DNA of 64,000 bases from Clostridia bacterium. Its GTDB lineage: Bacteria > Bacillota > Clostridia > Oscillospirales > Acutalibacteraceae. The position numbers and the translations under genes were made by a program. The notes below the pieces were generated by a model, which searched no databases, was not told the origin of the DNA, and saw only the letters and a list, made by a program, of their open reading frames with translations. Shown piece by piece: positions 1-64,000 of the stretch (positions are counted from its first letter, which is position 1; each line of letters begins with the position of its first letter). Location: assembly GCA_017503135.1 (NCBI GenBank), contig JAFVTQ010000002.1:107502-171501 (forward strand), in the 5' to 3' direction.

Positions 1-104
1 GCATTCGTTCTTCAATTGGTGTGATTTTCACTTTTATTTCATACTTATCAGTTGGCTCTTGTCACAAAATAATTGATAAAAAACTTAATATACAGTAAAA
101 GTAT

Positions 105-130
105 GGCGGGATTAAAACCCCGCCTTTTTT
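105..130 (+). terminator. Rho-independent terminator at left edge
   Basis: Six-base GC stem (105-110 with 118-123), seven-base loop, followed directly by a run of eight T on the plus strand. It would end a plus-strand transcript arriving from left of the window. No gene can be called in bases 1-104: every plus frame meets a stop and no coding signature is visible. Confidence 0.75.
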
Positions 131-157
131 TTGCAACAAATTTGAATTTGTCTTACA

Positions 158-181
158 AAAAAACTCCCCGAAGGGAGTTTC
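158..181 (-). terminator. Terminator of the pheS-pheT operon
   Basis: Perfect eight-base stem 161-168 / 173-180 with a CGAA loop; read on the minus strand it is followed by seven T. It lies just beyond the pheT stop codon. Confidence 0.85.
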
Positions 182-185
182 TTAA

Positions 186-2546
186 TTATGATTTCAATGC
201 AATTCCTTCTTTTGAAAGTGCATCAATAATTGAGTTTGCCACTTCCATAACCTCATCAGTTGTGAGAGTTTTTTCTGGGTTTGAGAATGTGATTCTTGTT
301 GTGATTGACTTGCCGTTTTCGTCACGGTATGTGTCAGTCACTTCTACCTTCTTGATAAGTGGACAATTTGCATTCTCGATAGCCTTGCCAATTGGTGCAA
401 ATGTTTCACTCACGAATGAAAGGTCGATTTCCATAGCAGGGAATTTTGATGGTTCTGCATAATGAATACCATCATCTACAATTTCAGTGAATAAAGGTAC
501 ATCAATTTCAGCAAACACGATAGATGCTTTCTTATCAATTTTCTTTGAAACTGTTGGGTGAACAACACCGATTTTACCGAGAACTACGCCATCACAAGAA
601 ATTTTGTTAAGATTTCTTGGGTGCTCATAAGAAAGAGTGGCATCCATTGGATTGAATGTGAGTGCCTTGTGCTTGATGTTATCAGTAATAACTGAAAGCA
701 TTGTTGCAAGTTCAACATAAAGAGTTTCAAGAGATTTTGTCTTGCTGTAAAGTGTAACACAGAGTTTCTTTCTCTCGTTGCAAAGACCGTCATCTTTAAG
801 TCCGTCAACAGTTCTGCCGATTTCAAACACACCAAAATCAGTTGAGAAATTAGTGTTTGTCTTTACCTGACAAAGCTGGGTTGGAATAATTGACTTACGG
901 ATTGTTTCAATATTAGGATTTGTAGCACCTGAAAGCTTGATATTTTCTTCAATGTCAATGCCTAATGCCTTGTATTCATCATAATATTGCCATACATAAG
1001 AATGAAGCTCGTGAAGTGAATAACGATGAACGAGCATATCTTTAATTCTGTCTTCAACAGTCTTTTCTGCTTTTGCACGGACAGGATAAAGTGGAGCAGA
1101 AGCTGTATGAATATCAAAGTTGTCATAACCGTAAATACGAGTAATTTCTTCAACAATGTCAGCCTTGATAGTAACATCCTTTGTAGCTCTCCAGCTTGGA
1201 ACTTCTACTGTGAAGTTGTCACCGTCGTTTGATGCCTTGAAGCCAAGAGAATTAAGTGTATTTACAATAGTATCATTTGCGATTTCAATACCTGTGTATT
1301 TGTCGATAAATGCCTTGTCGAAGTCAAGTGTAACTGTTGGATATTTGAACGCATATTCGTCAGTAAGAGCAGACACAACCTGTGCTTCAGGGTCAATATC
1401 CATAAGAAGATTAACGAAACGAGCAATTGCAGGAACTGTCATTTCAGGGTCAAGGCACTTTTCATAACGGTTTGAAGCGTCTGTACGATGTGCAAGACGA
1501 ACAGTTGACTTACGGATTGATGCAGCATTAAATGTTGCAGATTCAAGTGTAAGAGTTGTTGTATCCTCTACGATTTCAGAGTCTAAACCACCCATAATAC
1601 CTGCAATAGCAACAGGAGTGTTGTCGTTGCAAATCATAAGAGTGTTTTCGTCAATATTTCTGTCAATTCCGTCAAGAGTCTGGAATGTGAATGGCTCTGC
1701 AAAGCGCTTAATACGGATTTTTTCAACCTTTCTTGAATCGAAAGCGTGCATTGGCTGACCCATTTCAAGCATTAAGTAGTTTGTAAGGTCAGCAAGGAGA
1801 TTGATTCCTCTCATACCGCAGTAGAAAAGACGGATTCTCATATTAACAGGGCTAACATTTTTTGTAATGTTTGCAACCTGCAAGCAAGAATATCTTTGGC
1901 AAAGAGTGTCTTCAATTTTAAGGTCAACCTTTGGAAGATTGTCGTATTGTGAAAGGTCAACCTGTGGCAATGGCTTTAACTCGCGACCTGCAATTGCAGC
2001 AAATTCACGGGCGATGCCATAATGGCCCCAAAGGTCAGGACGGTTTGTAAGTGATTTGTTGTCAACTTCGAAAACGATATCGTCGATTTCATAAAGTTCT
2101 TTGATGTCAGTGCCATTCTTAACATCATCGAGAATGTCCATAATACCTGAGTTGTCGTCGCTGATTCCGATTTCTTTTTCAGAACAGCACATACCGTTTG
2201 ACATATATCCAGCAAGTGGTCTTGGTGCGATTTCTATTTCACCGAGTTTAGCGCCAACTTTAGCAAATGCAGTCTTCATACCAACTCTAACATTTGGTGC
2301 ACCGCATACAACATCAACTAATTCTGCTTCACCAATATCAACTTTTAAAAGGTGGAGCTTTTCTGATTTTGGATGGTCTTCTACAGACTTGATTTCTGCA
2401 ACAACAATACCTGAAAAGTCGCTGCCTTTAAAGAAAATTTCGTTTTCAACTTCTGCAGTTGAAAGTGAGAATTTGCGGATTAATTCCATTTTGTCAAGAC
2501 CACTAAGGTCAACGAAATCACTAATCCAGTTCATTGATAAAAACAT
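186..2546 (-). CDS. pheT: Phenylalanine-tRNA ligase beta subunit
   Basis: Beta chain of the cytoplasmic (alpha-beta)2 phenylalanyl-tRNA synthetase, which charges tRNA-Phe with phenylalanine and ATP. The 786 residues show the expected order: an EMAP/OB-type tRNA-binding domain (about 40-150), the B3/B4 editing region (about 205-370), a B5 domain (about 400-475), a catalytic-like core, and a C-terminal ferredoxin-like anticodon-binding domain (last about 95 residues). Length is normal for bacterial PheT. The ATG has a strong GGAGGAG site and lies 18 bases after pheS, so the two are co-transcribed under the upstream T-box. No anomaly seen. Confidence 0.97.
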   Translation of the reverse strand: MFLSMNWISDFVDLSGLDKMELIRKFSLSTAEVENEIFFKGSDFSGIVVAEIKSVEDHPKSEKLHLLKVDIGEAELVDVVCGAPNVRVGMKTAFAKVGAKLGEIEIAPRPLAGYMSNGMCCSEKEIGISDDNSGIMDILDDVKNGTDIKELYEIDDIVFEVDNKSLTNRPDLWGHYGIAREFAAIAGRELKPLPQVDLSQYDNLPKVDLKIEDTLCQRYSCLQVANITKNVSPVNMRIRLFYCGMRGINLLADLTNYLMLEMGQPMHAFDSRKVEKIRIKRFAEPFTFQTLDGIDRNIDENTLMICNDNTPVAIAGIMGGLDSEIVEDTTTLTLESATFNAASIRKSTVRLAHRTDASNRYEKCLDPEMTVPAIARFVNLLMDIDPEAQVVSALTDEYAFKYPTVTLDFDKAFIDKYTGIEIANDTIVNTLNSLGFKASNDGDNFTVEVPSWRATKDVTIKADIVEEITRIYGYDNFDIHTASAPLYPVRAKAEKTVEDRIKDMLVHRYSLHELHSYVWQYYDEYKALGIDIEENIKLSGATNPNIETIRKSIIPTQLCQVKTNTNFSTDFGVFEIGRTVDGLKDDGLCNERKKLCVTLYSKTKSLETLYVELATMLSVITDNIKHKALTFNPMDATLSYEHPRNLNKISCDGVVLGKIGVVHPTVSKKIDKKASIVFAEIDVPLFTEIVDDGIHYAEPSKFPAMEIDLSFVSETFAPIGKAIENANCPLIKKVEVTDTYRDENGKSITTRITFSNPEKTLTTDEVMEVANSIIDALSKEGIALKS

Positions 2547-2564
2547 AATTTTGCTCCTCCTTTC

Positions 2565-3620
2565 TTAATTTTCGTCGTCTGTGAACTGTGTGAGCACTTT
2601 AAGTGAGCCACTGTTCAAATCACGAATATCTTTAACACCATATTTCATCATTGCAAGACGAGTAAGTCCAAGACCAAATGCGAAACCTGTGTATTTTTCA
2701 GGGTCAATTTCACCAGCTTTAAGAACTTCAGGGTGAATCATACCACATGGGCAAAGTTCAAGCCAACCGCTGTGCTTACATGAAGGACAACCTTCACCAC
2801 CACAGATAAGGCAAGAAATATCAAGCTCAAAGCCAGGCTCAACGAATGGGAAGAAACCAGGACGAAGACGAACCTTGATGTCTTTTTGGAATACTTCTGA
2901 AAGCATTGTTTTCATAAAGTAAATAAGGTTTGAAATTGAAATATCCTTGTCAACCATAACGCCTTCCATCTGGAAGAATGTGTTTTCGTGACAAGCATCA
3001 GTAGCCTCGTTTCTGAAACAACGACCTGGGAAAATAGCCTTGATTGGCATACCGTCGTTTACGAGTGCATCTTTATACTTTTTATAAATAGCATTTTGCG
3101 CTGCTGATGTGTGAGATTTTAACAACTGACCATTATCCAAATAGTATGTGTCCTGCATATCGCGAGCAGGGTGGTCCTTTGGAATGTTAAGTGCTTCAAA
3201 ACATTCATAGTCAGTAACAATTTCACTGTAGTCTTCAATGTTAAAGCCCATTGAACGGAAAACGCTTTCACATTGACGCTGTACAAGTGTAATCGGGTGG
3301 TATGAACCACGAGTTAAGTTAGCAGGAACAGAAATATCGAAAATTGGTGTGCTTTCAATTTCCTTTTTAAGTTCAAGTTCTTTGAGTTCCTGACTTTTTT
3401 CTGCAATTTTCTGTTCAACGAATGCACGAACCTCGTTGACAATCTGACCCATAACTGGTCTTTCTTCAGCTGATAATGAACCCATCATTTTAAGTAATGA
3501 TGTAAGTTCACCTTTTTTACCAAGCACTTGTACTCTGAATTCTTCGAGTTGACTCTGCTCGGTAAAAGTGCTGAGTTCTGCTTCCGCACGAGCACGGATA
3601 GCTTCGAGTTTTTCTCTCAT
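2565..3620 (-). CDS. pheS: Phenylalanine-tRNA ligase alpha subunit
   Basis: Catalytic alpha chain of phenylalanyl-tRNA synthetase, 351 residues, typical length. An N-terminal coiled-coil arm (about 1-90) is followed by the class II aminoacyl-tRNA synthetase core. Motif 2 is seen as FRNEATDACHENTFFQMEG and motif 3 as GFAFGLGLTRLAMMKYG. A cysteine-rich insertion (CLICGGEGCPSC, then CPCG) near residue 270 resembles the one seen in many PheS proteins. It is the first gene of the pheS-pheT operon and is preceded by a phenylalanine-type T-box. Confidence 0.97.
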   Translation of the reverse strand: MREKLEAIRARAEAELSTFTEQSQLEEFRVQVLGKKGELTSLLKMMGSLSAEERPVMGQIVNEVRAFVEQKIAEKSQELKELELKKEIESTPIFDISVPANLTRGSYHPITLVQRQCESVFRSMGFNIEDYSEIVTDYECFEALNIPKDHPARDMQDTYYLDNGQLLKSHTSAAQNAIYKKYKDALVNDGMPIKAIFPGRCFRNEATDACHENTFFQMEGVMVDKDISISNLIYFMKTMLSEVFQKDIKVRLRPGFFPFVEPGFELDISCLICGGEGCPSCKHSGWLELCPCGMIHPEVLKAGEIDPEKYTGFAFGLGLTRLAMMKYGVKDIRDLNSGSLKVLTQFTDDEN

Positions 3621-3661
3621 AATCTCAATCCTTTTCTAATATATATGTTCGGAAAAATGGG

Positions 3662-3913
3662 AACAAAAAATCCCACACTCCAAAGAGCATGGGACGAATA
3701 AAATCCGCGGTACCACCCAAATTTTAGCAAAAAGCTAACACTTTCCGTGTTCAATAACGAGAACAAACCGTCATCATCTACTGTCAGTTCAACGATGCCA
3801 CTCCAAAGGGAACTTCAATTAAGTTTTCGACTTATGTGCTTTCAGCCACGGCACAATTCTCTGGCAAGATTACTCACTTAATCTACTTTCTTTTTCACTG
3901 TGTTTTCAATATC
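3662..3913 (-). promoter_or_regulatory. T-box leader (tRNA-Phe sensing) of pheST
   Basis: Read on the minus strand, the leader has an AG-rich start with a GCCGTGGCTGAAA element, a specifier region GAAGTTCCC, the T-box core GGTGGTACCGCGG (complement of 3705-3718) and an intrinsic terminator (3671-3694) followed by a T run. A TTC codon at 3812-3810 in the specifier region would pair with the tRNA-Phe GAA anticodon. By family knowledge, uncharged tRNA-Phe binding to the specifier and to the T-box bulge prevents terminator formation and turns on pheST. The downstream genes match the specifier. Confidence 0.95.
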
Positions 3914-3919
3914 CTATGT

Positions 3920-3948
3920 ATTATAGCAAAAGTGCATTTTCAAGTCAA
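3920..3948 (-). promoter_or_regulatory. Vegetative promoter of the T-box/pheST operon
   Basis: On the minus strand: TTGACT (3948-3943), a 17-base spacer, TATAAT (3925-3920). Nearly perfect sigma-A consensus, with the start site expected at about 3913, directly before the T-box leader. Confidence 0.85.
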
Positions 3949-3999
3949 GAGTATTTTATAATGTAATGTGCTTCAAAAAAATGAATTAATGCAACAAAA

Positions 4000-4020
4000 A
4001 AAGGTGTCTTTGCAGACACC
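4000..4020 (-). terminator. Minus-strand intrinsic terminator without an assigned gene
   Basis: Hairpin with arms 4002-4008 (GGTGTCT) and 4013-4019; on the minus strand it is followed by seven T. It lies upstream of the pheST promoter and downstream (minus sense) of the minigene region. It may end an antisense transcript across 4.0-4.7 kb or simply insulate the promoter. No minus-strand gene is evident there. Confidence 0.6.
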
Positions 4021-4145
4021 CAACATATTAATAATATCAAATCGAAAGCCAAAAGTCAATAGTTTTTGAAAAGTTTTATGAGCATAATATACAAATTCTG
4101 CGAAATAAACAACTAAAAACTATTAACTTTGTACAAAATTACATA

Positions 4146-4174
4146 TTGCAATCTGTGTTTTTTCGTGTTATATT
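4146..4174 (+). promoter_or_regulatory. Promoter of the minigene RNA
   Basis: TTGCAA at 4146-4151, a 17-base spacer, TATATT at 4169-4174 (continuing TATTATAG). Start site expected near 4181, about 23 bases before the first minigene. Confidence 0.6.
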
Positions 4175-4203
4175 ATAGACACAGAAAGGAAAAGGTGATT
4201 CCA

Positions 4204-4215
4204 ATGTACAGTTAA
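4204..4215 (+). other. Minigene 1 (ATG TAC AGT TAA, Met-Tyr-Ser)
   Basis: Three sense codons directly behind AAAAGGTGATTCC, with a six-base gap from AGGTG to ATG. Translation is not demonstrated; the case rests on repetition of the same arrangement in units 2 and 3. Confidence 0.4.
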
Positions 4216-4269
4216 AACCTAATCCAAAGTAAACCCAAATGCTTAATATAAAAAGATAAGGTGGTTCCG

Positions 4270-4281
4270 ATGTTCAACTAA
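4270..4281 (+). other. Minigene 2 (ATG TTC AAC TAA, Met-Phe-Asn)
   Basis: Second copy, behind AAGGTGGTTCC. The second codon is again aromatic, and length and stop codon are preserved although bases differ from copy 1. Confidence 0.4.
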
Positions 4282-4336
4282 ATCTTCGTTCAAATTAAAG
4301 CAAATAGGTTTAATAAGAAAAGATAAGGTGGTTCCA

Positions 4337-4348
4337 ATGTACAGGTAA
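4337..4348 (+). other. Minigene 3 (ATG TAC AGG TAA, Met-Tyr-Arg)
   Basis: Third copy, behind AAGGTGGTTCC. Same architecture as copies 1 and 2. Confidence 0.4.
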
Positions 4349-4593
4349 GAAACCCTGAAATCTCTGATAATAAATCTTAGTTTAAAAGATAATAAAGTGT
4401 AGCAAACAGCACAGACGAAAAGCAACACTAGTTCTAAAAAGAATCAAGTGAATTTAATATAGATAAATGTTTGCAAACTAAGTTTTATAATTAAGAGATT
4501 ACTTTCAAAGCCTTCGTAAATAATTCTAAAACATTAAAGAATCTCGCTTTTCGAGAATAATTTGAAATCAATGTTAAAGAGAATCAAGTTCAA

Positions 4594-4635
4594 ATGAAGG
4601 CAAAAAAATTTAAGAAAGAGAGGAAGCTCAAATGA
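4594..4635 (+). CDS. Short basic peptide ORF (13 aa)
   Basis: ATG to TGA encoding MKAKKFKKERKLK, nine of thirteen residues Lys or Arg. The ribosome-binding site is weak (AAAGAGAA upstream). Its stop overlaps the next start (ATGA), which would couple translation of the two. Either a leader peptide or chance; no family recognised. Confidence 0.25.
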   Translation: MKAKKFKKERKLK

Positions 4636-4664
4636 TGTTAGATATCAAGAGTGAACAGAAGTAA
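4632..4664 (+). CDS. Leader-like peptide ORF (10 aa) ending inside a terminator stem
   Basis: ATG ATG start behind a good GAGAGGAAG site, encoding MMLDIKSEQK. The stop codon at 4662-4664 lies in the 5' arm of the terminator hairpin, so a ribosome finishing this ORF would cover that arm. This is the layout of a translation-coupled attenuator, although no structural gene follows directly. Confidence 0.35.
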   Translation: MMLDIKSEQK

Positions 4665-4713
4665 TCCCCCGGTCCGTGAAAGGCGTGTAAAGAAACGTCG
4701 ACCTTGGGGGTTA
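4658..4713 (+). terminator. Long-stem terminator of the minigene RNA
   Basis: The 5' arm (4658-4675, AGAAGTAATCCCCCGGTC) pairs almost fully with the 3' arm (about 4700-4718), around a loop of about 23 bases, followed by a run of seven T. The stem is long and stable for an intrinsic terminator. Confidence 0.8.
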
Positions 4714-4733
4714 CTTCTTTTTTTATGCCTTTT

Positions 4734-4758
4734 TCGTCCCTTGGGGCGATTTTTTTGT
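4734..4758 (+). terminator. Second plus-strand terminator
   Basis: Compact GC hairpin (TCGTCCC with GGGGCGA) at about 4734-4750 followed by seven T. It backs up the preceding terminator and separates the minigene unit from the tRNA promoter. Confidence 0.65.
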
Positions 4759-4806
4759 TTATAAATAAGGTTTCGATAAATTCAATTTTGTTAACCTTTA
4801 ATCCAC

Positions 4807-4835
4807 TTGACTTTTATATTGCAAAATGATAATAT
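4807..4835 (+). promoter_or_regulatory. Promoter of the tRNA-Leu locus
   Basis: TTGACT at 4807-4812, a 17-base spacer, TAATAT at 4830-4835; start expected near 4842. It lies upstream of the truncated tRNA copy, so the primary transcript would carry the 4878-5044 insert ahead of the intact tRNA. Confidence 0.75.
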
Positions 4836-4855
4836 TATCAAGCATTTTAATATAT

Positions 4856-4877
4856 GCGGATGTGACGGAACTGGCAG
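4856..4877 (+). pseudogene. Truncated duplicate of the tRNA-Leu 5' end
   Basis: 22 bases identical to the first 22 bases of the intact tRNA-Leu at 5045-5066, including the acceptor 5' strand and part of the D arm, preceded by a similar TAATAT stretch. It breaks off in the D loop, where the structured insert begins. Confidence 0.85.
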
Positions 4878-5044
4878 TTTTTAGCCGAGCGCCTCCGGTG
4901 GAGGATGAAGCGAAGGCTAAAAAGACGCAGCGGTCAAAATCTTTTCACGCACCAAGTGAAAAAAGATTTTGGGCACCGCAAGTGTCACGTGGGCACGGTT
5001 GAAAACCATAAGTAAAAGCAAAATTCAAAATAAAAAATTAATAT
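4878..5044 (+). mobile_element. Structured insert between duplicated tRNA 5' ends
   Basis: About 167 bases flanked by 22-base direct repeats of the tRNA 5' end. It folds into a hairpin with a nine-base outer stem (4878-4886 with 4915-4923) and an inner CCTCC/GGAGG stem (4892-4896 with 4900-4904). A second, longer hairpin follows (4935-4948 with 4956-4971), enclosed by GCGGT/ACCGC (4930-4934 with 4975-4979), then a small GGTT/AACC hairpin near 4997-5007. No ORF. It behaves like a small non-coding mobile element that rebuilt an intact tRNA downstream; the family is not recognised. Confidence 0.5.
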
Positions 5045-5132
5045 GCGGATGTGACGGAACTGGCAGACGTGCAGGCCTCAGACACCTGTGGATATTACTT
5101 CCTTGTGGGTTCAAGTCCCATCGTCCGCACCA
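5045..5132 (+). tRNA. tRNA-Leu (anticodon CAG)
   Basis: Class II tRNA: acceptor GCGGATG paired with CGTCCGC, an anticodon loop CTCAGAC with anticodon CAG, a long variable arm (GGA/TCC stem), a T arm GTGGG-TTCAAGT-CCCAT and an encoded CCA. It reads CUG leucine codons. The top anticodon-stem pair is a C-A mismatch, a minor oddity. Flanked on both sides by partial copies of itself. Confidence 0.92.
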
Positions 5133-5136
5133 ATAT

Positions 5137-5164
5137 CGAAAAGTCCACTTTTGTGGGCTTTTTA
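5137..5164 (+). terminator. Terminator of tRNA-Leu
   Basis: Stem AAGTCCAC / GTGGGCTT with a TTTT loop followed by T residues, beginning about six bases after the encoded CCA. Confidence 0.75.
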
Positions 5165-5180
5165 ATATTTAAAAGATAAA

Positions 5181-5296
5181 AGTTGGGACTTGAACCCTTG
5201 GGTTTTTCCGTTAAGAAAACGATATGGTATATCGTTTTTAGGCAAAAGCACAATGCGAATCCCCCCATTCGCATTGTGGGCTATAATTCAAGTCCC
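5181..5296. mobile_element. Multi-hairpin element with tRNA T-arm inverted repeats
   Basis: Outer inverted repeat GGGACTTGAA (5185-5194) / TTCAAGTCCC (5287-5296) enclosing two perfect hairpins: ten-base arms 5216-5225 / 5229-5238 and twelve-base arms 5249-5260 / 5267-5278. The left outer arm (5185-5197) is the exact reverse complement of the tRNA T-arm at 5107-5119; the right arm is a direct copy of it. The three-way-junction form and absence of an ORF suggest a small MITE-like or structural-RNA element associated with the tRNA 3' end. Confidence 0.5.
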
Positions 5297-5307
5297 ATCG
5301 TCCGCAC
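5287..5307 (+). pseudogene. Duplicate of the tRNA-Leu 3' end
   Basis: 21 bases identical to tRNA positions 5110-5130 (T loop through the acceptor and first C of CCA). With the intact gene it forms direct repeats around the 5133-5286 element, as left by elements that target tRNA 3' ends. Confidence 0.85.
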
Positions 5308-5313
5308 TACAAG

Positions 5314-5345
5314 AAAAGCAGTTTGAGAATTCTCAAACTGCTTTT
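5314..5345. terminator. Bidirectional terminator
   Basis: Perfect 32-base palindrome (arms AAAAGCAGTTTGAGAA and its complement, centred on GAATTC) with A and T runs at its ends. It ends the minus-strand exporter gene and any plus-strand readthrough from the tRNA locus. Confidence 0.8.
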
Positions 5346-5349
5346 ATAT

Positions 5350-8300
5350 TTATTTATCTTTATTCTTTTGTTTATTGGTAAACTTATCAAGGGCTGCTGC
5401 AACACCCGGTAAAACGAAGAGTATTAACAAGGTTGCAGAAAGTGCACCGATTGAAATTGTCTGGCAAATCTGTGCGATTGTCGGGTCAACAGGGCTAAAT
5501 CCGATTGCACCAGTAACCACAATCATAATAAGACCTGATGTGAGAATAGTGTGAATTGAGCCTTCATATGCTGCTTTGATTGAATCCTTAATATCCATTG
5601 TCTTTCGGCTTTCACGATAATAGTTTGTGAACAAAATCGCATAGTCGATTGTAGCACCCATAAGGATACATTGAACAATGAGCAATGCAAGATAATAAAT
5701 GCTATATCCCATAAGTCCGTTGACTGTCATTGTGAGATAAACACCGCATTGAACAAGTAACACAAGAAGTGCCGGAATTGACAATGAGCGGAATGTAAAT
5801 GCAACAACAATGAAAATTGCAGCTGCTGTGAGCAATGTGATAAACAACAATTCTTTATCAAAGCTCTGCTCCATTTCATAACTCATTGGAGTGTTGCCTA
5901 TGAAATAATACTTATTCTTAAGATTATCACCACAGAAAGCTGAAAGTTCATCCATAAATGCTGTTGTTTCTGCCGATTCAACAGGAAGTGAAGTTTCAAT
6001 CATCATAAGAGAATGATTGTTGCCTAAAAGCTGATTGATTGCGCCATCAAGCTGAGTTTTCATATCATAAACTTGCTGACGGGTTGCAGAGTCAATCATA
6101 TTGACAAATCTTGAGTCGTTGAGAAGATTTTCTGAAACATATGTGAACATTTCTTCAATGGTCAATTTCCAATTAGTATTGCTTGTCTTTGTGCTTGAAT
6201 AATATAGGCAGAGCACGTCCATTGTATTACTGTCTATCTGGTCTGTGAGAGCGCCAAACATAGAAGCAAGTTCTGCTGATGAATACGCTTTATTTGAAAC
6301 TGCTGCGTCAATAAGTTTTTTAACATCTTTGAGCATATTTGCAGTTTCTGCTGGGAACTGTGAAGCATAAGCCTTATTTGGCAACACATTGCTTATAATA
6401 AAGTTTATAAAGTTCTGAATTGAAACTTTCCAACTGCTTGTGTCACCGTGTTCACAGATATAGAGAAGATAGAGTTGTTTGAGTTGTTCAGACTCCATAT
6501 TCATAACTTTCGCTAAACCTTCAGGCGAATATAATGTGCCTTTAACTGTTTCATTTACAATCTCGTGGCCCATTGTAAGTTTTTGCAAATCTTCAGGAGT
6601 CATTGCAGAATTCATCATTTCTTCATTATCCATAATAAAGTTCACGAATTCTTGAATTGACAATTTATATTCACTGCCGATAAACTGCATCGCAAGATAT
6701 TCTGACATAACCTGCTCATAGTCAACAACTTCAGGATTCTGTGAATAAACCTTATGATAAGCATAGAAAAGTTTTACCTTTTCAACATCAACACCCATAA
6801 GACTTGCCATTGAATCATAATATCTTTTCTCAGTAACAACTTCTTTATTGGTGAATGTTGTGAGCATTCCTAACTGCGATTTTGTTTCTTCGTCAAACAT
6901 TGATGAATATGTTGGATTTTTTGCAACTTCATTTACAACAAAATCAGCAAAAACAGGAAGTGACATTGTGCCACAATCTACGCCACCTTTTGTGCCGAAA
7001 TAAAGCACCATAAGTTGTTTAACCTGACTTGCATCCATTGAGAAATTATTTGCAATTTCTTCGGCTGTCATTGGTGTTGTAAGGTTTTTGGAGTCTGCAA
7101 ACAATTCCATTTTATCAACTGACGCTTTCATATCACTGCTGATAAATGATGAGAACATATCGTTGTTCATTACATTGTATTTAATGAAGTTTACCACCTG
7201 ACTGATTGTCATTGGCAATGTTTTGCCGTCATTGAAATAAGTATAATAAACCAAATCAATAAGTGATGAGTCGATAGTCATTGGAATGCCCATATCATCA
7301 ATCATTGACATAATTCCACTTGATGTAAACTCTTTGCCCAATGTGTTTGAATAGCTCATTACATTCTTGACAACATCTTTATTTTCAAACTCTGCAATTA
7401 CTTTGTTTGCGTTTTCTTCGTCTTCATTATCATAGAGAAGAATAACTGGGTTTGATGGTGTGAAAACGTCTGCGATTGGGTCTTCGGGTGAAATTGAATA
7501 AACAATTTTTGTTGTGTTCTGTAAAAATGCTGTTACCACAAAGAGAATTGCGAAGAATACTGCCAATGGTTTTCTGATTTTATATTGAATTTTCGATAAA
7601 AATCCCATTGGCAAATGCAACTCGTTTTTTTCTGTATCTTCAATTTTTTCATCAAAGATAAGTAAGAGAGCCGGTAAAACTGTGAGAACACAAAGCATAC
7701 TGCAAAGAACGCCTTTTGCAAGAACAAGACCCAAATCCATACCAATCTTGAAACTCATAAACACGAGCATTGTAAGACCGATAACAGTTGTCATACCACT
7801 ACTCATAATTGATGAGAATGCATTCTTCCAAGCATTTTTCATTGCTTCTTCAATATCGTCACACAAGAGTTTTTCTTGACGATAGCGGTTTGCAAGAATG
7901 ATTGAATAGTCCATTGAAAGAACTAACTGCAATATTGCTGCGATTGACATTGTAATCTGTGAAACACTGCCAAGTACAATATTTGTACCCATATTAATTG
8001 CAATGGCAACACCGATTGTCGCCATAAAGAGCACAGGTTCAAACCAAGAACTGCTCATTAAGAAAAGAATTGCAAAAAGAATCACAATAGCAACAGCAAT
8101 CATAAGCCAAGGCATTTCCATACTGCTTGCATTGTCATTCATATAATTCATTTTGTAATCTTTAAACTGGTCTTCAATCGTTTTTTCAATAGAGAGTTCT
8201 TCAGGTGAGCCATATGTATATGAAGTATTTACAACAAATTTTGTGTAATTATCTTTATTGTAATCTTCACTACCCTCAATATATGAAACACTGTCAACAT

Positions 8301-8577
8301 ATTCTATGTTTTCAAGTTGATGTCTAACAGCATAGATTTCGTCCTGACTCAAATCTTCAAACATAACCCTGATGGTCTGTGACATTGCCATTGACGTAAA
8401 ATCTTCTATCATCACATCAACGCCCTGTTTCATTGAAGAATCCTCAGGCAAATATTTGGTCATATCAGTATTAATTTCAACTGATGGAATAAGCAAGGCA
8501 CAACCCACGCAAAGCACTAACATCAATGCGAGAATTGCCTTGTGACCGTTAACAATTATATTTGCAAAGTTTTTCAA
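5350..8577 (-). CDS. MMPL/RND-family exporter with a repeat-containing external domain
   Basis: Membrane protein of about 1075 residues, probably a proton-driven exporter of lipids or other hydrophobic compounds; the substrate cannot be told. A TM anchor near residues 10-35 is followed by an external domain, a first bundle of helices (about 155-370, with the SMDYSIILANRYRQE segment) and a second bundle near the C terminus (about 890-1070, with GATIDYAILFTNYYRES). Between them a large extracytoplasmic region holds about five related helical repeats of 80-100 residues (6025-7216). I chose the TTG at 8577-8575 because GAGGTG lies seven bases upstream; an ATG at 8598 would place that site inside the gene. 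Monocistronic. Confidence 0.85.
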   Translation of the reverse strand: MKNFANIIVNGHKAILALMLVLCVGCALLIPSVEINTDMTKYLPEDSSMKQGVDVMIEDFTSMAMSQTIRVMFEDLSQDEIYAVRHQLENIEYVDSVSYIEGSEDYNKDNYTKFVVNTSYTYGSPEELSIEKTIEDQFKDYKMNYMNDNASSMEMPWLMIAVAIVILFAILFLMSSSWFEPVLFMATIGVAIAINMGTNIVLGSVSQITMSIAAILQLVLSMDYSIILANRYRQEKLLCDDIEEAMKNAWKNAFSSIMSSGMTTVIGLTMLVFMSFKIGMDLGLVLAKGVLCSMLCVLTVLPALLLIFDEKIEDTEKNELHLPMGFLSKIQYKIRKPLAVFFAILFVVTAFLQNTTKIVYSISPEDPIADVFTPSNPVILLYDNEDEENANKVIAEFENKDVVKNVMSYSNTLGKEFTSSGIMSMIDDMGIPMTIDSSLIDLVYYTYFNDGKTLPMTISQVVNFIKYNVMNNDMFSSFISSDMKASVDKMELFADSKNLTTPMTAEEIANNFSMDASQVKQLMVLYFGTKGGVDCGTMSLPVFADFVVNEVAKNPTYSSMFDEETKSQLGMLTTFTNKEVVTEKRYYDSMASLMGVDVEKVKLFYAYHKVYSQNPEVVDYEQVMSEYLAMQFIGSEYKLSIQEFVNFIMDNEEMMNSAMTPEDLQKLTMGHEIVNETVKGTLYSPEGLAKVMNMESEQLKQLYLLYICEHGDTSSWKVSIQNFINFIISNVLPNKAYASQFPAETANMLKDVKKLIDAAVSNKAYSSAELASMFGALTDQIDSNTMDVLCLYYSSTKTSNTNWKLTIEEMFTYVSENLLNDSRFVNMIDSATRQQVYDMKTQLDGAINQLLGNNHSLMMIETSLPVESAETTAFMDELSAFCGDNLKNKYYFIGNTPMSYEMEQSFDKELLFITLLTAAAIFIVVAFTFRSLSIPALLVLLVQCGVYLTMTVNGLMGYSIYYLALLIVQCILMGATIDYAILFTNYYRESRKTMDIKDSIKAAYEGSIHTILTSGLIMIVVTGAIGFSPVDPTIAQICQTISIGALSATLLILFVLPGVAAALDKFTNKQKNKDK

Positions 8578-8665
8578 AGCACAACACCTCATTTGCAAAA
8601 ACTTTATTTTTTCATTATATCACAAAAATATTAATAATCTATTACTAATTGGAAATTTCTACACA

Positions 8666-9790
8666 TTATTTCATTGAAATATACATATTTTTTATGTCGT
8701 CATATGATAATGGAATAATATTTCTCTCCATAAGTGGTGTCATACTCATTTTTGTAAGTGTTTCAATTTCTTCAGAAGTTTCCACGCCGATTTCTGTGAG
8801 AGTCATTGCCATTCCCATTTTCTTTTTAAGGTCTGAAATAGCATCAGCTAAAGCATAAGCATCTGAAAATCCACAATCACGGGCAAATTTATTAAGTCTG
8901 CCGTTTTCTGCTTCAGCGTTAAATCTTGTGAAGAAATCAAGAGTCATTGCACAAGCTTCACCATGTGGTACACCATAGAGATTTGTTAAAGGAAATGAAC
9001 AAGCGTGGCTACCCGCTGTGCGTGGATTTGAAAATGCCACACCAGCAACGATTGATGCTTCTGCCATTTTTTCACGAGCTTCAAGATTTTGAGGCTCTGA
9101 ATATGCTTTATAAAGCCACTCAAACACGAGTTTTGTTGCGTGAACTGAACAACTTTCACAAATTGGTTGGTGCAAAACACTCCACACACTTTCTAATGCG
9201 TGAGCAAGCACATCAAGACCTGTTGAAGCAGTAACCTTTGGTGGCACGCTGAGTGTAAGTCTTGGATCAACGATGGCTGCCTTTGGATACATAAGTGGGT
9301 CATTCATTGTGGATTTCACATTTTTTAACAAATCGGTAAGCACAGAAATGTTTGTTATTTCACTGCCTGTGCCACTTGTTGTTGCAACTGCAATCATTGG
9401 AATAACTTCATCTTTATTTATTGGCTTGCCACCTGTATGATAGCTTTCGATTATATCGTCACCCTTTGCGATTGCACAGGCTGCTTTACAACAGTCCATT
9501 GGTGAGCCACCACCCAAAGCGACGGCAAAATCTGCATTATTTTCTCTTAAAGCTTTAACGCAAGCATTTACATTATCTGTTGTTGGATTTGGTCTTATAT
9601 CACTAAAAGTCGCTACTAATTTGCCATTTGAATTTTCAATTATCTCTTCTGCTACACCATTCTTTTTAAGAGTGTTTGAGCAGACAAGCACTCCCCTTTT
9701 GTAGCCCAATTCTTCAATGATTTTTGGCAATTCTTTGATTTTATCTGTACCAAAATAAATTTTAACCGGTAATGAAAATTCCCAAGTCAT
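8666..9790 (-). CDS. Iron-containing alcohol dehydrogenase
   Basis: 374-residue group III (Fe-dependent) alcohol dehydrogenase, cytoplasmic, NAD(P)H-linked; related enzymes reduce short aldehydes or butyraldehyde during fermentation, but the substrate here is unknown. The N-terminal nucleotide-binding half shows GGGSPMDCCKA near residue 95. The metal ligands are visible as Asp and His in GLDVLAHALES and two His in AGSHACS and GVPHGEACA. Its ATG overlaps the stop of the upstream radical SAM gene by four bases, so the two are translationally coupled. Confidence 0.9.
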   Translation of the reverse strand: MTWEFSLPVKIYFGTDKIKELPKIIEELGYKRGVLVCSNTLKKNGVAEEIIENSNGKLVATFSDIRPNPTTDNVNACVKALRENNADFAVALGGGSPMDCCKAACAIAKGDDIIESYHTGGKPINKDEVIPMIAVATTSGTGSEITNISVLTDLLKNVKSTMNDPLMYPKAAIVDPRLTLSVPPKVTASTGLDVLAHALESVWSVLHQPICESCSVHATKLVFEWLYKAYSEPQNLEAREKMAEASIVAGVAFSNPRTAGSHACSFPLTNLYGVPHGEACAMTLDFFTRFNAEAENGRLNKFARDCGFSDAYALADAISDLKKKMGMAMTLTEIGVETSEEIETLTKMSMTPLMERNIIPLSYDDIKNMYISMK

Positions 9791-10692
9791 ATTTTACACT
9801 TCCCTTGAATTATATCTCTTTTTTCTAATTCTCTGTTAATTGTGTTGAGCACATTTTTCTTGTTTGCACTCCACAAGGGCTCAACAAGATGCGATTTAGG
9901 TGCATCACCCGTTATTCTGTGAATTACAATGTTTTCGGGTATTCTCTCAATTGAGGCAAAGAGAATATCCATATATTCTTCTAAACTCAAAGGTTTTACA
10001 AGACCTTTTTTATAATCTTCATAAAGGTCGGTATCTTTGAGAATGTGCAAAAGCTGTAATTTGATACCGTCGGTTTTATTCTCGACCACAAAATCAATAG
10101 TTTTAAGTATTTCTTCTTTTGTTTCATTGGGTAAACCAATAATAATGTGGGTTATTACTGTTATTCCTCTGCTTTTCAACTCTTTTATGGCTTTTTCATA
10201 GGTAGAATTAGGGTAACAACGACGAATATACTCTGCAGATTTCTCATTTGATGTTTGCAAACCTAATTCTATCCAGACAGGTTTGATTGTGTTGAGTTTT
10301 TCTAACAAATCAAGCACATTTTCACCTAAACAGTCAGGACGAGTGCCAATGGACAATGCCACAATATCATCACGGCTTATTGCAGTCATAAAGCAATTTT
10401 GGAGATAATCAATATCGCCATAAGTGTTAGTAAAGCTTTGAAAATATGCAATATATTTTTGAGTTTTAATTTTATCTTTTACTCTACTCTTTGCATTTTC
10501 AATCTGGGTGTTGATGTCAACTCCCGTTTCTGCAAAATGGGATGAGCCATTGTGACAGAAAATGCAACCACGAGTGTCGAGAGTGCCATCACGATTCGGA
10601 CAGGTGCATCCGATATCCAGCGCCAATTTATAAATCTTGCCACCGAATTGATTACAGAGATATTCATTTAATGAATAATATCTGCCTTGCAT
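9787..10692 (-). CDS. TIGR01212-type radical SAM protein (YtqA/YhcC-like)
   Basis: 301 residues. The N terminus carries the distinctive CTCPNRDGTLDTRGCIFC cluster (about residues 29-46), whose Cys residues bind a [4Fe-4S] cluster and S-adenosylmethionine, followed by a radical SAM barrel with AYFQSFTNTYG and GTRPDC motifs. The spacing differs from the usual CxxxCxxC and identifies the YhcC/YtqA family, whose substrate is not firmly established. First gene of a two-gene unit with the iron alcohol dehydrogenase. Confidence 0.9.
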   Translation of the reverse strand: MQGRYYSLNEYLCNQFGGKIYKLALDIGCTCPNRDGTLDTRGCIFCHNGSSHFAETGVDINTQIENAKSRVKDKIKTQKYIAYFQSFTNTYGDIDYLQNCFMTAISRDDIVALSIGTRPDCLGENVLDLLEKLNTIKPVWIELGLQTSNEKSAEYIRRCYPNSTYEKAIKELKSRGITVITHIIIGLPNETKEEILKTIDFVVENKTDGIKLQLLHILKDTDLYEDYKKGLVKPLSLEEYMDILFASIERIPENIVIHRITGDAPKSHLVEPLWSANKKNVLNTINRELEKRDIIQGKCKI

Positions 10693-10779
10693 AAAATCAC
10701 CTATTCAATTTTACTATAAGCACAGAAAAAAATCAATAAACATAACCATTATTTGTATGTTCAAAATTTCTGTTTTGCC

Positions 10780-10808
10780 TTGACAATATTCAAGATTTCA
10801 TTTATTCT
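10780..10808 (+). promoter_or_regulatory. Promoter upstream of acyltransferase gene
   Basis: TTGACA at 10780-10785, a 17-base spacer, TATTCT at 10803-10808. Confidence 0.6.
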
Positions 10809-10842
10809 TTAAGTATAAAATTTATGGGATTTGGTGCAATTT

Positions 10843-12024
10843 ATGACTTTTAAAACAAAAGGCAACAAAACAGCTGTTAACGGTGCGCGAATTTTATTCG
10901 GTCGCATTGTTTTAGCATATTGCCACGCTAAAATTAAAAGATATAGACCAAAGCACGACACATTTATTATAATCGCAAACCATTCTGACGCATTGGACCC
11001 TGTTTATGTGCTCTATGCTCTTAAAAAATATGTGCGTTTTGTTATCAGTGACCACTTGGTAGACAAGCCTATTTTAAATTTTCTTTTGAGAAAAGTTTCG
11101 GGTTTTATTGTTCGTGAACGCGAAAAACCATCATCTGAAATGGTTAACAACATTCTCAAGAGCATTAAAGAAGGTGTCAGCGTTGCTATCTGTGTTGAGG
11201 GTACAATCACACCAAATGGTGAAACAGGCTTTTTCTCACCAAGAACAGGTCAGCTTATTAAAGACGCAGGCGTTGCGCTGATTACATTCAGAGTTAATGG
11301 TGGATATTTTCACACTCCTAAATGGGGCACAGGGCTTAGAAAAGGTCCTGTCCGCGGTGGTGTCGTGAGAGAATATTCCCCTGAAGAACTTAAAAATATG
11401 AGCGTTGAAGAAATCAACGAAATTATCAGAAACGATATTTATGTAAATGTTTTTGATGACCTTAAAGAGAACAAGCATCAATATAAAGGTAAGAATCTTG
11501 CAGAGCACGTTGAGAGAGTTCTATATATGTGTCCACATTGTTTTGAGGTTGGTAAACTTCACTCAAAGGGTAATTTTCTCACCTGCGATTGTGGATATGT
11601 CACAGAACTTCGTGCAGACGGATTTTTTCACCAAGTGCACAAGCCACTTGTTTTTGACAATATTCTTGATTGGGATAAATGGCAAAAAGAGCAATGGAAA
11701 GAACGAGTTCTTAAAGCGGGTTCTGGCGAATTGATTTTTGAAGAAGGTGGTCAACGAATTTCAACCATTGTTGACAGAAAGAGAAAATCAATTTCTGAAA
11801 ATGCAATTCTTAGAATTTGTCAAGATAGGTTTGAGATAGTGCTTAACGAAAGTGAAACTATTACAATCCCACTTGACACAGTTAAACTTGTTATGAGCAT
11901 TTCCATTGAGGCACTGCTTATTATTGACCAAGAGAGATATTTCTATATCAAGACTCACAAGCCGAGAGCCACATCAAAATATGTTGCTGCGTGGAGATAT
12001 CTAATTGGAAAAGACTATAAATAA
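10843..12024 (+). CDS. 1-acyl-glycerol-3-phosphate acyltransferase-like protein with zinc ribbon
   Basis: 393 residues. The PlsC-type acyltransferase domain has the catalytic H-x4-D as NHSDALDP (about residue 45) and a second block EGTITPNGETG (about 120), expected to transfer acyl groups to lysophosphatidate or a related acceptor at the membrane. A Cys4-type zinc-ribbon motif (CPHC...CDCG) follows near residue 230, then a C-terminal domain that is not recognised. It is a distant paralog of the pair at 45143 and 46447. I chose ATG 10843, preceded by GGTG, over the upstream in-frame TTG 10831. Single gene with its own promoter and terminator. Confidence 0.82.
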   Translation: MTFKTKGNKTAVNGARILFGRIVLAYCHAKIKRYRPKHDTFIIIANHSDALDPVYVLYALKKYVRFVISDHLVDKPILNFLLRKVSGFIVREREKPSSEMVNNILKSIKEGVSVAICVEGTITPNGETGFFSPRTGQLIKDAGVALITFRVNGGYFHTPKWGTGLRKGPVRGGVVREYSPEELKNMSVEEINEIIRNDIYVNVFDDLKENKHQYKGKNLAEHVERVLYMCPHCFEVGKLHSKGNFLTCDCGYVTELRADGFFHQVHKPLVFDNILDWDKWQKEQWKERVLKAGSGELIFEEGGQRISTIVDRKRKSISENAILRICQDRFEIVLNESETITIPLDTVKLVMSISIEALLIIDQERYFYIKTHKPRATSKYVAAWRYLIGKDYK

Positions 12025-12030
12025 GAATTG

Positions 12031-12058
12031 AGCACCTACAACAAGTAGGTGCTTTTTT
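12031..12058 (+). terminator. Terminator of acyltransferase gene
   Basis: Perfect nine-base stem 12031-12039 / 12045-12053 followed by six T. Confidence 0.85.
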
Positions 12059-12059
12059 G

Positions 12060-12176
12060 TTATCTATTATCCTGTTTGTTTTCGTTCTTCATTGATGGAT
12101 TTTCTTTTGCGTTTGTTGGGTTGTTCTTATTTTTGTTTTTTGCGTTGTTTTTGTTATTGTTGTTTTGATTATTCAT
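12060..12176 (-). CDS. Small Asn/Lys-rich protein of unknown function
   Basis: 38 residues starting MNNQNNNNKNNAKNKNKN, almost entirely Asn, Lys, Gln, Glu and Ser, with no hydrophobic core and probably disordered. It is supported by a strong AGGTGAG ribosome-binding site five bases before the ATG at 12176. Composition resembles small low-complexity proteins often seen in spore formers, and it lies next to sigG in the divergent direction, so a forespore role is possible but only inferred. Confidence 0.5.
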   Translation of the reverse strand: MNNQNNNNKNNAKNKNKNNPTNAKENPSMKNENKQDNR

Positions 12177-12298
12177 TATTCTCACCTCGCACAAATATTT
12201 TGCCCACAGTTCAAAGTATAAATATATTAAAATATTTGTATTTTTGTAATATTTTGTTAAATTCAAATTTGTCTAACAAAAATTAAATATACTTTTGA

Positions 12299-12356
12299 AC
12301 TCCCGTTTAGATTTTCAGTAATTGGTAATACTTTTATTGAAAACTTATGCGGGAGT
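12299..12356 (+). promoter_or_regulatory. Inverted repeat and possible sigma-F-type promoter before sigG
   Basis: Seven-base inverted repeat (12299-12305 / 12350-12356) whose right arm contains the GGGAG ribosome-binding site of sigG. Between the arms GTTTA (12305-12309) and GGTAATACTT (12324-12333) loosely match the sigma-F boxes, with a 14-base spacer that is shorter than ideal. Bacillus sigG is sigma-F dependent. Weak evidence. Confidence 0.3.
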
Positions 12357-12362
12357 GTTTTT

Positions 12363-13133
12363 GTGCAATTTACGAGAGTTGAAATTTGTGGTGTTAATAC
12401 AGCAAAGCTTAAAGTTTTAAAAGAATCAGAGAAAATGGCGTTGCTTAAAAAAATCAGAGAAACAGGAGATGAGCGAGCACGTCAAGAATTAGTTGAAGGT
12501 AATCTTCGCCTTGTTCTGTCCGTTATTCAAAGATTCGCAAATCGTGGTGAAAATCCCGACGATTTGTTTCAAGTGGGGTGCATTGGGCTAATTAAGGCTA
12601 TTGACAATTTTGATGTTACACAGAATGTGCGCTTTTCAACCTATGCCGTGCCTATGATTATCGGTGAAATCCGTCGATATTTAAGAGACTACAACACAAT
12701 AAGAGTCAGTCGTTCACTTCGTGACACAGCATATCACGCAATGCAGATTAAAGAGCGAATACAAAATGATTTGGGACGAGATGCCACCATTGAAGAAATC
12801 GCACAAGAGATGGAAATCGAGCCTGTTGATGTTGTGCTTGCCCTTGAAGCTATTGTTGAACCCATATCCCTTTATGAGCCCGTTTATTCTGACGGTGGTG
12901 ACACAATCTATGTTATGGACCAAGTGGGAAGCTCAGAAAGTGACGACGATTGGCTTAACGAAATATCTATTAAAGAAGCAATAAAAAATTTAGGTGACCG
13001 TGAAAAGCAAATTTTAAATCTTCGTTTTATGCAAGGCAAAACTCAGATGGAAGTTGCAGAAGAAGTGGGAATAAGCCAAGCACAAGTGAGTCGTCTCGAA
13101 AAAGGTGCAATCAAGAAAATTAAAGAAAATTGA
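12363..13133 (+). CDS. sigG: RNA polymerase sporulation sigma factor sigma-G
   Basis: 256 residues, closely matching the Bacillus sigma-G pattern: N-terminal VEICGVNTAKLKVL, then region 2 with NLRLVLSVIQRF and the core-binding DDLFQVGCIGLIKAIDNFD, region 3, and a region 4 helix-turn-helix (TQMEVAEEVGISQAQVSRLEKGA). Sigma-G drives late forespore transcription after engulfment. It starts at GTG 12363 behind GGGAG. It is followed 44 bases later by a ymxH-like gene. Spore formation by this organism is strongly implied. Confidence 0.95.
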   Translation: MQFTRVEICGVNTAKLKVLKESEKMALLKKIRETGDERARQELVEGNLRLVLSVIQRFANRGENPDDLFQVGCIGLIKAIDNFDVTQNVRFSTYAVPMIIGEIRRYLRDYNTIRVSRSLRDTAYHAMQIKERIQNDLGRDATIEEIAQEMEIEPVDVVLALEAIVEPISLYEPVYSDGGDTIYVMDQVGSSESDDDWLNEISIKEAIKNLGDREKQILNLRFMQGKTQMEVAEEVGISQAQVSRLEKGAIKKIKEN

Positions 13134-13177
13134 TAATATCCCCCTACCCTTGCATATTATATTGCAGGGGTGTTTTT

Positions 13178-13477
13178 ATGAATTGTTTTGTTACAGATAT
13201 GAGAGAGAAAGAAGTCATAAATTTATCGGACGGATGCAGACTTGGTAACGTGTGTGATGTTGAAATTGACACTTGCTCGGGCGCACTTATTTCAATTATA
13301 ATCTGGGGCAAGTCAAAATGCTTTGGACTTTTGGGCAAATATCAAGATATTAAAATCTGTTGGAATGATATTAAAGTCATTGGGGATGACACAATTTTGG
13401 TAGATTTTGATTGTCCTCCAGAGTGCAAGAAATGCTCTAATCCCGGACTATTTGAAGCACTTTTCGGGCATAAATAA
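13178..13477 (+). CDS. YlmC/YmxH-family sporulation protein
   Basis: 99 residues. The N-terminal MREKEVINLSDGCRLGNVCDVEID segment and beta-rich body match the YlmC/YmxH family (PRC-barrel-like fold), associated with sporulation in Bacillus and Clostridia; the molecular role is not established. A Cys-rich tail (CPPECKKCSNPG) is seen near residues 83-90. I chose ATG 13178 behind AGGGGTG, which shortens a longer in-frame reading by 16 codons. Placement directly after sigG is typical of Clostridia. Confidence 0.8.
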   Translation: MNCFVTDMREKEVINLSDGCRLGNVCDVEIDTCSGALISIIIWGKSKCFGLLGKYQDIKICWNDIKVIGDDTILVDFDCPPECKKCSNPGLFEALFGHK

Positions 13478-13543
13478 AGCAACTTGAAAATCATATATTT
13501 ATGTGATACAATTACAATATAAATGTATCGGAGTGTGAAAGTT

Positions 13544-13933
13544 ATGGATAAAAACAGAGTCAGACTTGATATTTGTGGTGTTAAATATTTTATTTGCACA
13601 GACGAAAGCGTTGAGCACACAGAAGAATTAGGTCAGTTGATTGACAAAAAGATGTCTGAAATTTTAAAGGCTACATCTTTTATTTCTGCTAATCAGGCGG
13701 CTGTGCTTGTTTCTCTTGACCTTGCTAATGAACTTTCAAAGGCACAGGCAGAGACTGAAAATTTCCGTAATCAGATTAAAGAATATCTTGAAGATGCAGC
13801 AAAGGCTAAATCTGAACGAGACTATTACAAGCGTGAGCTTGAAAGAATCAAAACAGAGGCAAAATTCAAGAATGACCAGATAAATCTTTTCGCAAAATCC
13901 GAAAAAGCTAATGACGGAGAAATTGATGAATAA
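13544..13933 (+). CDS. zapA: Cell division protein ZapA
   Basis: 129 residues. An N-terminal ZapA domain (VRLDICGVKYFICTDESVEHTEELGQLIDKKM) is followed by a long coiled coil (about 60-115). ZapA crosslinks FtsZ protofilaments at the division ring. I chose ATG 13544 behind GGAGTG. The last codons overlap the start of the U32 peptidase gene by eight bases, so the two are co-expressed. Confidence 0.85.
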   Translation: MDKNRVRLDICGVKYFICTDESVEHTEELGQLIDKKMSEILKATSFISANQAAVLVSLDLANELSKAQAETENFRNQIKEYLEDAAKAKSERDYYKRELERIKTEAKFKNDQINLFAKSEKANDGEIDE

Positions 13934-15953
13934 AGTTGAAATTTTGGCTCCTGTCGGTAGCGAAGAAACCCTTAAAGCCGCAGTGCTCAGTGGTGCTGAT
14001 GCGGTGTATTTAGGTATGGGCAATTTCAACGCGCGAAGAAATGCCCAAAATTTTACTGACGAGCAAATTGAAAACGCAATTAAATATTGTCACAGCAGGG
14101 GTGTTAAGGTACATATTACTCTTAACACCCTTATTAAAGACTGTGAACTTTCAGATGTTATTGATACAATCAAGAAGATTTGCAAATCCGGTGCAGATGC
14201 TATTATTATTCAGGATTTGGGTGTTTCGAGACTTGTTCGAGAGATTTGCCCCGATATTGAAATGCACGCATCAACACAGTTAAGTGTGGGCACTTTAGAA
14301 GGACTTAAAATGCTCAAAGAATTAGGCTTTTCTCGTGCAGTTCTACCAAGAGAATTGAGCTTTAACGAAATCAAAGAGCTTTGCAAAGACTCGCCTATCG
14401 ACCTTGAAGTGTTTATTCACGGTGCACTTTGTATGTGTGTTTCGGGTCAATGTTTAATGAGTGCAGTATTGGGCTCACGAAGCGGAAATCGCGGTCTTTG
14501 TGCTCAGCCTTGTCGTTTACCTTTCAAAGTAGAAAACGGCACAGGACACGATTTAAGCCTTAAAGATTTATCTTTAATTGAGCACATTCCCGAGCTTTCA
14601 AAAATGGGTGTTTGCTCATTCAAAATTGAAGGCAGAATGAAACGTCCTGAATATGTGAGCGCTGCAGTTAAAGCTTGTAAAAAATCGGTAAATAATGAAT
14701 ATAACTTTGACATTCAAAAGGATTTAAGCGACCTTTTCTCTCGTTCAGGCTTTACTGATGGTTATTATCAGGACAAGCTTGGCAGAGATATTTTCGGATA
14801 CCGTGAAAAAGAGAATGTTCAGTCTGCTACAAAGGATTTACTTAATAAATATTCCATAAACTATGAAAAAGAGTTACCACGATATGACATCAGCTTTAAA
14901 TTTTGTGGCAAAATCGGTGAAAAGGCAACACTCACAGCAAAATATGAAAATCATATTGCTATAGTAGAAAGTGATGTGCTCTGCGAAGCACCAATAAACA
15001 GACCGATTGCAGAAGACAGAATTGTTGATGCACTCAAAAAATGTGGTGGCACACAATTCAATGCAACAAGTGTTGAAATCAAGGGCGAAATTGACTATTC
15101 ACTCCCCGTTTCTGCACTTAACGGGATGCGAAGAAAGGCTCTTGCATTTTTGACACAATCAATTCTCGGTGAAAGTGAGAGAAGCATAAACGAGCCGTCT
15201 ATTCCGTCAAATATAAAATCAAATGACGATAGAATGCTCTATTTAAGATTTGACAATGTTGGGCAAATCCCTGAAAGCGCAAAAAAACATGTAGTTTTTG
15301 TACCCCTTGGCACAGACGACGAAATCGTCAAAGAAAACGCCTATGGTGTTGAGTTGCCACATGGAATGTTTGGTAATGCCCAAAAGGTTGAGAAAATGCT
15401 TCGTGAGTCTTCTGCATATTTTGTGCTTTGTCATACTCTTGATGCGGTTGCAGTTGCGAAAAAATGTGGCAAAAAGGTGGTTGCTTCACCTTCACTTAAT
15501 ATTCTCAACTCACATTCAATGGATATGGCAAAATCGCTTGGAATTGACGAAGTAATTATCTCAAATGAATGTACTCTTGATAATTTCAAGAATATTTCTG
15601 CACCGACACCTAAGGGAATTACCGTCTATGGCAGAATTCCACTTATGCTCACAAGAAATTGTCCTGTAAAAAATGGCAAGAGCTGTGCTGAGTGCAAGAG
15701 AAACAGTGAGATAACGGATAGAATGGGTATTAAGTTCCCTGTGAAATGCTTTATGGGATATTCAGAAATTCTCAATTCAAGACCAATTTATATGGGTGAC
15801 AGAATGAGAGAAATCCCACCTGCTGATATTCTATTCTTTAACTTTACAACCGAGTCAACAAGAGAAGTTAAAGAGATTTTAGACGCTTATGAAAATAACA
15901 AAAAGCCACAGATTGAATTTACCCGTGGACTTTTATACAGAGGTGTTGAATAA
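13926..15953 (+). CDS. Peptidase U32 family protein
   Basis: 675 residues. TIM-barrel N-terminal domain beginning EILAPVGSEETLKAAVLSGADAVYLG, with the U32 signature LEVFIHGALCMCVSGQC near residue 163 and further Cys residues (CAQPCR, then CPVKNGKSCAEC near 580-590) that in this family can bind an iron-sulfur cluster. Members are annotated as collagenase-like peptidases; several relatives act in rRNA or tRNA hydroxylation (RlhA, TrhP), so an RNA-modification role is possible. Start ATG 13926 has GGAG six bases upstream and overlaps zapA; the stop overlaps dut (TAATG). Confidence 0.9.
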   Translation: MNKVEILAPVGSEETLKAAVLSGADAVYLGMGNFNARRNAQNFTDEQIENAIKYCHSRGVKVHITLNTLIKDCELSDVIDTIKKICKSGADAIIIQDLGVSRLVREICPDIEMHASTQLSVGTLEGLKMLKELGFSRAVLPRELSFNEIKELCKDSPIDLEVFIHGALCMCVSGQCLMSAVLGSRSGNRGLCAQPCRLPFKVENGTGHDLSLKDLSLIEHIPELSKMGVCSFKIEGRMKRPEYVSAAVKACKKSVNNEYNFDIQKDLSDLFSRSGFTDGYYQDKLGRDIFGYREKENVQSATKDLLNKYSINYEKELPRYDISFKFCGKIGEKATLTAKYENHIAIVESDVLCEAPINRPIAEDRIVDALKKCGGTQFNATSVEIKGEIDYSLPVSALNGMRRKALAFLTQSILGESERSINEPSIPSNIKSNDDRMLYLRFDNVGQIPESAKKHVVFVPLGTDDEIVKENAYGVELPHGMFGNAQKVEKMLRESSAYFVLCHTLDAVAVAKKCGKKVVASPSLNILNSHSMDMAKSLGIDEVIISNECTLDNFKNISAPTPKGITVYGRIPLMLTRNCPVKNGKSCAECKRNSEITDRMGIKFPVKCFMGYSEILNSRPIYMGDRMREIPPADILFFNFTTESTREVKEILDAYENNKKPQIEFTRGLLYRGVE

Positions 15954-16396
15954 TGAAAGAATTAAAGATAAAGAAAGTTAGAGAAAATGCCAAAATACCA
16001 ACTAGAGCTACAACTGGTAGTGCAGGAATGGACCTTTATGCTTGTATTGACGAGCCAATTACTCTCAAAAAAGGCGACAAAGCGATTATCCCAACAGGTA
16101 TTGCAATAGGACTCCAAGACCCACATTATGCGGCTTTTGTTTACGCAAGAAGCGGACTTGCTATCAAGCACGGTATTGGGCTTTTGAACTCTGTTGGTGT
16201 TATCGATAGCGATTATCGTGGTGAAATCTGTGTTGGTGTTATAAAGCAGACTGACCCTGAATACACAATCGAGCCATTCGAAAGAATTGCACAGATGGTA
16301 ATTGAACCTGTTGAATTGCCTGAAATCGTTGAAGTTGATGACCTTGACGACACAGACCGTGGCGCAGGTGGCTTCGGCTCAACCGGAACAAAATAA
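15953..16396 (+). CDS. dut: dUTP diphosphatase
   Basis: 147-residue trimeric dUTPase that hydrolyses dUTP to dUMP and pyrophosphate, keeping uracil out of DNA and feeding dTMP synthesis. All five family motifs are visible: GSAGMDLYA, PTGIAIGL, YARSGLAIKHGIGLLNSVGVIDSDYRGEI (includes the catalytic Asp), RIAQMVI and the C-terminal RGAGGFGSTG. Its start overlaps the stop of the U32 gene, making it the end of the zapA-U32-dut unit. Confidence 0.96.
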   Translation: MKELKIKKVRENAKIPTRATTGSAGMDLYACIDEPITLKKGDKAIIPTGIAIGLQDPHYAAFVYARSGLAIKHGIGLLNSVGVIDSDYRGEICVGVIKQTDPEYTIEPFERIAQMVIEPVELPEIVEVDDLDDTDRGAGGFGSTGTK

Positions 16397-16402
16397 TATT
16401 TT

Positions 16403-16430
16403 AAGGGTGTCATAAGACACCTTTATTTTT
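16403..16430 (+). terminator. Terminator of the zapA-U32-dut unit
   Basis: Stem 16403-16411 / 16416-16423 with one bulged G and an ATAA loop, followed by a T-rich stretch. Confidence 0.7.
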
Positions 16431-16488
16431 TATAAATAAACGAGTTAGACAAATTAGAATTATCTGGCTCGTATTATCAAACTTTCTA

Positions 16489-16517
16489 TTGTATAATCTG
16501 TATTTGTGATATATAAT
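16489..16517 (+). promoter_or_regulatory. Promoter of MFS transporter gene
   Basis: TTGTAT at 16489-16494, a 17-base spacer, TATAAT at 16512-16517. The AAAGGAG ribosome-binding site follows before ATG 16540. Confidence 0.65.
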
Positions 16518-16539
16518 GAAGAAAAAAGGAGCGTGAAAT

Positions 16540-17931
16540 ATGAACATAGAAAAGGTTAAATCAAGAGAAAATAATCAGTTGACCAAACTCAACAAAGTAA
16601 GGGCAAAGGGCAATTATAAAGGTTATTTTTTCGTACTTCTAACGTTAATTGCTATCGTTAATATTCTTGACGAAGTTACAAGTAACTTAACTGTAACAGT
16701 GCAGTCGTCATTTGTTACAGAGTTCTTTGTGAATAATCCATTCTTAGGCAAGTTTTATACCTTTCAAGAGGGGTTGGCACTTCATTCAACTGTTGGCGTT
16801 TTTACCTATGTTTTAGGGCTTATAACTCCATTTTATAAGGCTCTTGCGGATAAATGGGGACGCAAACCGTTGTTTGTGCTTTCAACTTTAGGTATGGCAG
16901 CAGGACTTTTGGTAATCCACTTGTCAACAAGCTACATAATGTTCCTTGTTGGATTTGCCATAATCAGTTTCTTTATGGGGCACGACATCCAGATTATTTA
17001 TATTCTTGAAGAAGCACCCAATAAGCACCGTGCAAAGATTTATAGTTTCTTAAAGAGCTTTGGTATTTTAGGTGTTATTCTTATTCCAACACTTCGTGAT
17101 ATATTAATGGGTGATGATGCTACCCGTTGGCGTGACATCTTTTTAGTACCCGCAATTTTAGGCTTTGTAGCGGTACTTTTGGTTATTGTCTTTGCAAAAG
17201 ATACAAAGGTCTTTATAAGTGAAAGAATTGAATATCTCTCTCGTCCTTATGAAGAAAGACAAGCCGAGAAAGAATTGCAGAAGCAACAAAAACAAGCCCA
17301 ACGAAATCAATCAGGTGTGTCTAATGGTATTAAATATATCTTCTCTAACAAAGATACAAAGATGCTCATTATTTCACATATTATATTTGACTCGGCAATG
17401 CCTGCTATAGCGCTTTATTTTGAGTCATCAATGCACAAGGTGGGAATGAGCACATCTGACATCACAAAAGCTCTCTTTATGGTGCCTGTTGTTTATGCCA
17501 CAATCACATTCCTTTCAGGCTTCATTGCAGATAAACTCGGTCGAAAGGTGACAGTTACAGGCTTTTCAACAACCTGCGTAATCGGATATTCACTCTTTGT
17601 TGCAGGTGTTCTCTTAGGTTGGAATCCATATTTAATTGGTGCATTTGCAGGTCTTTATCAAGGCTCATATTGGATTGGTCGAGATTATATGAATGTTATG
17701 ATGACTGAAAAAGTGCCAACTGATATACGCGCTTCTGTTGTTGGTGGCGAAGGACTTTTGGTTATCACCGGTCTTGTAGTTGGCTATGCACTTGCAGTTG
17801 TGGGTATGATTTTCTTCCCAATCTGGTGGGTATGTCTTGCAATTTCAGTTGTTGCAGTATCAGTTGCAGCAGTAATGTTTACATTAAAAGTCAAAGAAAC
17901 AAAAGGCGTAAACCTTGATGGAATAAAATAA
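16540..17931 (+). CDS. Major facilitator superfamily transporter
   Basis: 463 residues with about twelve TM helices in two halves joined by a charged, Gln/Lys-rich cytoplasmic loop (about 230-260). Both halves carry the MFS signature loop (ADKWGRKPLF near residue 105 and ADKLGRKVTV near 330). Substrate cannot be inferred; no drug-binding or sugar-specific motif stands out. Good AAAGGAG ribosome-binding site. Stands alone between a promoter and a terminator. Confidence 0.85.
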   Translation: MNIEKVKSRENNQLTKLNKVRAKGNYKGYFFVLLTLIAIVNILDEVTSNLTVTVQSSFVTEFFVNNPFLGKFYTFQEGLALHSTVGVFTYVLGLITPFYKALADKWGRKPLFVLSTLGMAAGLLVIHLSTSYIMFLVGFAIISFFMGHDIQIIYILEEAPNKHRAKIYSFLKSFGILGVILIPTLRDILMGDDATRWRDIFLVPAILGFVAVLLVIVFAKDTKVFISERIEYLSRPYEERQAEKELQKQQKQAQRNQSGVSNGIKYIFSNKDTKMLIISHIIFDSAMPAIALYFESSMHKVGMSTSDITKALFMVPVVYATITFLSGFIADKLGRKVTVTGFSTTCVIGYSLFVAGVLLGWNPYLIGAFAGLYQGSYWIGRDYMNVMMTEKVPTDIRASVVGGEGLLVITGLVVGYALAVVGMIFFPIWWVCLAISVVAVSVAAVMFTLKVKETKGVNLDGIK

Positions 17932-17945
17932 ATAACAAAAGAATT

Positions 17946-17971
17946 AGCCACCCAACAGGGTGGCTTTTCTT
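17946..17971 (+). terminator. Terminator of MFS transporter gene
   Basis: Perfect eight-base stem 17946-17953 / 17958-17965 with an AACA loop, followed by TTTTCTT. Confidence 0.85.
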
Positions 17972-17975
17972 ATGT

Positions 17976-19241
17976 CTATTTATGGTCTTCATTTAATACT
18001 TGCATTGTAACTTCTTCTCTTGCTTCGTGTGCGTATTTATCCTGATAATAGTTTTCGTGTTTAATATCAAAGCTGCTATCGGGCTTTACTGTAATTATTG
18101 TGCAACCACGCTGAGAGCCCAAGGTGTGAATATCCTTATATGCAAGGTAGTCAATACTATATCCATAAGTAAGAAGAATTCCTTTGTAGTCAATAATAAA
18201 ATTGTTTACATGGTCATGACCACAGAAAACACCGTGCTTGCCACCAAGAGCCTGCATTGTTTCAAAGAGATTGTCAGGCTCAACACCACAATATACTACA
18301 TCACCAGATTCGCCGGCAGTGCCATAGATGAGTTTAACATTTTCAGTATCTTTATATCCGTTGTTAACATATTCAAACCATGCATCACGATATTCAGCAA
18401 TTGGAATATGGAAGAAAAGCAAAGTGTTTAATTTGCCGTATTTTTCGAGCAGTTCATCTTTGTTATCCAAACTTGCAATAAGATTGCTATTGTATTTATT
18501 ATTCTTTTCAACTCTGTTTTTGTACCAATCAACCTGACTCTGCTTAATGTTGTCATAATCCATTGCCAAAATACTTGATAAGCCAGTGCCGGCATAGGCG
18601 TGAGAGTCGATTGTGAAAATTGATTGAGTGATGATTCCATTTGAGTTTTTAACATTGATAACGCTATTACCATAACCATCAATGCTTTCGTCGCCTTCTT
18701 GATATAAACAGTATTTAAAACCGGCATTGGTATAGTATTCTGAGATTTCTTCTCTTGAATAGAAACTGTAAAACTCAGTATCGTGGTTTCCAAAGGTTGG
18801 AATCCAATAAACCCCAAGGTTTTCCATTAAAGCTGCAAAAGTTTTGTGTGGTGGAAGATTATTGATTGCAGCTGCTTCATAGGGAACAGGATATACAATA
18901 TCTCCTGTTATAACAACTAAGTCTGGCTTTTCAGCTTTAACCATTGCTGCAACAGCGTTGATTGCCATTGAGTCGTTTTTGGCAGAAAGCCAACCACCAC
19001 CAATGTGTATATCTGTGAGTTGCATAATTTTAAGTTCTCTATCTGTTGTGAAAGTCCAGTTGCCATCACTATCTTTTTTCGGAATTAATTGATTTTCAAA
19101 TTTAACGGGTTCAAAAGATGAAACATAGTCAATTTTTCTATTGTTGTAAATTGTGTTTGCAAGCATATTGATACAAACAGCAATAATGATTACACCAATA
19201 ATAATTCCACAAATCTTTAATCTTTTTTTATTATTCTTCAT
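17976..19241 (-). CDS. Membrane-anchored metallophosphoesterase
   Basis: 421 residues. An N-terminal hydrophobic segment (about 8-28) acts as signal anchor, placing the catalytic domain outside the membrane. Calcineurin-like dinuclear-metal motifs are visible: QLTDIHIGG, TGDIVYP, GNHDTEF and a C-terminal CGHDHVNN. It probably hydrolyses an extracellular or envelope phosphoester; the substrate is unknown. It lies 23 bases after the LTA-synthase-like gene, so the two may act on the same cell-envelope polymer. Confidence 0.85.
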   Translation of the reverse strand: MKNNKKRLKICGIIIGVIIIAVCINMLANTIYNNRKIDYVSSFEPVKFENQLIPKKDSDGNWTFTTDRELKIMQLTDIHIGGGWLSAKNDSMAINAVAAMVKAEKPDLVVITGDIVYPVPYEAAAINNLPPHKTFAALMENLGVYWIPTFGNHDTEFYSFYSREEISEYYTNAGFKYCLYQEGDESIDGYGNSVINVKNSNGIITQSIFTIDSHAYAGTGLSSILAMDYDNIKQSQVDWYKNRVEKNNKYNSNLIASLDNKDELLEKYGKLNTLLFFHIPIAEYRDAWFEYVNNGYKDTENVKLIYGTAGESGDVVYCGVEPDNLFETMQALGGKHGVFCGHDHVNNFIIDYKGILLTYGYSIDYLAYKDIHTLGSQRGCTIITVKPDSSFDIKHENYYQDKYAHEAREEVTMQVLNEDHK

Positions 19242-19264
19242 AAACCTAATTCTTCCTCTATCGT

Positions 19265-21118
19265 TTATTCTTTTGGCTTGTTAATACTTTCCCAGTCAAC
19301 GAGAATATTGTTATTATAGAAATTACTTCTGTCTTTTAACTCTTTATTTACTTCTTGCACACCATCTCTTTCGAATAGAGTTTTTTCACCTGAGAACATA
19401 TTTGTGCCGATACCAAGATGATTTCCCTCAATCTCAACACCAATACTTGCAAGAAGTGTTGGGAACATATCGAAAAGTGCCCAACTTCTGTTAACAAGAT
19501 ATTCCTGTTGAATCTCACCAAGGCTTGGGGCAGGGTTGAGAATAAGGTTATAGCAAGTGCGTTGGTAATTTGTAATATTTTCAAAGAACTCTTTTGCCAT
19601 ACTTAAATGGTCACCAATAATAACTATGGTTGTGTTTTCATAGAATGGCTGTTGTTGAATCCAACGAATAAATTCAACTGCTTGAGACTGACTGTAATGA
19701 ATAGCATTAGAATATTGGTTGTCATATGGTGTAGGGGCTTTTGGACTGAGATACCCATGTGGTGCGTGTGTATCGGCTGTTTCCATAACAAAATGGAAGG
19801 GCTTATCTGATTGGGAAAGACGAGTGAGTTCATTTTTAGCAAATTCATAGAGCTTATCGTCTTCATAACCCCAGAAAACTTTATAATCTTCAGGAATCCA
19901 ACCTTTTTCTTTAACTGCTTTATAGTCAAGAATGTTAAAGTCTCCATGAGATTCAAAATAGAAATCAAGTCCACCAAAAGCTGCTTCAGCACCAAACATA
20001 ACAGTTTGCTCATAACCTTGCTCTGCAAGAATATCGCCAAGTGCAGTAGCGCCAGGTAAGAAGTTGCCAGGTTTACCGTAAGAGTTACCATCAACAGGAA
20101 CTTTCATAGGAAGTCCAATTCCCATATTAACCATTGATGCAACTGACCAACTAGAACCTATTGATTGAATTGGACCACCAAATCCTGTGCTTGTGTGTGA
20201 AAAACTGTAACCTTCTTTTGAAAGTTTTGCTAAATCAGGCATAAGGTTTTCATCCATTGCGCCACCCAATTCTTTTGAAAAATAGGTGTTTTCCATTGAT
20301 TCAAGGTAAATGTGTATAAGATTACGCTTGGTTTCGGGAAAAACAAGATTAGCTGTATCAGGGTCTACAAAGTTATCTTCAATATACGATGAGTCTGACA
20401 TATATGCGTGGTAAAGGTCAAACAACTGGAAACTGTTTATTCCAAAAGCACAACCACCAACTAATATTGCAATTGCAATAATAAGGCTAATAATTCTGAT
20501 TGCAATAAGTGGGAAAATTGTATATGTTTTTTCATTCTTTTTATATGTAAATTTTCGGTTTGCAAATACTAATAAAGAGAAAACAGCTGTTGCAAACAAT
20601 GTTGTGAGCACAGGACCCTCAAAAGCAGAAATGTAAACACCAACATCAGTGCCTTCTGTAGGTGAGTTAAGATTAATAAGAATCTGGTCAGGTGATAAAT
20701 CACCAAATGCTTCTTTGCCCCAAAATGTGCCTGTTATAGCTGCAATGCCAAGTGCAAAACAAACAATAGCAATAATTTTTATTGCTAAATGACTCTTTTT
20801 GTGTTTTGGAACATATTTTTCAAAAGCAAAAGAATTTTTGAGAATTCCTGTAATGAACAATAATACAACACCAATTACAAGTGATAGACCGACATATTTA
20901 AGAATATAAATAGGACCGTGAAGAGAAGTATCAAAAATATTGATGACCTTCAACACTTGTTTCATCACAAAAAATGCGGTTGAATTTACAACAATTAAGT
21001 TGCGCAAAATAGAATTAATAAAAGTTGCTACCTTTTTATTATTGGCAAACAAAAATACATCTGCTATACCAACAACAATACCAATACCGAAAACAGCTAA
21101 CCAAAGCATATTTTTCAA
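19265..21118 (-). CDS. LTA synthase-family phosphoglycerol transferase/sulfatase
   Basis: 617 residues. Five or so N-terminal TM helices (within about 1-220) precede an extracytoplasmic alkaline-phosphatase-fold domain. Family residues are visible: HIYLESMENTYFS (metal Glu and catalytic Thr), METADTHAPHG and IIGDHLSMA (metal Asp/His). This matches LtaS/MdoB-type enzymes that move glycerol phosphate onto membrane glycolipids or other envelope acceptors. The acceptor is not determinable. Followed by the metallophosphoesterase on the same strand. Confidence 0.85.
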   Translation of the reverse strand: MKNMLWLAVFGIGIVVGIADVFLFANNKKVATFINSILRNLIVVNSTAFFVMKQVLKVINIFDTSLHGPIYILKYVGLSLVIGVVLLFITGILKNSFAFEKYVPKHKKSHLAIKIIAIVCFALGIAAITGTFWGKEAFGDLSPDQILINLNSPTEGTDVGVYISAFEGPVLTTLFATAVFSLLVFANRKFTYKKNEKTYTIFPLIAIRIISLIIAIAILVGGCAFGINSFQLFDLYHAYMSDSSYIEDNFVDPDTANLVFPETKRNLIHIYLESMENTYFSKELGGAMDENLMPDLAKLSKEGYSFSHTSTGFGGPIQSIGSSWSVASMVNMGIGLPMKVPVDGNSYGKPGNFLPGATALGDILAEQGYEQTVMFGAEAAFGGLDFYFESHGDFNILDYKAVKEKGWIPEDYKVFWGYEDDKLYEFAKNELTRLSQSDKPFHFVMETADTHAPHGYLSPKAPTPYDNQYSNAIHYSQSQAVEFIRWIQQQPFYENTTIVIIGDHLSMAKEFFENITNYQRTCYNLILNPAPSLGEIQQEYLVNRSWALFDMFPTLLASIGVEIEGNHLGIGTNMFSGEKTLFERDGVQEVNKELKDRSNFYNNNILVDWESINKPKE

Positions 21119-21177
21119 ACCCCTTTATATTTTTTATAATATAATTTTAACATATAAAACTTATTATTTCAATGAAT

Positions 21178-21873
21178 TTATACCAACGAAATCACCCACA
21201 AAATCACAAACCACAATGGTGGAACAATAAGTGCAGGTAACATATTAAGTGTCTTAAGATTTTTTATTTCGAGAATTGCAAGTCCTGAAGATGCTATAAG
21301 GAAACCACCAACAACGCTGATTTCACACATAAGCTCAGGGCTCATAAACTCACCTAAAACAGTAGCAAGCAAATAAATTGAGCCTTGCCAAATGAACAAA
21401 ACAGGCGCTGCGAGAGCGATACCAATGCCATAGGTAGATGCAAGCACCATACTTGTTACAAGGTCGAGAGTTGCATTTGTGAAAAGATATGTATGGTCAT
21501 TATAAAGTGCCGAGTTAATAGGGCCTAAAATCGACAAACTGCCGATACAGAAAAGAAGAATTGCAGTTGAGAGCCCTTTGCCCAATTCACTTTTGCCTTT
21601 CTTTTCGGTGAGTGAATTGAATTTTTTATCTAAATCAATCATATTGCCTAGAAGTGAACCGAGAGCAAGAGAAACAATAAACAAAACAGGATATTTGCTG
21701 TTTGGCATATTCTGAACAACAGAGTTTATACCGATACCTGCCGCCGCAAGTCCCATTGCATTCATAAGGCATTTTGTGTATTTCTCTTTAATGCCTTTTT
21801 TGAGCAAACTACCAACAACACTACCAATGAGTATGGTTGAAGTGTTCACTATTGTACCAATCATTTTAATCAC
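21178..21873 (-). CDS. DUF554 family membrane protein
   Basis: 231 residues, seven or so hydrophobic segments, beginning MIGTIVNTSTILIGSVVGSLL, the hallmark of the DUF554 (YdfK-type) family. A small-molecule transport role is suspected for the family but not established. Its start overlaps the stop of mfd by eight bases, indicating coupled translation. Confidence 0.85.
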   Translation of the reverse strand: MIKMIGTIVNTSTILIGSVVGSLLKKGIKEKYTKCLMNAMGLAAAGIGINSVVQNMPNSKYPVLFIVSLALGSLLGNMIDLDKKFNSLTEKKGKSELGKGLSTAILLFCIGSLSILGPINSALYNDHTYLFTNATLDLVTSMVLASTYGIGIALAAPVLFIWQGSIYLLATVLGEFMSPELMCEISVVGGFLIASSGLAILEIKNLKTLNMLPALIVPPLWFVILWVISLV

Positions 21874-24800
21874 CTTTTCTTGATGCGTTTATACTTTCGA
21901 TTGCTTCAAAAATCTCTTTGAGTGTGTCAAGAGAGTTTTGATTATCAAGTTTTTTAACGTTTATGCTCTTTTTACCTTTTTGAGTAACGCTAATTCTTCC
22001 ACGAAGAATTGATGATAAATCAAGCACTAATGAAGCATCAATATCTTCACAATAAAGAGCGATTATGTCTCCACGCTGACCGATTTCGAAAATGCCCATT
22101 GATGCAGCCGTATTTCTGCAAAGGGATACTTCAATAAGCCCATCAACAGATGGTGGCACATCGCCGAAACGGTCGCGAAGCTCATCTCGCACATCTTCTG
22201 CATCTTGGAATGTGCGAATATCTGCAATTCTTCGATAAACTGTAAGTCTTTGAGAGAGTGCAGAGATATACTGGTCAGGGATATGCGCATTGATTTGAAG
22301 GTCGATAAGACATTCTTTTTGCTTTGGCTTTTCGCCTTTTTCTTGACTTATTGCTTCGCTTAACAGTTTCATATACATATCATAGCCAACCGAAGCAAGG
22401 TGCCCGTGCTGCTGTGCGCCTAAAAGGTTGCCAGCACCACGGATTTCAAGGTCACGCATTGCAATTTTAAAGCCTGAGCCGAATTCTGTATATTCACGGA
22501 TTGCTTGAAGTCGTTTATATGCCACTTCTGATAAGTTTTTATCTCGTTTATATGTGAGATATGCACTTGCTCTTCTAGCACTTCTTCCCACACGACCACG
22601 CAACTGATGAAGCTGCGCAAGACCTAATTTGTCAGCATCTTCAATAATGAGAGTGTTAGCATTTGGCACATCAACACCCGTTTCAATAATTGTTGTGCAG
22701 ACGAGAATGTCGATTTCACCATTCATAAGGTCGCGCCAAATTTCACTGAGTTCTTCTTCATTCATTTTGCCATGAGCCGTTTTAATTCGTGCATCAGGTA
22801 AAAATTCTTGAATTGAGAGCGCAACACCGTCAATAGTGTAAACATGGTTGTGTAAGAAATAAACCTGACCACCACGACGAAGCTCTTTTTCCATAGCCTC
22901 GCAAAGTAGTGCCATATTGTGTTCAACAACATAGGTCTGCACAGGAAAACGGTCGGACGGCGCTTCTTCAATAACTGACATATCACGAATGCCCGACATT
23001 GCCATATTAAGTGTTCGTGGAATCGGTGTAGCAGAAAGTGTGAGTACATCGACACCTGGGAACATTTCTTTGAGTTTCTCTTTTTGAGCAACGCCGAAAC
23101 GCTGTTCTTCGTCAACGATTAAAAGTCCCAAATCCTTGAATTTGACATTCTTTGAAATGAGAGAATGAGTACCCACAACAATATCAATAAAGCCAGAGTT
23201 TATACTCTTGATTATCTTTGAACGTTGTGTAGGAGTGCGGAATCGCGAAAGCATTTCAGCTTCTATTGGGAACCCTTCAAAACGTTTTAATATGGTTTGA
23301 TAGTGTTGTAATGCAAGAATTGTAGTAGGTACTAAAATTGCACATTGTTTGCCGTCTGCAATACATTTGAAAACTGCACGCAAAGCCACTTCAGTTTTGC
23401 CGAACCCAACATCACCGCAGAGAAGACGGTCCATTGGATATGGTTTTTCCATATCGCTTTTGATTTCGTCAATACTACGAAGCTGGTCACCGGTTTCTTC
23501 AAACTCGAATCTGCGTTCAAAGTCTGTCTGCATATCAATATCAGGTGAGAACGCATAACCCTCACTGTGCAGACGTTGTGAATAAAGTTTAATCAGTTGG
23601 TCTGCCATATCTTTGACAGCAGAACGAACTTTGCTTCGGGTTTTCTCCCATTCGCCACCACCGAGACGATTGAGTTTTAATGCTTTGCCATCGTCTTCGT
23701 GTGGACCAATATATTTTGATACCAAATCAAGCTGAGTAACAGGTACATAGAGCACATCACTTTTTGCATATTTGATTTTGATATAATCTTTTATAATCTT
23801 GTTTGCTTCAAGCTGAGTAACACCGTCAAAAATACCGATTCCGTGAATGGAATGGACGATATAATCACCCTTGCGAAGCTCGTCAAGAGAGTGAATGGTG
23901 TCTCTCGCCTTAAAACCAGTATTTCGTCTTTTTGTCTTTGATTGATAGACTTTTGAATATGTGAAAACATAGAGTTTTTCTCGTGGGAATGAAAATCCTG
24001 ATGTGAGTGACCCTGAAAGCACACAAACTGCACCTTTTGGAAATTTCGCAGGAATTACAGGGAAATAAACTGATGTGAAATCTTCGTCATTGAGTGTTTC
24101 AGAGAGATTTTTTGCACTTTTTTCAGTACCTGCAAAGACAATAACTGTGCTATCTTTTGAAACTACAGGTTTCAAATCTTCAATAAGCACATCAAGTTTG
24201 CCATTCCAGATAGGCAAAGTACCACCATTGAATGTAGTGAGACTCTTAACAGGCGTGTCAAAACTACCACGAGCAAAATTGTCAACATAAGTTGCGCCGA
24301 ATTGCTCATATTTCTCAACTAACTCATTAAATGTAAGAGTGAATTTGTCAAGTCCTTTGCAAAGTGTTCCATCATCAACGCAAGCTTTGATGTCTTCATA
24401 TAAAAGTTTCTGTGAAGAAGAAACCTTCTCTTTGATTCCACCCGTTTCAAAGCAGAAGAGAAGATAATCCTTTGCATAGTCAAAAATTGTAGCCGGAGAA
24501 TAGATAAGTGGCAAATATTTATCGGCAGAGCCAACTGATAAGCCACCTTTAAGACGGTCAATGTCGGCATAGAGTTTTTCACGGATAATATCAGTTTTCT
24601 TGCCCCTTATTGAACTTGCAAGACAGTTTATTTTATCTATCAAATCATCAGAATTATCAATAATAATCTCTTTTGATGGTGCAATTAAAATCTCGTCCAT
24701 ATTAACTGTTCGTCTTTGTGACACTATGTCAAAACGGCACATTGTGTCAACAGTGTCACCCCAAAGCTCAATTCTCACTGGGTCTTCGTCGTCAGGTGAG

Positions 24801-25345
24801 AAAAAGTCAACAATTCCACCGCGCACAGAGAATTGCCCAACGCCCTCAACTGCGTCAACTCGGGTGTATCCTGCACAGTTTAGTGACATAACAATGTTTT
24901 CAAGTGTTGTTTCTTCGTCTTTCTTTAAAAGCACAGACTTTTGTCTTAATATTTCAGGTGGCACGGTGTATGAAACTGATGCCTCTGCACTTGCTACCAC
25001 AATATCGCAACGGTTATCGAGCATTCTGCGAAGAACTTTTATTCTTTTTTGTTCATATTCATAGCTCTGTGAGTCGGTTGTATAAAAAGAAAAACTGCGT
25101 GACGAATATTGCAAAGCAGACACACCAAAAGCGGTCAAATCTTCACAAAGTCGCACAGCAGTTGCATCGTCGGGCACGACAACAAGGGCCTTTTTTTCAA
25201 GACCCCCCACTAACGCAGAAATTATGTGTGCCTTTTGAACGGGTGTTAATCCCAAGATACCTTGCGGAAGAAATCCTTTTTTTAAGCTGTTCAGCACACC
25301 TTGAAATTCTGCAGAATTTTTAATTGCATTTGTAAATGCGGACAT
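21866..25345 (-). CDS. mfd: Transcription-repair coupling factor
   Basis: 1159 residues, normal length. Mfd removes RNA polymerase stalled at lesions and recruits UvrA. Visible are the UvrB-homology module (about 1-350), an RNA polymerase-interaction domain (about 480-560), the RecG-like translocase with Walker A GDVGFGKTEVA and DEEQ box VDEEQRFGV, the helicase half with QLRGRVGRSARRASAYL, and the C-terminal TRCF domain. It lies 10 bases after pth; glmU-pth-mfd resembles the Bacillus order. Confidence 0.97.
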   Translation of the reverse strand: MSAFTNAIKNSAEFQGVLNSLKKGFLPQGILGLTPVQKAHIISALVGGLEKKALVVVPDDATAVRLCEDLTAFGVSALQYSSRSFSFYTTDSQSYEYEQKRIKVLRRMLDNRCDIVVASAEASVSYTVPPEILRQKSVLLKKDEETTLENIVMSLNCAGYTRVDAVEGVGQFSVRGGIVDFFSPDDEDPVRIELWGDTVDTMCRFDIVSQRRTVNMDEILIAPSKEIIIDNSDDLIDKINCLASSIRGKKTDIIREKLYADIDRLKGGLSVGSADKYLPLIYSPATIFDYAKDYLLFCFETGGIKEKVSSSQKLLYEDIKACVDDGTLCKGLDKFTLTFNELVEKYEQFGATYVDNFARGSFDTPVKSLTTFNGGTLPIWNGKLDVLIEDLKPVVSKDSTVIVFAGTEKSAKNLSETLNDEDFTSVYFPVIPAKFPKGAVCVLSGSLTSGFSFPREKLYVFTYSKVYQSKTKRRNTGFKARDTIHSLDELRKGDYIVHSIHGIGIFDGVTQLEANKIIKDYIKIKYAKSDVLYVPVTQLDLVSKYIGPHEDDGKALKLNRLGGGEWEKTRSKVRSAVKDMADQLIKLYSQRLHSEGYAFSPDIDMQTDFERRFEFEETGDQLRSIDEIKSDMEKPYPMDRLLCGDVGFGKTEVALRAVFKCIADGKQCAILVPTTILALQHYQTILKRFEGFPIEAEMLSRFRTPTQRSKIIKSINSGFIDIVVGTHSLISKNVKFKDLGLLIVDEEQRFGVAQKEKLKEMFPGVDVLTLSATPIPRTLNMAMSGIRDMSVIEEAPSDRFPVQTYVVEHNMALLCEAMEKELRRGGQVYFLHNHVYTIDGVALSIQEFLPDARIKTAHGKMNEEELSEIWRDLMNGEIDILVCTTIIETGVDVPNANTLIIEDADKLGLAQLHQLRGRVGRSARRASAYLTYKRDKNLSEVAYKRLQAIREYTEFGSGFKIAMRDLEIRGAGNLLGAQQHGHLASVGYDMYMKLLSEAISQEKGEKPKQKECLIDLQINAHIPDQYISALSQRLTVYRRIADIRTFQDAEDVRDELRDRFGDVPPSVDGLIEVSLCRNTAASMGIFEIGQRGDIIALYCEDIDASLVLDLSSILRGRISVTQKGKKSINVKKLDNQNSLDTLKEIFEAIESINASRKGD

Positions 25346-25355
25346 AGTTTTTGCC

Positions 25356-25970
25356 TCAACTATTATATAAGTTCATTGCCTTTTCTATGTTATTATCAAG
25401 CATAAGCTCGAGAGCCTTGCAAGCATTACTGAGTGCAGGCTCAAGCGCTTTTAACTCGTCTTTTTTGAATTCTGAAATTACCCAATCAATAAGGTCATAG
25501 TCAGGGTGTGGCTTTTTACCACATCCTAATTTAATTCTTGGAAATTGGTCAGAATTGAGATGATAAATAATACTCTTTATTCCGTTGTGACCGCCATCAG
25601 TACCTTTTCTTCTGATACGAAGTTTGCCAACATCAAGAGAAATGTCATCATAAATTACAATAACCTTTTCTGCAGGAATTTTATAAAATGATGCACATTC
25701 TCTAACGGCTTCACCGCTGTTATTCATAAATGTCTGTGGTTTCATGACAATACAACGATGACCGTTTATATTGGTATCACAAATGAGTGATTTGAATTTG
25801 AGTCTGTCAATTCTTATATTTAATTTATCTGAAAGCATATCCAAGCACAAAAAACCTGAGTTGTGTCGTGTATAAGTATATTTGTTGCCGGGGTTTCCAA
25901 GTCCCACCACTAAAAATTCAGGTGCACCCGTAGGTGTTGTGCTTGTCTGTCTTCTGAATCTGTTGAACAT
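25356..25970 (-). CDS. pth: Peptidyl-tRNA hydrolase
   Basis: 204 residues. Releases peptides from peptidyl-tRNAs that drop off the ribosome. Motifs: VVGLGNPG (residues 22-29), TRHNSG with the catalytic His, KPQTFMNNSGEAV and GTDGGHNGIKSI. A non-conserved extension of about 20 residues precedes the first motif. It lies 12 bases after glmU and 10 bases before mfd. Its job is directly relevant to the minigene RNA at 4.2 kb, since minigene translation is known in other systems to release peptidyl-tRNA. Confidence 0.96.
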   Translation of the reverse strand: MFNRFRRQTSTTPTGAPEFLVVGLGNPGNKYTYTRHNSGFLCLDMLSDKLNIRIDRLKFKSLICDTNINGHRCIVMKPQTFMNNSGEAVRECASFYKIPAEKVIVIYDDISLDVGKLRIRRKGTDGGHNGIKSIIYHLNSDQFPRIKLGCGKKPHPDYDLIDWVISEFKKDELKALEPALSNACKALELMLDNNIEKAMNLYNS

Positions 25971-25982
25971 ATTTTGTTTCCT

Positions 25983-27386
25983 TTATTTTGAGTATTTGTC
26001 TTTATTTGCAATGCGCCAACCAATTTTGTTGACCTGTTTTGCTCTTGCGATTCCAAGTGAGTCTTCAGGCACATCTTCTGTGATTGTTGAGCCAGCAGCA
26101 GTATATGCACCATCACCAACAGTAACAGGAGCAATAAGATTTGTGTTGCAACCGATAAACACATCATCACCAATAACTGTGCGATGTTTGTTTCGTCCGT
26201 CATAGTTTACTGTAACTGTGCCACAACCAAAGTTTACGCGCTTGCCAACATCTGCGTCACCAACATAGGTAAGGTGAGAAACCTTTGTGCCTTCATCAAT
26301 TTTTGAATTTTTAACTTCAACAAAGTTGCCGAGATGCACATTGTCGCCAACAACTGAGTTAGGTCTTATATGCACAAAAGGACCAATGTCAGCACCATTT
26401 TTAACTGTTGACTGATAGCATTGAACGTTGTTTAACTTTGCGTTATCTTCAATAATACTATCGCTGATAATTGAGTTTGGACCAATCACACAATTTTTGC
26501 CGATTTTTGAGTTGCCCTTGATAATTGTGTTAGGCAAAATCTGAGTATCAATACCGATTTCAACACCGGGCTCAATAATAACGCCGTCAGCATAAGGAAT
26601 ATTAACACCTGCAGAAAGGTGGAACTCAATTTCTTGCATTTTAGCATAGGTGTTAAGCTCCATAAGTTGTAATCTGTTGTTTGCACCAAGAATAATGTCA
26701 GAGCGAGGGGCAAAGAATGTATCTGCTTTTGCACCAAGTTCAATGAGAATTGAAACTGCGTCAACAAGGTTATAATGTCCGTTTGCTCTTGGTGGAAGCT
26801 GATTTAAAATATCTCTAAGTTTTGATGCTTTGAACCAGAAAGTACCTGATGAAATTTCATTTATTCTCTTAACATCGCTGTCTGCATCTTGTTCTTCAAT
26901 AATGCCGACAAAATCCCTTGAAGTGTTGCGGATAATTCTGCCGTAGCCAAAAGGCTTGCCAACAATTGCGGTAATAACTGTAATATCATTATGTGATGCA
27001 AGGTGATGAGTGAATGCACCGTGAATTGTGTTAGCATCAAGAAAAGGAGTGTCACCGTTTAAGATGAGCACATGACCGTCTTCTTTTGCGATTTCTTCAA
27101 TATATGGGAGTGCTTGCATAACAGCGTGAGCAGTACCAAGTGGAGTTTCTTGCTCAACTGTATCGATATTATTTTCAGGGAAAGTTTTTGCAAGATAATT
27201 CTTGATATAATTGTCTTTTGCCGGAACAACTGTAACAATCTTTTTAATGCCTGAGCTCACAACAGAAGATGCCACACAACCAACAAGTGGTTTGCCCATA
27301 ACCTCTGCCATAACTGATGGCATTCCTGATTTTAAGAGTGTGCCTGTAGCACCTGCCATAATAATTGCCAAGCCGTTTCTACTCAT
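25983..27386 (-). CDS. glmU: GlmU-like protein with degenerate uridyltransferase signature
   Basis: 467 residues. The C-terminal left-handed beta-helix acetyltransferase is intact: IRPNSVV, GNFVEVKNS, SHLTYVGDADVG, GCGTVTVNYDG, NKHRTVIGDD. The N-terminal nucleotidyltransferase fold is present (PLGTAHAV, LNGDTPF, GYGRIIR), but key residues differ from the E. coli pattern: GTRM is GTLL (Arg lost), PKVLH is PSVMA (Lys lost) and the NTG metal-binding Asn is Ser (ISSGTF). The UDP-GlcNAc-forming half may be weak or altered. I chose ATG 27386 behind GGGGGTAT; the longer reading adds 33 non-conserved residues. Confidence 0.9.
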   Translation of the reverse strand: MSRNGLAIIMAGATGTLLKSGMPSVMAEVMGKPLVGCVASSVVSSGIKKIVTVVPAKDNYIKNYLAKTFPENNIDTVEQETPLGTAHAVMQALPYIEEIAKEDGHVLILNGDTPFLDANTIHGAFTHHLASHNDITVITAIVGKPFGYGRIIRNTSRDFVGIIEEQDADSDVKRINEISSGTFWFKASKLRDILNQLPPRANGHYNLVDAVSILIELGAKADTFFAPRSDIILGANNRLQLMELNTYAKMQEIEFHLSAGVNIPYADGVIIEPGVEIGIDTQILPNTIIKGNSKIGKNCVIGPNSIISDSIIEDNAKLNNVQCYQSTVKNGADIGPFVHIRPNSVVGDNVHLGNFVEVKNSKIDEGTKVSHLTYVGDADVGKRVNFGCGTVTVNYDGRNKHRTVIGDDVFIGCNTNLIAPVTVGDGAYTAAGSTITEDVPEDSLGIARAKQVNKIGWRIANKDKYSK

Positions 27387-27426
27387 AAAAATATACCCCC
27401 AATATAAAGTATATATAATTAAATAA

Positions 27427-27455
27427 ATATTATCATAAATTATATGTATTTTCAA
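27427..27455 (-). promoter_or_regulatory. Promoter of glmU-pth-mfd
   Basis: On the minus strand TTGAAA (27455-27450), a 17-base spacer, TAATAT (27432-27427). Confidence 0.6.
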
Positions 27456-27478
27456 CTCTTTTTTGAGTGTGCACTTCA

Positions 27479-27507
27479 TTGACAAAACGGTGTTTCAATG
27501 ATATATT
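27479..27507 (+). promoter_or_regulatory. Promoter of glycosyltransferase gene
   Basis: TTGACA at 27479-27484, a 17-base spacer, TATATT at 27502-27507. A GGAGGAAG site follows. Confidence 0.8.
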
Positions 27508-27541
27508 TAAATAGTTATCAATATTTTGGAGGAAGTTTTAA

Positions 27542-28471
27542 GTGCTTTCAGTAATTATTCCGTCATATAATGAAGAATTGAATATTGAACTCGCAGCAGA
27601 AACTGTCACAAAGCTTCTCAAAAATGAGAATATTTCTTGCGAATTGATTTTTGTGGACGACGGTTCAAAGGATAAAACCTTTGAGAAAATCTGTGAATGC
27701 AGTGAGAAATATAACGAAGTCAAAGGGCTTACATTCAGTCGTAACTTTGGCAAAGAAGCAGCAATTTATGCAGGTCTTAAAGAGGCAAAGGGCGACTGTG
27801 CAGTTATTCTCGATTGTGATTTGCAGTTTCCACCTGAAAAGATTATTGAGATGTATTCTCTTTGGCAAGAAGGCTTTGAAATTGTTGAGGGTGTGAAATC
27901 TGACCGTGGCAACGAATCTGTATTCTATAAACTTTTTGCAAAGAGTTTTTATAAAATGATGAGTTATTTTATCGGTGTTGATATGCAGTCAACATCCGAC
28001 TTTAAGCTTATTGACAGAAAGGTTATTGACACACTTCTCTCGTTACCTGAAAGAAACACATTTTTCAGAGCGCTTTCATTCTGGTCGGGCTTTAAATCAA
28101 CTCAGGTTGAATTTGAAGTCAGACAAAGAGAAAACGGACAAAGCAAATGGAGTCTTAAAGGGCTCACAAAATATGCAATTTCAAATGTAACATCATTTAC
28201 TACTGCTCCATTACAGCTCATAACCGTATTCGGTAGCATTTTGCTTGTTTTCTTGGCAGGTATGTCGGTGCAGACCCTTGTGCGCTTCTTGTTAGGACAA
28301 TCGGCAGAAGGCTTTACAACAGTAATTTTACTCTTGCTTTTAATCGGCGGAAGTCTTATGATGGCACTTGGAATAATCGGCTATTATATCGCAAGAATTT
28401 ATGAAGAAGTCAAAGGCAGACCCCGATATATAATTTCAAAAAAGACAAAAGAAGAAAAGAATGAAGAATAA
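27542..28471 (+). CDS. Family 2 glycosyltransferase (polyprenyl-phosphate sugar synthase type)
   Basis: 309 residues. The N-terminal GT-A domain has VIIPSYNEE, VDDGSKDKT and the DxD-like LDCDLQFPPE, and resembles dolichol-phosphate mannose synthase and the GtrB/CsbB proteins that load a sugar onto undecaprenyl phosphate. Two TM helices near the C terminus (about 225-285) anchor it. Probable role is supplying a lipid-linked sugar for cell-wall polymer decoration; the sugar is unknown. GTG start at 27542 nine bases after GGAGG. Monocistronic. Confidence 0.87.
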   Translation: MLSVIIPSYNEELNIELAAETVTKLLKNENISCELIFVDDGSKDKTFEKICECSEKYNEVKGLTFSRNFGKEAAIYAGLKEAKGDCAVILDCDLQFPPEKIIEMYSLWQEGFEIVEGVKSDRGNESVFYKLFAKSFYKMMSYFIGVDMQSTSDFKLIDRKVIDTLLSLPERNTFFRALSFWSGFKSTQVEFEVRQRENGQSKWSLKGLTKYAISNVTSFTTAPLQLITVFGSILLVFLAGMSVQTLVRFLLGQSAEGFTTVILLLLLIGGSLMMALGIIGYYIARIYEEVKGRPRYIISKKTKEEKNEE

Positions 28472-28499
28472 TAGCAAAAATAGTTTTGTTAAACACAAA

Positions 28500-28530
28500 A
28501 GCAGAGATTAAACATCTCTGCTTCTTTTTG
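28500..28530 (+). terminator. Terminator of glycosyltransferase gene
   Basis: Stem 28501-28508 / 28514-28521 followed by TTCTTTTT. Confidence 0.75.
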
Positions 28531-28534
28531 TGTC

Positions 28535-30097
28535 CTATTCAAAAATAATTGTTGTAATGCTTTTTTCTGGAAGTGTGATTTCCGTTTTTGTGCCTTTATA
28601 GGTTTCTTCCATTTGTTTTTCTTGTGTTGTTGTGTAAACTGTCATATTATCGCGGTCAACTTTGATATTTAATTCTCTTTCGTTGCCTTCATTAACTACA
28701 ACAGTAACGATTTTGCCGTCTGGTGTGAGATATGAAACTGTGTTTACAAGATATTTTGTGACCGTTGTGATTTTTTCACCATTTTCGTTGGTTTCTTCAA
28801 CTAATGTAACATCGTTAATATTCTTTTCTGACTGAATTTTTGTGCTACCCACAGGAATAAACTTGCTGAAATGAGCAACTGCATAATATCTCATTGCAAT
28901 TTCAATTTCACTTAAATCTGCATTACCTGCCAAAAGTCCGTCAGAATATTTTTTGCCATCGTCACCAATGCCGATACCGTTAACACCAACCCACGCTGTC
29001 CATGAATTGATATTGCTGAAATTCAAATCATTTGCCATTGTTCTTGCCTGTAAAAGTGCGCCGTCGATTGAATCAATTGGTGCTGTACAAGGCAAATGAC
29101 ACCACTCAGACATTTCAACTGTAATATCAGGTGTTTTTTCTTCTATCCATTCACCAAGACCGATTTTATTATGTAACTGCTCATCTGACCAATAACTATG
29201 ATATGACAAATTGCCAAGATATGGACGAATTTCTGCATCATTATAGAGATATTCAAACCATTCATAAAGTCTATGCCCGATTTCGCCTGACTCAGGTCCT
29301 GAAAGTTTAACATCGAGATTTCTCTCTTTGATTTCTTTCACGAATGCACGATAAACACCATAAATATCTTCTGAATTATAGAAACAACCCTCTTGGCTCT
29401 GATTTACACTTGCTTGACCCCAAGACCAGTTTGGTTCGTTAATTGGGCTTATGTATTTAACAGGCACACCTTTTTTGATAAAATGCTCTGCGATTGTGCA
29501 GAAATATTCGGCATAAGCTTCATAATTCTCTTTTGGAAGATTGCTAACCCACCAGTTTTCATTACCGTAAGCTCTGCCGTTGAGAGTCATTGAATAATGT
29601 GGTGAGTTTGCAAAAAGCACAACTGTATCAACGCAACCATAAGAAAGTGCTAAATCGAGCATTTTTTGTGCATTTGCATCACGGGTAAAATCATATTCAT
29701 ATTCGCCAGTTGCTTCGTTGTAAACATAAAAACTTTCTGTCTTGCGCCAAGGGTCAGTAATTTTTGTGTTTGGGTTATCTGCAGAGCCTGCGCCAATATT
29801 ATAACGATAAATATTAAGTCCTAAACCATCTTTACTATAAAGAAGTTTGATGATTTCTTCACCGTTCTCACTCTTACCTGCAATTTGTGACCACCAGCAA
29901 GCAGAAGCACCAAAGCCATCAAGCACTCTACCCTTTTCATTTTCGTCAATAGTAATTGTCAAATCAGCTGTTTGTGATTTTTCAATAAAACCATCTGTAT
30001 TCCAGAAAATCTTATCAAAAAATACTGAAAAAACAATTATTACAGTTGCTAACAATATGGCAACTATTGGAATTATAATTTTCAACGCCTTTTTCAT
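28535..30097 (-). CDS. Membrane-anchored glycoside hydrolase family 30 enzyme
   Basis: 520 residues. An N-terminal TM or signal-anchor segment (about 5-28) places the enzyme outside the cell. The GH30 (beta/alpha)8 barrel begins GFGASACWWSQIAG. The acid/base Glu is in YISPINEPNWSWG and the nucleophile Glu in VEMSEWCHLP; a C-terminal beta domain follows. GH30 members cleave beta-linked polysaccharides (beta-1,6-glucan, beta-1,6-galactan, xylan or glucosylceramide); the linkage cannot be assigned. A close paralog without export signal lies at 37426. Confidence 0.88.
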   Translation of the reverse strand: MKKALKIIIPIVAILLATVIIVFSVFFDKIFWNTDGFIEKSQTADLTITIDENEKGRVLDGFGASACWWSQIAGKSENGEEIIKLLYSKDGLGLNIYRYNIGAGSADNPNTKITDPWRKTESFYVYNEATGEYEYDFTRDANAQKMLDLALSYGCVDTVVLFANSPHYSMTLNGRAYGNENWWVSNLPKENYEAYAEYFCTIAEHFIKKGVPVKYISPINEPNWSWGQASVNQSQEGCFYNSEDIYGVYRAFVKEIKERNLDVKLSGPESGEIGHRLYEWFEYLYNDAEIRPYLGNLSYHSYWSDEQLHNKIGLGEWIEEKTPDITVEMSEWCHLPCTAPIDSIDGALLQARTMANDLNFSNINSWTAWVGVNGIGIGDDGKKYSDGLLAGNADLSEIEIAMRYYAVAHFSKFIPVGSTKIQSEKNINDVTLVEETNENGEKITTVTKYLVNTVSYLTPDGKIVTVVVNEGNERELNIKVDRDNMTVYTTTQEKQMEETYKGTKTEITLPEKSITTIIFE

Positions 30098-30112
30098 ATC
30101 TTTCTCCTATTA

Positions 30113-30137
30113 AAAAAGCGGGGTTTTCACCCCGCTG
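30113..30137 (-). terminator. Terminator of hpf
   Basis: Stem AGCGGGG / CCCCGCT (30116-30135) followed on the minus strand by six T, ten bases past the hpf stop. Confidence 0.8.
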
Positions 30138-30146
30138 TATTTTGTT

Positions 30147-30668
30147 TTATTCAATCTCGGGTTCGATGAGACCATAGCCTCCGTCATTTCTTTTATAAAC
30201 CACGCAAATCTGGTCATTCTCTGCATTTCTGAACATATAGAACATATGCCCTATAAGATTCATTTGCAAGATTGCTTCTTCAACAGTTTCAGGTTTTAAA
30301 ACAACTGTTTTTGTTCTCACAATCTCAATTTCATCTTCATCTGCCACATCGCCCAAAGCATCATCAAAAGAAACATCACGAAGCTTCTTTTCAAGTCTTG
30401 TTTTGTTCTTTCTGATTTGACGGATGAGAGAATCAACGCAACTATCAAGTGCGTCTTCTAAATCATCACTGCGTTCTTGTGCACGGAAAATCATACCTTT
30501 TCTTGTAAGTGTGATTTCACAGATTTTCACATTCTTTTCAACTGTTGCAGTGATTTTAGCCGTTGCGTCAGGTCCAAAGAATTTTTCAACTTTTAAAAGT
30601 TTTTCTTCGGCTCTTGCTTTAAAGCTTTCTCTTGGTGTACATTTACGTCCGATAATAGTGATATTCAC
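30147..30668 (-). CDS. hpf: Ribosome hibernation-promoting factor, long form
   Basis: 173 residues. The N-terminal S30AE/RaiA domain (MNITIIGRKCTPRESFKARAEEKLLKVEKFFG) binds the 30S decoding region. The C-terminal dimerisation domain (KPETVEEAILQMNLIGHMFYMFRNAENDQICVVYKRNDGGYGLIEP) is the hallmark of the long HPF that forms 100S ribosomes in stationary phase. Good ribosome-binding site. Stands alone with its own terminator. Confidence 0.95.
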   Translation of the reverse strand: MNITIIGRKCTPRESFKARAEEKLLKVEKFFGPDATAKITATVEKNVKICEITLTRKGMIFRAQERSDDLEDALDSCVDSLIRQIRKNKTRLEKKLRDVSFDDALGDVADEDEIEIVRTKTVVLKPETVEEAILQMNLIGHMFYMFRNAENDQICVVYKRNDGGYGLIEPEIE

Positions 30669-30786
30669 AACGACATCTCCTTTGCGTTTATAATTGGGAT
30701 TTTTTCTTGTCCCAATTATAATATATCACATTTGCACAGAAAAATAAAGTAGTTTATAAAAATTTTATTTAATTTTTACAAGTATT

Positions 30787-31626
30787 TCATAAAATTGCCG
30801 TTTTATGACGAGTTACATGGCAACCAACATTAACTGCAACAGGAAGCCCTGCAATATGGGTCGGTGCAGTTTCAATATTAACAGCGAGTGCCGTTGTTTT
30901 GCCACCAAATCCCTGTGGACCTATATTGGTTTCATTGATTCTTTTGAGCAATTCTTCTTCCATCTCTTTATATAATTCTTTTGAATTTCGCATTCCCACA
31001 TCTCTGCAAAGTGCTTTTTTTGAAAGAATTGCACAAGATTCAAAATCGCCACCGATACCAACGCCCAACACAATTGGTGGACAAGGGTTGCCCCCTGCTA
31101 TTTTCACAGTTTCAACAACAAAATCCATTATATCTTCTTTTGTTGCAGATGGTGTGAACATTTTAATTCTGCTCATATTCTCGCTGCCAAATCCCTTTGG
31201 TGCAACTGTGAGCTTTATTTTGTCGCCTGATACAAGTCGAGTGTGAATCACAGCAGGTGTGTTGTCTTGGGTATTAACTCTTTCCAGTGGGTCTGACACA
31301 ATTGATTTTCTCAAAAGTCCGTCAACATAGCCTTTTTTAACACCTTCATTGATTGCGTCTTCAAAATCACCTATTATGTGCACATCCTGACCTATTTCTG
31401 CAAAAACAACAGCCATACCTGTATCCTGACAAATTGGAATATCCAATTCTTTTGCACAATCAAGGTTTAAAAGCAAATCACCCATAATATTTTTGGGCAG
31501 CTCTTTTTCTTCATTTTTATATCCACAAGAAATGCAATTAACCAAACTATCTGGCAAAACCTTATTTGCTTCAATACAAAGTTTTGCGATTATTTCTGTT
31601 ATCTGCTCTGCTTTGATTTCTCTCAT
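30787..31626 (-). CDS. Class I fumarate hydratase alpha subunit (FumA/TtdA N-terminal type)
   Basis: 279 residues. Iron-sulfur hydro-lyase alpha chain that with a beta chain interconverts fumarate and malate (or dehydrates tartrate). The three expected cluster cysteines are in ICQDTG, GNPCPPIVLGVGIGG and AVNVGCHVTRH. I chose ATG 31626 behind AGGTGAT rather than the upstream in-frame TTG. No beta-subunit gene is adjacent or elsewhere in the window, unusual for a split class I fumarase; it lies downstream of yabR instead. Confidence 0.88.
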   Translation of the reverse strand: MREIKAEQITEIIAKLCIEANKVLPDSLVNCISCGYKNEEKELPKNIMGDLLLNLDCAKELDIPICQDTGMAVVFAEIGQDVHIIGDFEDAINEGVKKGYVDGLLRKSIVSDPLERVNTQDNTPAVIHTRLVSGDKIKLTVAPKGFGSENMSRIKMFTPSATKEDIMDFVVETVKIAGGNPCPPIVLGVGIGGDFESCAILSKKALCRDVGMRNSKELYKEMEEELLKRINETNIGPQGFGGKTTALAVNIETAPTHIAGLPVAVNVGCHVTRHKTAIL

Positions 31627-31673
31627 TATATCACCTAACAAAAAAGGACAGTATTTATTTACTGCCCCGTTTT

Positions 31674-32126
31674 TTATTTTGAACCTCTGCGATAGCCGTT
31701 GCTACCACCGCCACGTCTGTCAGTGCTACGTTTAATATCGCTCATTTTGTCTTCGCTCTGAGCCTTAAATTTTGCCATCATATCTTCAAAAGACATTGGG
31801 CCAGACTGTTCTTCTTGTGGTTTGCCTTGCCAACCACGATTAACGTTTTTTTGTGGTCTTGGTTTTTTCTCAATTTTTGGCTTTTCCGGTTCGGGCATAG
31901 CCTTTTTAATTGAAAGACTTGCTTTGCCCTTTTCATTAATTTCAATTACTTTGACCTTAACTGCATCACCTTCGGCAAGGTGCTCAGTAATGTCATTTAC
32001 ATACTCATTTGAAACCTCAGAAATATGTACCATACCTGTTGTTCCGTCTTCGAGCTTAACAAATGCTCCGAACTTAGTCAAACCTGTCACTGTTCCGTCA
32101 TATACGGAACCGATGTCAATCTGCAT
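31674..32126 (-). CDS. yabR: S1 RNA-binding domain protein (YabR-like)
   Basis: 150 residues. One S1 OB-fold domain at the N terminus (MQIDIGSVYDGTVTGLTKFGAFVKLEDGTTGMVHISEVS) is followed by a low-complexity, basic C-terminal tail ending RRGGGSNGYRRGSK. The Bacillus homologue YabR is a general RNA-binding protein of unclear target. Start ATG 32126 keeps the S1 domain complete; GGGGAGG lies 12 bases upstream. Last gene of the yabP-yabQ-divIC-yabR cluster. Confidence 0.85.
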   Translation of the reverse strand: MQIDIGSVYDGTVTGLTKFGAFVKLEDGTTGMVHISEVSNEYVNDITEHLAEGDAVKVKVIEINEKGKASLSIKKAMPEPEKPKIEKKPRPQKNVNRGWQGKPQEEQSGPMSFEDMMAKFKAQSEDKMSDIKRSTDRRGGGSNGYRRGSK

Positions 32127-32161
32127 AAAACTGCATATCCTCCCCAATTAAAGCTTTCGCT

Positions 32162-32473
32162 TTATGCTCCCGGTGTTACATCGTAGAACACCTTTTCACC
32201 CGGCATAACAAAGCCCAATTTTTCACGAGCAACCTGTTCAATATATGAACTTTTATCCTCATTAGAAACGATTTCTTCAAGTCTTTCGTTTTCTTTGAGT
32301 TGTTGCTGATATGCAGCGTTTTTCTCATTCAACTCTGCTTTTTGTTCTCTGATGTCAAGTTGAAGTCCAATAAAAGTAATCACAAAATAGCCAATGAGCA
32401 AAACAAGCGCCAATGTAAGAATAAAGCTCTTTGACTGAACACGTTTTGTCTTTTGTGCTTTTGTGCTTGCCAT
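32162..32473 (-). CDS. divIC: Septum formation initiator, DivIC/FtsB family
   Basis: 103 residues. A short cytoplasmic N terminus, one TM helix (about 17-37) and an extracytoplasmic coiled coil (about 40-75) ending with the conserved YIEQVAREKLGFVMPGEKVFYDV block. DivIC/FtsB proteins form the FtsL-DivIC-DivIB division complex. It sits between yabQ and yabR, the usual position in spore-forming Firmicutes. Confidence 0.9.
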   Translation of the reverse strand: MASTKAQKTKRVQSKSFILTLALVLLIGYFVITFIGLQLDIREQKAELNEKNAAYQQQLKENERLEEIVSNEDKSSYIEQVAREKLGFVMPGEKVFYDVTPGA

Positions 32474-32476
32474 TTA

Positions 32477-33025
32477 TTACACTTCCTTTTCTTGTGAAAC
32501 TACGTTTTTCACCATTTTAACACCTTGATTATACAACAAGTGCTTATGCAGTTTCAAGTGGAATTTTGATTTATTTTTAATCTTTTTGCCCTTTTTATGC
32601 CATTTCTTTGCAAATTTTTCCAAAAGAGTTTTTAGTTTTTTGAAAACCCAGACAAAAGGGAACAAAATGATTTTTAAAATTTTCGATATAACCTTTTTTG
32701 TTATGCTCAAGATTTTTTCGCTTGCAGTAAATACTACAACACCCAATGAGAAATAGTAAATTGAAAAGCCTATACCCTCACCCAAGAGTAAAAACGCACG
32801 GATATCCCCTTCGTTGACAACAAGAAAGAAAAGATATGAGCAAAATCCTAAAAAAACAAAATATAGCAAATCAAAAACTAAAATCACCTTTTTGCTTTTT
32901 GAGATGCTTATTCTCACAATTCTCACAAGGTCATAAAAAATACCCATCAAAAAACCAAAGCCCAATGATAATAAAAAGCCTTTTGTCTGGTCAGCAAGAC
33001 TTAGAGAATAAATATAATCCGTCAT
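32477..33025 (-). CDS. yabQ: Spore cortex biosynthesis protein YabQ
   Basis: 182 residues. Four or five TM helices in the first 120 residues (starting DQTKGFLLSLGFGFLMGIFYDLVRIVR, the family signature), then a very basic cytoplasmic tail (KKWHKKGKKIKNKSKF). In Bacillus YabQ is needed for cortex formation and localises to the outer forespore membrane. It overlaps yabP by four bases (ATGA) and lies three bases before divIC. Confidence 0.9.
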   Translation of the reverse strand: MTDYIYSLSLADQTKGFLLSLGFGFLMGIFYDLVRIVRISISKSKKVILVFDLLYFVFLGFCSYLFFLVVNEGDIRAFLLLGEGIGFSIYYFSLGVVVFTASEKILSITKKVISKILKIILFPFVWVFKKLKTLLEKFAKKWHKKGKKIKNKSKFHLKLHKHLLYNQGVKMVKNVVSQEKEV

Positions 33026-33306
33026 CTTAACACCTTTGAGAAAAAGCCCTGTGCCTTTGGCCGCACATCAGTATAAGTCAGTGACGAGATATCCCCGTCA
33101 ACCATCAATTCACTCTGTTCAAGATTAAGTCTTGTGATGTGCAGATTCCACCCACGGATAGTCAGCTCACCCAAATCAGTTATTGCAATAATTGTCTGCT
33201 CATCAAAAGAATCAATATCGGTAACACCTGAAACAGAAAGTTTCTTTCGGTCTTCCATAATTATATTGTGTGGTAATTTGTGAATTGATTTTTCATCTGT
33301 AATCAT
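33022..33306 (-). CDS. yabP: Sporulation protein YabP
   Basis: 94 residues; EDRKKLSVSGVTDIDSFDEQTIIAITDLGELTIRGWNLHITRLNLEQSELMVDGDISSLTY is the YabP family pattern. In Bacillus it is a sigma-E-dependent sporulation gene. Strong GGAGG ribosome-binding site. First gene of the cluster; in Bacillus and many Clostridia yabO is immediately upstream, but here yabO lies about 15 kb away. Confidence 0.92.
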   Translation of the reverse strand: MITDEKSIHKLPHNIIMEDRKKLSVSGVTDIDSFDEQTIIAITDLGELTIRGWNLHITRLNLEQSELMVDGDISSLTYTDVRPKAQGFFSKVLR

Positions 33307-33335
33307 AATAAACCTCCGTATTTATACATATTAGT

Positions 33336-33367
33336 AATAAATATGAAAAACCGGACAAATTTATTAC
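33336..33367 (-). promoter_or_regulatory. Possible sigma-E-type promoter of yabP
   Basis: On the minus strand GTAATA (33367-33362), a 16-base gap, CATATTTATT (33345-33336). This loosely matches the sigma-E boxes and spacing; Bacillus yabP is sigma-E dependent. The last -10 positions are imperfect. Confidence 0.35.
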
Positions 33368-33389
33368 AAGTTGGAATATGTATTGCCTA

Positions 33390-33418
33390 TTGAATTTTGG
33401 GGACAAAAAGTATATAAT
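33390..33418 (+). promoter_or_regulatory. Promoter of the panE-like gene
   Basis: TTGAAT at 33390-33395, a 17-base spacer, TATAAT at 33413-33418. Confidence 0.75.
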
Positions 33419-33460
33419 TGCTTTGATAAAAAAATCACAACTTGAAACGGGGTTTATTCT

Positions 33461-34477
33461 ATGGCAAGATATGCGATTTATGGTGCGGGTTCGCTCGGCA
33501 CTGTGCTTGGTGCATTCATCACTAAAAATGGTGGCGAGGTTGACCTTATCAACAGAAACAAGGCTCATGTTGAAGCACTTAACACAAAGGGCGCTAAAAT
33601 TATTGGTACTGTTGATATGCTTGTTCCTGTTAAGGCTATTACACATGACCAGATGGAAGGCAAATATGATGTTATTGTTCTTCTCACAAAGCAATTATTC
33701 AATGCAGAAGTTGTAACAATGCTTAAAGATTATCTCACAGATGACGGTGTTATTGTTACATTACAGAATGGTATTCCTGAACCAGGTATTGCTGAAATTA
33801 TTGGTACAGAGCACACAATGGGTTGTGCTGTTGAATGGGGCGCAGCGTTGGTTGAACCCGGTGTTTGCGAGCTCACAAGTGACAAGGACAGTCTTTCATT
33901 CCATATGGGTAAAATGGATGGTATCACAGATGCACAGTTCAAGATGGTTAAAGATTTGCTCGAAATGATGTGCCCAGTTCACGAAGAAGAAAACCTTATG
34001 GGTGCTCGTTGGTCAAAGCTTCTTATCAATTCAACTTTCTCAGGTCTTGGCACAGTTGTTGGCGGTGTTTTCGGTGATGTTACTGAAGACAAAGCAGGTC
34101 AGAAAGTTGCAATTCGTTGTATGAAAGAAATCATTGATGTTGGTCACGCAGCAGGTGTTGAGTTTGCACCTGTTCAGGGCAAAAACATTGTTGGCCTTTT
34201 CTATTGGAAAGGCGCATTAAAGAGAGCTTTTGGTTGCTTCTTGCTTCCTATTGCACTCAAAAAACACAGAGATATTGAGCCTTCAATGTTACAGGACCTT
34301 AAAAAAGGCAAAGCTTGTGAAGTTGATGCTATCAACGGTGTTGTTTGTGATTTCGGTAAGAAATGTGGTGTTGCTACACCAATCAACGACAGAATCGTTG
34401 AAATCATCAAGAAAATCCAGAATGGTGAGCTCAAAGCAACAAAAGAAAACTTCAAACTTTTTGATGATATTCTTTGA
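33461..34477 (+). CDS. Ketopantoate reductase family protein
   Basis: 338 residues. N-terminal Rossmann fold ARYAIYGAGSLGTVLGAFIT binds NADPH; the C-terminal helical domain carries SKLLINSTFSGLG (Lys and Asn of the active site) and CEVDAINGVVCDFG (substrate-binding Glu). Family members reduce 2-dehydropantoate to pantoate for coenzyme A, but many paralogs in this fold act on other 2-keto acids, and no other pantothenate gene is adjacent, so the substrate is not certain. First gene of the plus-strand block between yabP and yabO. Confidence 0.8.
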   Translation: MARYAIYGAGSLGTVLGAFITKNGGEVDLINRNKAHVEALNTKGAKIIGTVDMLVPVKAITHDQMEGKYDVIVLLTKQLFNAEVVTMLKDYLTDDGVIVTLQNGIPEPGIAEIIGTEHTMGCAVEWGAALVEPGVCELTSDKDSLSFHMGKMDGITDAQFKMVKDLLEMMCPVHEEENLMGARWSKLLINSTFSGLGTVVGGVFGDVTEDKAGQKVAIRCMKEIIDVGHAAGVEFAPVQGKNIVGLFYWKGALKRAFGCFLLPIALKKHRDIEPSMLQDLKKGKACEVDAINGVVCDFGKKCGVATPINDRIVEIIKKIQNGELKATKENFKLFDDIL

Positions 34478-34491
34478 TAAAAATGGTAAAA

Positions 34492-34523
34492 CTAACGGTA
34501 GTCTTTATGGCTACCGTTTTTTA
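34492..34523 (+). terminator. Terminator of the panE-like gene
   Basis: Eight-base stem AACGGTAG (34494-34501) / CTACCGTT (34511-34518) followed by TTTT. Confidence 0.8.
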
Positions 34524-34592
34524 TTGCAAAACTATACAAAAAAGTATGGTTTTTTTTATTGATTTGTGCAACTATTGAATTGCTCAAAACTA

Positions 34593-34621
34593 TTGAAAAT
34601 ACTGATAAAATCATTTATAAT
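34593..34621 (+). promoter_or_regulatory. Promoter of the AI-2E transporter gene
   Basis: TTGAAA at 34593-34598, a 17-base spacer, TATAAT at 34616-34621. Confidence 0.75.
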
Positions 34622-34656
34622 TATTATTTAGTAAAATAGGACAAGCAGGTGAAAAA

Positions 34657-35865
34657 ATGGAACTTTCAAAGAAGAATATTAAAAAGATTCTTGGCATTAT
34701 CACTTTTGCCATAATACTTTTGGCTGTGTCACAAAATCTCACAACAGTTTTTAATTTCTTATCAGGTGTTTTAAAGATTTTAGCTCCTGTTATTGTGGGA
34801 CTCTCATTGGCTTTTATGTTGAATATTCTTATGAATGTTCTTGAAAGACGCGTGTTTGCCTTTATGAAAAAAAGCAAAAAGAAAGTTGTGAGAAATCTTT
34901 TCAAGCCTGTAAGTCTTGTTTCAACACTTCTTCTCACACTTGGTTTCTTTGTCCTTTTGCTTTTCATTATTATTCCACAGTTAAAAGACACAATCATGTT
35001 GCTTGTTGAGAAAATTCCTGTTTATTATACTGATTTGATAACTTGGTTAGAATCACTTGTTGTGCGTTTTGGTTTTGATGTGGATACTGAGATATTCCAC
35101 AACCCAAAATTTGATATAAACAACATTTACACAATGGCGCAGAATTTCTTTACTATTGAAAGCACTAATGATATTCTAAATACAACATTGGGTGTTACAT
35201 CTTCACTTATCTCCGGTGCTTCAAATCTTGTGTTAGGTCTTATTATTGCAGTATATATTCTTGCAGAGAAAGAAAACATCGGCAAATTCACAAGCAGATT
35301 TTTCTCGGCTGCACTTCCCGAAAAGGTTTATTTAAAAGCAAAAGAGGTTTGCAGTATCGCTTCAAATTCATTTGCAAGTTTTATTACAGGGCAATTCACA
35401 GACGCGCTTCTTTTAGGCACTATGTGTTTTATCGGAATGTTGATTTTCGGATTTCCGAGTGCTGCTGTTGTTTCAATCATAATCGGAATTACTGCACTTG
35501 TTCCAATAATTGGTCCTATTGTTGGCGAAGTTATTGGTTGTCTCATTATATTTATGGAAAGTCCTATCAAAGCACTTTTCTTTATCATTTTTGTTCTTAT
35601 TCTTCAAATGATTGATAACAATCTGATTTATCCAAGAATTATGGGCAAATCTGTGGGGCTTCCCGGCGTGCTTGTGTTTATCGCAGTTGTAGTTGGTGGT
35701 AACATTGGTGGTATTCTTGGAGTGCTTTTAGGTGTGCCGACAGCATCTGCTATCTATGCACTTATTATCAACTGGCTTAAAAACAAAAAGCAAAAAGAAC
35801 GCGAATTAATTGCAATTAAAAACGCAGAAGAAATAAAAGAAGAAGTTACAGAAGAAAACAGTTAA
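34657..35865 (+). CDS. AI-2E (PerM/UPF0118) family transporter
   Basis: 402 residues with about eight TM helices. The family hallmarks are the paired N-terminal helices (ILGIITFAIILLAVSQN, then APVIVGLSLAFMLNILM) and the C-terminal helix-rich block with SPIKALFFIIFVLILQMIDNNLIYPRIMGKSVGLPGV. The family includes AI-2 exporters and sodium/proton antiporters; the substrate cannot be told. It ends 11 bases before the DUF1846 gene. Confidence 0.87.
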   Translation: MELSKKNIKKILGIITFAIILLAVSQNLTTVFNFLSGVLKILAPVIVGLSLAFMLNILMNVLERRVFAFMKKSKKKVVRNLFKPVSLVSTLLLTLGFFVLLLFIIIPQLKDTIMLLVEKIPVYYTDLITWLESLVVRFGFDVDTEIFHNPKFDINNIYTMAQNFFTIESTNDILNTTLGVTSSLISGASNLVLGLIIAVYILAEKENIGKFTSRFFSAALPEKVYLKAKEVCSIASNSFASFITGQFTDALLLGTMCFIGMLIFGFPSAAVVSIIIGITALVPIIGPIVGEVIGCLIIFMESPIKALFFIIFVLILQMIDNNLIYPRIMGKSVGLPGVLVFIAVVVGGNIGGILGVLLGVPTASAIYALIINWLKNKKQKERELIAIKNAEEIKEEVTEENS

Positions 35866-35876
35866 AGGTGAATGTT

Positions 35877-37358
35877 ATGCGTAAATTAGGTTTTGACAAT
35901 GAAAAATATCTTCGTATGCAATCTGAGCATATTAAAGAGAGAATAAGCCAATTCGGTGGCAAGCTCTATCTTGAATTTGGTGGTAAGATTTTCGACGATT
36001 ACCATGCTGCAAGAGTGCTTCCCGGCTTTAAGCCTGACAGTAAAATGAAGATGCTTCTTCAACTCAAAGACGATGCTGAAATCATAATTGCAATTTGTGC
36101 GAAAGATATTGAAAAGAATAAGATTCGTAGTGATTTAGGCATTACCTATGACCTTGATGTTCTTCGTCTTATTGACATTTATCACGGTTTTGGTCTTTTC
36201 GTTGGTGGTGTTGTGCTCACTCAATATTCAGAGCAACCATCTGTAATTGCTTTTGAACAAAAACTTCAGAGTCTTGGCATCAACGTTTATCGTCACTACC
36301 CTATCGAAAACTATCCACTTGATGTTGAACTTATTGTAAGTGACGAGGGTTATGGCAAAAATGATTATATTGAGTCAGACCACTCACTCATTGTTATTAC
36401 TGCACCTGGTCCCGGTAGTGGTAAAATGGCAGTTTGCCTTTCACAGCTTTATCACGAAAACAAGCGTGGTATTAAAGCAGGTTATGCTAAATTTGAGACA
36501 TTCCCAATTTGGAATTTACCACTCAAGCACCCTGTTAACCTGGCTTATGAGGCTGCGACTGCTGACCTTAACGATGTTAATATGATTGACCCATTCCACC
36601 TTGAAGCTTATGGTGAAACAACTGTCAATTATAATCGCGATGTTGAGAATTTTCCTGTACTTAACACAATATTTGAAGAAATTTATGGCGAGTCACCATA
36701 CAAATCACCTACTGATATGGGTGTTAATATGGCGGGCAACTGCATAATTGATGATGATGTAGTGCTCACAGCCTCAAAGAAAGAAATACTTCGTCGTCAT
36801 TGCAACTATCTTGTTCAACAAAAGAACAACAAGAAAAAGTCAAATGAGCTTTATAAAATCGAGCTTATTATGAAACAGCTTGGTATCACAAGCGATGACC
36901 GTCCTGTTGTTTCTGCAGCACTTAACCTTTCAGAAACTACTGACGCACCTGTTACTGCAATTGAGCTTCACGACGGCAGAATTATCACAGGTAAGGCAAG
37001 TGAACTTTTAAGTTCTGCATCTGCAATGCTTTTGAATGCTTTAAAGGCTCTCGCTGACATCGATGATGAAATTCTTCTTATTTCACCAACTGTATTTGAG
37101 CCGATTAAAGAATTAAAGGTTAAAATGCACGAGCGCGATACAAGCTTGCATCCTGATGAAATTTTGATTGCGCTTTCAATTTGTGCAACAATGAACCCAC
37201 TTGCAAAACAGGCTCTTGATGCAATTAAGGGCTTAAAGGGTTGCGATGTGCACGCAACTGTTGTGCTTTCTGATACTGATAAAGAAACACTTCGCAAGCT
37301 CGGTACAAACGCAACATACGAGCCATATAAGAAGAACGACAATTTGTATTATAACTAA
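35877..37358 (+). CDS. DUF1846 family protein
   Basis: 493 residues, full length for this family, which is known structurally from streptococci but has no settled function. Opening GFDNEKYLRMQSEHIKERISQFGGKLYLEFGGK and the internal TAPGPGSGKMAVCLSQLYHE, a P-loop-like glycine-rich segment near residue 180, are characteristic. I chose ATG 35877 with AGGTG six bases upstream. Co-transcribed with the AI-2E-type transporter. Confidence 0.85.
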   Translation: MRKLGFDNEKYLRMQSEHIKERISQFGGKLYLEFGGKIFDDYHAARVLPGFKPDSKMKMLLQLKDDAEIIIAICAKDIEKNKIRSDLGITYDLDVLRLIDIYHGFGLFVGGVVLTQYSEQPSVIAFEQKLQSLGINVYRHYPIENYPLDVELIVSDEGYGKNDYIESDHSLIVITAPGPGSGKMAVCLSQLYHENKRGIKAGYAKFETFPIWNLPLKHPVNLAYEAATADLNDVNMIDPFHLEAYGETTVNYNRDVENFPVLNTIFEEIYGESPYKSPTDMGVNMAGNCIIDDDVVLTASKKEILRRHCNYLVQQKNNKKKSNELYKIELIMKQLGITSDDRPVVSAALNLSETTDAPVTAIELHDGRIITGKASELLSSASAMLLNALKALADIDDEILLISPTVFEPIKELKVKMHERDTSLHPDEILIALSICATMNPLAKQALDAIKGLKGCDVHATVVLSDTDKETLRKLGTNATYEPYKKNDNLYYN

Positions 37359-37362
37359 TTTT

Positions 37363-37404
37363 CAAGGCGGGTGCAGGGGGAAAGCACTCGCCTTGTGATT
37401 TTTC
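37363..37404 (+). terminator. Terminator-like hairpin after DUF1846
   Basis: Twelve-base stem 37363-37374 / 37384-37395 with a short T-rich tail (TGATTTTTC). Stable, but the T run is weak, so termination may be partial. Confidence 0.55.
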
Positions 37405-37425
37405 ATTGATTTGGGGATTACTGAT

Positions 37426-38796
37426 ATGAAAATAGACCTTAAAACTGCGAAAAAGCTTCAAAAATTAAAGGGCTTTGGTACATCGGCTTGTTGGTGGAGT
37501 CACTATCTTAAAGACGAAAAAGCACAAGACGAAATATGCGAGCTTTTGTATGGTGACACGGGGCTTAAGTTGAACATTTATCGTTATAATATCGGTGGTG
37601 GCACTGATATGGAAAACTATCGTGTTCAAAACCCTTGGCGCCGTACAGAGAGTATGTATGTTTATGACCGAGAAAAAGAAGAGGGATATTGGGACTATTC
37701 TCTTGACAAAACTGCAAAGGATGTTATGAGAAAATGCCTAGACAAAGGCAATATTGATACTCTTATCGTCTTTGCCAATTCACCACACTGGTCACAAACT
37801 TCAACTGGTCAGGCATCCGGCAGTTTAATGATGCACACCTGCAACTTGCCAAAGGCTAATTACAGAAAATTTGCAGACTACTTCTTAACTGCTACACAAA
37901 GACTTATTGATGAAGGATTCCCTGTAAAATATGTGAGCCCTATAAACGAGCCTCAATGGAAATGGGGTGGCTCTTATGTATGGCAAGAAGGTTGTCATTA
38001 TGAGACCGAAGAAATGGTTGAGGTTATGCATATTTTCGCTGAAGAAATTATAAAGCGAAATATGAATATTAAGCTATATGGTCCTGAAAGTGGCGAAATG
38101 ATGGGGCTTACCCCTGAATATCTCGATGCGCTCATAAAAGATGAGACCATTATGAAGGTGCTTGATGTTTTTGCTTATCATTCATATCACGATGATAACA
38201 ACCCTAAAACCCGTGTTGACTTTAAAAATCAGTTAGTAACCCCCCACCCTGAATTGCGCTTTGATATGAGTGAATGGTGCGAATTGCCTAATAAGAGTCA
38301 TACAAAGAATTTTAAAGGCGCACTTATCACTGCACGAATTATCGGTCAGGATTTAATCTATGCCGGTGCAGAGAGTTGGACAAGTTGGGTTGCTGTTAAT
38401 CAGTTTTCAATTAAAGAAGATGGCTTTGATTATTCTGACGCAACGCTCACTGCTACTGACAATTTTGAAGAATGGTATGTTGCAGAGCGCTATTATGGAT
38501 TTGCTCATTTTTCAAAGTACATACCAATCGGCTCTGTGGCTCTTGATAATGGTTTCTTCCCTGATGAGAATAACGACTTTAATATATTCTCATTCTTAAC
38601 ACCTAACAATAAAACTGTTACAGTTATTGTTAATGAGGGCGACGAAAAAGAATTTTCACTCTGTGGTGATTTTAATAAAATGGAAATCATTGAATCCACG
38701 CAGGAATACAAACTAAAGACCATTTATGACGGTGAATATAAAGATAATTTTACAGTTAAAGAAAACAGTATTTTAACAATTATTTGCGAGGAATAA
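37426..38796 (+). CDS. Cytoplasmic glycoside hydrolase family 30 enzyme
   Basis: 456 residues, paralog of the gene at 28535 (shared GFGxSACWWS start, YVSPINEPQWKWGGSYVWQEGC with the acid/base Glu and FDMSEWCELP with the nucleophile). Unlike that paralog it has no signal peptide or TM helix, so it should act on imported oligosaccharides or glycosides. Start ATG 37426 behind TTGGGGA. It is followed within five bases by the NifX-like gene and then by a GH2 enzyme, all close enough for one operon. Confidence 0.87.
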   Translation: MKIDLKTAKKLQKLKGFGTSACWWSHYLKDEKAQDEICELLYGDTGLKLNIYRYNIGGGTDMENYRVQNPWRRTESMYVYDREKEEGYWDYSLDKTAKDVMRKCLDKGNIDTLIVFANSPHWSQTSTGQASGSLMMHTCNLPKANYRKFADYFLTATQRLIDEGFPVKYVSPINEPQWKWGGSYVWQEGCHYETEEMVEVMHIFAEEIIKRNMNIKLYGPESGEMMGLTPEYLDALIKDETIMKVLDVFAYHSYHDDNNPKTRVDFKNQLVTPHPELRFDMSEWCELPNKSHTKNFKGALITARIIGQDLIYAGAESWTSWVAVNQFSIKEDGFDYSDATLTATDNFEEWYVAERYYGFAHFSKYIPIGSVALDNGFFPDENNDFNIFSFLTPNNKTVTVIVNEGDEKEFSLCGDFNKMEIIESTQEYKLKTIYDGEYKDNFTVKENSILTIICEE

Positions 38797-38800
38797 TATT

Positions 38801-39199
38801 ATGAAAATTGCAGTAACTTATGAAAATGAAAAGGTTTTTCAGCATTTTGGACATACTGAAAAATTCAAAATTTATGAAATAGATAATGACGATATTGTCG
38901 GTATGAAAATTGTTGATACTAACGGTCAAGGTCATGGCGCATTGGCTACATTCTTGAAAGAAAATGGTGTTGATGTTGTCATCTGTGGTGGTATCGGTGG
39001 TGGCGCACAGAATGCACTCAGCGAAGCAGGAATCAAATGGTATGGTGGCGTTAAGGGTGACTGCAACCAAGCAGTAATCTCACTACTCGTTGGTAAGTTA
39101 GAATATAACCCTGACGCTCATTGTGACCATCACGACCACGAGCACGACGAAGGTCATACTTGTGGCGACCACGGTTGTGGTGGAAACTGCAATCATTAA
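38801..39199 (+). CDS. NifX/NifB-type dinitrogenase cofactor domain protein with His/Cys-rich tail
   Basis: 132 residues. The N-terminal domain (MKIAVTYENEKVFQHFGHTEKFKIYEID, then VDVVICGGIGGGAQNALSEAGI) is the NifX/NafY RNase H-like fold that binds iron-sulfur or iron-molybdenum precursors. The last 25 residues are dominated by His, Cys and Asp (HCDHHDHEHD, HTCGDHGCGGNCNH) and look like a metal-binding tail. No nitrogenase gene is present; stand-alone members occur widely in anaerobes with unknown roles. Lies between a GH30 and a GH2 gene. Confidence 0.85.
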   Translation: MKIAVTYENEKVFQHFGHTEKFKIYEIDNDDIVGMKIVDTNGQGHGALATFLKENGVDVVICGGIGGGAQNALSEAGIKWYGGVKGDCNQAVISLLVGKLEYNPDAHCDHHDHEHDEGHTCGDHGCGGNCNH

Positions 39200-39209
39200 G
39201 GAGAATACT

Positions 39210-40958
39210 ATGGATTTTACAGTATCTAATCATCCTAACCCTCAATTTGAGAGAAAAAACATAGAAATTCTTAATGGCAAATGGGATTTCGGTTTTAAAA
39301 AAGCTAAAAAGGGTTTCAAATTCTCAACTGACGAAAAAAGAGCAGTTGAGATAAGAAATAAAAATGAATATCCACATAAAATAAATGTTCCATTCTGTGT
39401 TGAAAGTGAACTTTCAGGCATACAGTATAAAGATTTTATCAATATGGTATGGTATAAGAAAATGGTTGAAATTAAGAAAACCAACAGCCGTGTTTTCTTG
39501 TGCTTTGGTGCTGCTGACCACTTAACAACTGTGCTTGTTAATGGCAAACTTGCAGGTCGTCATAAGGGTGGCTACACATCATTCAAGTTTGATATTACTG
39601 ATTTAGCGGTTGATGGTGAAAACGAGATTTTTGTGCTTTGCGAAGACGATGTTAAAAACCAATTTGTAATCCGTGGCAAACAGAGTGAATGGAAAAAGAG
39701 TCACGCTTGTGATTACACTCGCACAACGGGTATCTGGCAAACAGTTTTCATTGAATATGTGCCTGAAAACTACATAGAAAATTTCAAAATTTATCCTGAC
39801 CACAAAAACGGACTTGTTACAATAAACTTCAATCTCAAAGGCAAAGAAAATTTAACTTGTGAAGCATTTTATAATGGCAAAAGTGTTGGTAAATCGACAT
39901 TTATAGATGCTAGTGATAATGCAGTTATGCAATTAAAGCTCGACAAAACTCACCTTTGGGAAGTTGGCAACGGTCAACTCTATGATTTAGAAATCACATT
40001 CGGTGAAGATAAGGTTTACTCATATTTCGGTCTTAGAAACGTACGTCTTGATGGATATAAGTTCCTTATAAACGAAAAGAGTGTATTCCAACGCCTTGTT
40101 CTTGACCAAGGTTTCTATAAAAAAGGTATTTACACTGCTCCAAGTGATGAAGATTTAATGAAAGATATTGAACTTTCAATGGCTCTCGGTTTCAATGGTG
40201 CGAGACTTCACCAAAAGGTATTTGACCCAAGATTTTTATATTTCTGCGACAAGATGGGTTATATCGTCTGGGGCGAATATGCTAACTGGGGACTTGACTA
40301 TTCAAATCCAAAAAGCGTTGATGTATTCTTAAATGAATGGAAAGAAGCACTAGAGCGTGATTTCAACCACCCTGCAATCATTGGTTGGTGTCCATTCAAC
40401 GAGACTTGGAATTATAAAGGCAGACCACAATATGACCCACTTCTCTCAACAGTTTATGATTATACAAAAGCCATTGATAACACCCGTCCTTGCATTGACA
40501 CAAGTGGTAACTATCACGTTAAAACTGATATTTTTGATTTGCACGATTATAGCTATGATGTTGATTTCTTCAAGAAAAACTATGACCGTTTTATGACAGA
40601 AGATTATCTCTATCAGCATGTGCTTGTTGAAAATAAAGGTCGTCAGACCTATCGTGGCGAGCCTGTATTCATCAGTGAATATGGTGGAATTAAGTGGGTT
40701 AGCGACGAGTCAATCAAGTCATGGGGTTACGGTGAGGATGTTAAAACTCCTGAAGAATTTGCAGACAGATATGTGGGACTCACTGATGTTATTCTTTCAA
40801 ACTATAAAATGTTTGGTTTCTGCTATACTCAGCTCTATGATATTGAGCAAGAGCAGAATGGTCTTTACACTTATGACCGTGAAAAGAAATTTGACGATGC
40901 AATTTACGATAGAATCATTGCAATTAACACAAAGGTTGCAGAGATTGAGAAGGAGTAA
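39210..40958 (+). CDS. Glycoside hydrolase family 2 enzyme
   Basis: 582 residues with no signal peptide, hence cytoplasmic. Jelly-roll sugar-binding domain (about 1-170), immunoglobulin-like domain (about 175-265) and TIM barrel. The acid/base Glu is in GWCPFNETWNY and the nucleophile Glu in PVFISEYGG. Family activities include beta-galactosidase, beta-glucuronidase and beta-mannosidase; the specificity is not readable. I chose ATG 39210 with AAGGAG seven bases upstream. It probably finishes breakdown of oligosaccharides handled by the preceding GH30. Confidence 0.88.
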   Translation: MDFTVSNHPNPQFERKNIEILNGKWDFGFKKAKKGFKFSTDEKRAVEIRNKNEYPHKINVPFCVESELSGIQYKDFINMVWYKKMVEIKKTNSRVFLCFGAADHLTTVLVNGKLAGRHKGGYTSFKFDITDLAVDGENEIFVLCEDDVKNQFVIRGKQSEWKKSHACDYTRTTGIWQTVFIEYVPENYIENFKIYPDHKNGLVTINFNLKGKENLTCEAFYNGKSVGKSTFIDASDNAVMQLKLDKTHLWEVGNGQLYDLEITFGEDKVYSYFGLRNVRLDGYKFLINEKSVFQRLVLDQGFYKKGIYTAPSDEDLMKDIELSMALGFNGARLHQKVFDPRFLYFCDKMGYIVWGEYANWGLDYSNPKSVDVFLNEWKEALERDFNHPAIIGWCPFNETWNYKGRPQYDPLLSTVYDYTKAIDNTRPCIDTSGNYHVKTDIFDLHDYSYDVDFFKKNYDRFMTEDYLYQHVLVENKGRQTYRGEPVFISEYGGIKWVSDESIKSWGYGEDVKTPEEFADRYVGLTDVILSNYKMFGFCYTQLYDIEQEQNGLYTYDREKKFDDAIYDRIIAINTKVAEIEKE

Positions 40959-40961
40959 ATT

Positions 40962-41222
40962 ATGGATGATATTTTAGAATTAATTTGCGATATATTGTTC
41001 GACTCATTAAGCAATCGCAAAATTCCTTTGTGGTTAAGAAGATTATTCGCAATCTTTTTAATAATTGTTGCTCTCGCCTTTTCATTGTTAGGTGCAATTA
41101 TGATAAAGGACGGTATTGAGTCTCCAAAGAAATTTCTTATAATTATTGGAGCAATTATAATTCTTGTGGTTGTTTTTATTATTTTTGCAACAATAAAAGA
41201 ATATAGAAACCATAAAAAATAA
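40962..41222 (+). CDS. Small two-helix membrane protein of unknown function
   Basis: 86 residues. A short acidic N terminus (MDDILELICDILFDSL), then two TM helices (about 28-47 and 53-75) and a basic tail (KEYRNHKK). No family recognised. Starts three bases after the GH2 stop with a GGAG site, and ends nine bases before the aldo/keto reductase, so it is in the same operon. Confidence 0.6.
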   Translation: MDDILELICDILFDSLSNRKIPLWLRRLFAIFLIIVALAFSLLGAIMIKDGIESPKKFLIIIGAIIILVVVFIIFATIKEYRNHKK

Positions 41223-41231
41223 GGTGATAAT

Positions 41232-42347
41232 ATGAGCTATTTTCCTGAAGTAAAGAAAAATTTTGGCTTTGGTTGTATGAGACTTCCACGCAAAGGTCCG
41301 CTTATTGACTATGAGCAGTCAAAAAAGATGATTGATACATTTTTAGAAGCAGGTTTTAACTATTTTGACACTGCTCACGGATATATGGAGATGCGAAATG
41401 AGGCAACACTTAAAAAGTGCCTTACTTCTCGTTATCCAAGAGAAAGTTATATTCTTGCCGACAAATTATCAGACGGATTTTTCAAGAAAGAAAGTCAGAT
41501 TCGACCACTTTTTGAAAAGCAACTTAAAAACTGTGGTGTAGAATATTTCGACTTTTATTTAATGCACGCACAGAATGCTACAAACTTTGAAAAATACAAA
41601 AAGTGCAGAGCTTATGAAACTGCATTTGAGTTAAAAAAAGAAGGCAAAATTCGTCACGTGGGACTCTCTTTCCACGACAAAGCAGATGTGCTTGACAGAA
41701 TTCTCACAGAATATCCTGAAATTGAGTTTGTGCAAATTCAGTTTAACTATCTCGACTATAACGATGAGTCAGTTGAGGGTAGAAAATGCTATGAAGTGTG
41801 CAGAAAACACGACAAGCCTGTTATTGTTATGGAGCCTGTTAAGGGTGGTAGCCTTGTAAAACTTCCCGATGATGCTAAAAAGGTGCTTGACGACTTGAAT
41901 GGTGGCACTCCTGCTAGTTATGCTATCCGTTTTGCTGCTGGTTTTGAAGGTATCTTTATGGTGCTTTCAGGTATGAGCGATATGGCACAAATGAACGACA
42001 ACATCAGTTTTATGAAAGATTTTGAGCCACTTAATGACAAAGAAATGGATGCAATCCGCAAGGTTTGTGAAATTATGAATAAGCAAAATCTTATTCCTTG
42101 CACCGCTTGTCGTTATTGCGTTGACGGATGTCCTAAAAACATTCCTATCCCTGAAATTTTTGCTTGTATGAATGACAGAAAGCAATTCAAAGACTGGAAT
42201 GCGAAATATTATTATGAAGATGTGCATATTAAAGGTAAGGGCAAGGCTTCTGATTGTATTGAGTGTGGACTCTGTGAAAAGGCTTGTCCACAGCACCTTG
42301 AAATTCGCAAATTACTTAAAGATGTGGCAAAGGAATTCGGCAAATAA
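41232..42347 (+). CDS. Aldo/keto reductase with C-terminal ferredoxin-type clusters
   Basis: 371 residues. AKR barrel with the catalytic Asp/Tyr in FDTAHGYMEM, Lys in LADKL and His in YLMHAQNA. A C-terminal bacterial ferredoxin module carries two cysteine clusters (CTACRYCVDGCPKNIPIP and CIECGLCEKACPQHLEIR). This fusion is common in anaerobes; it presumably couples ferredoxin or NADPH to reduction of a carbonyl or sugar. Substrate unknown. Its stop overlaps the start of the ECF gene (TAATG). Confidence 0.9.
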   Translation: MSYFPEVKKNFGFGCMRLPRKGPLIDYEQSKKMIDTFLEAGFNYFDTAHGYMEMRNEATLKKCLTSRYPRESYILADKLSDGFFKKESQIRPLFEKQLKNCGVEYFDFYLMHAQNATNFEKYKKCRAYETAFELKKEGKIRHVGLSFHDKADVLDRILTEYPEIEFVQIQFNYLDYNDESVEGRKCYEVCRKHDKPVIVMEPVKGGSLVKLPDDAKKVLDDLNGGTPASYAIRFAAGFEGIFMVLSGMSDMAQMNDNISFMKDFEPLNDKEMDAIRKVCEIMNKQNLIPCTACRYCVDGCPKNIPIPEIFACMNDRKQFKDWNAKYYYEDVHIKGKGKASDCIECGLCEKACPQHLEIRKLLKDVAKEFGK

Positions 42348-42886
42348 TGAAAAATAAGAAAATACTCAACATTGTGTTATCAGCATTATTTTTATCCCTT
42401 TGTCTTGTGTTACCATTCTTCACGGGGCAAATCAAAGAAATCGGGAATATGCTTTTGCCAATGCACATTCCCGTTATGCTTTGCGGACTCATCTGCGGTT
42501 GGCAATATGGACTTATTGTTGGCGCAATAGCACCAATAATGCGTTCACTTTTATTCAGTATGCCCGTGATGTATCCACACGCTATAAACATGGCGTTTGA
42601 GCTTGCGACTTATGGGTTTGTTATAGGTTTCCTTTTCAGCAAGTCAAAGTGGAATTGTATGAAATCTCTTTATCGTTCTTTGATTGCTTCAATGATAATC
42701 GGTAGGATTGTAAAAGGTATTGCACAAGTTATTCTCTTAGGACTTGGTGGAAGCAAATTCACTATTTCAATGTTTATTAGTGGTGCTTTTTTAGAAGCAA
42801 TACCCGGCATAATTTTACAGTTAGTTTTAATCCCTGCAATTATGCTTGTTTTGAAGAAAACACATTTCAGACATAAGAAGAGATAG
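42347..42886 (+). CDS. ECF transporter S component
   Basis: 179 residues, six TM helices, with the LPMHIPVMLCGLICGWQYGLIVGAIAPIMRSLLF block typical of ECF vitamin-uptake S components. It would bind a vitamin or small cofactor precursor and need a shared EcfA-EcfA'-EcfT module encoded elsewhere. Substrate not assignable; no vitamin riboswitch precedes it. Translationally coupled to the aldo/keto reductase. Confidence 0.8.
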   Translation: MKNKKILNIVLSALFLSLCLVLPFFTGQIKEIGNMLLPMHIPVMLCGLICGWQYGLIVGAIAPIMRSLLFSMPVMYPHAINMAFELATYGFVIGFLFSKSKWNCMKSLYRSLIASMIIGRIVKGIAQVILLGLGGSKFTISMFISGAFLEAIPGIILQLVLIPAIMLVLKKTHFRHKKR

Positions 42887-42971
42887 ACAAATTAGGAGTT
42901 TGTCTGTTTGAATGCAAATCGCAAAGCGTCGTAACTGCGTTATGATTGCAGATGCACTTCATTTAGTGCGT

Positions 42972-42996
42972 TGTAGGGGCGATTCATGAACAGACC
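42972..42996 (+). repeat. Dispersed TGTAGGGG repeat, copy 1 (degenerate)
   Basis: TGTAGGGGCGATTCATGAAC followed by AGACC. The left arm is intact but the complementary right arm has decayed. Two related copies lie at 48847-48875 and 61969-61995 on the other strand, all intergenic. Confidence 0.5.
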
Positions 42997-43019
42997 GACA
43001 ATGCAATTTTATTTGGCAT

Positions 43020-43052
43020 AAAAAAGCTCGGTTTTAAACCGAGCTTTTTGTT
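43020..43052. terminator. Bidirectional terminator between ECF and XRE genes
   Basis: Stem AAAAAGCTCGGTTT / AAACCGAGCTTTTT (about 43021-43048) with A and T runs on both sides, between the convergent genes ending at 42886 and 43054. Confidence 0.8.
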
Positions 43053-43053
43053 T

Positions 43054-44025
43054 TTATAAAATAATTAAACTGAATATCAATGTATCAACAATGCTTATTA
43101 TCGGCAAGATTTCAAATGCAAAACTTTGTTTGTTCTTATTGTTATCTTTTACAAAATAAACAAGCCAGGCAACTGCAATATAAATGCCATAAACAAATAT
43201 TCTTCTGATTATTGCATCGTATGTTGGATATTCTTCCAAAGTGTTTGCATATATGGTAAGTGCATAAGCCAACACAGAAGATATTGTTACAATAATCGCC
43301 ATTGTTTTGTGTCTTTTTGCCTTGCGAGTTGCATCATCCATAATTGCTGTGTTCAAAAGGCTTGCCATTATGAGTGCCACAAGTGCCATCGAAATTACAG
43401 AAATCACAAGTCCTATTCCCGTTGTAATTGGAATCATATAATATTTAGATTCGTCAGCTATTGATTCTTTATAGCCCCAAGTTGTTATAAGCGACTGAAT
43501 AATTGACAACGCAGCAATCGCGCCTGATGGAATAACTTCATATAGATATCTATACTTATAAATATCTCCACTGAGTCCTGTTTTCTTCATAATATGCTTA
43601 GCGAACATATTACAATAAACAATTGTTGCCACAACTGTGAACACATCAGTAAACAAATCTATAAGTTCTCTGACTATGTTTGAAATTGTGAAACCCAATG
43701 TTCCCATTAGAGTCGGTGTCAGAATAGAAAAAATTGAGATAGGAATGGATAATATAAGAGTGAACACAACAAACCATGTTAAAGATGTTGTAAAAAAGTA
43801 TGATTTTAAATTTTTGATAGGTTTGATTGGTTGCTCTGCTTTTTCACCGGCAAAATAATCTTCGGGAAGATTATATGCCACAATCAACTTTTCTGCAATA
43901 TAATCAGGAATACCGTTAAGGGTTTCAATTTTTGAAAGTTCTTCTTCACTGATATCTATTGTTTCTGCAACATCTTTAAGATATAATCCTTTTTCTGCTC
44001 TGAATTGAATTAAAGTTTTTGTCAT
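43054..44025 (-). CDS. XRE-type helix-turn-helix protein with membrane domain
   Basis: 323 residues. A short N-terminal helix-turn-helix (MTKTLIQFRAEKGLYLKDVAETIDISEEELSKIE, about 1-60) is fused to six or so TM helices (about 85-320). This could be a membrane-bound regulator; the ligand and target genes are unknown. I chose ATG 44025 with a strong GGAGGG site; the longer reading adds ten residues without support. It is the only minus-strand gene in the plus-strand block. Confidence 0.75.
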   Translation of the reverse strand: MTKTLIQFRAEKGLYLKDVAETIDISEEELSKIETLNGIPDYIAEKLIVAYNLPEDYFAGEKAEQPIKPIKNLKSYFFTTSLTWFVVFTLILSIPISIFSILTPTLMGTLGFTISNIVRELIDLFTDVFTVVATIVYCNMFAKHIMKKTGLSGDIYKYRYLYEVIPSGAIAALSIIQSLITTWGYKESIADESKYYMIPITTGIGLVISVISMALVALIMASLLNTAIMDDATRKAKRHKTMAIIVTISSVLAYALTIYANTLEEYPTYDAIIRRIFVYGIYIAVAWLVYFVKDNNKNKQSFAFEILPIISIVDTLIFSLIIL

Positions 44026-44155
44026 AATAACCCTCCTTTTCCTTTGTAATTTCAATATATCATATAAAGATACAAAATGTCAATTATACATATTACAACA
44101 AAAATAACAACTGTTTTTGGTTAAACCTACAAACTATGTTTTTTGTTTTTTCGTC

Positions 44156-44184
44156 TTCATATTATCTTCTTTTTATGTTATAAT
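44156..44184 (+). promoter_or_regulatory. Promoter of the pseudouridine synthase gene (possibly leaderless)
   Basis: TTCATA at 44156-44161, a 17-base spacer, TATAAT at 44179-44184. The start codon ATG 44191 lies seven bases after the -10 box, where transcription should begin. Confidence 0.6.
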
Positions 44185-44190
44185 GCAAAT

Positions 44191-45066
44191 ATGGAAAGAT
44201 ATTTAAAATACAAAATCACAGAAAAATATGACGGTGAACGAGTTTTGACCTTTTTAAAGGATGAAATTGAAGCATCTTCAAGGCTTATTCGTCACCTTAA
44301 AAACACACCTGATGGAATCACTTGCAACGGCAAGCATATACGCACCGTTGATATTCTTCATTCGGGTGATTTGCTCTGCATTCATTTACCAGAGCAGAAA
44401 GACCACAAGCATACAATTGTTGACCCCATGCCATACGATTTGACAATTCTCTATGAAGATGACGATTTGCTCATTGTTGACAAGCCAGCTGGGTTGCCAT
44501 TGCATCCATCACACAATCATCAGGGTGACACTCTTGCAAATGCCGTATCATACTATTTACAACAGCAAGGTAAAGAAGCAGTTTTTCGCTCTGTTGGACG
44601 CCTTGACCGTGGCACTTCGGGTGTTGTAATATGTGCACTTAACAAATATACTGCTGCTCGTCTTTCGGGCAAGGTTTATAAAGAATATTATGCCGTTTGC
44701 GAAGGTGTTTATGAAGGTGAAGGCGTTATTGACAAGCCTATTTATCGACCTGACCCCATACTCACAATCCGTACTGTTGACCCACGTGGTGAACAGGCAA
44801 TCACCGAATGGAAAGCCGTTTCAAATCATAATGGTCGCACACTTTTGCATATTCATTTAGTAACAGGTAGAACACACCAAATAAGAGTGCATTTTTCATC
44901 AATGGGCACTCCTCTCACCGGTGATACAATGTATGGCACTGCTCGTGACGACATCTCTCGTCAGGCTCTTCATTGTTGTTATTGCAGATTTAATCACCCT
45001 GTAACCAATGAAGAAATTGAAGTAAGTTCCCCTTTGCCCGACGACATTGCACAATTTGTCAAATAA
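44191..45066 (+). CDS. RluD-like pseudouridine synthase
   Basis: 291 residues. An N-terminal S4-like RNA-binding segment (about 1-70) is followed by the RluA/RluD catalytic domain; the catalytic Asp is in GRLDRGTSGVVICALN. It isomerises uridine to pseudouridine in rRNA or tRNA; the target position is not assignable. No Shine-Dalgarno sequence precedes ATG 44191 and the promoter sits immediately upstream, suggesting a leaderless mRNA. The longer in-frame reading from 44143 would run through the promoter. Confidence 0.85.
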   Translation: MERYLKYKITEKYDGERVLTFLKDEIEASSRLIRHLKNTPDGITCNGKHIRTVDILHSGDLLCIHLPEQKDHKHTIVDPMPYDLTILYEDDDLLIVDKPAGLPLHPSHNHQGDTLANAVSYYLQQQGKEAVFRSVGRLDRGTSGVVICALNKYTAARLSGKVYKEYYAVCEGVYEGEGVIDKPIYRPDPILTIRTVDPRGEQAITEWKAVSNHNGRTLLHIHLVTGRTHQIRVHFSSMGTPLTGDTMYGTARDDISRQALHCCYCRFNHPVTNEEIEVSSPLPDDIAQFVK

Positions 45067-45142
45067 AGGTATTTTTACTATTCTATTGTAAAAAGTCCAC
45101 AGATATGATAAAATAAAGATATTCTAAATGGGTGGTGATATT

Positions 45143-46432
45143 GTGAACGAAATTAAAGATTATATCGTTTATCCTGAAGATTTAAAAATAGTTGTTCCTC
45201 CTATTATGCCTAAAAAACAAGACAACTTCTATACAGGGGTTATCTATAATATATCACGCTTTATTCTTAAGTTTATTGTCCGTGGTGGAGCATCTCTTGA
45301 AAAAATAAATGTTGATGACCTTAAACCACCGTATATTCTTCTTTGCAATCACACACAGTTTGTAGATTTTTTTACAAGCTTTAAGGCGGTACACCCTTAT
45401 AAATTCAACAATATTGCAACACTTGATGGCTTTGTTGGATTTGAAAAGGTTATGACAGAAATCGGTTGTGCTTGTCACAGAAAATATACAACTGACATAA
45501 GTCTTATTCGTGCTTGCCACAAAATTCTTCATGATTATGGCGATATTCTCTGTATGTACCCCGAAGCACGCTACTCAAATGTTGGTACAACTGCAATTAT
45601 CCCTGATGTTGTTGGCAAGCTTGTTAAGAAAAATAAAGTCCCTGTTGTTGTACTCTTGAATCACGGGCATTATCTCAACGCACCATTCTGGGATTTCCGT
45701 CAATACAGAAAAGTGCCGTTTCATTCAACTATGAAACAGATTCTCACAGTTGAACAGATTGAAAATATGACCGCTGACGAAATAAACGAAGTGATTCGTG
45801 AAGAGTTGTGTTATGACGACCACGCTTGGCAAAAAGAGAATAATATTAAGATTACTGAAAAATTCAGAGCAGATGGACTTAACAAGGTTCTTTATAAATG
45901 CCCACATTGTTTAAGCGAAGGCAAAACTGTCGGCAAAGGCATTTATCTCACTTGCGAAGAATGTGGCAAAAAATGGGAATTAACTGAACTCGGTGAAATG
46001 CAAGCCGTTGACGGTGAAACTGAATTTTCACATATCCCTGACTGGTATGAATGGGAGAGAGAATGTGTGCGCCAAGAAATTCTTGATGGTACATATAAAT
46101 TTGAAGATGATGTTCATGTTCATTCCTTGCCCGGTCTTGAATTTATTGACCTTGGCGAAGCTCATGTTACTCACGACCTTGAAAACGGATTTGTAATCGA
46201 AGGCAACTACAATAACAACGATTACAGAATTCAGCGTCAAACAAAAACTCTTTACACTTTACATAATGAATTCGCATTCAAAAAACTTGGCAAAATTGAC
46301 TGCTTTGATGTTTCTATTAAAGACGATTCATTCTATTGCATTCCATCCAAGAAAGATGTTGTTACAAAGCTTATGTTAGCAACTGAAGAAGCTTATAAAA
46401 TTGTAAATGAACATGTAGTAAGCAAAAGCTGA
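45143..46432 (+). CDS. PlsC-type acyltransferase with zinc ribbon, copy 2
   Basis: 429 residues. Acyltransferase domain with H-x4-D in CNHTQFVDFF (about residue 72) and a second block CMYPEARYS. A zinc ribbon follows (CPHC...CEECGKKW, about 255-285), then a C-terminal domain with FSHIPDWYEWER and a repeating beta-rich stretch. It is similar to the next gene along its full length and more distantly to the gene at 10843. GTG 45143 chosen: GGTGGTGAT lies upstream and the N terminus then aligns with the paralog. Probable phospholipid or lipid-precursor acylation. Confidence 0.8.
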   Translation: MNEIKDYIVYPEDLKIVVPPIMPKKQDNFYTGVIYNISRFILKFIVRGGASLEKINVDDLKPPYILLCNHTQFVDFFTSFKAVHPYKFNNIATLDGFVGFEKVMTEIGCACHRKYTTDISLIRACHKILHDYGDILCMYPEARYSNVGTTAIIPDVVGKLVKKNKVPVVVLLNHGHYLNAPFWDFRQYRKVPFHSTMKQILTVEQIENMTADEINEVIREELCYDDHAWQKENNIKITEKFRADGLNKVLYKCPHCLSEGKTVGKGIYLTCEECGKKWELTELGEMQAVDGETEFSHIPDWYEWERECVRQEILDGTYKFEDDVHVHSLPGLEFIDLGEAHVTHDLENGFVIEGNYNNNDYRIQRQTKTLYTLHNEFAFKKLGKIDCFDVSIKDDSFYCIPSKKDVVTKLMLATEEAYKIVNEHVVSKS

Positions 46433-46446
46433 ATAAATAAATTATT

Positions 46447-47730
46447 ATGGATATATCAAAAGATTTTTTAACAGAAATTATTTATCCTGACAACATAGAG
46501 AAATACAACTCTTCGAAACCACCGTTAAAGCAATCCGACTTAACAACAAAAATTGCTTATTTTGTTTCAAGTGTGATTCTTTCTCTTGTGCGAAAAGGAT
46601 ACAAAATAGAAAAATTTAATATGGAAGGCTTAAAACCACCATATATTTTGCTCATCAACCATACTCAATCCCTTGATTTTTGTACTATGTTCAAGGCAAC
46701 TTATCCTCACAAGGTTAATACAGTTGCCACATTCCACACATATTATACAGTTTCAGGTATTATGGAAAAATTGGGCTGTATATGCACACGAAAATTCACA
46801 ACGGATTTAAGTCTTGTGCGTGCTTGCAAAAAGGTGCTTCACGAATACGGCGATATTTTTTGTATGTTTCCCGAGGCGAGATATACTCCTGACGGAACAC
46901 TTTGTATGCTGCCACCTGCCGTTGGCAAACTTGCCAAAAAGAACAATGTTCCTGTTGTTGTAATGCTTAATCACGGAAACTATCTCAACCTTCCATTCTG
47001 GACAAATTTCAAGTTTCGCAAAACACCCATTAGAGTTGAAATGAAACAAATTTTAACTGCCGAAGAGGTTGCCGAGAAATCCGTTGACGAAATCAACAGC
47101 ATTATCTATAAAGAAATGTACTATGATGATTTTAAGTGGCAGAAAGATAACAATATTCTCATAAAAGAAAAATATCGCGCTGATGGTCTTAACAAAATTC
47201 TTTATCAATGTCCAAATTGCCAAACCGAAGACCAAATGCACTCGAAAGGTATTCATCTGTGGTGTGAAGCTTGCAATAAAAAATGGGAAATGACCGAATT
47301 AGGTGAAATGAAAGCTCTTCAAGGCGAAACTGAATTTTCTCACATTCCCGATTGGTATGAGTGGCAACGAAATAATGTGCGCCAGCAACTTATTGATGGA
47401 ACTTATCATTACGAAGAAACTCTTCAAGTATATTCAACTCCTGGAGTTGATAAATACATAGATATAGGAACAGCGAAAGTTACTCATGATTTTGAAAACG
47501 GTTTTGTGCTTGAAGGTCATTACAACGGAAACGATTATAAAATTCATAGACCTACCAAGGGTTTATATGGATTGCATGTTGAATATCAGTTCAAGCATTT
47601 GAAATATAAAGACTGTTTCAGTATTTCAACCACAAATGATTCTTTCTATTGTATGACCAACAAAAAAGATATCATTACAAAGCTTGCACTTGCAACAGAA
47701 GAAGCATTTAAAATTGCAAATGAAAAATAG
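46447..47730 (+). CDS. PlsC-type acyltransferase with zinc ribbon, copy 3
   Basis: 427 residues, tandem paralog of the preceding gene, 14 bases downstream. Same H-x4-D (NHTQSLDF), CMFPEARYT block, zinc ribbon (CPNC...CEACNKKW) and C-terminal FSHIPDWYEWQR region. Two near-full-length copies side by side indicate local duplication with retention of all motifs, so both are likely functional, perhaps with different acyl or acceptor preference. Confidence 0.8.
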   Translation: MDISKDFLTEIIYPDNIEKYNSSKPPLKQSDLTTKIAYFVSSVILSLVRKGYKIEKFNMEGLKPPYILLINHTQSLDFCTMFKATYPHKVNTVATFHTYYTVSGIMEKLGCICTRKFTTDLSLVRACKKVLHEYGDIFCMFPEARYTPDGTLCMLPPAVGKLAKKNNVPVVVMLNHGNYLNLPFWTNFKFRKTPIRVEMKQILTAEEVAEKSVDEINSIIYKEMYYDDFKWQKDNNILIKEKYRADGLNKILYQCPNCQTEDQMHSKGIHLWCEACNKKWEMTELGEMKALQGETEFSHIPDWYEWQRNNVRQQLIDGTYHYEETLQVYSTPGVDKYIDIGTAKVTHDFENGFVLEGHYNGNDYKIHRPTKGLYGLHVEYQFKHLKYKDCFSISTTNDSFYCMTNKKDIITKLALATEEAFKIANEK

Positions 47731-47735
47731 AAAAG

Positions 47736-47758
47736 CGGAGCTGTTGCTCCGTTTTTTT
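47736..47758 (+). terminator. Terminator of the acyltransferase pair
   Basis: Stem CGGAGC (47736-47741) / GCTCCG (47746-47751) with a TGTT loop, followed by seven T. Confidence 0.85.
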
Positions 47759-48046
47759 AATTCAAACCAACAAATCCAAAACCATCTTAATTGTTGTGAA
47801 AGCACAGCTACAAAATCATTAAACAACCTTGAAAAAATTGGTCTTATATATAAAGAATATCAGACTCGTGGATTACCACTTAAAATATATGTCAACGATA
47901 TTCGTGAAAACAACATACAAAAGTCAAAACCTAAAACACAAGAAACAATCTTTGATATTGATAGAGCTATAAACCGAGAAAAAATTACAAGGCAAACTTT
48001 TGGGGATAAAAAAAATAAACGCCGAACAAAAAGTTCAACGTTTTAA
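47752..48046 (+). pseudogene. Remnant resembling a plasmid/ICE replication initiator (RepA_N-like)
   Basis: An open frame reads ...IQNHLNCCESTATKSLNNLEKIGLIYKEY and GLPLKIYVNDI, which looks like the winged-helix segment of RepA-type replication initiators of Firmicute plasmids and conjugative elements (usually ending GxGKPxxIYV). There is no ribosome-binding site, the frame begins inside the preceding acyltransferase gene and is crossed by its terminator, and only about 95 residues remain, so it is probably a decayed fragment. The identification is from pattern only. Confidence 0.4.
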
Positions 48047-48053
48047 AAAATTA

Positions 48054-48584
48054 TTAATCACTTTTTTTCACAAATTTATCAACATAACTTAAATGTGTAC
48101 CTTCAAAAACCAACTTTAATTCTTCAAATTCTGAAATATCTTTTGCAAAACAACGAGAACTTTTCTTGTTAAGTTTAACTACTCCACATTCTTGCAGAAC
48201 TTCGGCTACGAACTGCGAACAGAAATAATGGTTTTTTCTTGTTAAAGGAACACCTATGAAGCTTCCAACGAGACCCAGTGTTGAATATTTAAGCTTTGCT
48301 TTATTCTCTTTAAAGGATAACACCTTTTCTTTGACACGATTATATGTTTCTTCTGACACATTTATCTCATATAAAGCACAGGGAAAAGATGGTCTGTCTG
48401 GCTTTTCATATTTTGTAACCTTTTCTACAAGAAAACCTTTGCTGATAAATGTATAAAAGGTATCCATATCTTCTTCTAAACCCACAGAGGTATGAGTATA
48501 AGGGAATTTGGTACGCCACATAAGGAGTTTTGCATCTCGACCTGGATATTGCGTGAAAAGAACATAAATCTTTTTAGATGTCAT
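48054..48584 (-). CDS. Permuted papain-fold (YiiX/NlpC-P60-like) amidase
   Basis: 176 residues, no signal peptide. His in YTHTSVG near residue 30 and Cys in NHYFCSQFVAEVL near residue 120 are in the order expected of circularly permuted NlpC/P60 (YiiX, YaeF-like) cysteine hydrolases or amidases acting on peptide or lipid amide bonds. The exact substrate is unknown. ATG 48584 overlaps the yabO stop by four bases, so it replaces yabP as the partner translated with yabO. Confidence 0.65.
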   Translation of the reverse strand: MTSKKIYVLFTQYPGRDAKLLMWRTKFPYTHTSVGLEEDMDTFYTFISKGFLVEKVTKYEKPDRPSFPCALYEINVSEETYNRVKEKVLSFKENKAKLKYSTLGLVGSFIGVPLTRKNHYFCSQFVAEVLQECGVVKLNKKSSRCFAKDISEFEELKLVFEGTHLSYVDKFVKKSD

Positions 48585-48829
48585 ATATTTTTAACCTCTT
48601 CATACATTTCACCGGCAGTCTGCTTTGTTGCGTGTTCGGTGACGGTGAGAACCTTATATTTTGTTGTTCTTTCGCCGAATGTGATTTCAATAATATCTCC
48701 TTCTTTTACATCATAAGAGGCTTTAACCACTCGACCTGCGACACTCACTTTTCCTGCATCGCAGACTTCATTCGCAACTGTTCTTCTTTTTATTATTCTT
48801 GATACTTTTAAATATTTGTCTAATCTCAT
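48581..48829 (-). CDS. yabO: S4-domain RNA-binding protein YabO/RqcP
   Basis: 82 residues consisting of one S4 domain (MRLDKYLKVSRIIKRRTVANEVCDAGKVSVAGRVVKASYDVKEGDIIEI). RqcP/YabO takes part in bacterial ribosome-associated quality control, helping RqcH add C-terminal Ala tails on obstructed 50S subunits. In Bacillus and Clostridia it is followed by yabP; here a papain-like gene overlaps its stop and yabP is about 15 kb away. Confidence 0.9.
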   Translation of the reverse strand: MRLDKYLKVSRIIKRRTVANEVCDAGKVSVAGRVVKASYDVKEGDIIEITFGERTTKYKVLTVTEHATKQTAGEMYEEVKNI

Positions 48830-48846
48830 ATAAATTGTCCTTTTTT

Positions 48847-48875
48847 GCGGGTCGTCGAGGACGCCAACCCCTACA
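48847..48875 (-). repeat. Dispersed TGTAGGGG repeat, copy 2
   Basis: On the minus strand TGTAGGGGTTGGCGTCC, a short loop and a complementary arm GACGACCCGC. Intergenic between hup and yabO. Related to copies at 42972 and 61969. Confidence 0.55.
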
Positions 48876-48891
48876 GATAATAAATAAAAAC

Positions 48892-48922
48892 AAGGGTCGC
48901 TTGTGGCGACCCCGATTTTTTT
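48892..48922. terminator. Terminator downstream of hup
   Basis: Stem GGGTCGC (48894-48900) / GCGACCC (48906-48912); a T run follows on the plus strand (nine T) and a T-rich stretch on the minus strand. Placed 25 bases past the hup stop. Confidence 0.7.
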
Positions 48923-48936
48923 TTACAAAAGTTTAA

Positions 48937-49209
48937 TTATTTAACAGCTGCTTTAAGAGCTGCGCCTGCTTTGAAAGCTGGAACCTTTGTTGCTGGAACT
49001 GTCATTGTTTCGCCTGTTCTTGGGTTGCGAGCTGTCTTAGCATTTCTTGCTCTAACTTCGAATGTACCGAAGCCGATGAGCTGAACTTTGTCACCCTTTG
49101 CAAGAGCGTCTGTTACTGATGCGAAAACTGCTGCTACTGCTGCGTCTGCGTCTTTCTTTGAAATGCCTGCTTTTGCAGCAACTGCTGCTACGAGTTCTGT
49201 CTTATTCAT
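48937..49209 (-). CDS. hup: HU family DNA-binding protein
   Basis: 90 residues, canonical HU: MNKTELVAAVAAKAGISKKDADAAV helical body, GFGTFEVRARNAKTARNPRTGETMTVPATKVPAFKAG beta arm including the minor-groove-inserting RNPRTGE. Nucleoid-associated protein. I chose ATG 49209 directly behind GGAGG; the longer reading adds only five residues. Lies between mazG and yabO, as in many Clostridia. Confidence 0.95.
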   Translation of the reverse strand: MNKTELVAAVAAKAGISKKDADAAVAAVFASVTDALAKGDKVQLIGFGTFEVRARNAKTARNPRTGETMTVPATKVPAFKAGAALKAAVK

Positions 49210-49256
49210 TGTGTTTTCCTCCAATAAATTTTCTCATTTTTTATCCTAAAAAGGAC

Positions 49257-50066
49257 TTAATCCTTTTTTGATACCTGTTTTGCTTCGTCCCAGAGCTTGT
49301 CTAATTCTGAAAGCTCTGTTTCTTTCATATTGAGCCCACGCTCATTTGCCATTTTCTCGACTTTTGAGAACCTATCAATAAACTTATCAGTTGCGCCTGT
49401 CAATGCTTCTTCACTATCAACCTTAATAAATCTTGAAACATTTACAACTGAAAAGAGCAAATCACCTAGTTCTTCGAGAACATTATCTTGTGCGCCCATT
49501 AAAACCGCTTCTTTAAGCTCTGCCAGTTCTTCGCTGACCTTATCAAATGCACCGTCAACTGAATCCCAATCAAAACCGACCTTTGCGGCTTTTTTCTGAA
49601 CCTTGTCGGCTCTCATAAGTGCAGGGAATTCACGTGGAATTGAAAGCATTGATTCTGTCTGGCTCTTTTGCTTTTTGGTCTGTTTTTTAATAACATCCCA
49701 ATTTTCAAGGACCTGTTCACTTGTTTCAGCATTAACATTGCCAAAAACATGTGGGTGTCGCTCAATCATTTTCTTGCAGATTCCGTCAGCAACATCTGAT
49801 AATTCAAATGAGCCTTTTTCACGCTCAATCTGAGTGTGAAAAACAACCTGCAACAAAACGTCGCCAAGTTCTTCTAAAAGCAAGCCACGGTCATCTTTAT
49901 TGATTGCCTCGATTACTTCATAAGTTTCTTCAAGAAAATCACGACGGATTGATTTGTGGTCTTGCTCTCTATCCCAAGGGCAACCATCAGGTGAACGGAG
50001 AATTTCGACGATATCGACTAAATCGTTAATATCATAATTCTCTTTAAACTGAAAGTTATCAATCAT
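49257..50066 (-). CDS. mazG: Nucleoside triphosphate pyrophosphohydrolase MazG
   Basis: 269 residues. Two all-alpha MazG modules: the first has LRSPDGCPWDREQDHKSIRRDFLEETYEVIEAI and LLEELGDVLLQVVFH, the second LEELGDLLFSVVNVSRF; the EExxE and ExxD metal-binding patterns are visible. Hydrolyses non-canonical or excess NTPs. Unlike Bacillus YabN it has no N-terminal methylase domain. ATG 50066 chosen, with GGGTG upstream. Confidence 0.93.
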   Translation of the reverse strand: MIDNFQFKENYDINDLVDIVEILRSPDGCPWDREQDHKSIRRDFLEETYEVIEAINKDDRGLLLEELGDVLLQVVFHTQIEREKGSFELSDVADGICKKMIERHPHVFGNVNAETSEQVLENWDVIKKQTKKQKSQTESMLSIPREFPALMRADKVQKKAAKVGFDWDSVDGAFDKVSEELAELKEAVLMGAQDNVLEELGDLLFSVVNVSRFIKVDSEEALTGATDKFIDRFSKVEKMANERGLNMKETELSELDKLWDEAKQVSKKD

Positions 50067-50093
50067 TTCTGTCACCCTTTACACTTTATTATT

Positions 50094-51872
50094 TTACTCT
50101 ATAAATCCATATTTTGCAAGTATTTTTGCGATTTTTTCTCCCTTTGGAAGCATATTTACGTCATCTTTTGCTATTCCTTTGATTAAAAGCATAGAAATTA
50201 AGTAAACAAGACCACCAAAACCGATTCCCACACCTAAGCAGAGTATGGTTTTGAGTGAGTGACCTGCAAGCTGGAATTCAGGGATAAATCGGTTGCAAAG
50301 ACCGAAGGATGTATAAGCGGCAAGTCCGCAAAGGACACCGCAGAATGCAGGCTTTATGAACACTGAAATGAAATTGAGTTTAATCTTTGCTGTGAATATC
50401 AATGCACCTAAATTGATAATTACAATAATTGCATAGCAAATAATTGTGCCGATTACTGCGCCATTTACATTAATACTTGGAATTGCAACAAGAATATAGT
50501 TTGCAACAAGCTTTGCTATTGCGCCCAAAGATAATGAGATGAGTGGGATTTTTGCTCTGTCTAATGCTTGAAGCATATTTGTCATTGGCTGTGACAAAGA
50601 CATCAAGAAAATTGAATAGCCATAAACGGCCATAACAGGTGCTGCGATTGAGATACCTGCTGCTGAATTACCGCTTCCATAGAATGCTGCGAGAATTGGT
50701 TGAGCGAGCACACCCATACCGATTCCGCAAGGCATTGCGATAATCATTGTTACACGAAGCACAGATTCAATTGAAACTTTAATTTGTTTTTTATTCTTTA
50801 TTGCCCATGCTGCCGAAAGAGCCGGAATTGCGCTGATACCTAACGGCATTGTAATTGACGGAATCAAATTCTTGAAATCAAGTGACAATGAATATGCACC
50901 ATACAAGAAGTTTTTCACGTCGGCATCCAACACATTTGCAAGCTCAACTGAATAAAGATTTCTTATGAAATCCATATTGTTCACAATCATATGTTCAAGT
51001 CGGTTTTGAATTGTAATTGCGTCGATTAAGTTTGTGATGCTGAACACCAATGAGCTTGCTACAACAGGAATTGCAAAGGTGATAAGTTTCTTTGCCACAA
51101 CACCTGATTTTTCAGGCTTTGGTGCTGCTGCCAATTCTGATTTTGTGATGTTATCCCCTTTAATTTTATAAAGGATAAAGAGATAAATCATACCAACAAC
51201 TGTGCCGAGAGTTACACCTGCGGCTGCTGCAGCGGCGGCATAAGGATAAATTGCGCTTAATGCTTCGGTTTCGTTTGCTACTGCTCTGCCGAAAACAGAA
51301 AGCCCTGCTTCGAAGCGAGAATAACCATAATTGATAACAAACTTTGCACAAACAAGTCCAAATGCCAATTTGCCAACTGCTTCAAACACCTGTGAAATAG
51401 CCGTCGGTGTCATATTGCGAAGTCCGTTATAATATCCGCGATAACTTGACATTACACAACAGAAGAAAATTGATGGTGTAATAACAAAAATTGCAGGAAG
51501 AACATCCATATTCTTTGCAGACAATGCATAAGGATATGCTAAAATCAGCATTGCCAGAGTGCCAAGAATACCCATAATCAAGAATAATCTCTTTGCCACT
51601 CTGTGAATGAGTTTAACATCTCTGAAATTACCCATTGCAAGTTGCTGTGAAACCATTTTTGAGATTGCAACGGGAAGACCTGCCATTGAAATTGTGTAAA
51701 TTGGAATATAAAGATTATATGCTGAGTCAAAATAACCACGTCCAACAGTACCAATCATATTGGAAAGTGGGATTTTATAAATAACACCGATTACTTTAAC
51801 TATGAGTGTTGCAAGGCTTAAAACCAATGCGCCGTTTAAAAGGCTTTGACTTTTTCTTTTCTTTTCTGCCAA
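50094..51872 (-). CDS. SpoVB/MurJ-like polysaccharide flippase
   Basis: 592 residues with about fourteen TM helices, MATE/MOP-type fold. SLLNGALVLSLATLIVKVIGVIYKIPLSNMIG is the typical start of SpoVB and YabM proteins, which move lipid II or other lipid-linked saccharides across the membrane (cortex synthesis in the case of SpoVB). Position upstream of mazG-yabO equals that of yabM in Bacillus. Overall longer than Bacillus SpoVB because of an extended loop near residues 200-260. Confidence 0.87.
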   Translation of the reverse strand: MAEKKRKSQSLLNGALVLSLATLIVKVIGVIYKIPLSNMIGTVGRGYFDSAYNLYIPIYTISMAGLPVAISKMVSQQLAMGNFRDVKLIHRVAKRLFLIMGILGTLAMLILAYPYALSAKNMDVLPAIFVITPSIFFCCVMSSYRGYYNGLRNMTPTAISQVFEAVGKLAFGLVCAKFVINYGYSRFEAGLSVFGRAVANETEALSAIYPYAAAAAAAGVTLGTVVGMIYLFILYKIKGDNITKSELAAAPKPEKSGVVAKKLITFAIPVVASSLVFSITNLIDAITIQNRLEHMIVNNMDFIRNLYSVELANVLDADVKNFLYGAYSLSLDFKNLIPSITMPLGISAIPALSAAWAIKNKKQIKVSIESVLRVTMIIAMPCGIGMGVLAQPILAAFYGSGNSAAGISIAAPVMAVYGYSIFLMSLSQPMTNMLQALDRAKIPLISLSLGAIAKLVANYILVAIPSINVNGAVIGTIICYAIIVIINLGALIFTAKIKLNFISVFIKPAFCGVLCGLAAYTSFGLCNRFIPEFQLAGHSLKTILCLGVGIGFGGLVYLISMLLIKGIAKDDVNMLPKGEKIAKILAKYGFIE

Positions 51873-51883
51873 GAGAATAGCAC

Positions 51884-52810
51884 CTACTTTCCTAAAAATT
51901 CTCGAAGAAGTGAATCTTCGGGTACTGATGAAATATTTATATCTTCAAATTTTTCTAATGCTTTGCAAAGTTTTTTCGCGTCGTCTTTATACTCATCTGA
52001 AATCTCACTTTCATAGAGTAATGGCAACGCCTGACTTTTGAGCACACAACTCTCATAAAGATGAATTGTGTTAATTTTTATATCTGCATTATCACGGAAT
52101 GGGAAGAGATATTTATCTTCACCTGCCGTTACATTATTCCAGAGTTTATATGTGTTTTCAACTGTACTGTCACGGAATTTGAAATCACGGACCATACGGC
52201 GTACAAATCTCATATTTCTCTTGTTAAGAATAATGTTGCCCCTATTATCATAAATTCGCGATGACACATTGATATAGATTTTAAGAAGCTTGCCTTTGAT
52301 TTTTTCAGTAATCACAGGGTTTAATGCGTGGAGTCCCTCAATGATTACAACATCTTCTTTGCCAAGGGTTATTTCGTTATATTCTTTGTCACTTCTCTTG
52401 CCCGTTGTGAAATCAAAGACGGGATTTTTAACCCTCTCACCCATTAAAAGCTTATTGACACATTCTGTAAACAATGGAAGGTCGAGAGCATAAACTGTTT
52501 CATAATCCTGAGTGCCGTCGGGAAGATAAGGAATATCTGCACGGTTGAGATAGAAATCATCAAGACTTAAAACATAGGTTTTAACGCCCTTCTCATTGAG
52601 ATTTTCACAAAGCTTTCTCGCCGTTGTGGTTTTGCCTGCCGAAGATGGACCTGCAAGCATAACAATTTCTCGTCCCTTTTCTGTTGTTATGCGTTTTGCG
52701 ATATCTTCGATTATATTGTTATATCTTTCTTCACATTTGAGAACAAAATCCGTTGGATTTTTCAATGCTTGTTCATTGATATATTCAAGATTATTATTGA
52801 TATTAGCCAT
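51884..52810 (-). CDS. Uridine kinase-family nucleoside kinase
   Basis: 308 residues. Walker A AGPSSAGKTTTARKL near residue 55, LDDFYLNRADIPYLPDGTQDYE and GLHALNP motifs of the uridine/phosphoribulokinase fold. It phosphorylates a nucleoside (probably uridine or cytidine) with NTP. In many Clostridia a nucleoside kinase of this type carries an additional N-terminal TGS/ThrRS-like region; that part is not present here. Between hemZ and spoVB with 15- and 11-base gaps. Confidence 0.83.
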   Translation of the reverse strand: MANINNNLEYINEQALKNPTDFVLKCEERYNNIIEDIAKRITTEKGREIVMLAGPSSAGKTTTARKLCENLNEKGVKTYVLSLDDFYLNRADIPYLPDGTQDYETVYALDLPLFTECVNKLLMGERVKNPVFDFTTGKRSDKEYNEITLGKEDVVIIEGLHALNPVITEKIKGKLLKIYINVSSRIYDNRGNIILNKRNMRFVRRMVRDFKFRDSTVENTYKLWNNVTAGEDKYLFPFRDNADIKINTIHLYESCVLKSQALPLLYESEISDEYKDDAKKLCKALEKFEDINISSVPEDSLLREFLGK

Positions 52811-52825
52811 TTTACCATTCCCCTT

Positions 52826-54265
52826 TCAATAAGGATATGTATTGTAAAATTCGCTTATTCTGTTCTTTCTTTGGGTTAACTCATCAAAACCTGAAATATA
52901 TTCAAATGGATATTTAAAATTGAAAATTCGCTCAATTTCGTCACCTTTTGGTGCTTTGAGCTTTGTAACTGCGCCACCGCCACAGGACAAAATTGTGTGA
53001 CATTCTTCCATCATAAATATATTGTAAATACATTCAAAATTGTCTTTACTCCAACCCACATTCTCCAATGCACCTGCAGATTTTGACTGACGATACATAT
53101 AATATGGGTGATAAACACCGTTTAACTTTTCATAGGTATAATCGAGCATTTTAGATGCGTTATTTGCATTTTCTGTTGCTATTTTCGGTGTATTCTGACC
53201 GATTGTTGATGAGCGTTTCACCGCAAGAGTATGCACAGTGATATTCTCGGGGGCAAGCCTCATTGCAGTATCAAGTGAATAGCAGAAACCTTGCACGGTG
53301 TCAGTTGGAAGCCCTGCAATCAAGTCCATATTGATATTATTGATACCTATTTTTCGAGCTATTTCAAAAATCTTGATTGTATCTTCTGCTGTGTGTCGTC
53401 TGCCGACAGCTTCTAACACGCTATTATTAAAAGTCTGTGGATTAATGCTTATTCTGTCAACGGGACTATTCTTTATTACACGAAGTTTTTCTTCGGTGAT
53501 GGTGTCAGGACGCCCTGCTTCAACTGTGAATTCACGGCAAGAGTCAAGATTGAAATTATTGCTTATTGCATTTATTACCCTATCAAGTTGCTCTGCACTA
53601 AGCGTTGTTGGTGTGCCACCACCCATATAGATGCTTTCAAGGTTAAGACCTATATCCTTTGCGATTTTGCCCGTTATTTCTAATTCTTTTGTAAGCTTTT
53701 CAACATATTGTGGCAAGAGATTTCTTGCTTTGTCATTCTCAATAGAATGAGAAACAAATGAGCAATAACTGCACCTTGACGGACAAAAGGGAATCGACAC
53801 ATATAAACTGAATGAATCACTTTTTGATGTGTTGATTATTTTTTCTTCATAATCGGCAACTGTTCTTGCCAAATCGAACTTGTCTTTTTTAACTAGCAAA
53901 TCATTTTTAAAATATACTTCGGTTTTCGCCCTGCCTATTTTCTTTTCGGTATTAATAAGCAATTTTGATGGGCGCACACCTGTGAGCACTCCCCATTTTG
54001 GCTCAAAACCTGTATATTCACTCAAAAGAGCATAAACCATTCTACCCATCTGCATTTCATTGTCTTCACATAATGGTGCTTTGAGAGTTTTCGAAAAATC
54101 ATCAAATTTTATTGTAACGACTATTTCATCGCTTATTTTTGTGAGCAAATCGAAATCGTCAGTTTTCTCGTCACGGATAACCTGAATTTTAACATCGGGC
54201 ATAAAAATTCTGACGAGCTTTTCCATTTCATAATGGAATTTATGATTAATAACTAAAAGTTTCAT
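52826..54265 (-). CDS. hemZ: Oxygen-independent coproporphyrinogen dehydrogenase-like radical SAM enzyme
   Basis: 479 residues. An N-terminal region of about 150 residues specific to HemZ precedes a radical SAM core with CPSRCSYCSFVSHSIE ([4Fe-4S] ligands), YMGGGTPTTLS and VEAGRPDTI. The HemN/HemW superfamily includes coproporphyrinogen oxidases and heme chaperones, so the reaction is not certain. Its start overlaps the stop of the MBL-fold gene by four bases. Confidence 0.85.
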   Translation of the reverse strand: MKLLVINHKFHYEMEKLVRIFMPDVKIQVIRDEKTDDFDLLTKISDEIVVTIKFDDFSKTLKAPLCEDNEMQMGRMVYALLSEYTGFEPKWGVLTGVRPSKLLINTEKKIGRAKTEVYFKNDLLVKKDKFDLARTVADYEEKIINTSKSDSFSLYVSIPFCPSRCSYCSFVSHSIENDKARNLLPQYVEKLTKELEITGKIAKDIGLNLESIYMGGGTPTTLSAEQLDRVINAISNNFNLDSCREFTVEAGRPDTITEEKLRVIKNSPVDRISINPQTFNNSVLEAVGRRHTAEDTIKIFEIARKIGINNINMDLIAGLPTDTVQGFCYSLDTAMRLAPENITVHTLAVKRSSTIGQNTPKIATENANNASKMLDYTYEKLNGVYHPYYMYRQSKSAGALENVGWSKDNFECIYNIFMMEECHTILSCGGGAVTKLKAPKGDEIERIFNFKYPFEYISGFDELTQRKNRISEFYNTYPY

Positions 54266-54897
54266 CTTCTTCTGAATCGTGTTCGCATATAGCGATTGTA
54301 TTGTCTTTCAAAATCAAGAGTTGTTGAATCATCGTGTCCTGGATAAACCTTATAGTCACCCTCTAATTCACCAATTTTTGCAAGTGACATAAGCTCTGTT
54401 CTTGCATTGCCACCATAAAGGTCTGTTCTGCCCGCAGTAAGACGGAATAAAGTATCACCAGAGAAAATCACTCTGTCATCTTCGAAAATATAGCAAACGC
54501 CACCCTTGGTGTGGCCTGGTGTATGCATAACCTTGATTTTAGCATTACCTAGCATTATTTCAGAACCATCTTCAACTAAAATATCAGCATAAACAGGCTC
54601 GGTGTTTTCGCCATAATTCTTTTTACTATCAAGAAGCATTTCTTGGTCTTCTTTATGAACAACAATCTTTGCGCCTATTTTTTCTTTAACAAGATTTGCG
54701 CCACCGATATGGTCATAATGCCCGTGAGTGATGAGAATATATTTCACATTCTTATCTTTGATTTTTTCTATAAGAGTATCTTCACTCAAAGATGGGTCAA
54801 TGACCGCAGTTTCACCTGTTTCTTCGTCGGTGACTATATATGTGTTTGTTGCAAAGTTATCGTCGTCTATCGCTAAATGTAATTTTACTGAAATCAT
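54262..54897 (-). CDS. MBL-fold metal-dependent hydrolase
   Basis: 211 residues of glyoxalase II-like metallo-beta-lactamase fold. Metal ligands are in THGHYDHIGG, HTPGHTKGG, SGDTLF and PGHDDSTT. Probable thioester or phosphoester hydrolase; substrate unknown. It has a conserved place between dtd and hemZ in Clostridia. Confidence 0.88.
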   Translation of the reverse strand: MISVKLHLAIDDDNFATNTYIVTDEETGETAVIDPSLSEDTLIEKIKDKNVKYILITHGHYDHIGGANLVKEKIGAKIVVHKEDQEMLLDSKKNYGENTEPVYADILVEDGSEIMLGNAKIKVMHTPGHTKGGVCYIFEDDRVIFSGDTLFRLTAGRTDLYGGNARTELMSLAKIGELEGDYKVYPGHDDSTTLDFERQYNRYMRTRFRRR

Positions 54898-54901
54898 ATT
54901 T

Positions 54902-55360
54902 TTACTTCTTTCTCCAAAGTTCTGAGTCGTATAAAATTGTGACGGGGCCGTCGTTTAACAAATCCACTTTCATATCTGCACCAAAAACACCTTTATAAAC
55001 ATTTTTGACTCCGTTTTCAATAAGTTGTTCACAGAAATATTCATAAAGCTCATTTGCGTCAGTTGGTGGTGCAGAGCGGATAAATGACGGTCTGTTGCCC
55101 TTTTTCACATCTGCACAAAGAGTGAATTGAGAAATTGCAAGAATTTCACCGTCAACCTGCTTAATGTCTAAATTCATTTTACCCTCATCATCTTCAAAAA
55201 CACGCAAAGTGCTAGTTTTCTTTGCAAGGATTTCGGCATCTTCGCGAGTGTCGTCATCCATTACACCCAACAAAATCATATATCCTTTTTGAATTTGTGA
55301 AACAAGCTCACCATCAACGGTCACACTTGCTCTTGATACTCTTTGAATTACTGCTTTCAT
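54902..55360 (-). CDS. dtd: D-aminoacyl-tRNA deacylase
   Basis: 152 residues. Removes D-amino acids (and glycine from tRNA-Ala) from mischarged tRNA. Signature motifs SQFTLCADVKKGNRPSF (Thr region of the active site) and NDGPVTILYDS (Gly-Pro motif) are present. Four bases separate it from the MBL gene and 12 from rel. Confidence 0.95.
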   Translation of the reverse strand: MKAVIQRVSRASVTVDGELVSQIQKGYMILLGVMDDDTREDAEILAKKTSTLRVFEDDEGKMNLDIKQVDGEILAISQFTLCADVKKGNRPSFIRSAPPTDANELYEYFCEQLIENGVKNVYKGVFGADMKVDLLNDGPVTILYDSELWRKK

Positions 55361-55372
55361 TTCTATTTTCCT

Positions 55373-57559
55373 TTAACGTTCAACGGATAAAATACCATCA
55401 ATTTTATCTATCTTAGCTATCAAATTCTTCAAATGCTCAATACTTGCAACATTGACGGTGAGTTCAATAATTGTTCTGCCGTCTTTCATATCGTGGGTGC
55501 TGATATTTGTAATATTAACACGCATATTTGCAACCTGCATTGCAACTTCTGCCATAAGTCCGATTCGAGAAAGGCAAGTGAGCTGAAGTGTTGCCTTGTA
55601 ATCTTCTTTCACATTCTTATTCCAATATGCGTTAACCCAACGAGCAGGTTCTGCACAGTTTGTCACATCTTTTGGCACATTGGTGCAATCACGTTTATGA
55701 ATTGAAACGCCGTGACCACGAGTGATAAAACCGATAATCTGGTCACCAGGCAATGGATTACAGCATTGTGAGAATTTGATAAGACAGTTGTCAATGCCTT
55801 CAACTGTAACACCATCATTATTTTTCTTATTGTTATTCTTAACAGGCACAACCTTGATTTCTTGACGGCTCTTATCATAATTTTTCTGATATTCGTCTTT
55901 GATATATGGCATCATTCGAATAATTGAAAGTCCGCCATAACCCAAGGCAGCATAGAAATCGTCAACATTATCCATCTTCTGACGCTCGGCAAGTTTCTTT
56001 ATAAACTTGTTATAATCTTCTTCGTCAAGACGGATATAGTTTCGTCTGAATTCGCGCTCGACTTCTGCTTTACCCTCTATGATATTTTCTTCGCGTTTTT
56101 CTTTCTTAAACCAAGCACGGATTTTGCTTCGTGCCTGACTCGATTTTGCAATATTGAGCCAGTCTCTGCTTGGACCCTTGCCCTGTTGAGATGTGGTGAG
56201 AATTTCAACAATTTCACCTGTTTTTACTTCATATTCCAAAGGCACAATTCTACCATCAACCTTTGCGCCTGTCATTCTGTGGCCGACAGCCGAGTGAATT
56301 GCATAGGCAAAGTCGATTACAGTTGAGCCCTGTGGAATATTAATAACATCGCCCTTTGGTGTATAAACAAAAACTTCGTCAGGGATAAGGTCGGTTTTGA
56401 TTGACGAAACGATTTCTCGGGCACTGCCTGATTCCTGTTGTGATTCAAGCACTTCGCGAATCCATTGAAGTCGCTCGTCAAAGCTCTTTTTACCACCCGA
56501 AACACCGAGTTTATATTTCCAGTGGGCTGCGATACCGTATTCGGCAGTTTTGTGCATATCCCAAGTTCTGATTTGCACTTCAAAAGGCACTGCTTTTCTG
56601 CCGATAACTGTGGTATGAAGTGACTGATACATATTAGGTTTCGGTGTTGAAATATAGTCTTTAAATCTGCCAGGGAGTGGCTTATACATATCATGGATTA
56701 TACCAAGACAGTTATAGCAATCTATAACGCTGTCAACAATAATTCTGACTGCATAAATATCATAGATTTCATCAAACTGTTTGCCCTGCATATACATTTT
56801 TCTGTATATACCGTGAACGGATTTGATTCTTCCGCTGATTTTTGCATTAGGGACAATCTGTTTGACTCTCTCTGCTATTTCTTCTTTTGTTTCGTTTAAG
56901 AAATTCTCGCCCGTTTTGTCAGAATCGTTTATTCTGTCTTCAATGGATTTATATGCAACGGGGTCAAGAAAACGGATTGCTCTGTCTTCTAATTCTTCTT
57001 TAACTGAACGGATACCCAGTCTGTGAGAGATTGGTGCAAAAATCTCAAGAGTTTCAAGTGCTTTGTCTCTTTGTTTTTGCTCACCCAAATATTCAAGTGT
57101 TCTCATATTGTGAAGACGGTCAGCAAGTTTAACGATAATAACACGAATATCTTTTGACATTGCAAGAAGCATTTTTCTCACATTTTCTGCCTGTTGCTCT
57201 TCTTTTGACTCGTATGAATTAATGTGAACTTTACCGAGCTTTGTAACACCGTCAACGAGAATTGCTACTTCTTCGCCAAAATCTTCGGTGAGTTGCTCAA
57301 TTGTGTAGTCAGTATCTTCAACAACATCGTGCAAAAGCGCTGCAACAAGAGACTGCCAATCCATACCCAAATCCACAAGAATATCACAAACTGCAAGTGG
57401 GTGGATAATATATGGCTCACCTGAACGACGAAGCTGTTCACCGTGGTATTCATTTGCAATTTTAAATGCTTTATCAACAACTACAAGCTCGTCTTTATTA
57501 TGAATTGACGCAATTTTCTCGCGCAAGTCACTATAAATCTTGTTTACATCAGTTACCAT
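55373..57559 (-). CDS. rel: (p)ppGpp synthetase/hydrolase of the Rel family
   Basis: 728 residues. HD hydrolase domain (YIIHPLAV, LLHDVVEDT; about 40-190), synthetase domain (GRIKSVHGIYRKM, YDIYAVRIIVD, FKDYISTPKPN; about 240-350), TGS domain (VFVYTPKGDVINIPQGSTVIDFAYAIHS; about 395-455) and a C-terminal ACT domain. A bifunctional stringent-response enzyme typical of Gram-positives. I chose ATG 57559 with GGGGGTG upstream, three bases past the recJ stop region. A conserved recJ-rel-dtd arrangement. Confidence 0.96.
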   Translation of the reverse strand: MVTDVNKIYSDLREKIASIHNKDELVVVDKAFKIANEYHGEQLRRSGEPYIIHPLAVCDILVDLGMDWQSLVAALLHDVVEDTDYTIEQLTEDFGEEVAILVDGVTKLGKVHINSYESKEEQQAENVRKMLLAMSKDIRVIIVKLADRLHNMRTLEYLGEQKQRDKALETLEIFAPISHRLGIRSVKEELEDRAIRFLDPVAYKSIEDRINDSDKTGENFLNETKEEIAERVKQIVPNAKISGRIKSVHGIYRKMYMQGKQFDEIYDIYAVRIIVDSVIDCYNCLGIIHDMYKPLPGRFKDYISTPKPNMYQSLHTTVIGRKAVPFEVQIRTWDMHKTAEYGIAAHWKYKLGVSGGKKSFDERLQWIREVLESQQESGSAREIVSSIKTDLIPDEVFVYTPKGDVINIPQGSTVIDFAYAIHSAVGHRMTGAKVDGRIVPLEYEVKTGEIVEILTTSQQGKGPSRDWLNIAKSSQARSKIRAWFKKEKREENIIEGKAEVEREFRRNYIRLDEEDYNKFIKKLAERQKMDNVDDFYAALGYGGLSIIRMMPYIKDEYQKNYDKSRQEIKVVPVKNNNKKNNDGVTVEGIDNCLIKFSQCCNPLPGDQIIGFITRGHGVSIHKRDCTNVPKDVTNCAEPARWVNAYWNKNVKEDYKATLQLTCLSRIGLMAEVAMQVANMRVNITNISTHDMKDGRTIIELTVNVASIEHLKNLIAKIDKIDGILSVER

Positions 57560-57561
57560 AT

Positions 57562-59598
57562 TCACACCCCCTGCATCTCATTTAATTCTTTCAATATTTT
57601 TGAACTTGACAAGTCGGCTTTTTTGCCGTTGCCATCAAAAATCAATGTTTCGTTTTCTTTGCGGATAAGCCCCAATTCAATAAGCACATCAACAGACACT
57701 TGCATTGTGCAATATTTTTGAGTAGGACATTTCGCACGGATAAGCATTGTTTCAATATCAAAGCTCCACACATTATATGATTTCAAAAAGTTAAATACGC
57801 CAAGTAAAAATTCTCTTGTTGGTGTTAAGAATTTTGCTTCTTGTGGATTTAACTTTTCGCGTCTTTTATACTTTTCATAAAGCTCCATAGACTTAAAGAG
57901 ATTTTCTTCATCAACACCAGAAAAACGAATGTCACGAATTTGCACACTGGCTTTTATTTCACCACGAAACTCATTTTTTTCAATTCTCACAGCAAGGTCA
58001 ACAATGTCGCCTTCACGATAAGGAAAATCATTAAGAGTTGCACCGAATTTCATAGCAGTAAACTGTGTGTTTGCTTTACTAAAACCAAGTCGCAAGTGCT
58101 TGCCTTCACCAACTGGTTGAATAGAAGACAGTCGCACACCGAAAATACCGAAAAGTGGTTGCGGATTACCTGCACCAAAGGGTTCAAGTGTTTCTAATGA
58201 TTCAACAAGTGAAGCGTTGATATATGCAGGATTCAATTTGCAATCCAACATTAAAGTTGGCACAGCATCTTCAATAGTCTTTGCATATTCGTTAATTGAA
58301 ACAAAGAAATTCTCAACATTTTCACGCTTGATACCAAGTCCTGCAGCCATTGTATGACCACCAAAATGAGTGAGCATATCTTCGCAAGACTTAATAGCAT
58401 CATAAACAGAAAAACCGTCAATGCTTCGAGCAGAGCCTGTGCCTTCATCACCCTCAAATGTGATTACTATTGTAGGTTTGCCATATTTTTCAGTAATTCT
58501 CGCAGCAACAATACCGATAACACCGTGGTGCCAACCCTCGCCACAAACAACGATTACCTTTGAATGCTTGAGCATATCATTTGACTCAATGTGCTTGACA
58601 GCTGCTTCCATAATTTCATTTTCAAAATCATGACGCTTGCGATTACAGATATCAACCTGTTCAGCAATATCTAAAGCTATTTTCAAATCTTCGCAAAGCA
58701 AAAGCTTAAGCGCAGTTTCGGCTGACTCAATTCGCCCTGCTGCATTAATTCTTGGTGCTAATGAATATGTTACACCAACTGCATTAAGAGGCTTTTCGCT
58801 GACACCTGCAATCTGACGAAGCGCATTGACACCGTTGCAAGGATTTGTGTTAATCTTCGCAACACCATATTTCACAATAGCTCGGTTTTCATCTTTCAAA
58901 TCAACAACATCTGCAACTGTGCCTATTGCTATTATATCTGCATATTCATTTAATATTTCAGAATAGTCGCCCTTTTCTAATGCACAGACAACCTTGAATG
59001 CAACACCGACACCTGCCCAGTCCTTAAAATGCAAATTGCAGTCTTCTCTGTGTGGGTCAACAACTGCAACTGCATCTGGCAAGGTGTCACCAACTTTATG
59101 GTGGTCGGTAACGACACAGTCTATCCCCAGTTTTTTTGCATAATCTATTTCTTCGATTGCAGATATACCGTTATCCACAGTAACAATTAGTTTAACACCC
59201 TGATTAGAGAGCTTATCGATAGCAGAGCAATTCATTCCATAGCCCTCTGAAACTCGGTCAGGAATATAGTACATAACATCAGCGTCACGGGATGAGAGAT
59301 ATGAATACATAAGTGTTGTGGATGTGACACCGTCGGCATCATAGTCACCAAAAACACAGATTCTTTCACAGGCCTCAATTGCCTTTTCAATTCGCTCAAC
59401 GGCTTTATCCATATCAACTATAAGATATGGGTCGCAGAAGCAGAAATCAGACTCGAAAAATTCTTCAACATCCTCATAGTCAACAATACCACGAGATGCC
59501 AGAATCAAAGATACAAAAGGGTCAAGACTATGACTCTCTGCAACCTGTGCTGCAAGGTCTTTATCAATATGCGCTGTCAACCATTTTTTACGGCTCAA
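57562..59598 (-). CDS. recJ: Single-stranded-DNA-specific exonuclease RecJ
   Basis: 678 residues. DHH-family 5'-3' exonuclease for recombination and mismatch or base-excision repair. Motifs DYDADGVTST, VDNGISA, TDHHKVGD, DPHREDC and the DHHA1 motif FGGHTMAAG are all present, followed by an OB-type domain (about 450-560) and a C-terminal extension. First gene of the long minus-strand operon recJ-rel-dtd-MBL-hemZ. Confidence 0.95.
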   Translation of the reverse strand: MSRKKWLTAHIDKDLAAQVAESHSLDPFVSLILASRGIVDYEDVEEFFESDFCFCDPYLIVDMDKAVERIEKAIEACERICVFGDYDADGVTSTTLMYSYLSSRDADVMYYIPDRVSEGYGMNCSAIDKLSNQGVKLIVTVDNGISAIEEIDYAKKLGIDCVVTDHHKVGDTLPDAVAVVDPHREDCNLHFKDWAGVGVAFKVVCALEKGDYSEILNEYADIIAIGTVADVVDLKDENRAIVKYGVAKINTNPCNGVNALRQIAGVSEKPLNAVGVTYSLAPRINAAGRIESAETALKLLLCEDLKIALDIAEQVDICNRKRHDFENEIMEAAVKHIESNDMLKHSKVIVVCGEGWHHGVIGIVAARITEKYGKPTIVITFEGDEGTGSARSIDGFSVYDAIKSCEDMLTHFGGHTMAAGLGIKRENVENFFVSINEYAKTIEDAVPTLMLDCKLNPAYINASLVESLETLEPFGAGNPQPLFGIFGVRLSSIQPVGEGKHLRLGFSKANTQFTAMKFGATLNDFPYREGDIVDLAVRIEKNEFRGEIKASVQIRDIRFSGVDEENLFKSMELYEKYKRREKLNPQEAKFLTPTREFLLGVFNFLKSYNVWSFDIETMLIRAKCPTQKYCTMQVSVDVLIELGLIRKENETLIFDGNGKKADLSSSKILKELNEMQGV

Positions 59599-59643
59599 AA
59601 GTCTCTCCCCTTTCTTAAAAAATCAATAATTTTCTAATCTAAA

Positions 59644-59672
59644 ATTATACCATTAAAATGTCTATATTTCAA
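59644..59672 (-). promoter_or_regulatory. Promoter of the recJ-rel operon
   Basis: On the minus strand TTGAAA (59672-59667), a 17-base spacer, TATAAT (59649-59644). Confidence 0.8.
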
Positions 59673-59681
59673 GGGTTTACT

Positions 59682-59705
59682 TGATATTTATACCCATAAA
59701 TATCA
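59682..59705. promoter_or_regulatory. Perfect palindrome upstream of the recJ promoter
   Basis: Inverted repeat TGATATTTAT (59682-59691), ACCC spacer, ATAAATATCA (59696-59705). It lies about ten bases upstream of the -35 box; size and symmetry suit a dimeric DNA-binding protein. The rest of the gap to 59830 is AT-rich and shows nothing else. Confidence 0.45.
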
Positions 59706-59832
59706 TCAACAAAATTGAATTTGTAGAATTGTTTTTTAAATTAATATCTCATAAAGATCGACCATAAATAAGTGTCCTACAAACTCTAATTCATCTAACT
59801 GACCATCATGTTTAATATATTAAAATCAAAAT

Positions 59833-59881
59833 ACCCGTTTATCTTCCAAAAATTTGGTAAAGATATAACGGGTGATTTTTT
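59833..59881 (+). promoter_or_regulatory. Hairpin covering the ribosome-binding site of the Rieske gene
   Basis: Imperfect stem from ACCCGTT (59833) to AACGGGT (59873) through CCAAA/TTTGG near the loop, followed by GATTTTTT. The GGGTGA ribosome-binding site lies in the 3' arm and ATG follows at 59882. It has features of both an attenuator (T run) and a translation-sequestering hairpin. Confidence 0.5.
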
Positions 59882-61177
59882 ATGTTATCATTATGGTCTG
59901 CAACATCTGATATTCCGTCATTTGATGCTTTGCAAGGGGACACAAAAACCGATGTTTTAATAATCGGTGGTGGCCTTGCAGGTATTCTCTGTGCTTTTGA
60001 GTTGAAAAGTCGGGGAATTGACTGCCTTTTAGTTGAAGCTGATAAAATATGTAGTGGCATCACTAAAAACACTACTGCAAAAATTACATCTCAGCATGGG
60101 TTTATCTATGATAAAATCACGAAAAAATTTGGAGTTGAAAATGCGCAAAAATATCTTCAAGCCAATGAAAATGCCGTGAAGAAATACGCAAAACTTTGTA
60201 AAAATATTGATTGTGATTTCTATGAAAAAGACAATATCGTCTATTGTGTTGACAACTATAAAAAAGTTGAAAAAGAGTTAATCGCATTGCAAAATATCGG
60301 TTACAAAACGCAAATTGAATATAAATTACCCGTGCCAATAGGCATAGCAGGAGCAATCCGTTTTAAAAATCAGGCACAGTTTAACCCTCTTAAATTTGTT
60401 GCGCATATTGTTAAAGACTTAAATATTTATGAAAACACAAAGGTAATTGAAATCCGCAATAATGTTGCAATTACGAATAGGGGCAATATCAAAGCTGAAG
60501 CTTTTATCGTTGCGACACATTTTCCGTTTATGAATAAGCACGGTGCCTATTTTGTGAAAATGTATCAACACAGGTCCTATGTAATCGCAATCGACCGTAA
60601 CAATAACCTTGACGGAATGTATGTTGACGAGGCAAAAACGGGAATGTCGTTTCGCAATGCAGGTGACTTGCTTTTGATTGGTGGTGGTGACCACCGTACA
60701 GGCAAGCAGGGTGGTAGTTATAACGAGTTACGTCGGTTTGCTAAAACTTATTATCCTGAAAATCACGAGAAATATCATTGGGCAACTCAGGATTGTATGA
60801 CGCTTGACAGCATTGCTTATATCGGAGAATATTCAAAAAATACGCCTAATATTTATGTTGCAACAGGGTTTAATAAATGGGGAATGACCACATCAATGGT
60901 GGCGTCAGAAGTTTTGAGTGATATAATCATCGGCAAGAAAAATGATTATGCCGACCTTTTCTCGCCACAGAGAAGTATGTTGACACCACAGTTGCCACTC
61001 AATATCGGCGAGTCAGTTTTAGGGCTTGTTGCACCGTCGACCAAGCGATGTCCACATTTAGGATGTGCTCTCAAATGGAATTCAGCAGAGCGCACTTGGG
61101 ACTGCCCATGTCACGGCTCAAGATTCAGCGAAAAAGGAGAACTAATCGACAACCCTGCAACAGACGATTTGAAATAG
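59882..61177 (+). CDS. FAD-dependent oxidoreductase with C-terminal Rieske domain
   Basis: 431 residues. DAO-type FAD-binding fold with VLIIGGGLAGILCAFELKSRGIDCLLVEAD near residue 22, and a C-terminal Rieske [2Fe-2S] domain with the ligand pairs CPHLGC and CPCHGS. This fusion occurs in Firmicutes of unknown substrate; it probably passes electrons from a small molecule to or from FAD through the Rieske cluster. Stands alone between the recJ operon and the hexuronate genes. Confidence 0.87.
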   Translation: MLSLWSATSDIPSFDALQGDTKTDVLIIGGGLAGILCAFELKSRGIDCLLVEADKICSGITKNTTAKITSQHGFIYDKITKKFGVENAQKYLQANENAVKKYAKLCKNIDCDFYEKDNIVYCVDNYKKVEKELIALQNIGYKTQIEYKLPVPIGIAGAIRFKNQAQFNPLKFVAHIVKDLNIYENTKVIEIRNNVAITNRGNIKAEAFIVATHFPFMNKHGAYFVKMYQHRSYVIAIDRNNNLDGMYVDEAKTGMSFRNAGDLLLIGGGDHRTGKQGGSYNELRRFAKTYYPENHEKYHWATQDCMTLDSIAYIGEYSKNTPNIYVATGFNKWGMTTSMVASEVLSDIIIGKKNDYADLFSPQRSMLTPQLPLNIGESVLGLVAPSTKRCPHLGCALKWNSAERTWDCPCHGSRFSEKGELIDNPATDDLK

Positions 61178-61216
61178 TAGTTTTAAATTTAATTTTATGG
61201 GATAAATGATAAAAGT

Positions 61217-61252
61217 AAAAGAGAGTTAAGCTAAAACTTAACTCTCTTTTGT
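61217..61252. terminator. Bidirectional terminator
   Basis: Perfect 14-base stem 61217-61230 / 61237-61250 with a CTAAAA loop; A and T runs at the base serve the convergent Rieske and eda genes. Confidence 0.85.
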
Positions 61253-61277
61253 GCTGTATAAATTCAATTTTAAAAAA

Positions 61278-61934
61278 TTATTTGTTTGCGAGTTCTGCGC
61301 GAGCAAGTTTGATGTTTTCTACGAAGCGCTTACCTGTTTCTGTAATCTTCTTGTAGTCGCCTGTTTTAGCACCAGCAGTAAGTGATGAACCAGCACCAAC
61401 TGCTACAGCACCTGCTTTAATCCATTCACCAACATTGTCAGCGTCAACACCACCTGTCGGCATCATCTTAGCATAAGGAATTGGACCTTTGATGTCTTTG
61501 ATAATCTTTGGTCCGAAAAGGTCAGCAGGGAAAACCTTGAGAATATCTGCACCGTTTTCCATCGCAAGAAGTCCTTCACGAACTGTCATAATACCTGGCA
61601 TCATTGGAACTCTGTAGCGGTTACAAAGCTTAAGTGTTTCAAGGTCAAGAGCAGGGCTTACGATATATTCAGCACCTGAAAGCATAGCAATTCTTGCAGT
61701 TGCTGCATCAAGAACTGTACCTGCACCAAGGATGATTTCTTCTGGTGTATATCTCTTTGCAAGCTCTTCAATAACCTTGTCTGCGTGTGGAACTGTAAAT
61801 GTAAGCTCGATAGCAGCCACTCCACCTTCGATACAAGCATCAGTAATTCTGATTGCCTGGTCAACTGTTTCTGCACGAACAACTGCTACGATACCACAGT
61901 CCTGAATTCGGGTAATAATTTTTTCTTTATCCAT
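61278..61934 (-). CDS. eda: KDPG/KHG aldolase
   Basis: 218 residues. Class I aldolase that cleaves 2-keto-3-deoxy-6-phosphogluconate to pyruvate and glyceraldehyde 3-phosphate. The Schiff-base Lys is in ILKVFPADLFGP; ELTFTVPHAD, GAGTVLDAATA and PTGGVDADNVGEWIKAGAVAVGAGSSL are family segments. Last step of the hexuronate pathway encoded by this operon. Confidence 0.95.
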   Translation of the reverse strand: MDKEKIITRIQDCGIVAVVRAETVDQAIRITDACIEGGVAAIELTFTVPHADKVIEELAKRYTPEEIILGAGTVLDAATARIAMLSGAEYIVSPALDLETLKLCNRYRVPMMPGIMTVREGLLAMENGADILKVFPADLFGPKIIKDIKGPIPYAKMMPTGGVDADNVGEWIKAGAVAVGAGSSLTAGAKTGDYKKITETGKRFVENIKLARAELANK

Positions 61935-61968
61935 AATTACATCTCCAATAGGAAAATATTTTTGTTTT

Positions 61969-61995
61969 ACGGCGGGAGCAAGCCCCCGCCCTACA
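61969..61995 (-). repeat. Dispersed TGTAGGG repeat, copy 3
   Basis: On the minus strand TGTAGGGCGGGGGC, a TTGC-type loop and GCTCCCGCCGT; a near-perfect GC hairpin in the gap between kdgK and eda. Related to copies at 42972 and 48847. Confidence 0.55.
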
Positions 61996-62000
61996 CTGTT

Positions 62001-63098
62001 TTATCTTTGTACTCTTGCACCTGAGCCTTTGACAATGTTTTCAACTTCTTTAAGTGATGCCATTGATGTGTCGCCCGGTGTTGTCATTGCAAGCGCACCA
62101 TGTGCAACGCCGTAGTTAACTGCTGTCTGTGCATCCTCTGTTGTCATAAGACCATAGATAAGACCTGATGCGAATGAGTCGCCACCGCCAACACGGTCAA
62201 GGATTTCAAGACCCGGAAGTTCAAGTCCCTTATGAACTTTACCGTCTGCATAGCAGATTGCTGACCAGTCATTAACTGTTGCAGTTTTAACTGTACGAAG
62301 TGTTGTTGCAATAACCTTGAAGTTAGGATATACCTTAACAACTTCTTCAAGCATTTTGTAGTAGCCCTCAATGTTGAGTTCTTTAAGATTTTCGTCGTTA
62401 CCTTCAATTTCAAAGCCAAGACAAGCTGTGAAATCTTCTTCGTTGCCAATCATAACGTCAATATATTTTGCGATTTCTTTATTAACTTCTTGTGCCTTTG
62501 CTTTACCGCCGATATCATTCCAGAGAGATGGACGGTAATTAAGGTCATAAGATACGATTGTGCCGTATTTCTTTGCTGTTTTAACAGCTTCGATAGCTAC
62601 TTCTGCAGTTGACTCTGAAAGTGCTGCAAAAATGCCACCTGTATGAAGCCAACGAACACCAAGAGTACCGAAAATGTAATCCCAATCAATATCCCCTGCT
62701 TTAAGCTGAGAAATTGCAGTATTACCACGGTCAGAAACACCAACAGCACCACGGATACCATATCCGCGTTCTGTGAAATTAAGACCATTTCTTACTGTTC
62801 TGCCGATACCGTCATATTTAACCCATTTGATAAGTGATGTATCAACGCCACCCTGCATAATGAAGTCTTCTAAAAGACGACCAACCTCGTTATCTGCAAA
62901 AGCAGTTACGACTGCAGTTTTCATACCGAAGCAACGGCGAAGTCCACGAGCAACGTTATATTCACCGCCACCTTCCCAAGCACGGAATGAACGGGCAGTT
63001 TTAATTCTGCCTTCACCCGGGTCAAGACGAAGCATAATTTCGCCAAGTGAAATCATATCAAACATACAATCTTCTTTTTTTCTAAGGTTTAAGTTCAT
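62001..63098 (-). CDS. kdgK: 2-keto-3-deoxygluconate kinase
   Basis: 365 residues, PfkB/ribokinase family. Phosphorylates 2-keto-3-deoxygluconate to KDPG. Visible are GGGEYNVARGLRRC (substrate), GDIDWDYIFGTL and the C-terminal catalytic DRVGGGDSFASGLIYGL. ATG 63098 has GGAGG seven bases upstream. The same operon contains eda and the mannonate-type dehydrogenase, which fits this specificity rather than another PfkB sugar. Confidence 0.9.
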   Translation of the reverse strand: MNLNLRKKEDCMFDMISLGEIMLRLDPGEGRIKTARSFRAWEGGGEYNVARGLRRCFGMKTAVVTAFADNEVGRLLEDFIMQGGVDTSLIKWVKYDGIGRTVRNGLNFTERGYGIRGAVGVSDRGNTAISQLKAGDIDWDYIFGTLGVRWLHTGGIFAALSESTAEVAIEAVKTAKKYGTIVSYDLNYRPSLWNDIGGKAKAQEVNKEIAKYIDVMIGNEEDFTACLGFEIEGNDENLKELNIEGYYKMLEEVVKVYPNFKVIATTLRTVKTATVNDWSAICYADGKVHKGLELPGLEILDRVGGGDSFASGLIYGLMTTEDAQTAVNYGVAHGALAMTTPGDTSMASLKEVENIVKGSGARVQR

Positions 63099-63113
63099 AT
63101 TAATACCTCCAAA

Positions 63114-63962
63114 TTAAACGCCTGAATATGCAGAAAATCCGCCATCTACACAAATGCTGGTTCCAGTTATGAAACTTGAATATGCTTCGTCACAAAGGAA
63201 CAACAATGCGCCTGTTAATTCTTCTGATTCACCAAATCTCTTCATTGGTGTTGCGTTAAGGATTTTCTTTGTTCTGTCAGTTGGTGTACCATCTTCATTC
63301 CAGAGAAGTGTTTTGTTCTGGTTTGTTGAGAAGAAGCCCGGTGCAATAGCATTTACACGAATGCCAACATCTGCAAAGTGAACTGCCATAAATTCTGTGA
63401 AATTCTTAACTGCTGCTTTTGCTGCTGAATATGCAGGAATTTTTGTGAGAGGACGATATGCATTCATTGATGTAACATTAATGATACAAGTATTCTCTTT
63501 TTCTGCCATATCGCGAGCAAAAACCTGAGTTGGAATAAGAGTACCCAAGAAATTGAGATTAAATACGAATGAAATACCATTTGCATCAAGGTCAAAGAAT
63601 GTTTTGATGTCGTCATTTTTTTCTATAAGGTCAATCTTTTCAAGAGTTTCTTTTGTAGTTGTGCCCTTTGGATTGTTTCCGCCTGCACCATTGAGAAGAA
63701 TGTCGCAAGTACCAAGTTTTTCGTTAATAATTGCACGAGCATTTTCCATGCTTTCTTTTTCGAGTACATTACAACCAACTGCAATGGCAACGCCACCGTC
63801 AGCAACTATTTCGTCAGCAACCTTTTGTGCTGCTGCTTCGTTCAAGTCAAGAACTGCAACCTTAACGCCCTGTTTTGCAAGAGCTTTTGCGAAGTCACCA
63901 CAAAGGACACCGCCACCACCGGTTACTACTGCTACTCTACCTTTTAAATTCTCATGTAACAT
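63114..63962 (-). CDS. SDR oxidoreductase, probable D-mannonate (fructuronate) oxidoreductase
   Basis: 282 residues. Short-chain dehydrogenase with the cofactor motif TGGGGVLCGDFAKAL, the catalytic Ser in NVTSMNAY and Tyr/Lys in YSAAKAAVK. The TGGGGVLG-type start and operon with kdgK and eda match the SDR enzymes that reduce fructuronate to mannonate in Firmicutes. Specificity is inferred from context. Start overlaps the stop of the next upstream gene (TAATG). Confidence 0.83.
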   Translation of the reverse strand: MLHENLKGRVAVVTGGGGVLCGDFAKALAKQGVKVAVLDLNEAAAQKVADEIVADGGVAIAVGCNVLEKESMENARAIINEKLGTCDILLNGAGGNNPKGTTTKETLEKIDLIEKNDDIKTFFDLDANGISFVFNLNFLGTLIPTQVFARDMAEKENTCIINVTSMNAYRPLTKIPAYSAAKAAVKNFTEFMAVHFADVGIRVNAIAPGFFSTNQNKTLLWNEDGTPTDRTKKILNATPMKRFGESEELTGALLFLCDEAYSSFITGTSICVDGGFSAYSGV

Positions 63963-64000
63963 TATTTGTTCCCCTTTTCAACTGCTTCAAATAAGCCGTT
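63962..64000 (-). CDS. C-terminal end of an upstream gene (cut by the window edge), possibly mannonate dehydratase
   Basis: Last twelve codons NGLFEAVEKGNK and a TAA stop that overlaps the SDR start. It is in frame and coupled to the SDR gene, so it belongs to the same operon. Context (mannonate oxidoreductase, KDG kinase, KDPG aldolase) makes uxuA the natural candidate, but twelve residues cannot prove it. Confidence 0.4.
   Translation of the reverse strand, partial: NGLFEAVEKGNK

Follow-up and report, generated by a model that had tools for sequence, protein, structure and literature searches.

The three minigenes of the window (the whole stretch of 64,000 nucleotides analysed here) are the opening of a predicted free-standing RNA of about 0.5 kb, which ends in a second mini-ORF whose stop codon lies inside a terminator. 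Sequence comparison makes us nearly certain that the RNA family exists and that selection acts on each of the two frames wherever it is present. The reading that we tentatively prefer, at somewhat less than an even chance, is that of an RNA with its 3' end gated by translation and its 5' end guarded by a ribosome or a hairpin. In our searches no known kind was found to correspond to an RNA of this design, which stands alone, carries a selected mini-ORF within its terminator and in most cases opens with a minigene. The family is widespread on the chromosomes of many uncultured gut and rumen Clostridia and absent from Rfam 15, and it illustrates how clear selection can act on frames as short as three and nine codons, a size that gene finders pass over.

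As an earlier note on this DNA had reported, three tandem three-codon minigenes stand on the forward strand, each preceded by AAGGTGRTTCC, and the repeat copies that carry them are in register (4177-4215, 4243-4281 and 4310-4348; spacing 66 and 67). Minigene 1 (4184-4215) comprises an extended Shine-Dalgarno sequence at 4184-4202 and ATG-TAC-AGT-TAA at 4204-4215, minigene 2 (4258-4281) has AAGGTGGTTCC at 4258-4268 and ATG-TTC-AAC-TAA at 4270-4281, and minigene 3 (4325-4348) has AAGGTGGTTCC at 4325-4335 and ATG-TAC-AGG-TAA at 4337-4348. The promoter and terminator that the note had assigned to this unit were also found, in the form of a promoter-like site at 4146-4174 (TTGCAA and TATATT separated by 17 bases, with TG ahead of the second hexamer; predicted start near 4181) and of two terminators, all on the forward strand. 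The predicted RNA start, AGAAAGGGTGATACC, resembles the complement of the 16S rRNA 3' end with small insertions, in agreement with the proposed kinship of the Shine-Dalgarno core to an extended complement of that end; the 16S 3' end itself (GGCTGGATCACCTCCTTTCT) was found twice in a single, complete genome out of 59. Further along the same strand, folding predicts a middle domain (4508-4601) in which the long-range helix GCCTTC/GAAGGC (by eye, GTCTTC/GAAGAC in relatives) encloses the hairpin TCTCG-CTTTT-CGAGA at 4542-4556. A second Shine-Dalgarno sequence (GAAAGAGAGGA, 4614-4624) then precedes the 3' mini-ORF MMLDIKSEQK (4632-4664; alternative start at 4635), whose codons read ATG-ATG-TTA-GAT-ATC-AAG-AGT-GAA-CAG-AAG-TAA. 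Its stop (TAA, 4662-4664) falls within the 5' arm of terminator 1 (4658-4724), which in a fold of the whole unit consists of a stem at 4658-4717, holding the stop codon, and a run of seven T at 4718-4724; terminator 2 (4734-4756; 4734-4749 in the tighter delimitation) stands outside the reach of the nine-codon ORF. The earlier note had overlooked this ORF inside the terminator, the meaning of the second terminator and a divergent promoter upstream.

The window's own genome (a 75% complete assembly) has a single instance of the 601-base unit, and a blastn search of 59 genomes, this one among them, identified clear homologues in seven more (L002-L008). Inspected by eye, L002 carries three minigene units, L007 two (the second ending in TGA) and L003-L006 one each; L008 carries none, with promoter and 3' end retained. 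The 3' end was modelled by covariance (R1), and the model matched in 7 of the 39 genomes of the genus and, at the level of the order, in 44 of 295 genomes spread over 28 of 148 genera, the window's own being counted in each; 15 of these 44 held at least two matches and 29 a single one. With a second model (R2), matches were obtained in 22 of 391 genomes of the class (own included) and in 1 of 299 across the phylum, namely the window's own, the searches of order, class and phylum having been run under stricter filters at which weak matches are lost. An exact pattern of the 3' ORF recovered at least 116 stretches from named genome contigs; among the 80 matches listed, the sources were metagenome-assembled Oscillospiraceae, Ruminococcaceae, Faecousia and other Clostridia, and many of the sample names were of gut or rumen. 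The same pattern recovered no stretch from viral contigs, and a distant blastn search of plasmids and phages with the window's unit gave no match. Rfam 15, applied with gathering and E-value thresholds to the window and 20 related loci, placed no family over the unit at curated score, and its hits in the related loci were a single T-box and four tRNAs. Searched as a phrase, the nine-codon peptide led to no paper, and no description of the RNA came up in the literature searched, although a survey such as PMC8040213 may list it without a name. All family counts are of sequences, many of them related, and not of independent events. The idea that the repeats arose by chance in A-rich intergenic DNA can practically be set aside, for although the region is A+T-rich and three copies alone would be weak evidence, conservation across families refutes it. 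Some contigs were seen to bear two or three cassettes within about 5 kb (L062, L076, L084, L095, L108, L135, L136, L150 and L057, the last with the same sequence as L090), with a spacing of only 0.4-0.6 kb in some cases.

Counted from its last in-frame start, the 3' mini-ORF has exactly nine residues (MLDIKSEQK type) in 104 of 121 copies, and it ends in TAA (57), TGA (52) or TAG (11), one frame being cut by a contig end; real shifts, with the stop two to six codons later, occur in L056, L057 and L095. A further 43 copies all have a stop, after nine residues in 41 and after eight in two. Because all copies were found through the 3' domain, many of them via a pattern that fixes the first codons of the ORF, its presence is partly by construction, which does not apply to the stop and the later codons. 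Among 39 distinct frames found by the model or by a 5' pattern (a set that required a stop and gives no evidence on it), Leu takes codon 2 in 37, spelled TTA, CTA, CTG or TTG, and Asp at codon 3 and Lys at codon 5 are each kept in 38. The stem of terminator 1, stop codon included, covaries to a level reached by none of 500 shuffles (21 of 21 pairs change on both sides and 98.1% of cells pair), in an alignment of 110 sequences fitted to a model that contains this stem and favours it. Comparison across the family thus shows a nine-codon frame under selection, preceded by a strong Shine-Dalgarno sequence and with its stop codon paired in the base of the predicted terminator 1. The presence of a stop codon there suggests that the fate of the RNA depends on passing ribosomes, and the peptide's conservation hints at a further function for it or for its codons. 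By folding, the unpaired share is 0.46 at the 5' ribosome site, 0.63 at the 3' site and 0.45 in the middle, the sites being about as open as the middle.

Ribosome footprints and the make-up of intrinsic terminators imply that a ribosome at this stop codon must cover the final bases to pair ahead of the U run, so that translation and termination would be mutually exclusive at terminator 1. We propose that both mini-ORFs are translated and that a ribosome at the end of the nine-codon ORF would occupy the base of terminator 1 and prevent its folding. When translation keeps pace, transcription would continue to terminator 2; when initiation or early elongation fails, terminator 1 would act, and the 3' end and the amount of the RNA would reflect how well translation is proceeding. 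At the very 5' end, the minigene would keep a ribosome cycling as a shield against 5'-end decay (a function in which a 5' hairpin could replace it), and it may also make the RNA responsive to difficulties in forming the first peptide bonds. The output would be an action in trans, or the RNA level itself. Translation is inferred here, as are both ends of the RNA, any target that it may have and the tiny divergent RNA described below. A wider notion is that of an RNA class that gauges translation: through the nine-codon ORF in the terminator and, usually, the 5' minigene, its 3' end, length and lifetime would depend on whether ribosomes can initiate and form the first bonds, and the signal would be passed on in trans by this RNA or by the tiny divergent one from the same intergenic promoter region. 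We hold this notion to be possible and on the whole doubtful. A chromosomal RNA with selected frames of three codons at its start and nine codons in its terminator would be a new way for ribosomes to decide an RNA's fate, and the family makes direct predictions for Term-seq and ribosome profiling.

A second terminator was detected within about 78 nt of the first in 59 of 140 copies, versus 6 of 280 windows farther downstream, 5 of 700 shuffles and 1 of 59 ordinary gene terminators of the same loci. Ordinary genes of these loci seldom have such pairs of terminators, whose presence here is in keeping with a first one that is at times overcome. Counted against gating are the 81 copies of the 140 in which the second terminator went undetected and the absence of the minigene from at least 19 of 147; moreover, a pure gating model does not need conservation of MLDIKSEQK at the level of the peptide.

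The 5' minigene was analysed at sites defined without regard to frame (a -10 element, a GG-rich Shine-Dalgarno sequence, CC and ATG, upstream of a 3' domain). The base set was 147 copies of the 3' domain, and since its strict stem filter excludes the window's own copy, that copy is absent from the frame counts at the 111 sites and from the counts of extra units. An upstream site was present in 102 of the 147 copies, which yielded 111 distinct RBS-ATG sites, and at 102 of these sites an in-frame stop follows within four codons (13 frames of two codons, 84 of three and 5 of four). In the control frames of the same 111 sites, stops within four codons number 46 in +1, of which 39 are the immediate TGA of ATGA, and 7 in +2. 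Four of the nine exceptions are, by eye, not RNA starts (which may also hold for a few of the 102 short-frame sites, e.g. L102), and the remaining five frames run for 7-13 codons. Comparison hence shows that the minigene, where present, is selected as a frame, and a disruption of ATG or TAA without bias is not what the relatives display. The earlier claim of selection stands to this extent, but the minigene is not universal, as 45 of the 147 copies gave no site.

A single unit is the norm; extra internal units, some with the Arg codon AGA or CGG, were counted in 10 of 103 RNAs, versus 21 of 2060 shuffles. An exact pattern for ribosome-binding site and three-codon frame (AAGGGTGATACCRATGNNNNNNTAA) matched 12 times in 8 of 295 genomes, its reversed control never; ten of the matches adjoin an R1 match, and the other two (L193 and L196) also precede a 3' domain, the one of L196 with a changed peptide, MTEPKHSGK. 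The locus of L193 (around 1500-1900) looks like a decayed copy, in which the minigene is intact, the start and stop of the 3' ORF are lost and an arm of the terminator is gone.

At codon 2 (n = 102) we counted Tyr 49, Asn 13, Lys 11, Phe 8 and Arg 7, with others including Ile and Glu, and the 49 Tyr codons are all TAC, never TAT. The aromatic second codon on which the earlier note had remarked is thus that of the majority (57 of 102) and not a rule. It had led to the reading of the RNA as a sensor or titrator of Tyr/Phe tRNA tied to a phenylalanine T-box operon, and in the window the minigene cluster does lie beside a T-box (Rfam); yet a T-box accompanies only 1 of the 20 related loci, codon 2 otherwise encodes Asn, Lys, Arg, Ile, Glu and others, and the stronger bias is that of AGG at codon 3. 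Neither the sensing or titration nor the T-box link is supported by these data, and we consider this reading very improbable. AGG fills codon 3 in 44 of 89 minigenes. Its share among the codons of 328 neighbouring ORFs is 0.48%, and a common use of AGG was rejected as the source of the excess. The minigenes stop at TAA in 91 cases, TAG in 6 and TGA in 5 (n = 102); the 328 neighbouring ORFs do so at TAA in 194, TGA in 106 and TAG in 28. A pairing of the minigene's UACAG with a CUGUA ahead of the 3' Shine-Dalgarno sequence was also looked for, and CTGTA was found at 9 of 28 sites with TACAG versus 10 of 79 others, a weak association that relatedness alone could give.

The lambda bar minigene consists of a start codon, one or two further codons and UAA under a strong Shine-Dalgarno sequence. 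The minigene of the family is of the same type (2-4 codons, a strong Shine-Dalgarno sequence, UAA in 91 of 102 as against 194 of 328 in nearby ORFs), and the RNA might accordingly be a sink for translation in the manner of bar, in which rapid rounds on two to four codons drop peptidyl-tRNA and tie up scarce tRNA (Arg-AGG) or initiating ribosomes. The AGG excess would suit such a sink, as would the reported increase of minigene toxicity by short length, a strong Shine-Dalgarno sequence and UAA (PMC8708949). On the other side, two-codon members have no codon 3 and elsewhere it may be Lys, Asn or Thr; 29 of the 44 genomes have a single match and minigene-less copies exist; and the nine-codon ORF with its overlap of the terminator is left unexplained. 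Furthermore, bar is phage-borne, whereas this is a chromosomal family with a promoter, a second ORF and terminators, and with no viral-contig or phage match. We thus deem a sink improbable. In the axe-txe, LEE1 and LEE4 leaders, translation of a mini-ORF or its ribosome site influences the RNA (PMC8708949), but these minigenes act in cis on a downstream cistron, unlike a stand-alone RNA.

The 45 copies without a site were sorted by eye: 19 have an RNA start but no minigene, 15 have no clear start, five lack enough upstream DNA and four carry a minigene that escapes the pattern (L089, L142 with GTG, L206 and L209). In L064 there is a TTG and no short frame, and in L126 the ATG is replaced by AAG. 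With at least 19 of 147 copies devoid of a minigene, the 5' frame must be replaceable. The first 65 nt of these 19 copies have a mean folding energy of -15.6 (shuffled, -9.3), and those of 95 starts with a minigene -9.9 (shuffled, -7.1), a measurement made on the sequences in which the 5' hairpin had first been spotted; strong pairing of the first 14 nt (<0.4 unpaired) was seen in no more than 5 of these 19 copies, versus 12% of shuffles. In most of the 19 (among them L049, L083, L092, L101, L118, L123, L149, L173 and L178) the start, rich in purines, is predicted to fold into a 5'-proximal hairpin. The comparison suggests that hairpin and minigene may be alternative 5' modules.

The interchange of the two modules bears on a simpler explanation, according to which the ribosome is a cap only: the 5' Shine-Dalgarno sequence and minigene would protect from 5'-end decay a small RNA that acts by base pairing, with the variable middle as its working part and the nine-codon ORF guarding its 3' end, free of any gating. 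The RNA begins with a Shine-Dalgarno sequence (its start being predicted from the promoter), like the STAB-SD of Bacillus mRNAs at the transcript 5' end, and often has a hairpin in place of the minigene; in Bacillus, a 5'-proximal hairpin, a ribosome site or a bound protein stabilises RNAs, the hairpin acting like STAB-SD (PMC3997798), and ribosome sites of mini-ORFs protect E. coli mRNAs (PMC8708949). The length of the middle, 49-461 nt in 75 RNAs (cut at 520; L044 and L046 are longer), is as variable as this account would have it. However, the Bacillus stabilisers (PMC3997798) need no start codon, and in this family the minigene, where present, retains its start, its shortness and its stop (102 of 111 sites, albeit with at least 19 of 147 copies minigene-less). 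A mere cap also leaves unexplained the stop codon in the terminator stem and the second terminator. It is a serious possibility that we nonetheless judge unlikely.

Returning to the layout of the RNA, the smallest members (L132, L138 and one of those of L150) consist, in about 160 nt, of the minigene, one hairpin, the nine-codon ORF and the terminator. Hairpins with a GCUUA-type loop (the kind at 4542-4556 in the window) occur in 38 of 142 copies versus 19 of 1420 shuffles, and 35 of the 38 are situated 66-94 nt ahead of the 3' Shine-Dalgarno sequence. A downstream ORF of at least 80 residues was present in 108 of 119 copies, on the same strand in 47 and on the opposite one in 61 (a count in which tandem copies share genes), and from this lack of strand bias we conclude that the RNA is not a leader. 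The 174 flanking proteins fell into 144 clusters, the largest with four members, and no recurring partner gene was found among them. In a crude test on 147 copies, no alternative antiterminator pairing emerged (longest match to the 3' arm of the terminator 5.7, versus 5.4 shuffled), so that any coupling to translation would be by direct ribosome blocking only. Upstream complements of the 3' Shine-Dalgarno sequence (4.4 versus 3.8 shuffled, mostly matches of 4-6 nt) were unconvincing.

These observations weigh on the resemblance to the vmlR leader of B. subtilis, which has a three-codon frame with its own Shine-Dalgarno sequence (MIN; MDN, MDK and MRK in other Bacilli) and an intrinsic terminator, responds to drugs such as lincomycin (PMC9226507), and is the closest analogue of the three-codon frame. 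An antibiotic-responsive leader of this sort, with a three-codon uORF controlling a terminator ahead of a resistance gene, would be in keeping with family minigenes such as MYN, MYK, MRK, MRN and MNK, and with L003 (of the same genus), which has a MatE gene upstream of the RNA and, downstream, a same-strand ABC transporter gene. But in 61 of 108 cases the first ORF to follow runs on the opposite strand, and it belongs to no recurring family, being for instance a glycosyl hydrolase in L002, with a tRNA-Leu gene following in the window, and the pairing test gave no antiterminator; we hold this origin to be quite improbable. Both vmlR and the uORF attenuator rli53/lmo0919 of Listeria (PMC11550727) precede a single resistance gene as its leader and contain a structure that switches, whereas the present RNA stands alone, has a second mini-ORF inside its terminator, and shows a same-strand downstream gene in 47 of 108 copies with no recurring resistance family.

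Other likenesses are partial as well. Minigenes have been described in phage, in laboratory constructs and within leaders. In attenuation of the pyrBI type a frame ends in the terminator, which a close ribosome blocks; the frame of this RNA ends likewise, with the difference that it regulates no downstream gene. SR1, SgrS and RNAIII are dual-function small RNAs with longer ORFs. Like them, the present RNA is predicted to stand free and to carry a small ORF, whose coding conservation is seen by sequence comparison, but the ORFs of SR1, SgrS and RNAIII are not tied to a terminator as the nine-codon ORF is. The RNA lacks a defining feature of each known kind tested: it has no regulated gene as leaders do, is not phage-borne like bar, keeps start and stop codons that STAB-SD does not need, and matches no Rfam family. 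Its parts work like known parts, and the whole is unmatched in these searches.

Upstream of the RNA, on the reverse strand, a divergent promoter (TTGACT 4059-4054, TATTAT 4036-4031) is followed immediately by a terminator (hairpin 4021-4002 and a T run; whole element 3995-4059), from which an RNA of about 25-30 nt is predicted, starting near TGTTGGG. In a strict scan, such a promoter (like TTGACA-17/18-TATAAT) with a terminator hairpin recurs, at a similar upstream distance, at 50 of 105 related sites versus 1 of 2100 shuffles, some of the 50 coming from one RNA or from near-identical loci. Between the divergent promoters and ahead of that of the RNA, column conservation over 96 sites picks out two boxes 24 bp apart (4094-4148; TCTGCGTTTTGCACAA-like and ATTTTGTACAAAATT), box 1 at 4094-4112 (AATTCTGCGAAATAAACAA) and the palindromic box 2 at 4126-4148 (ACTTTGTACAAAATTACATATTG). 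The exact pattern of box 2 has six matches in the 59 genomes, solely at this cassette. A role for box 2 as a general operator was rejected on that account, and the two boxes are possibly the site of a dedicated regulator. Downstream of the RNA, the tRNA-Leu (CAG) gene occupies 5045-5132; by eye, fragments of it are repeated nearby, namely its 5' end with the preceding bases (ATATGCGGATGTGACGGAACTGGCAG) at 4852-4877 and, at about 5286-5306, its 3' end (TTCAAGTCCCATCGTCCGCAC).
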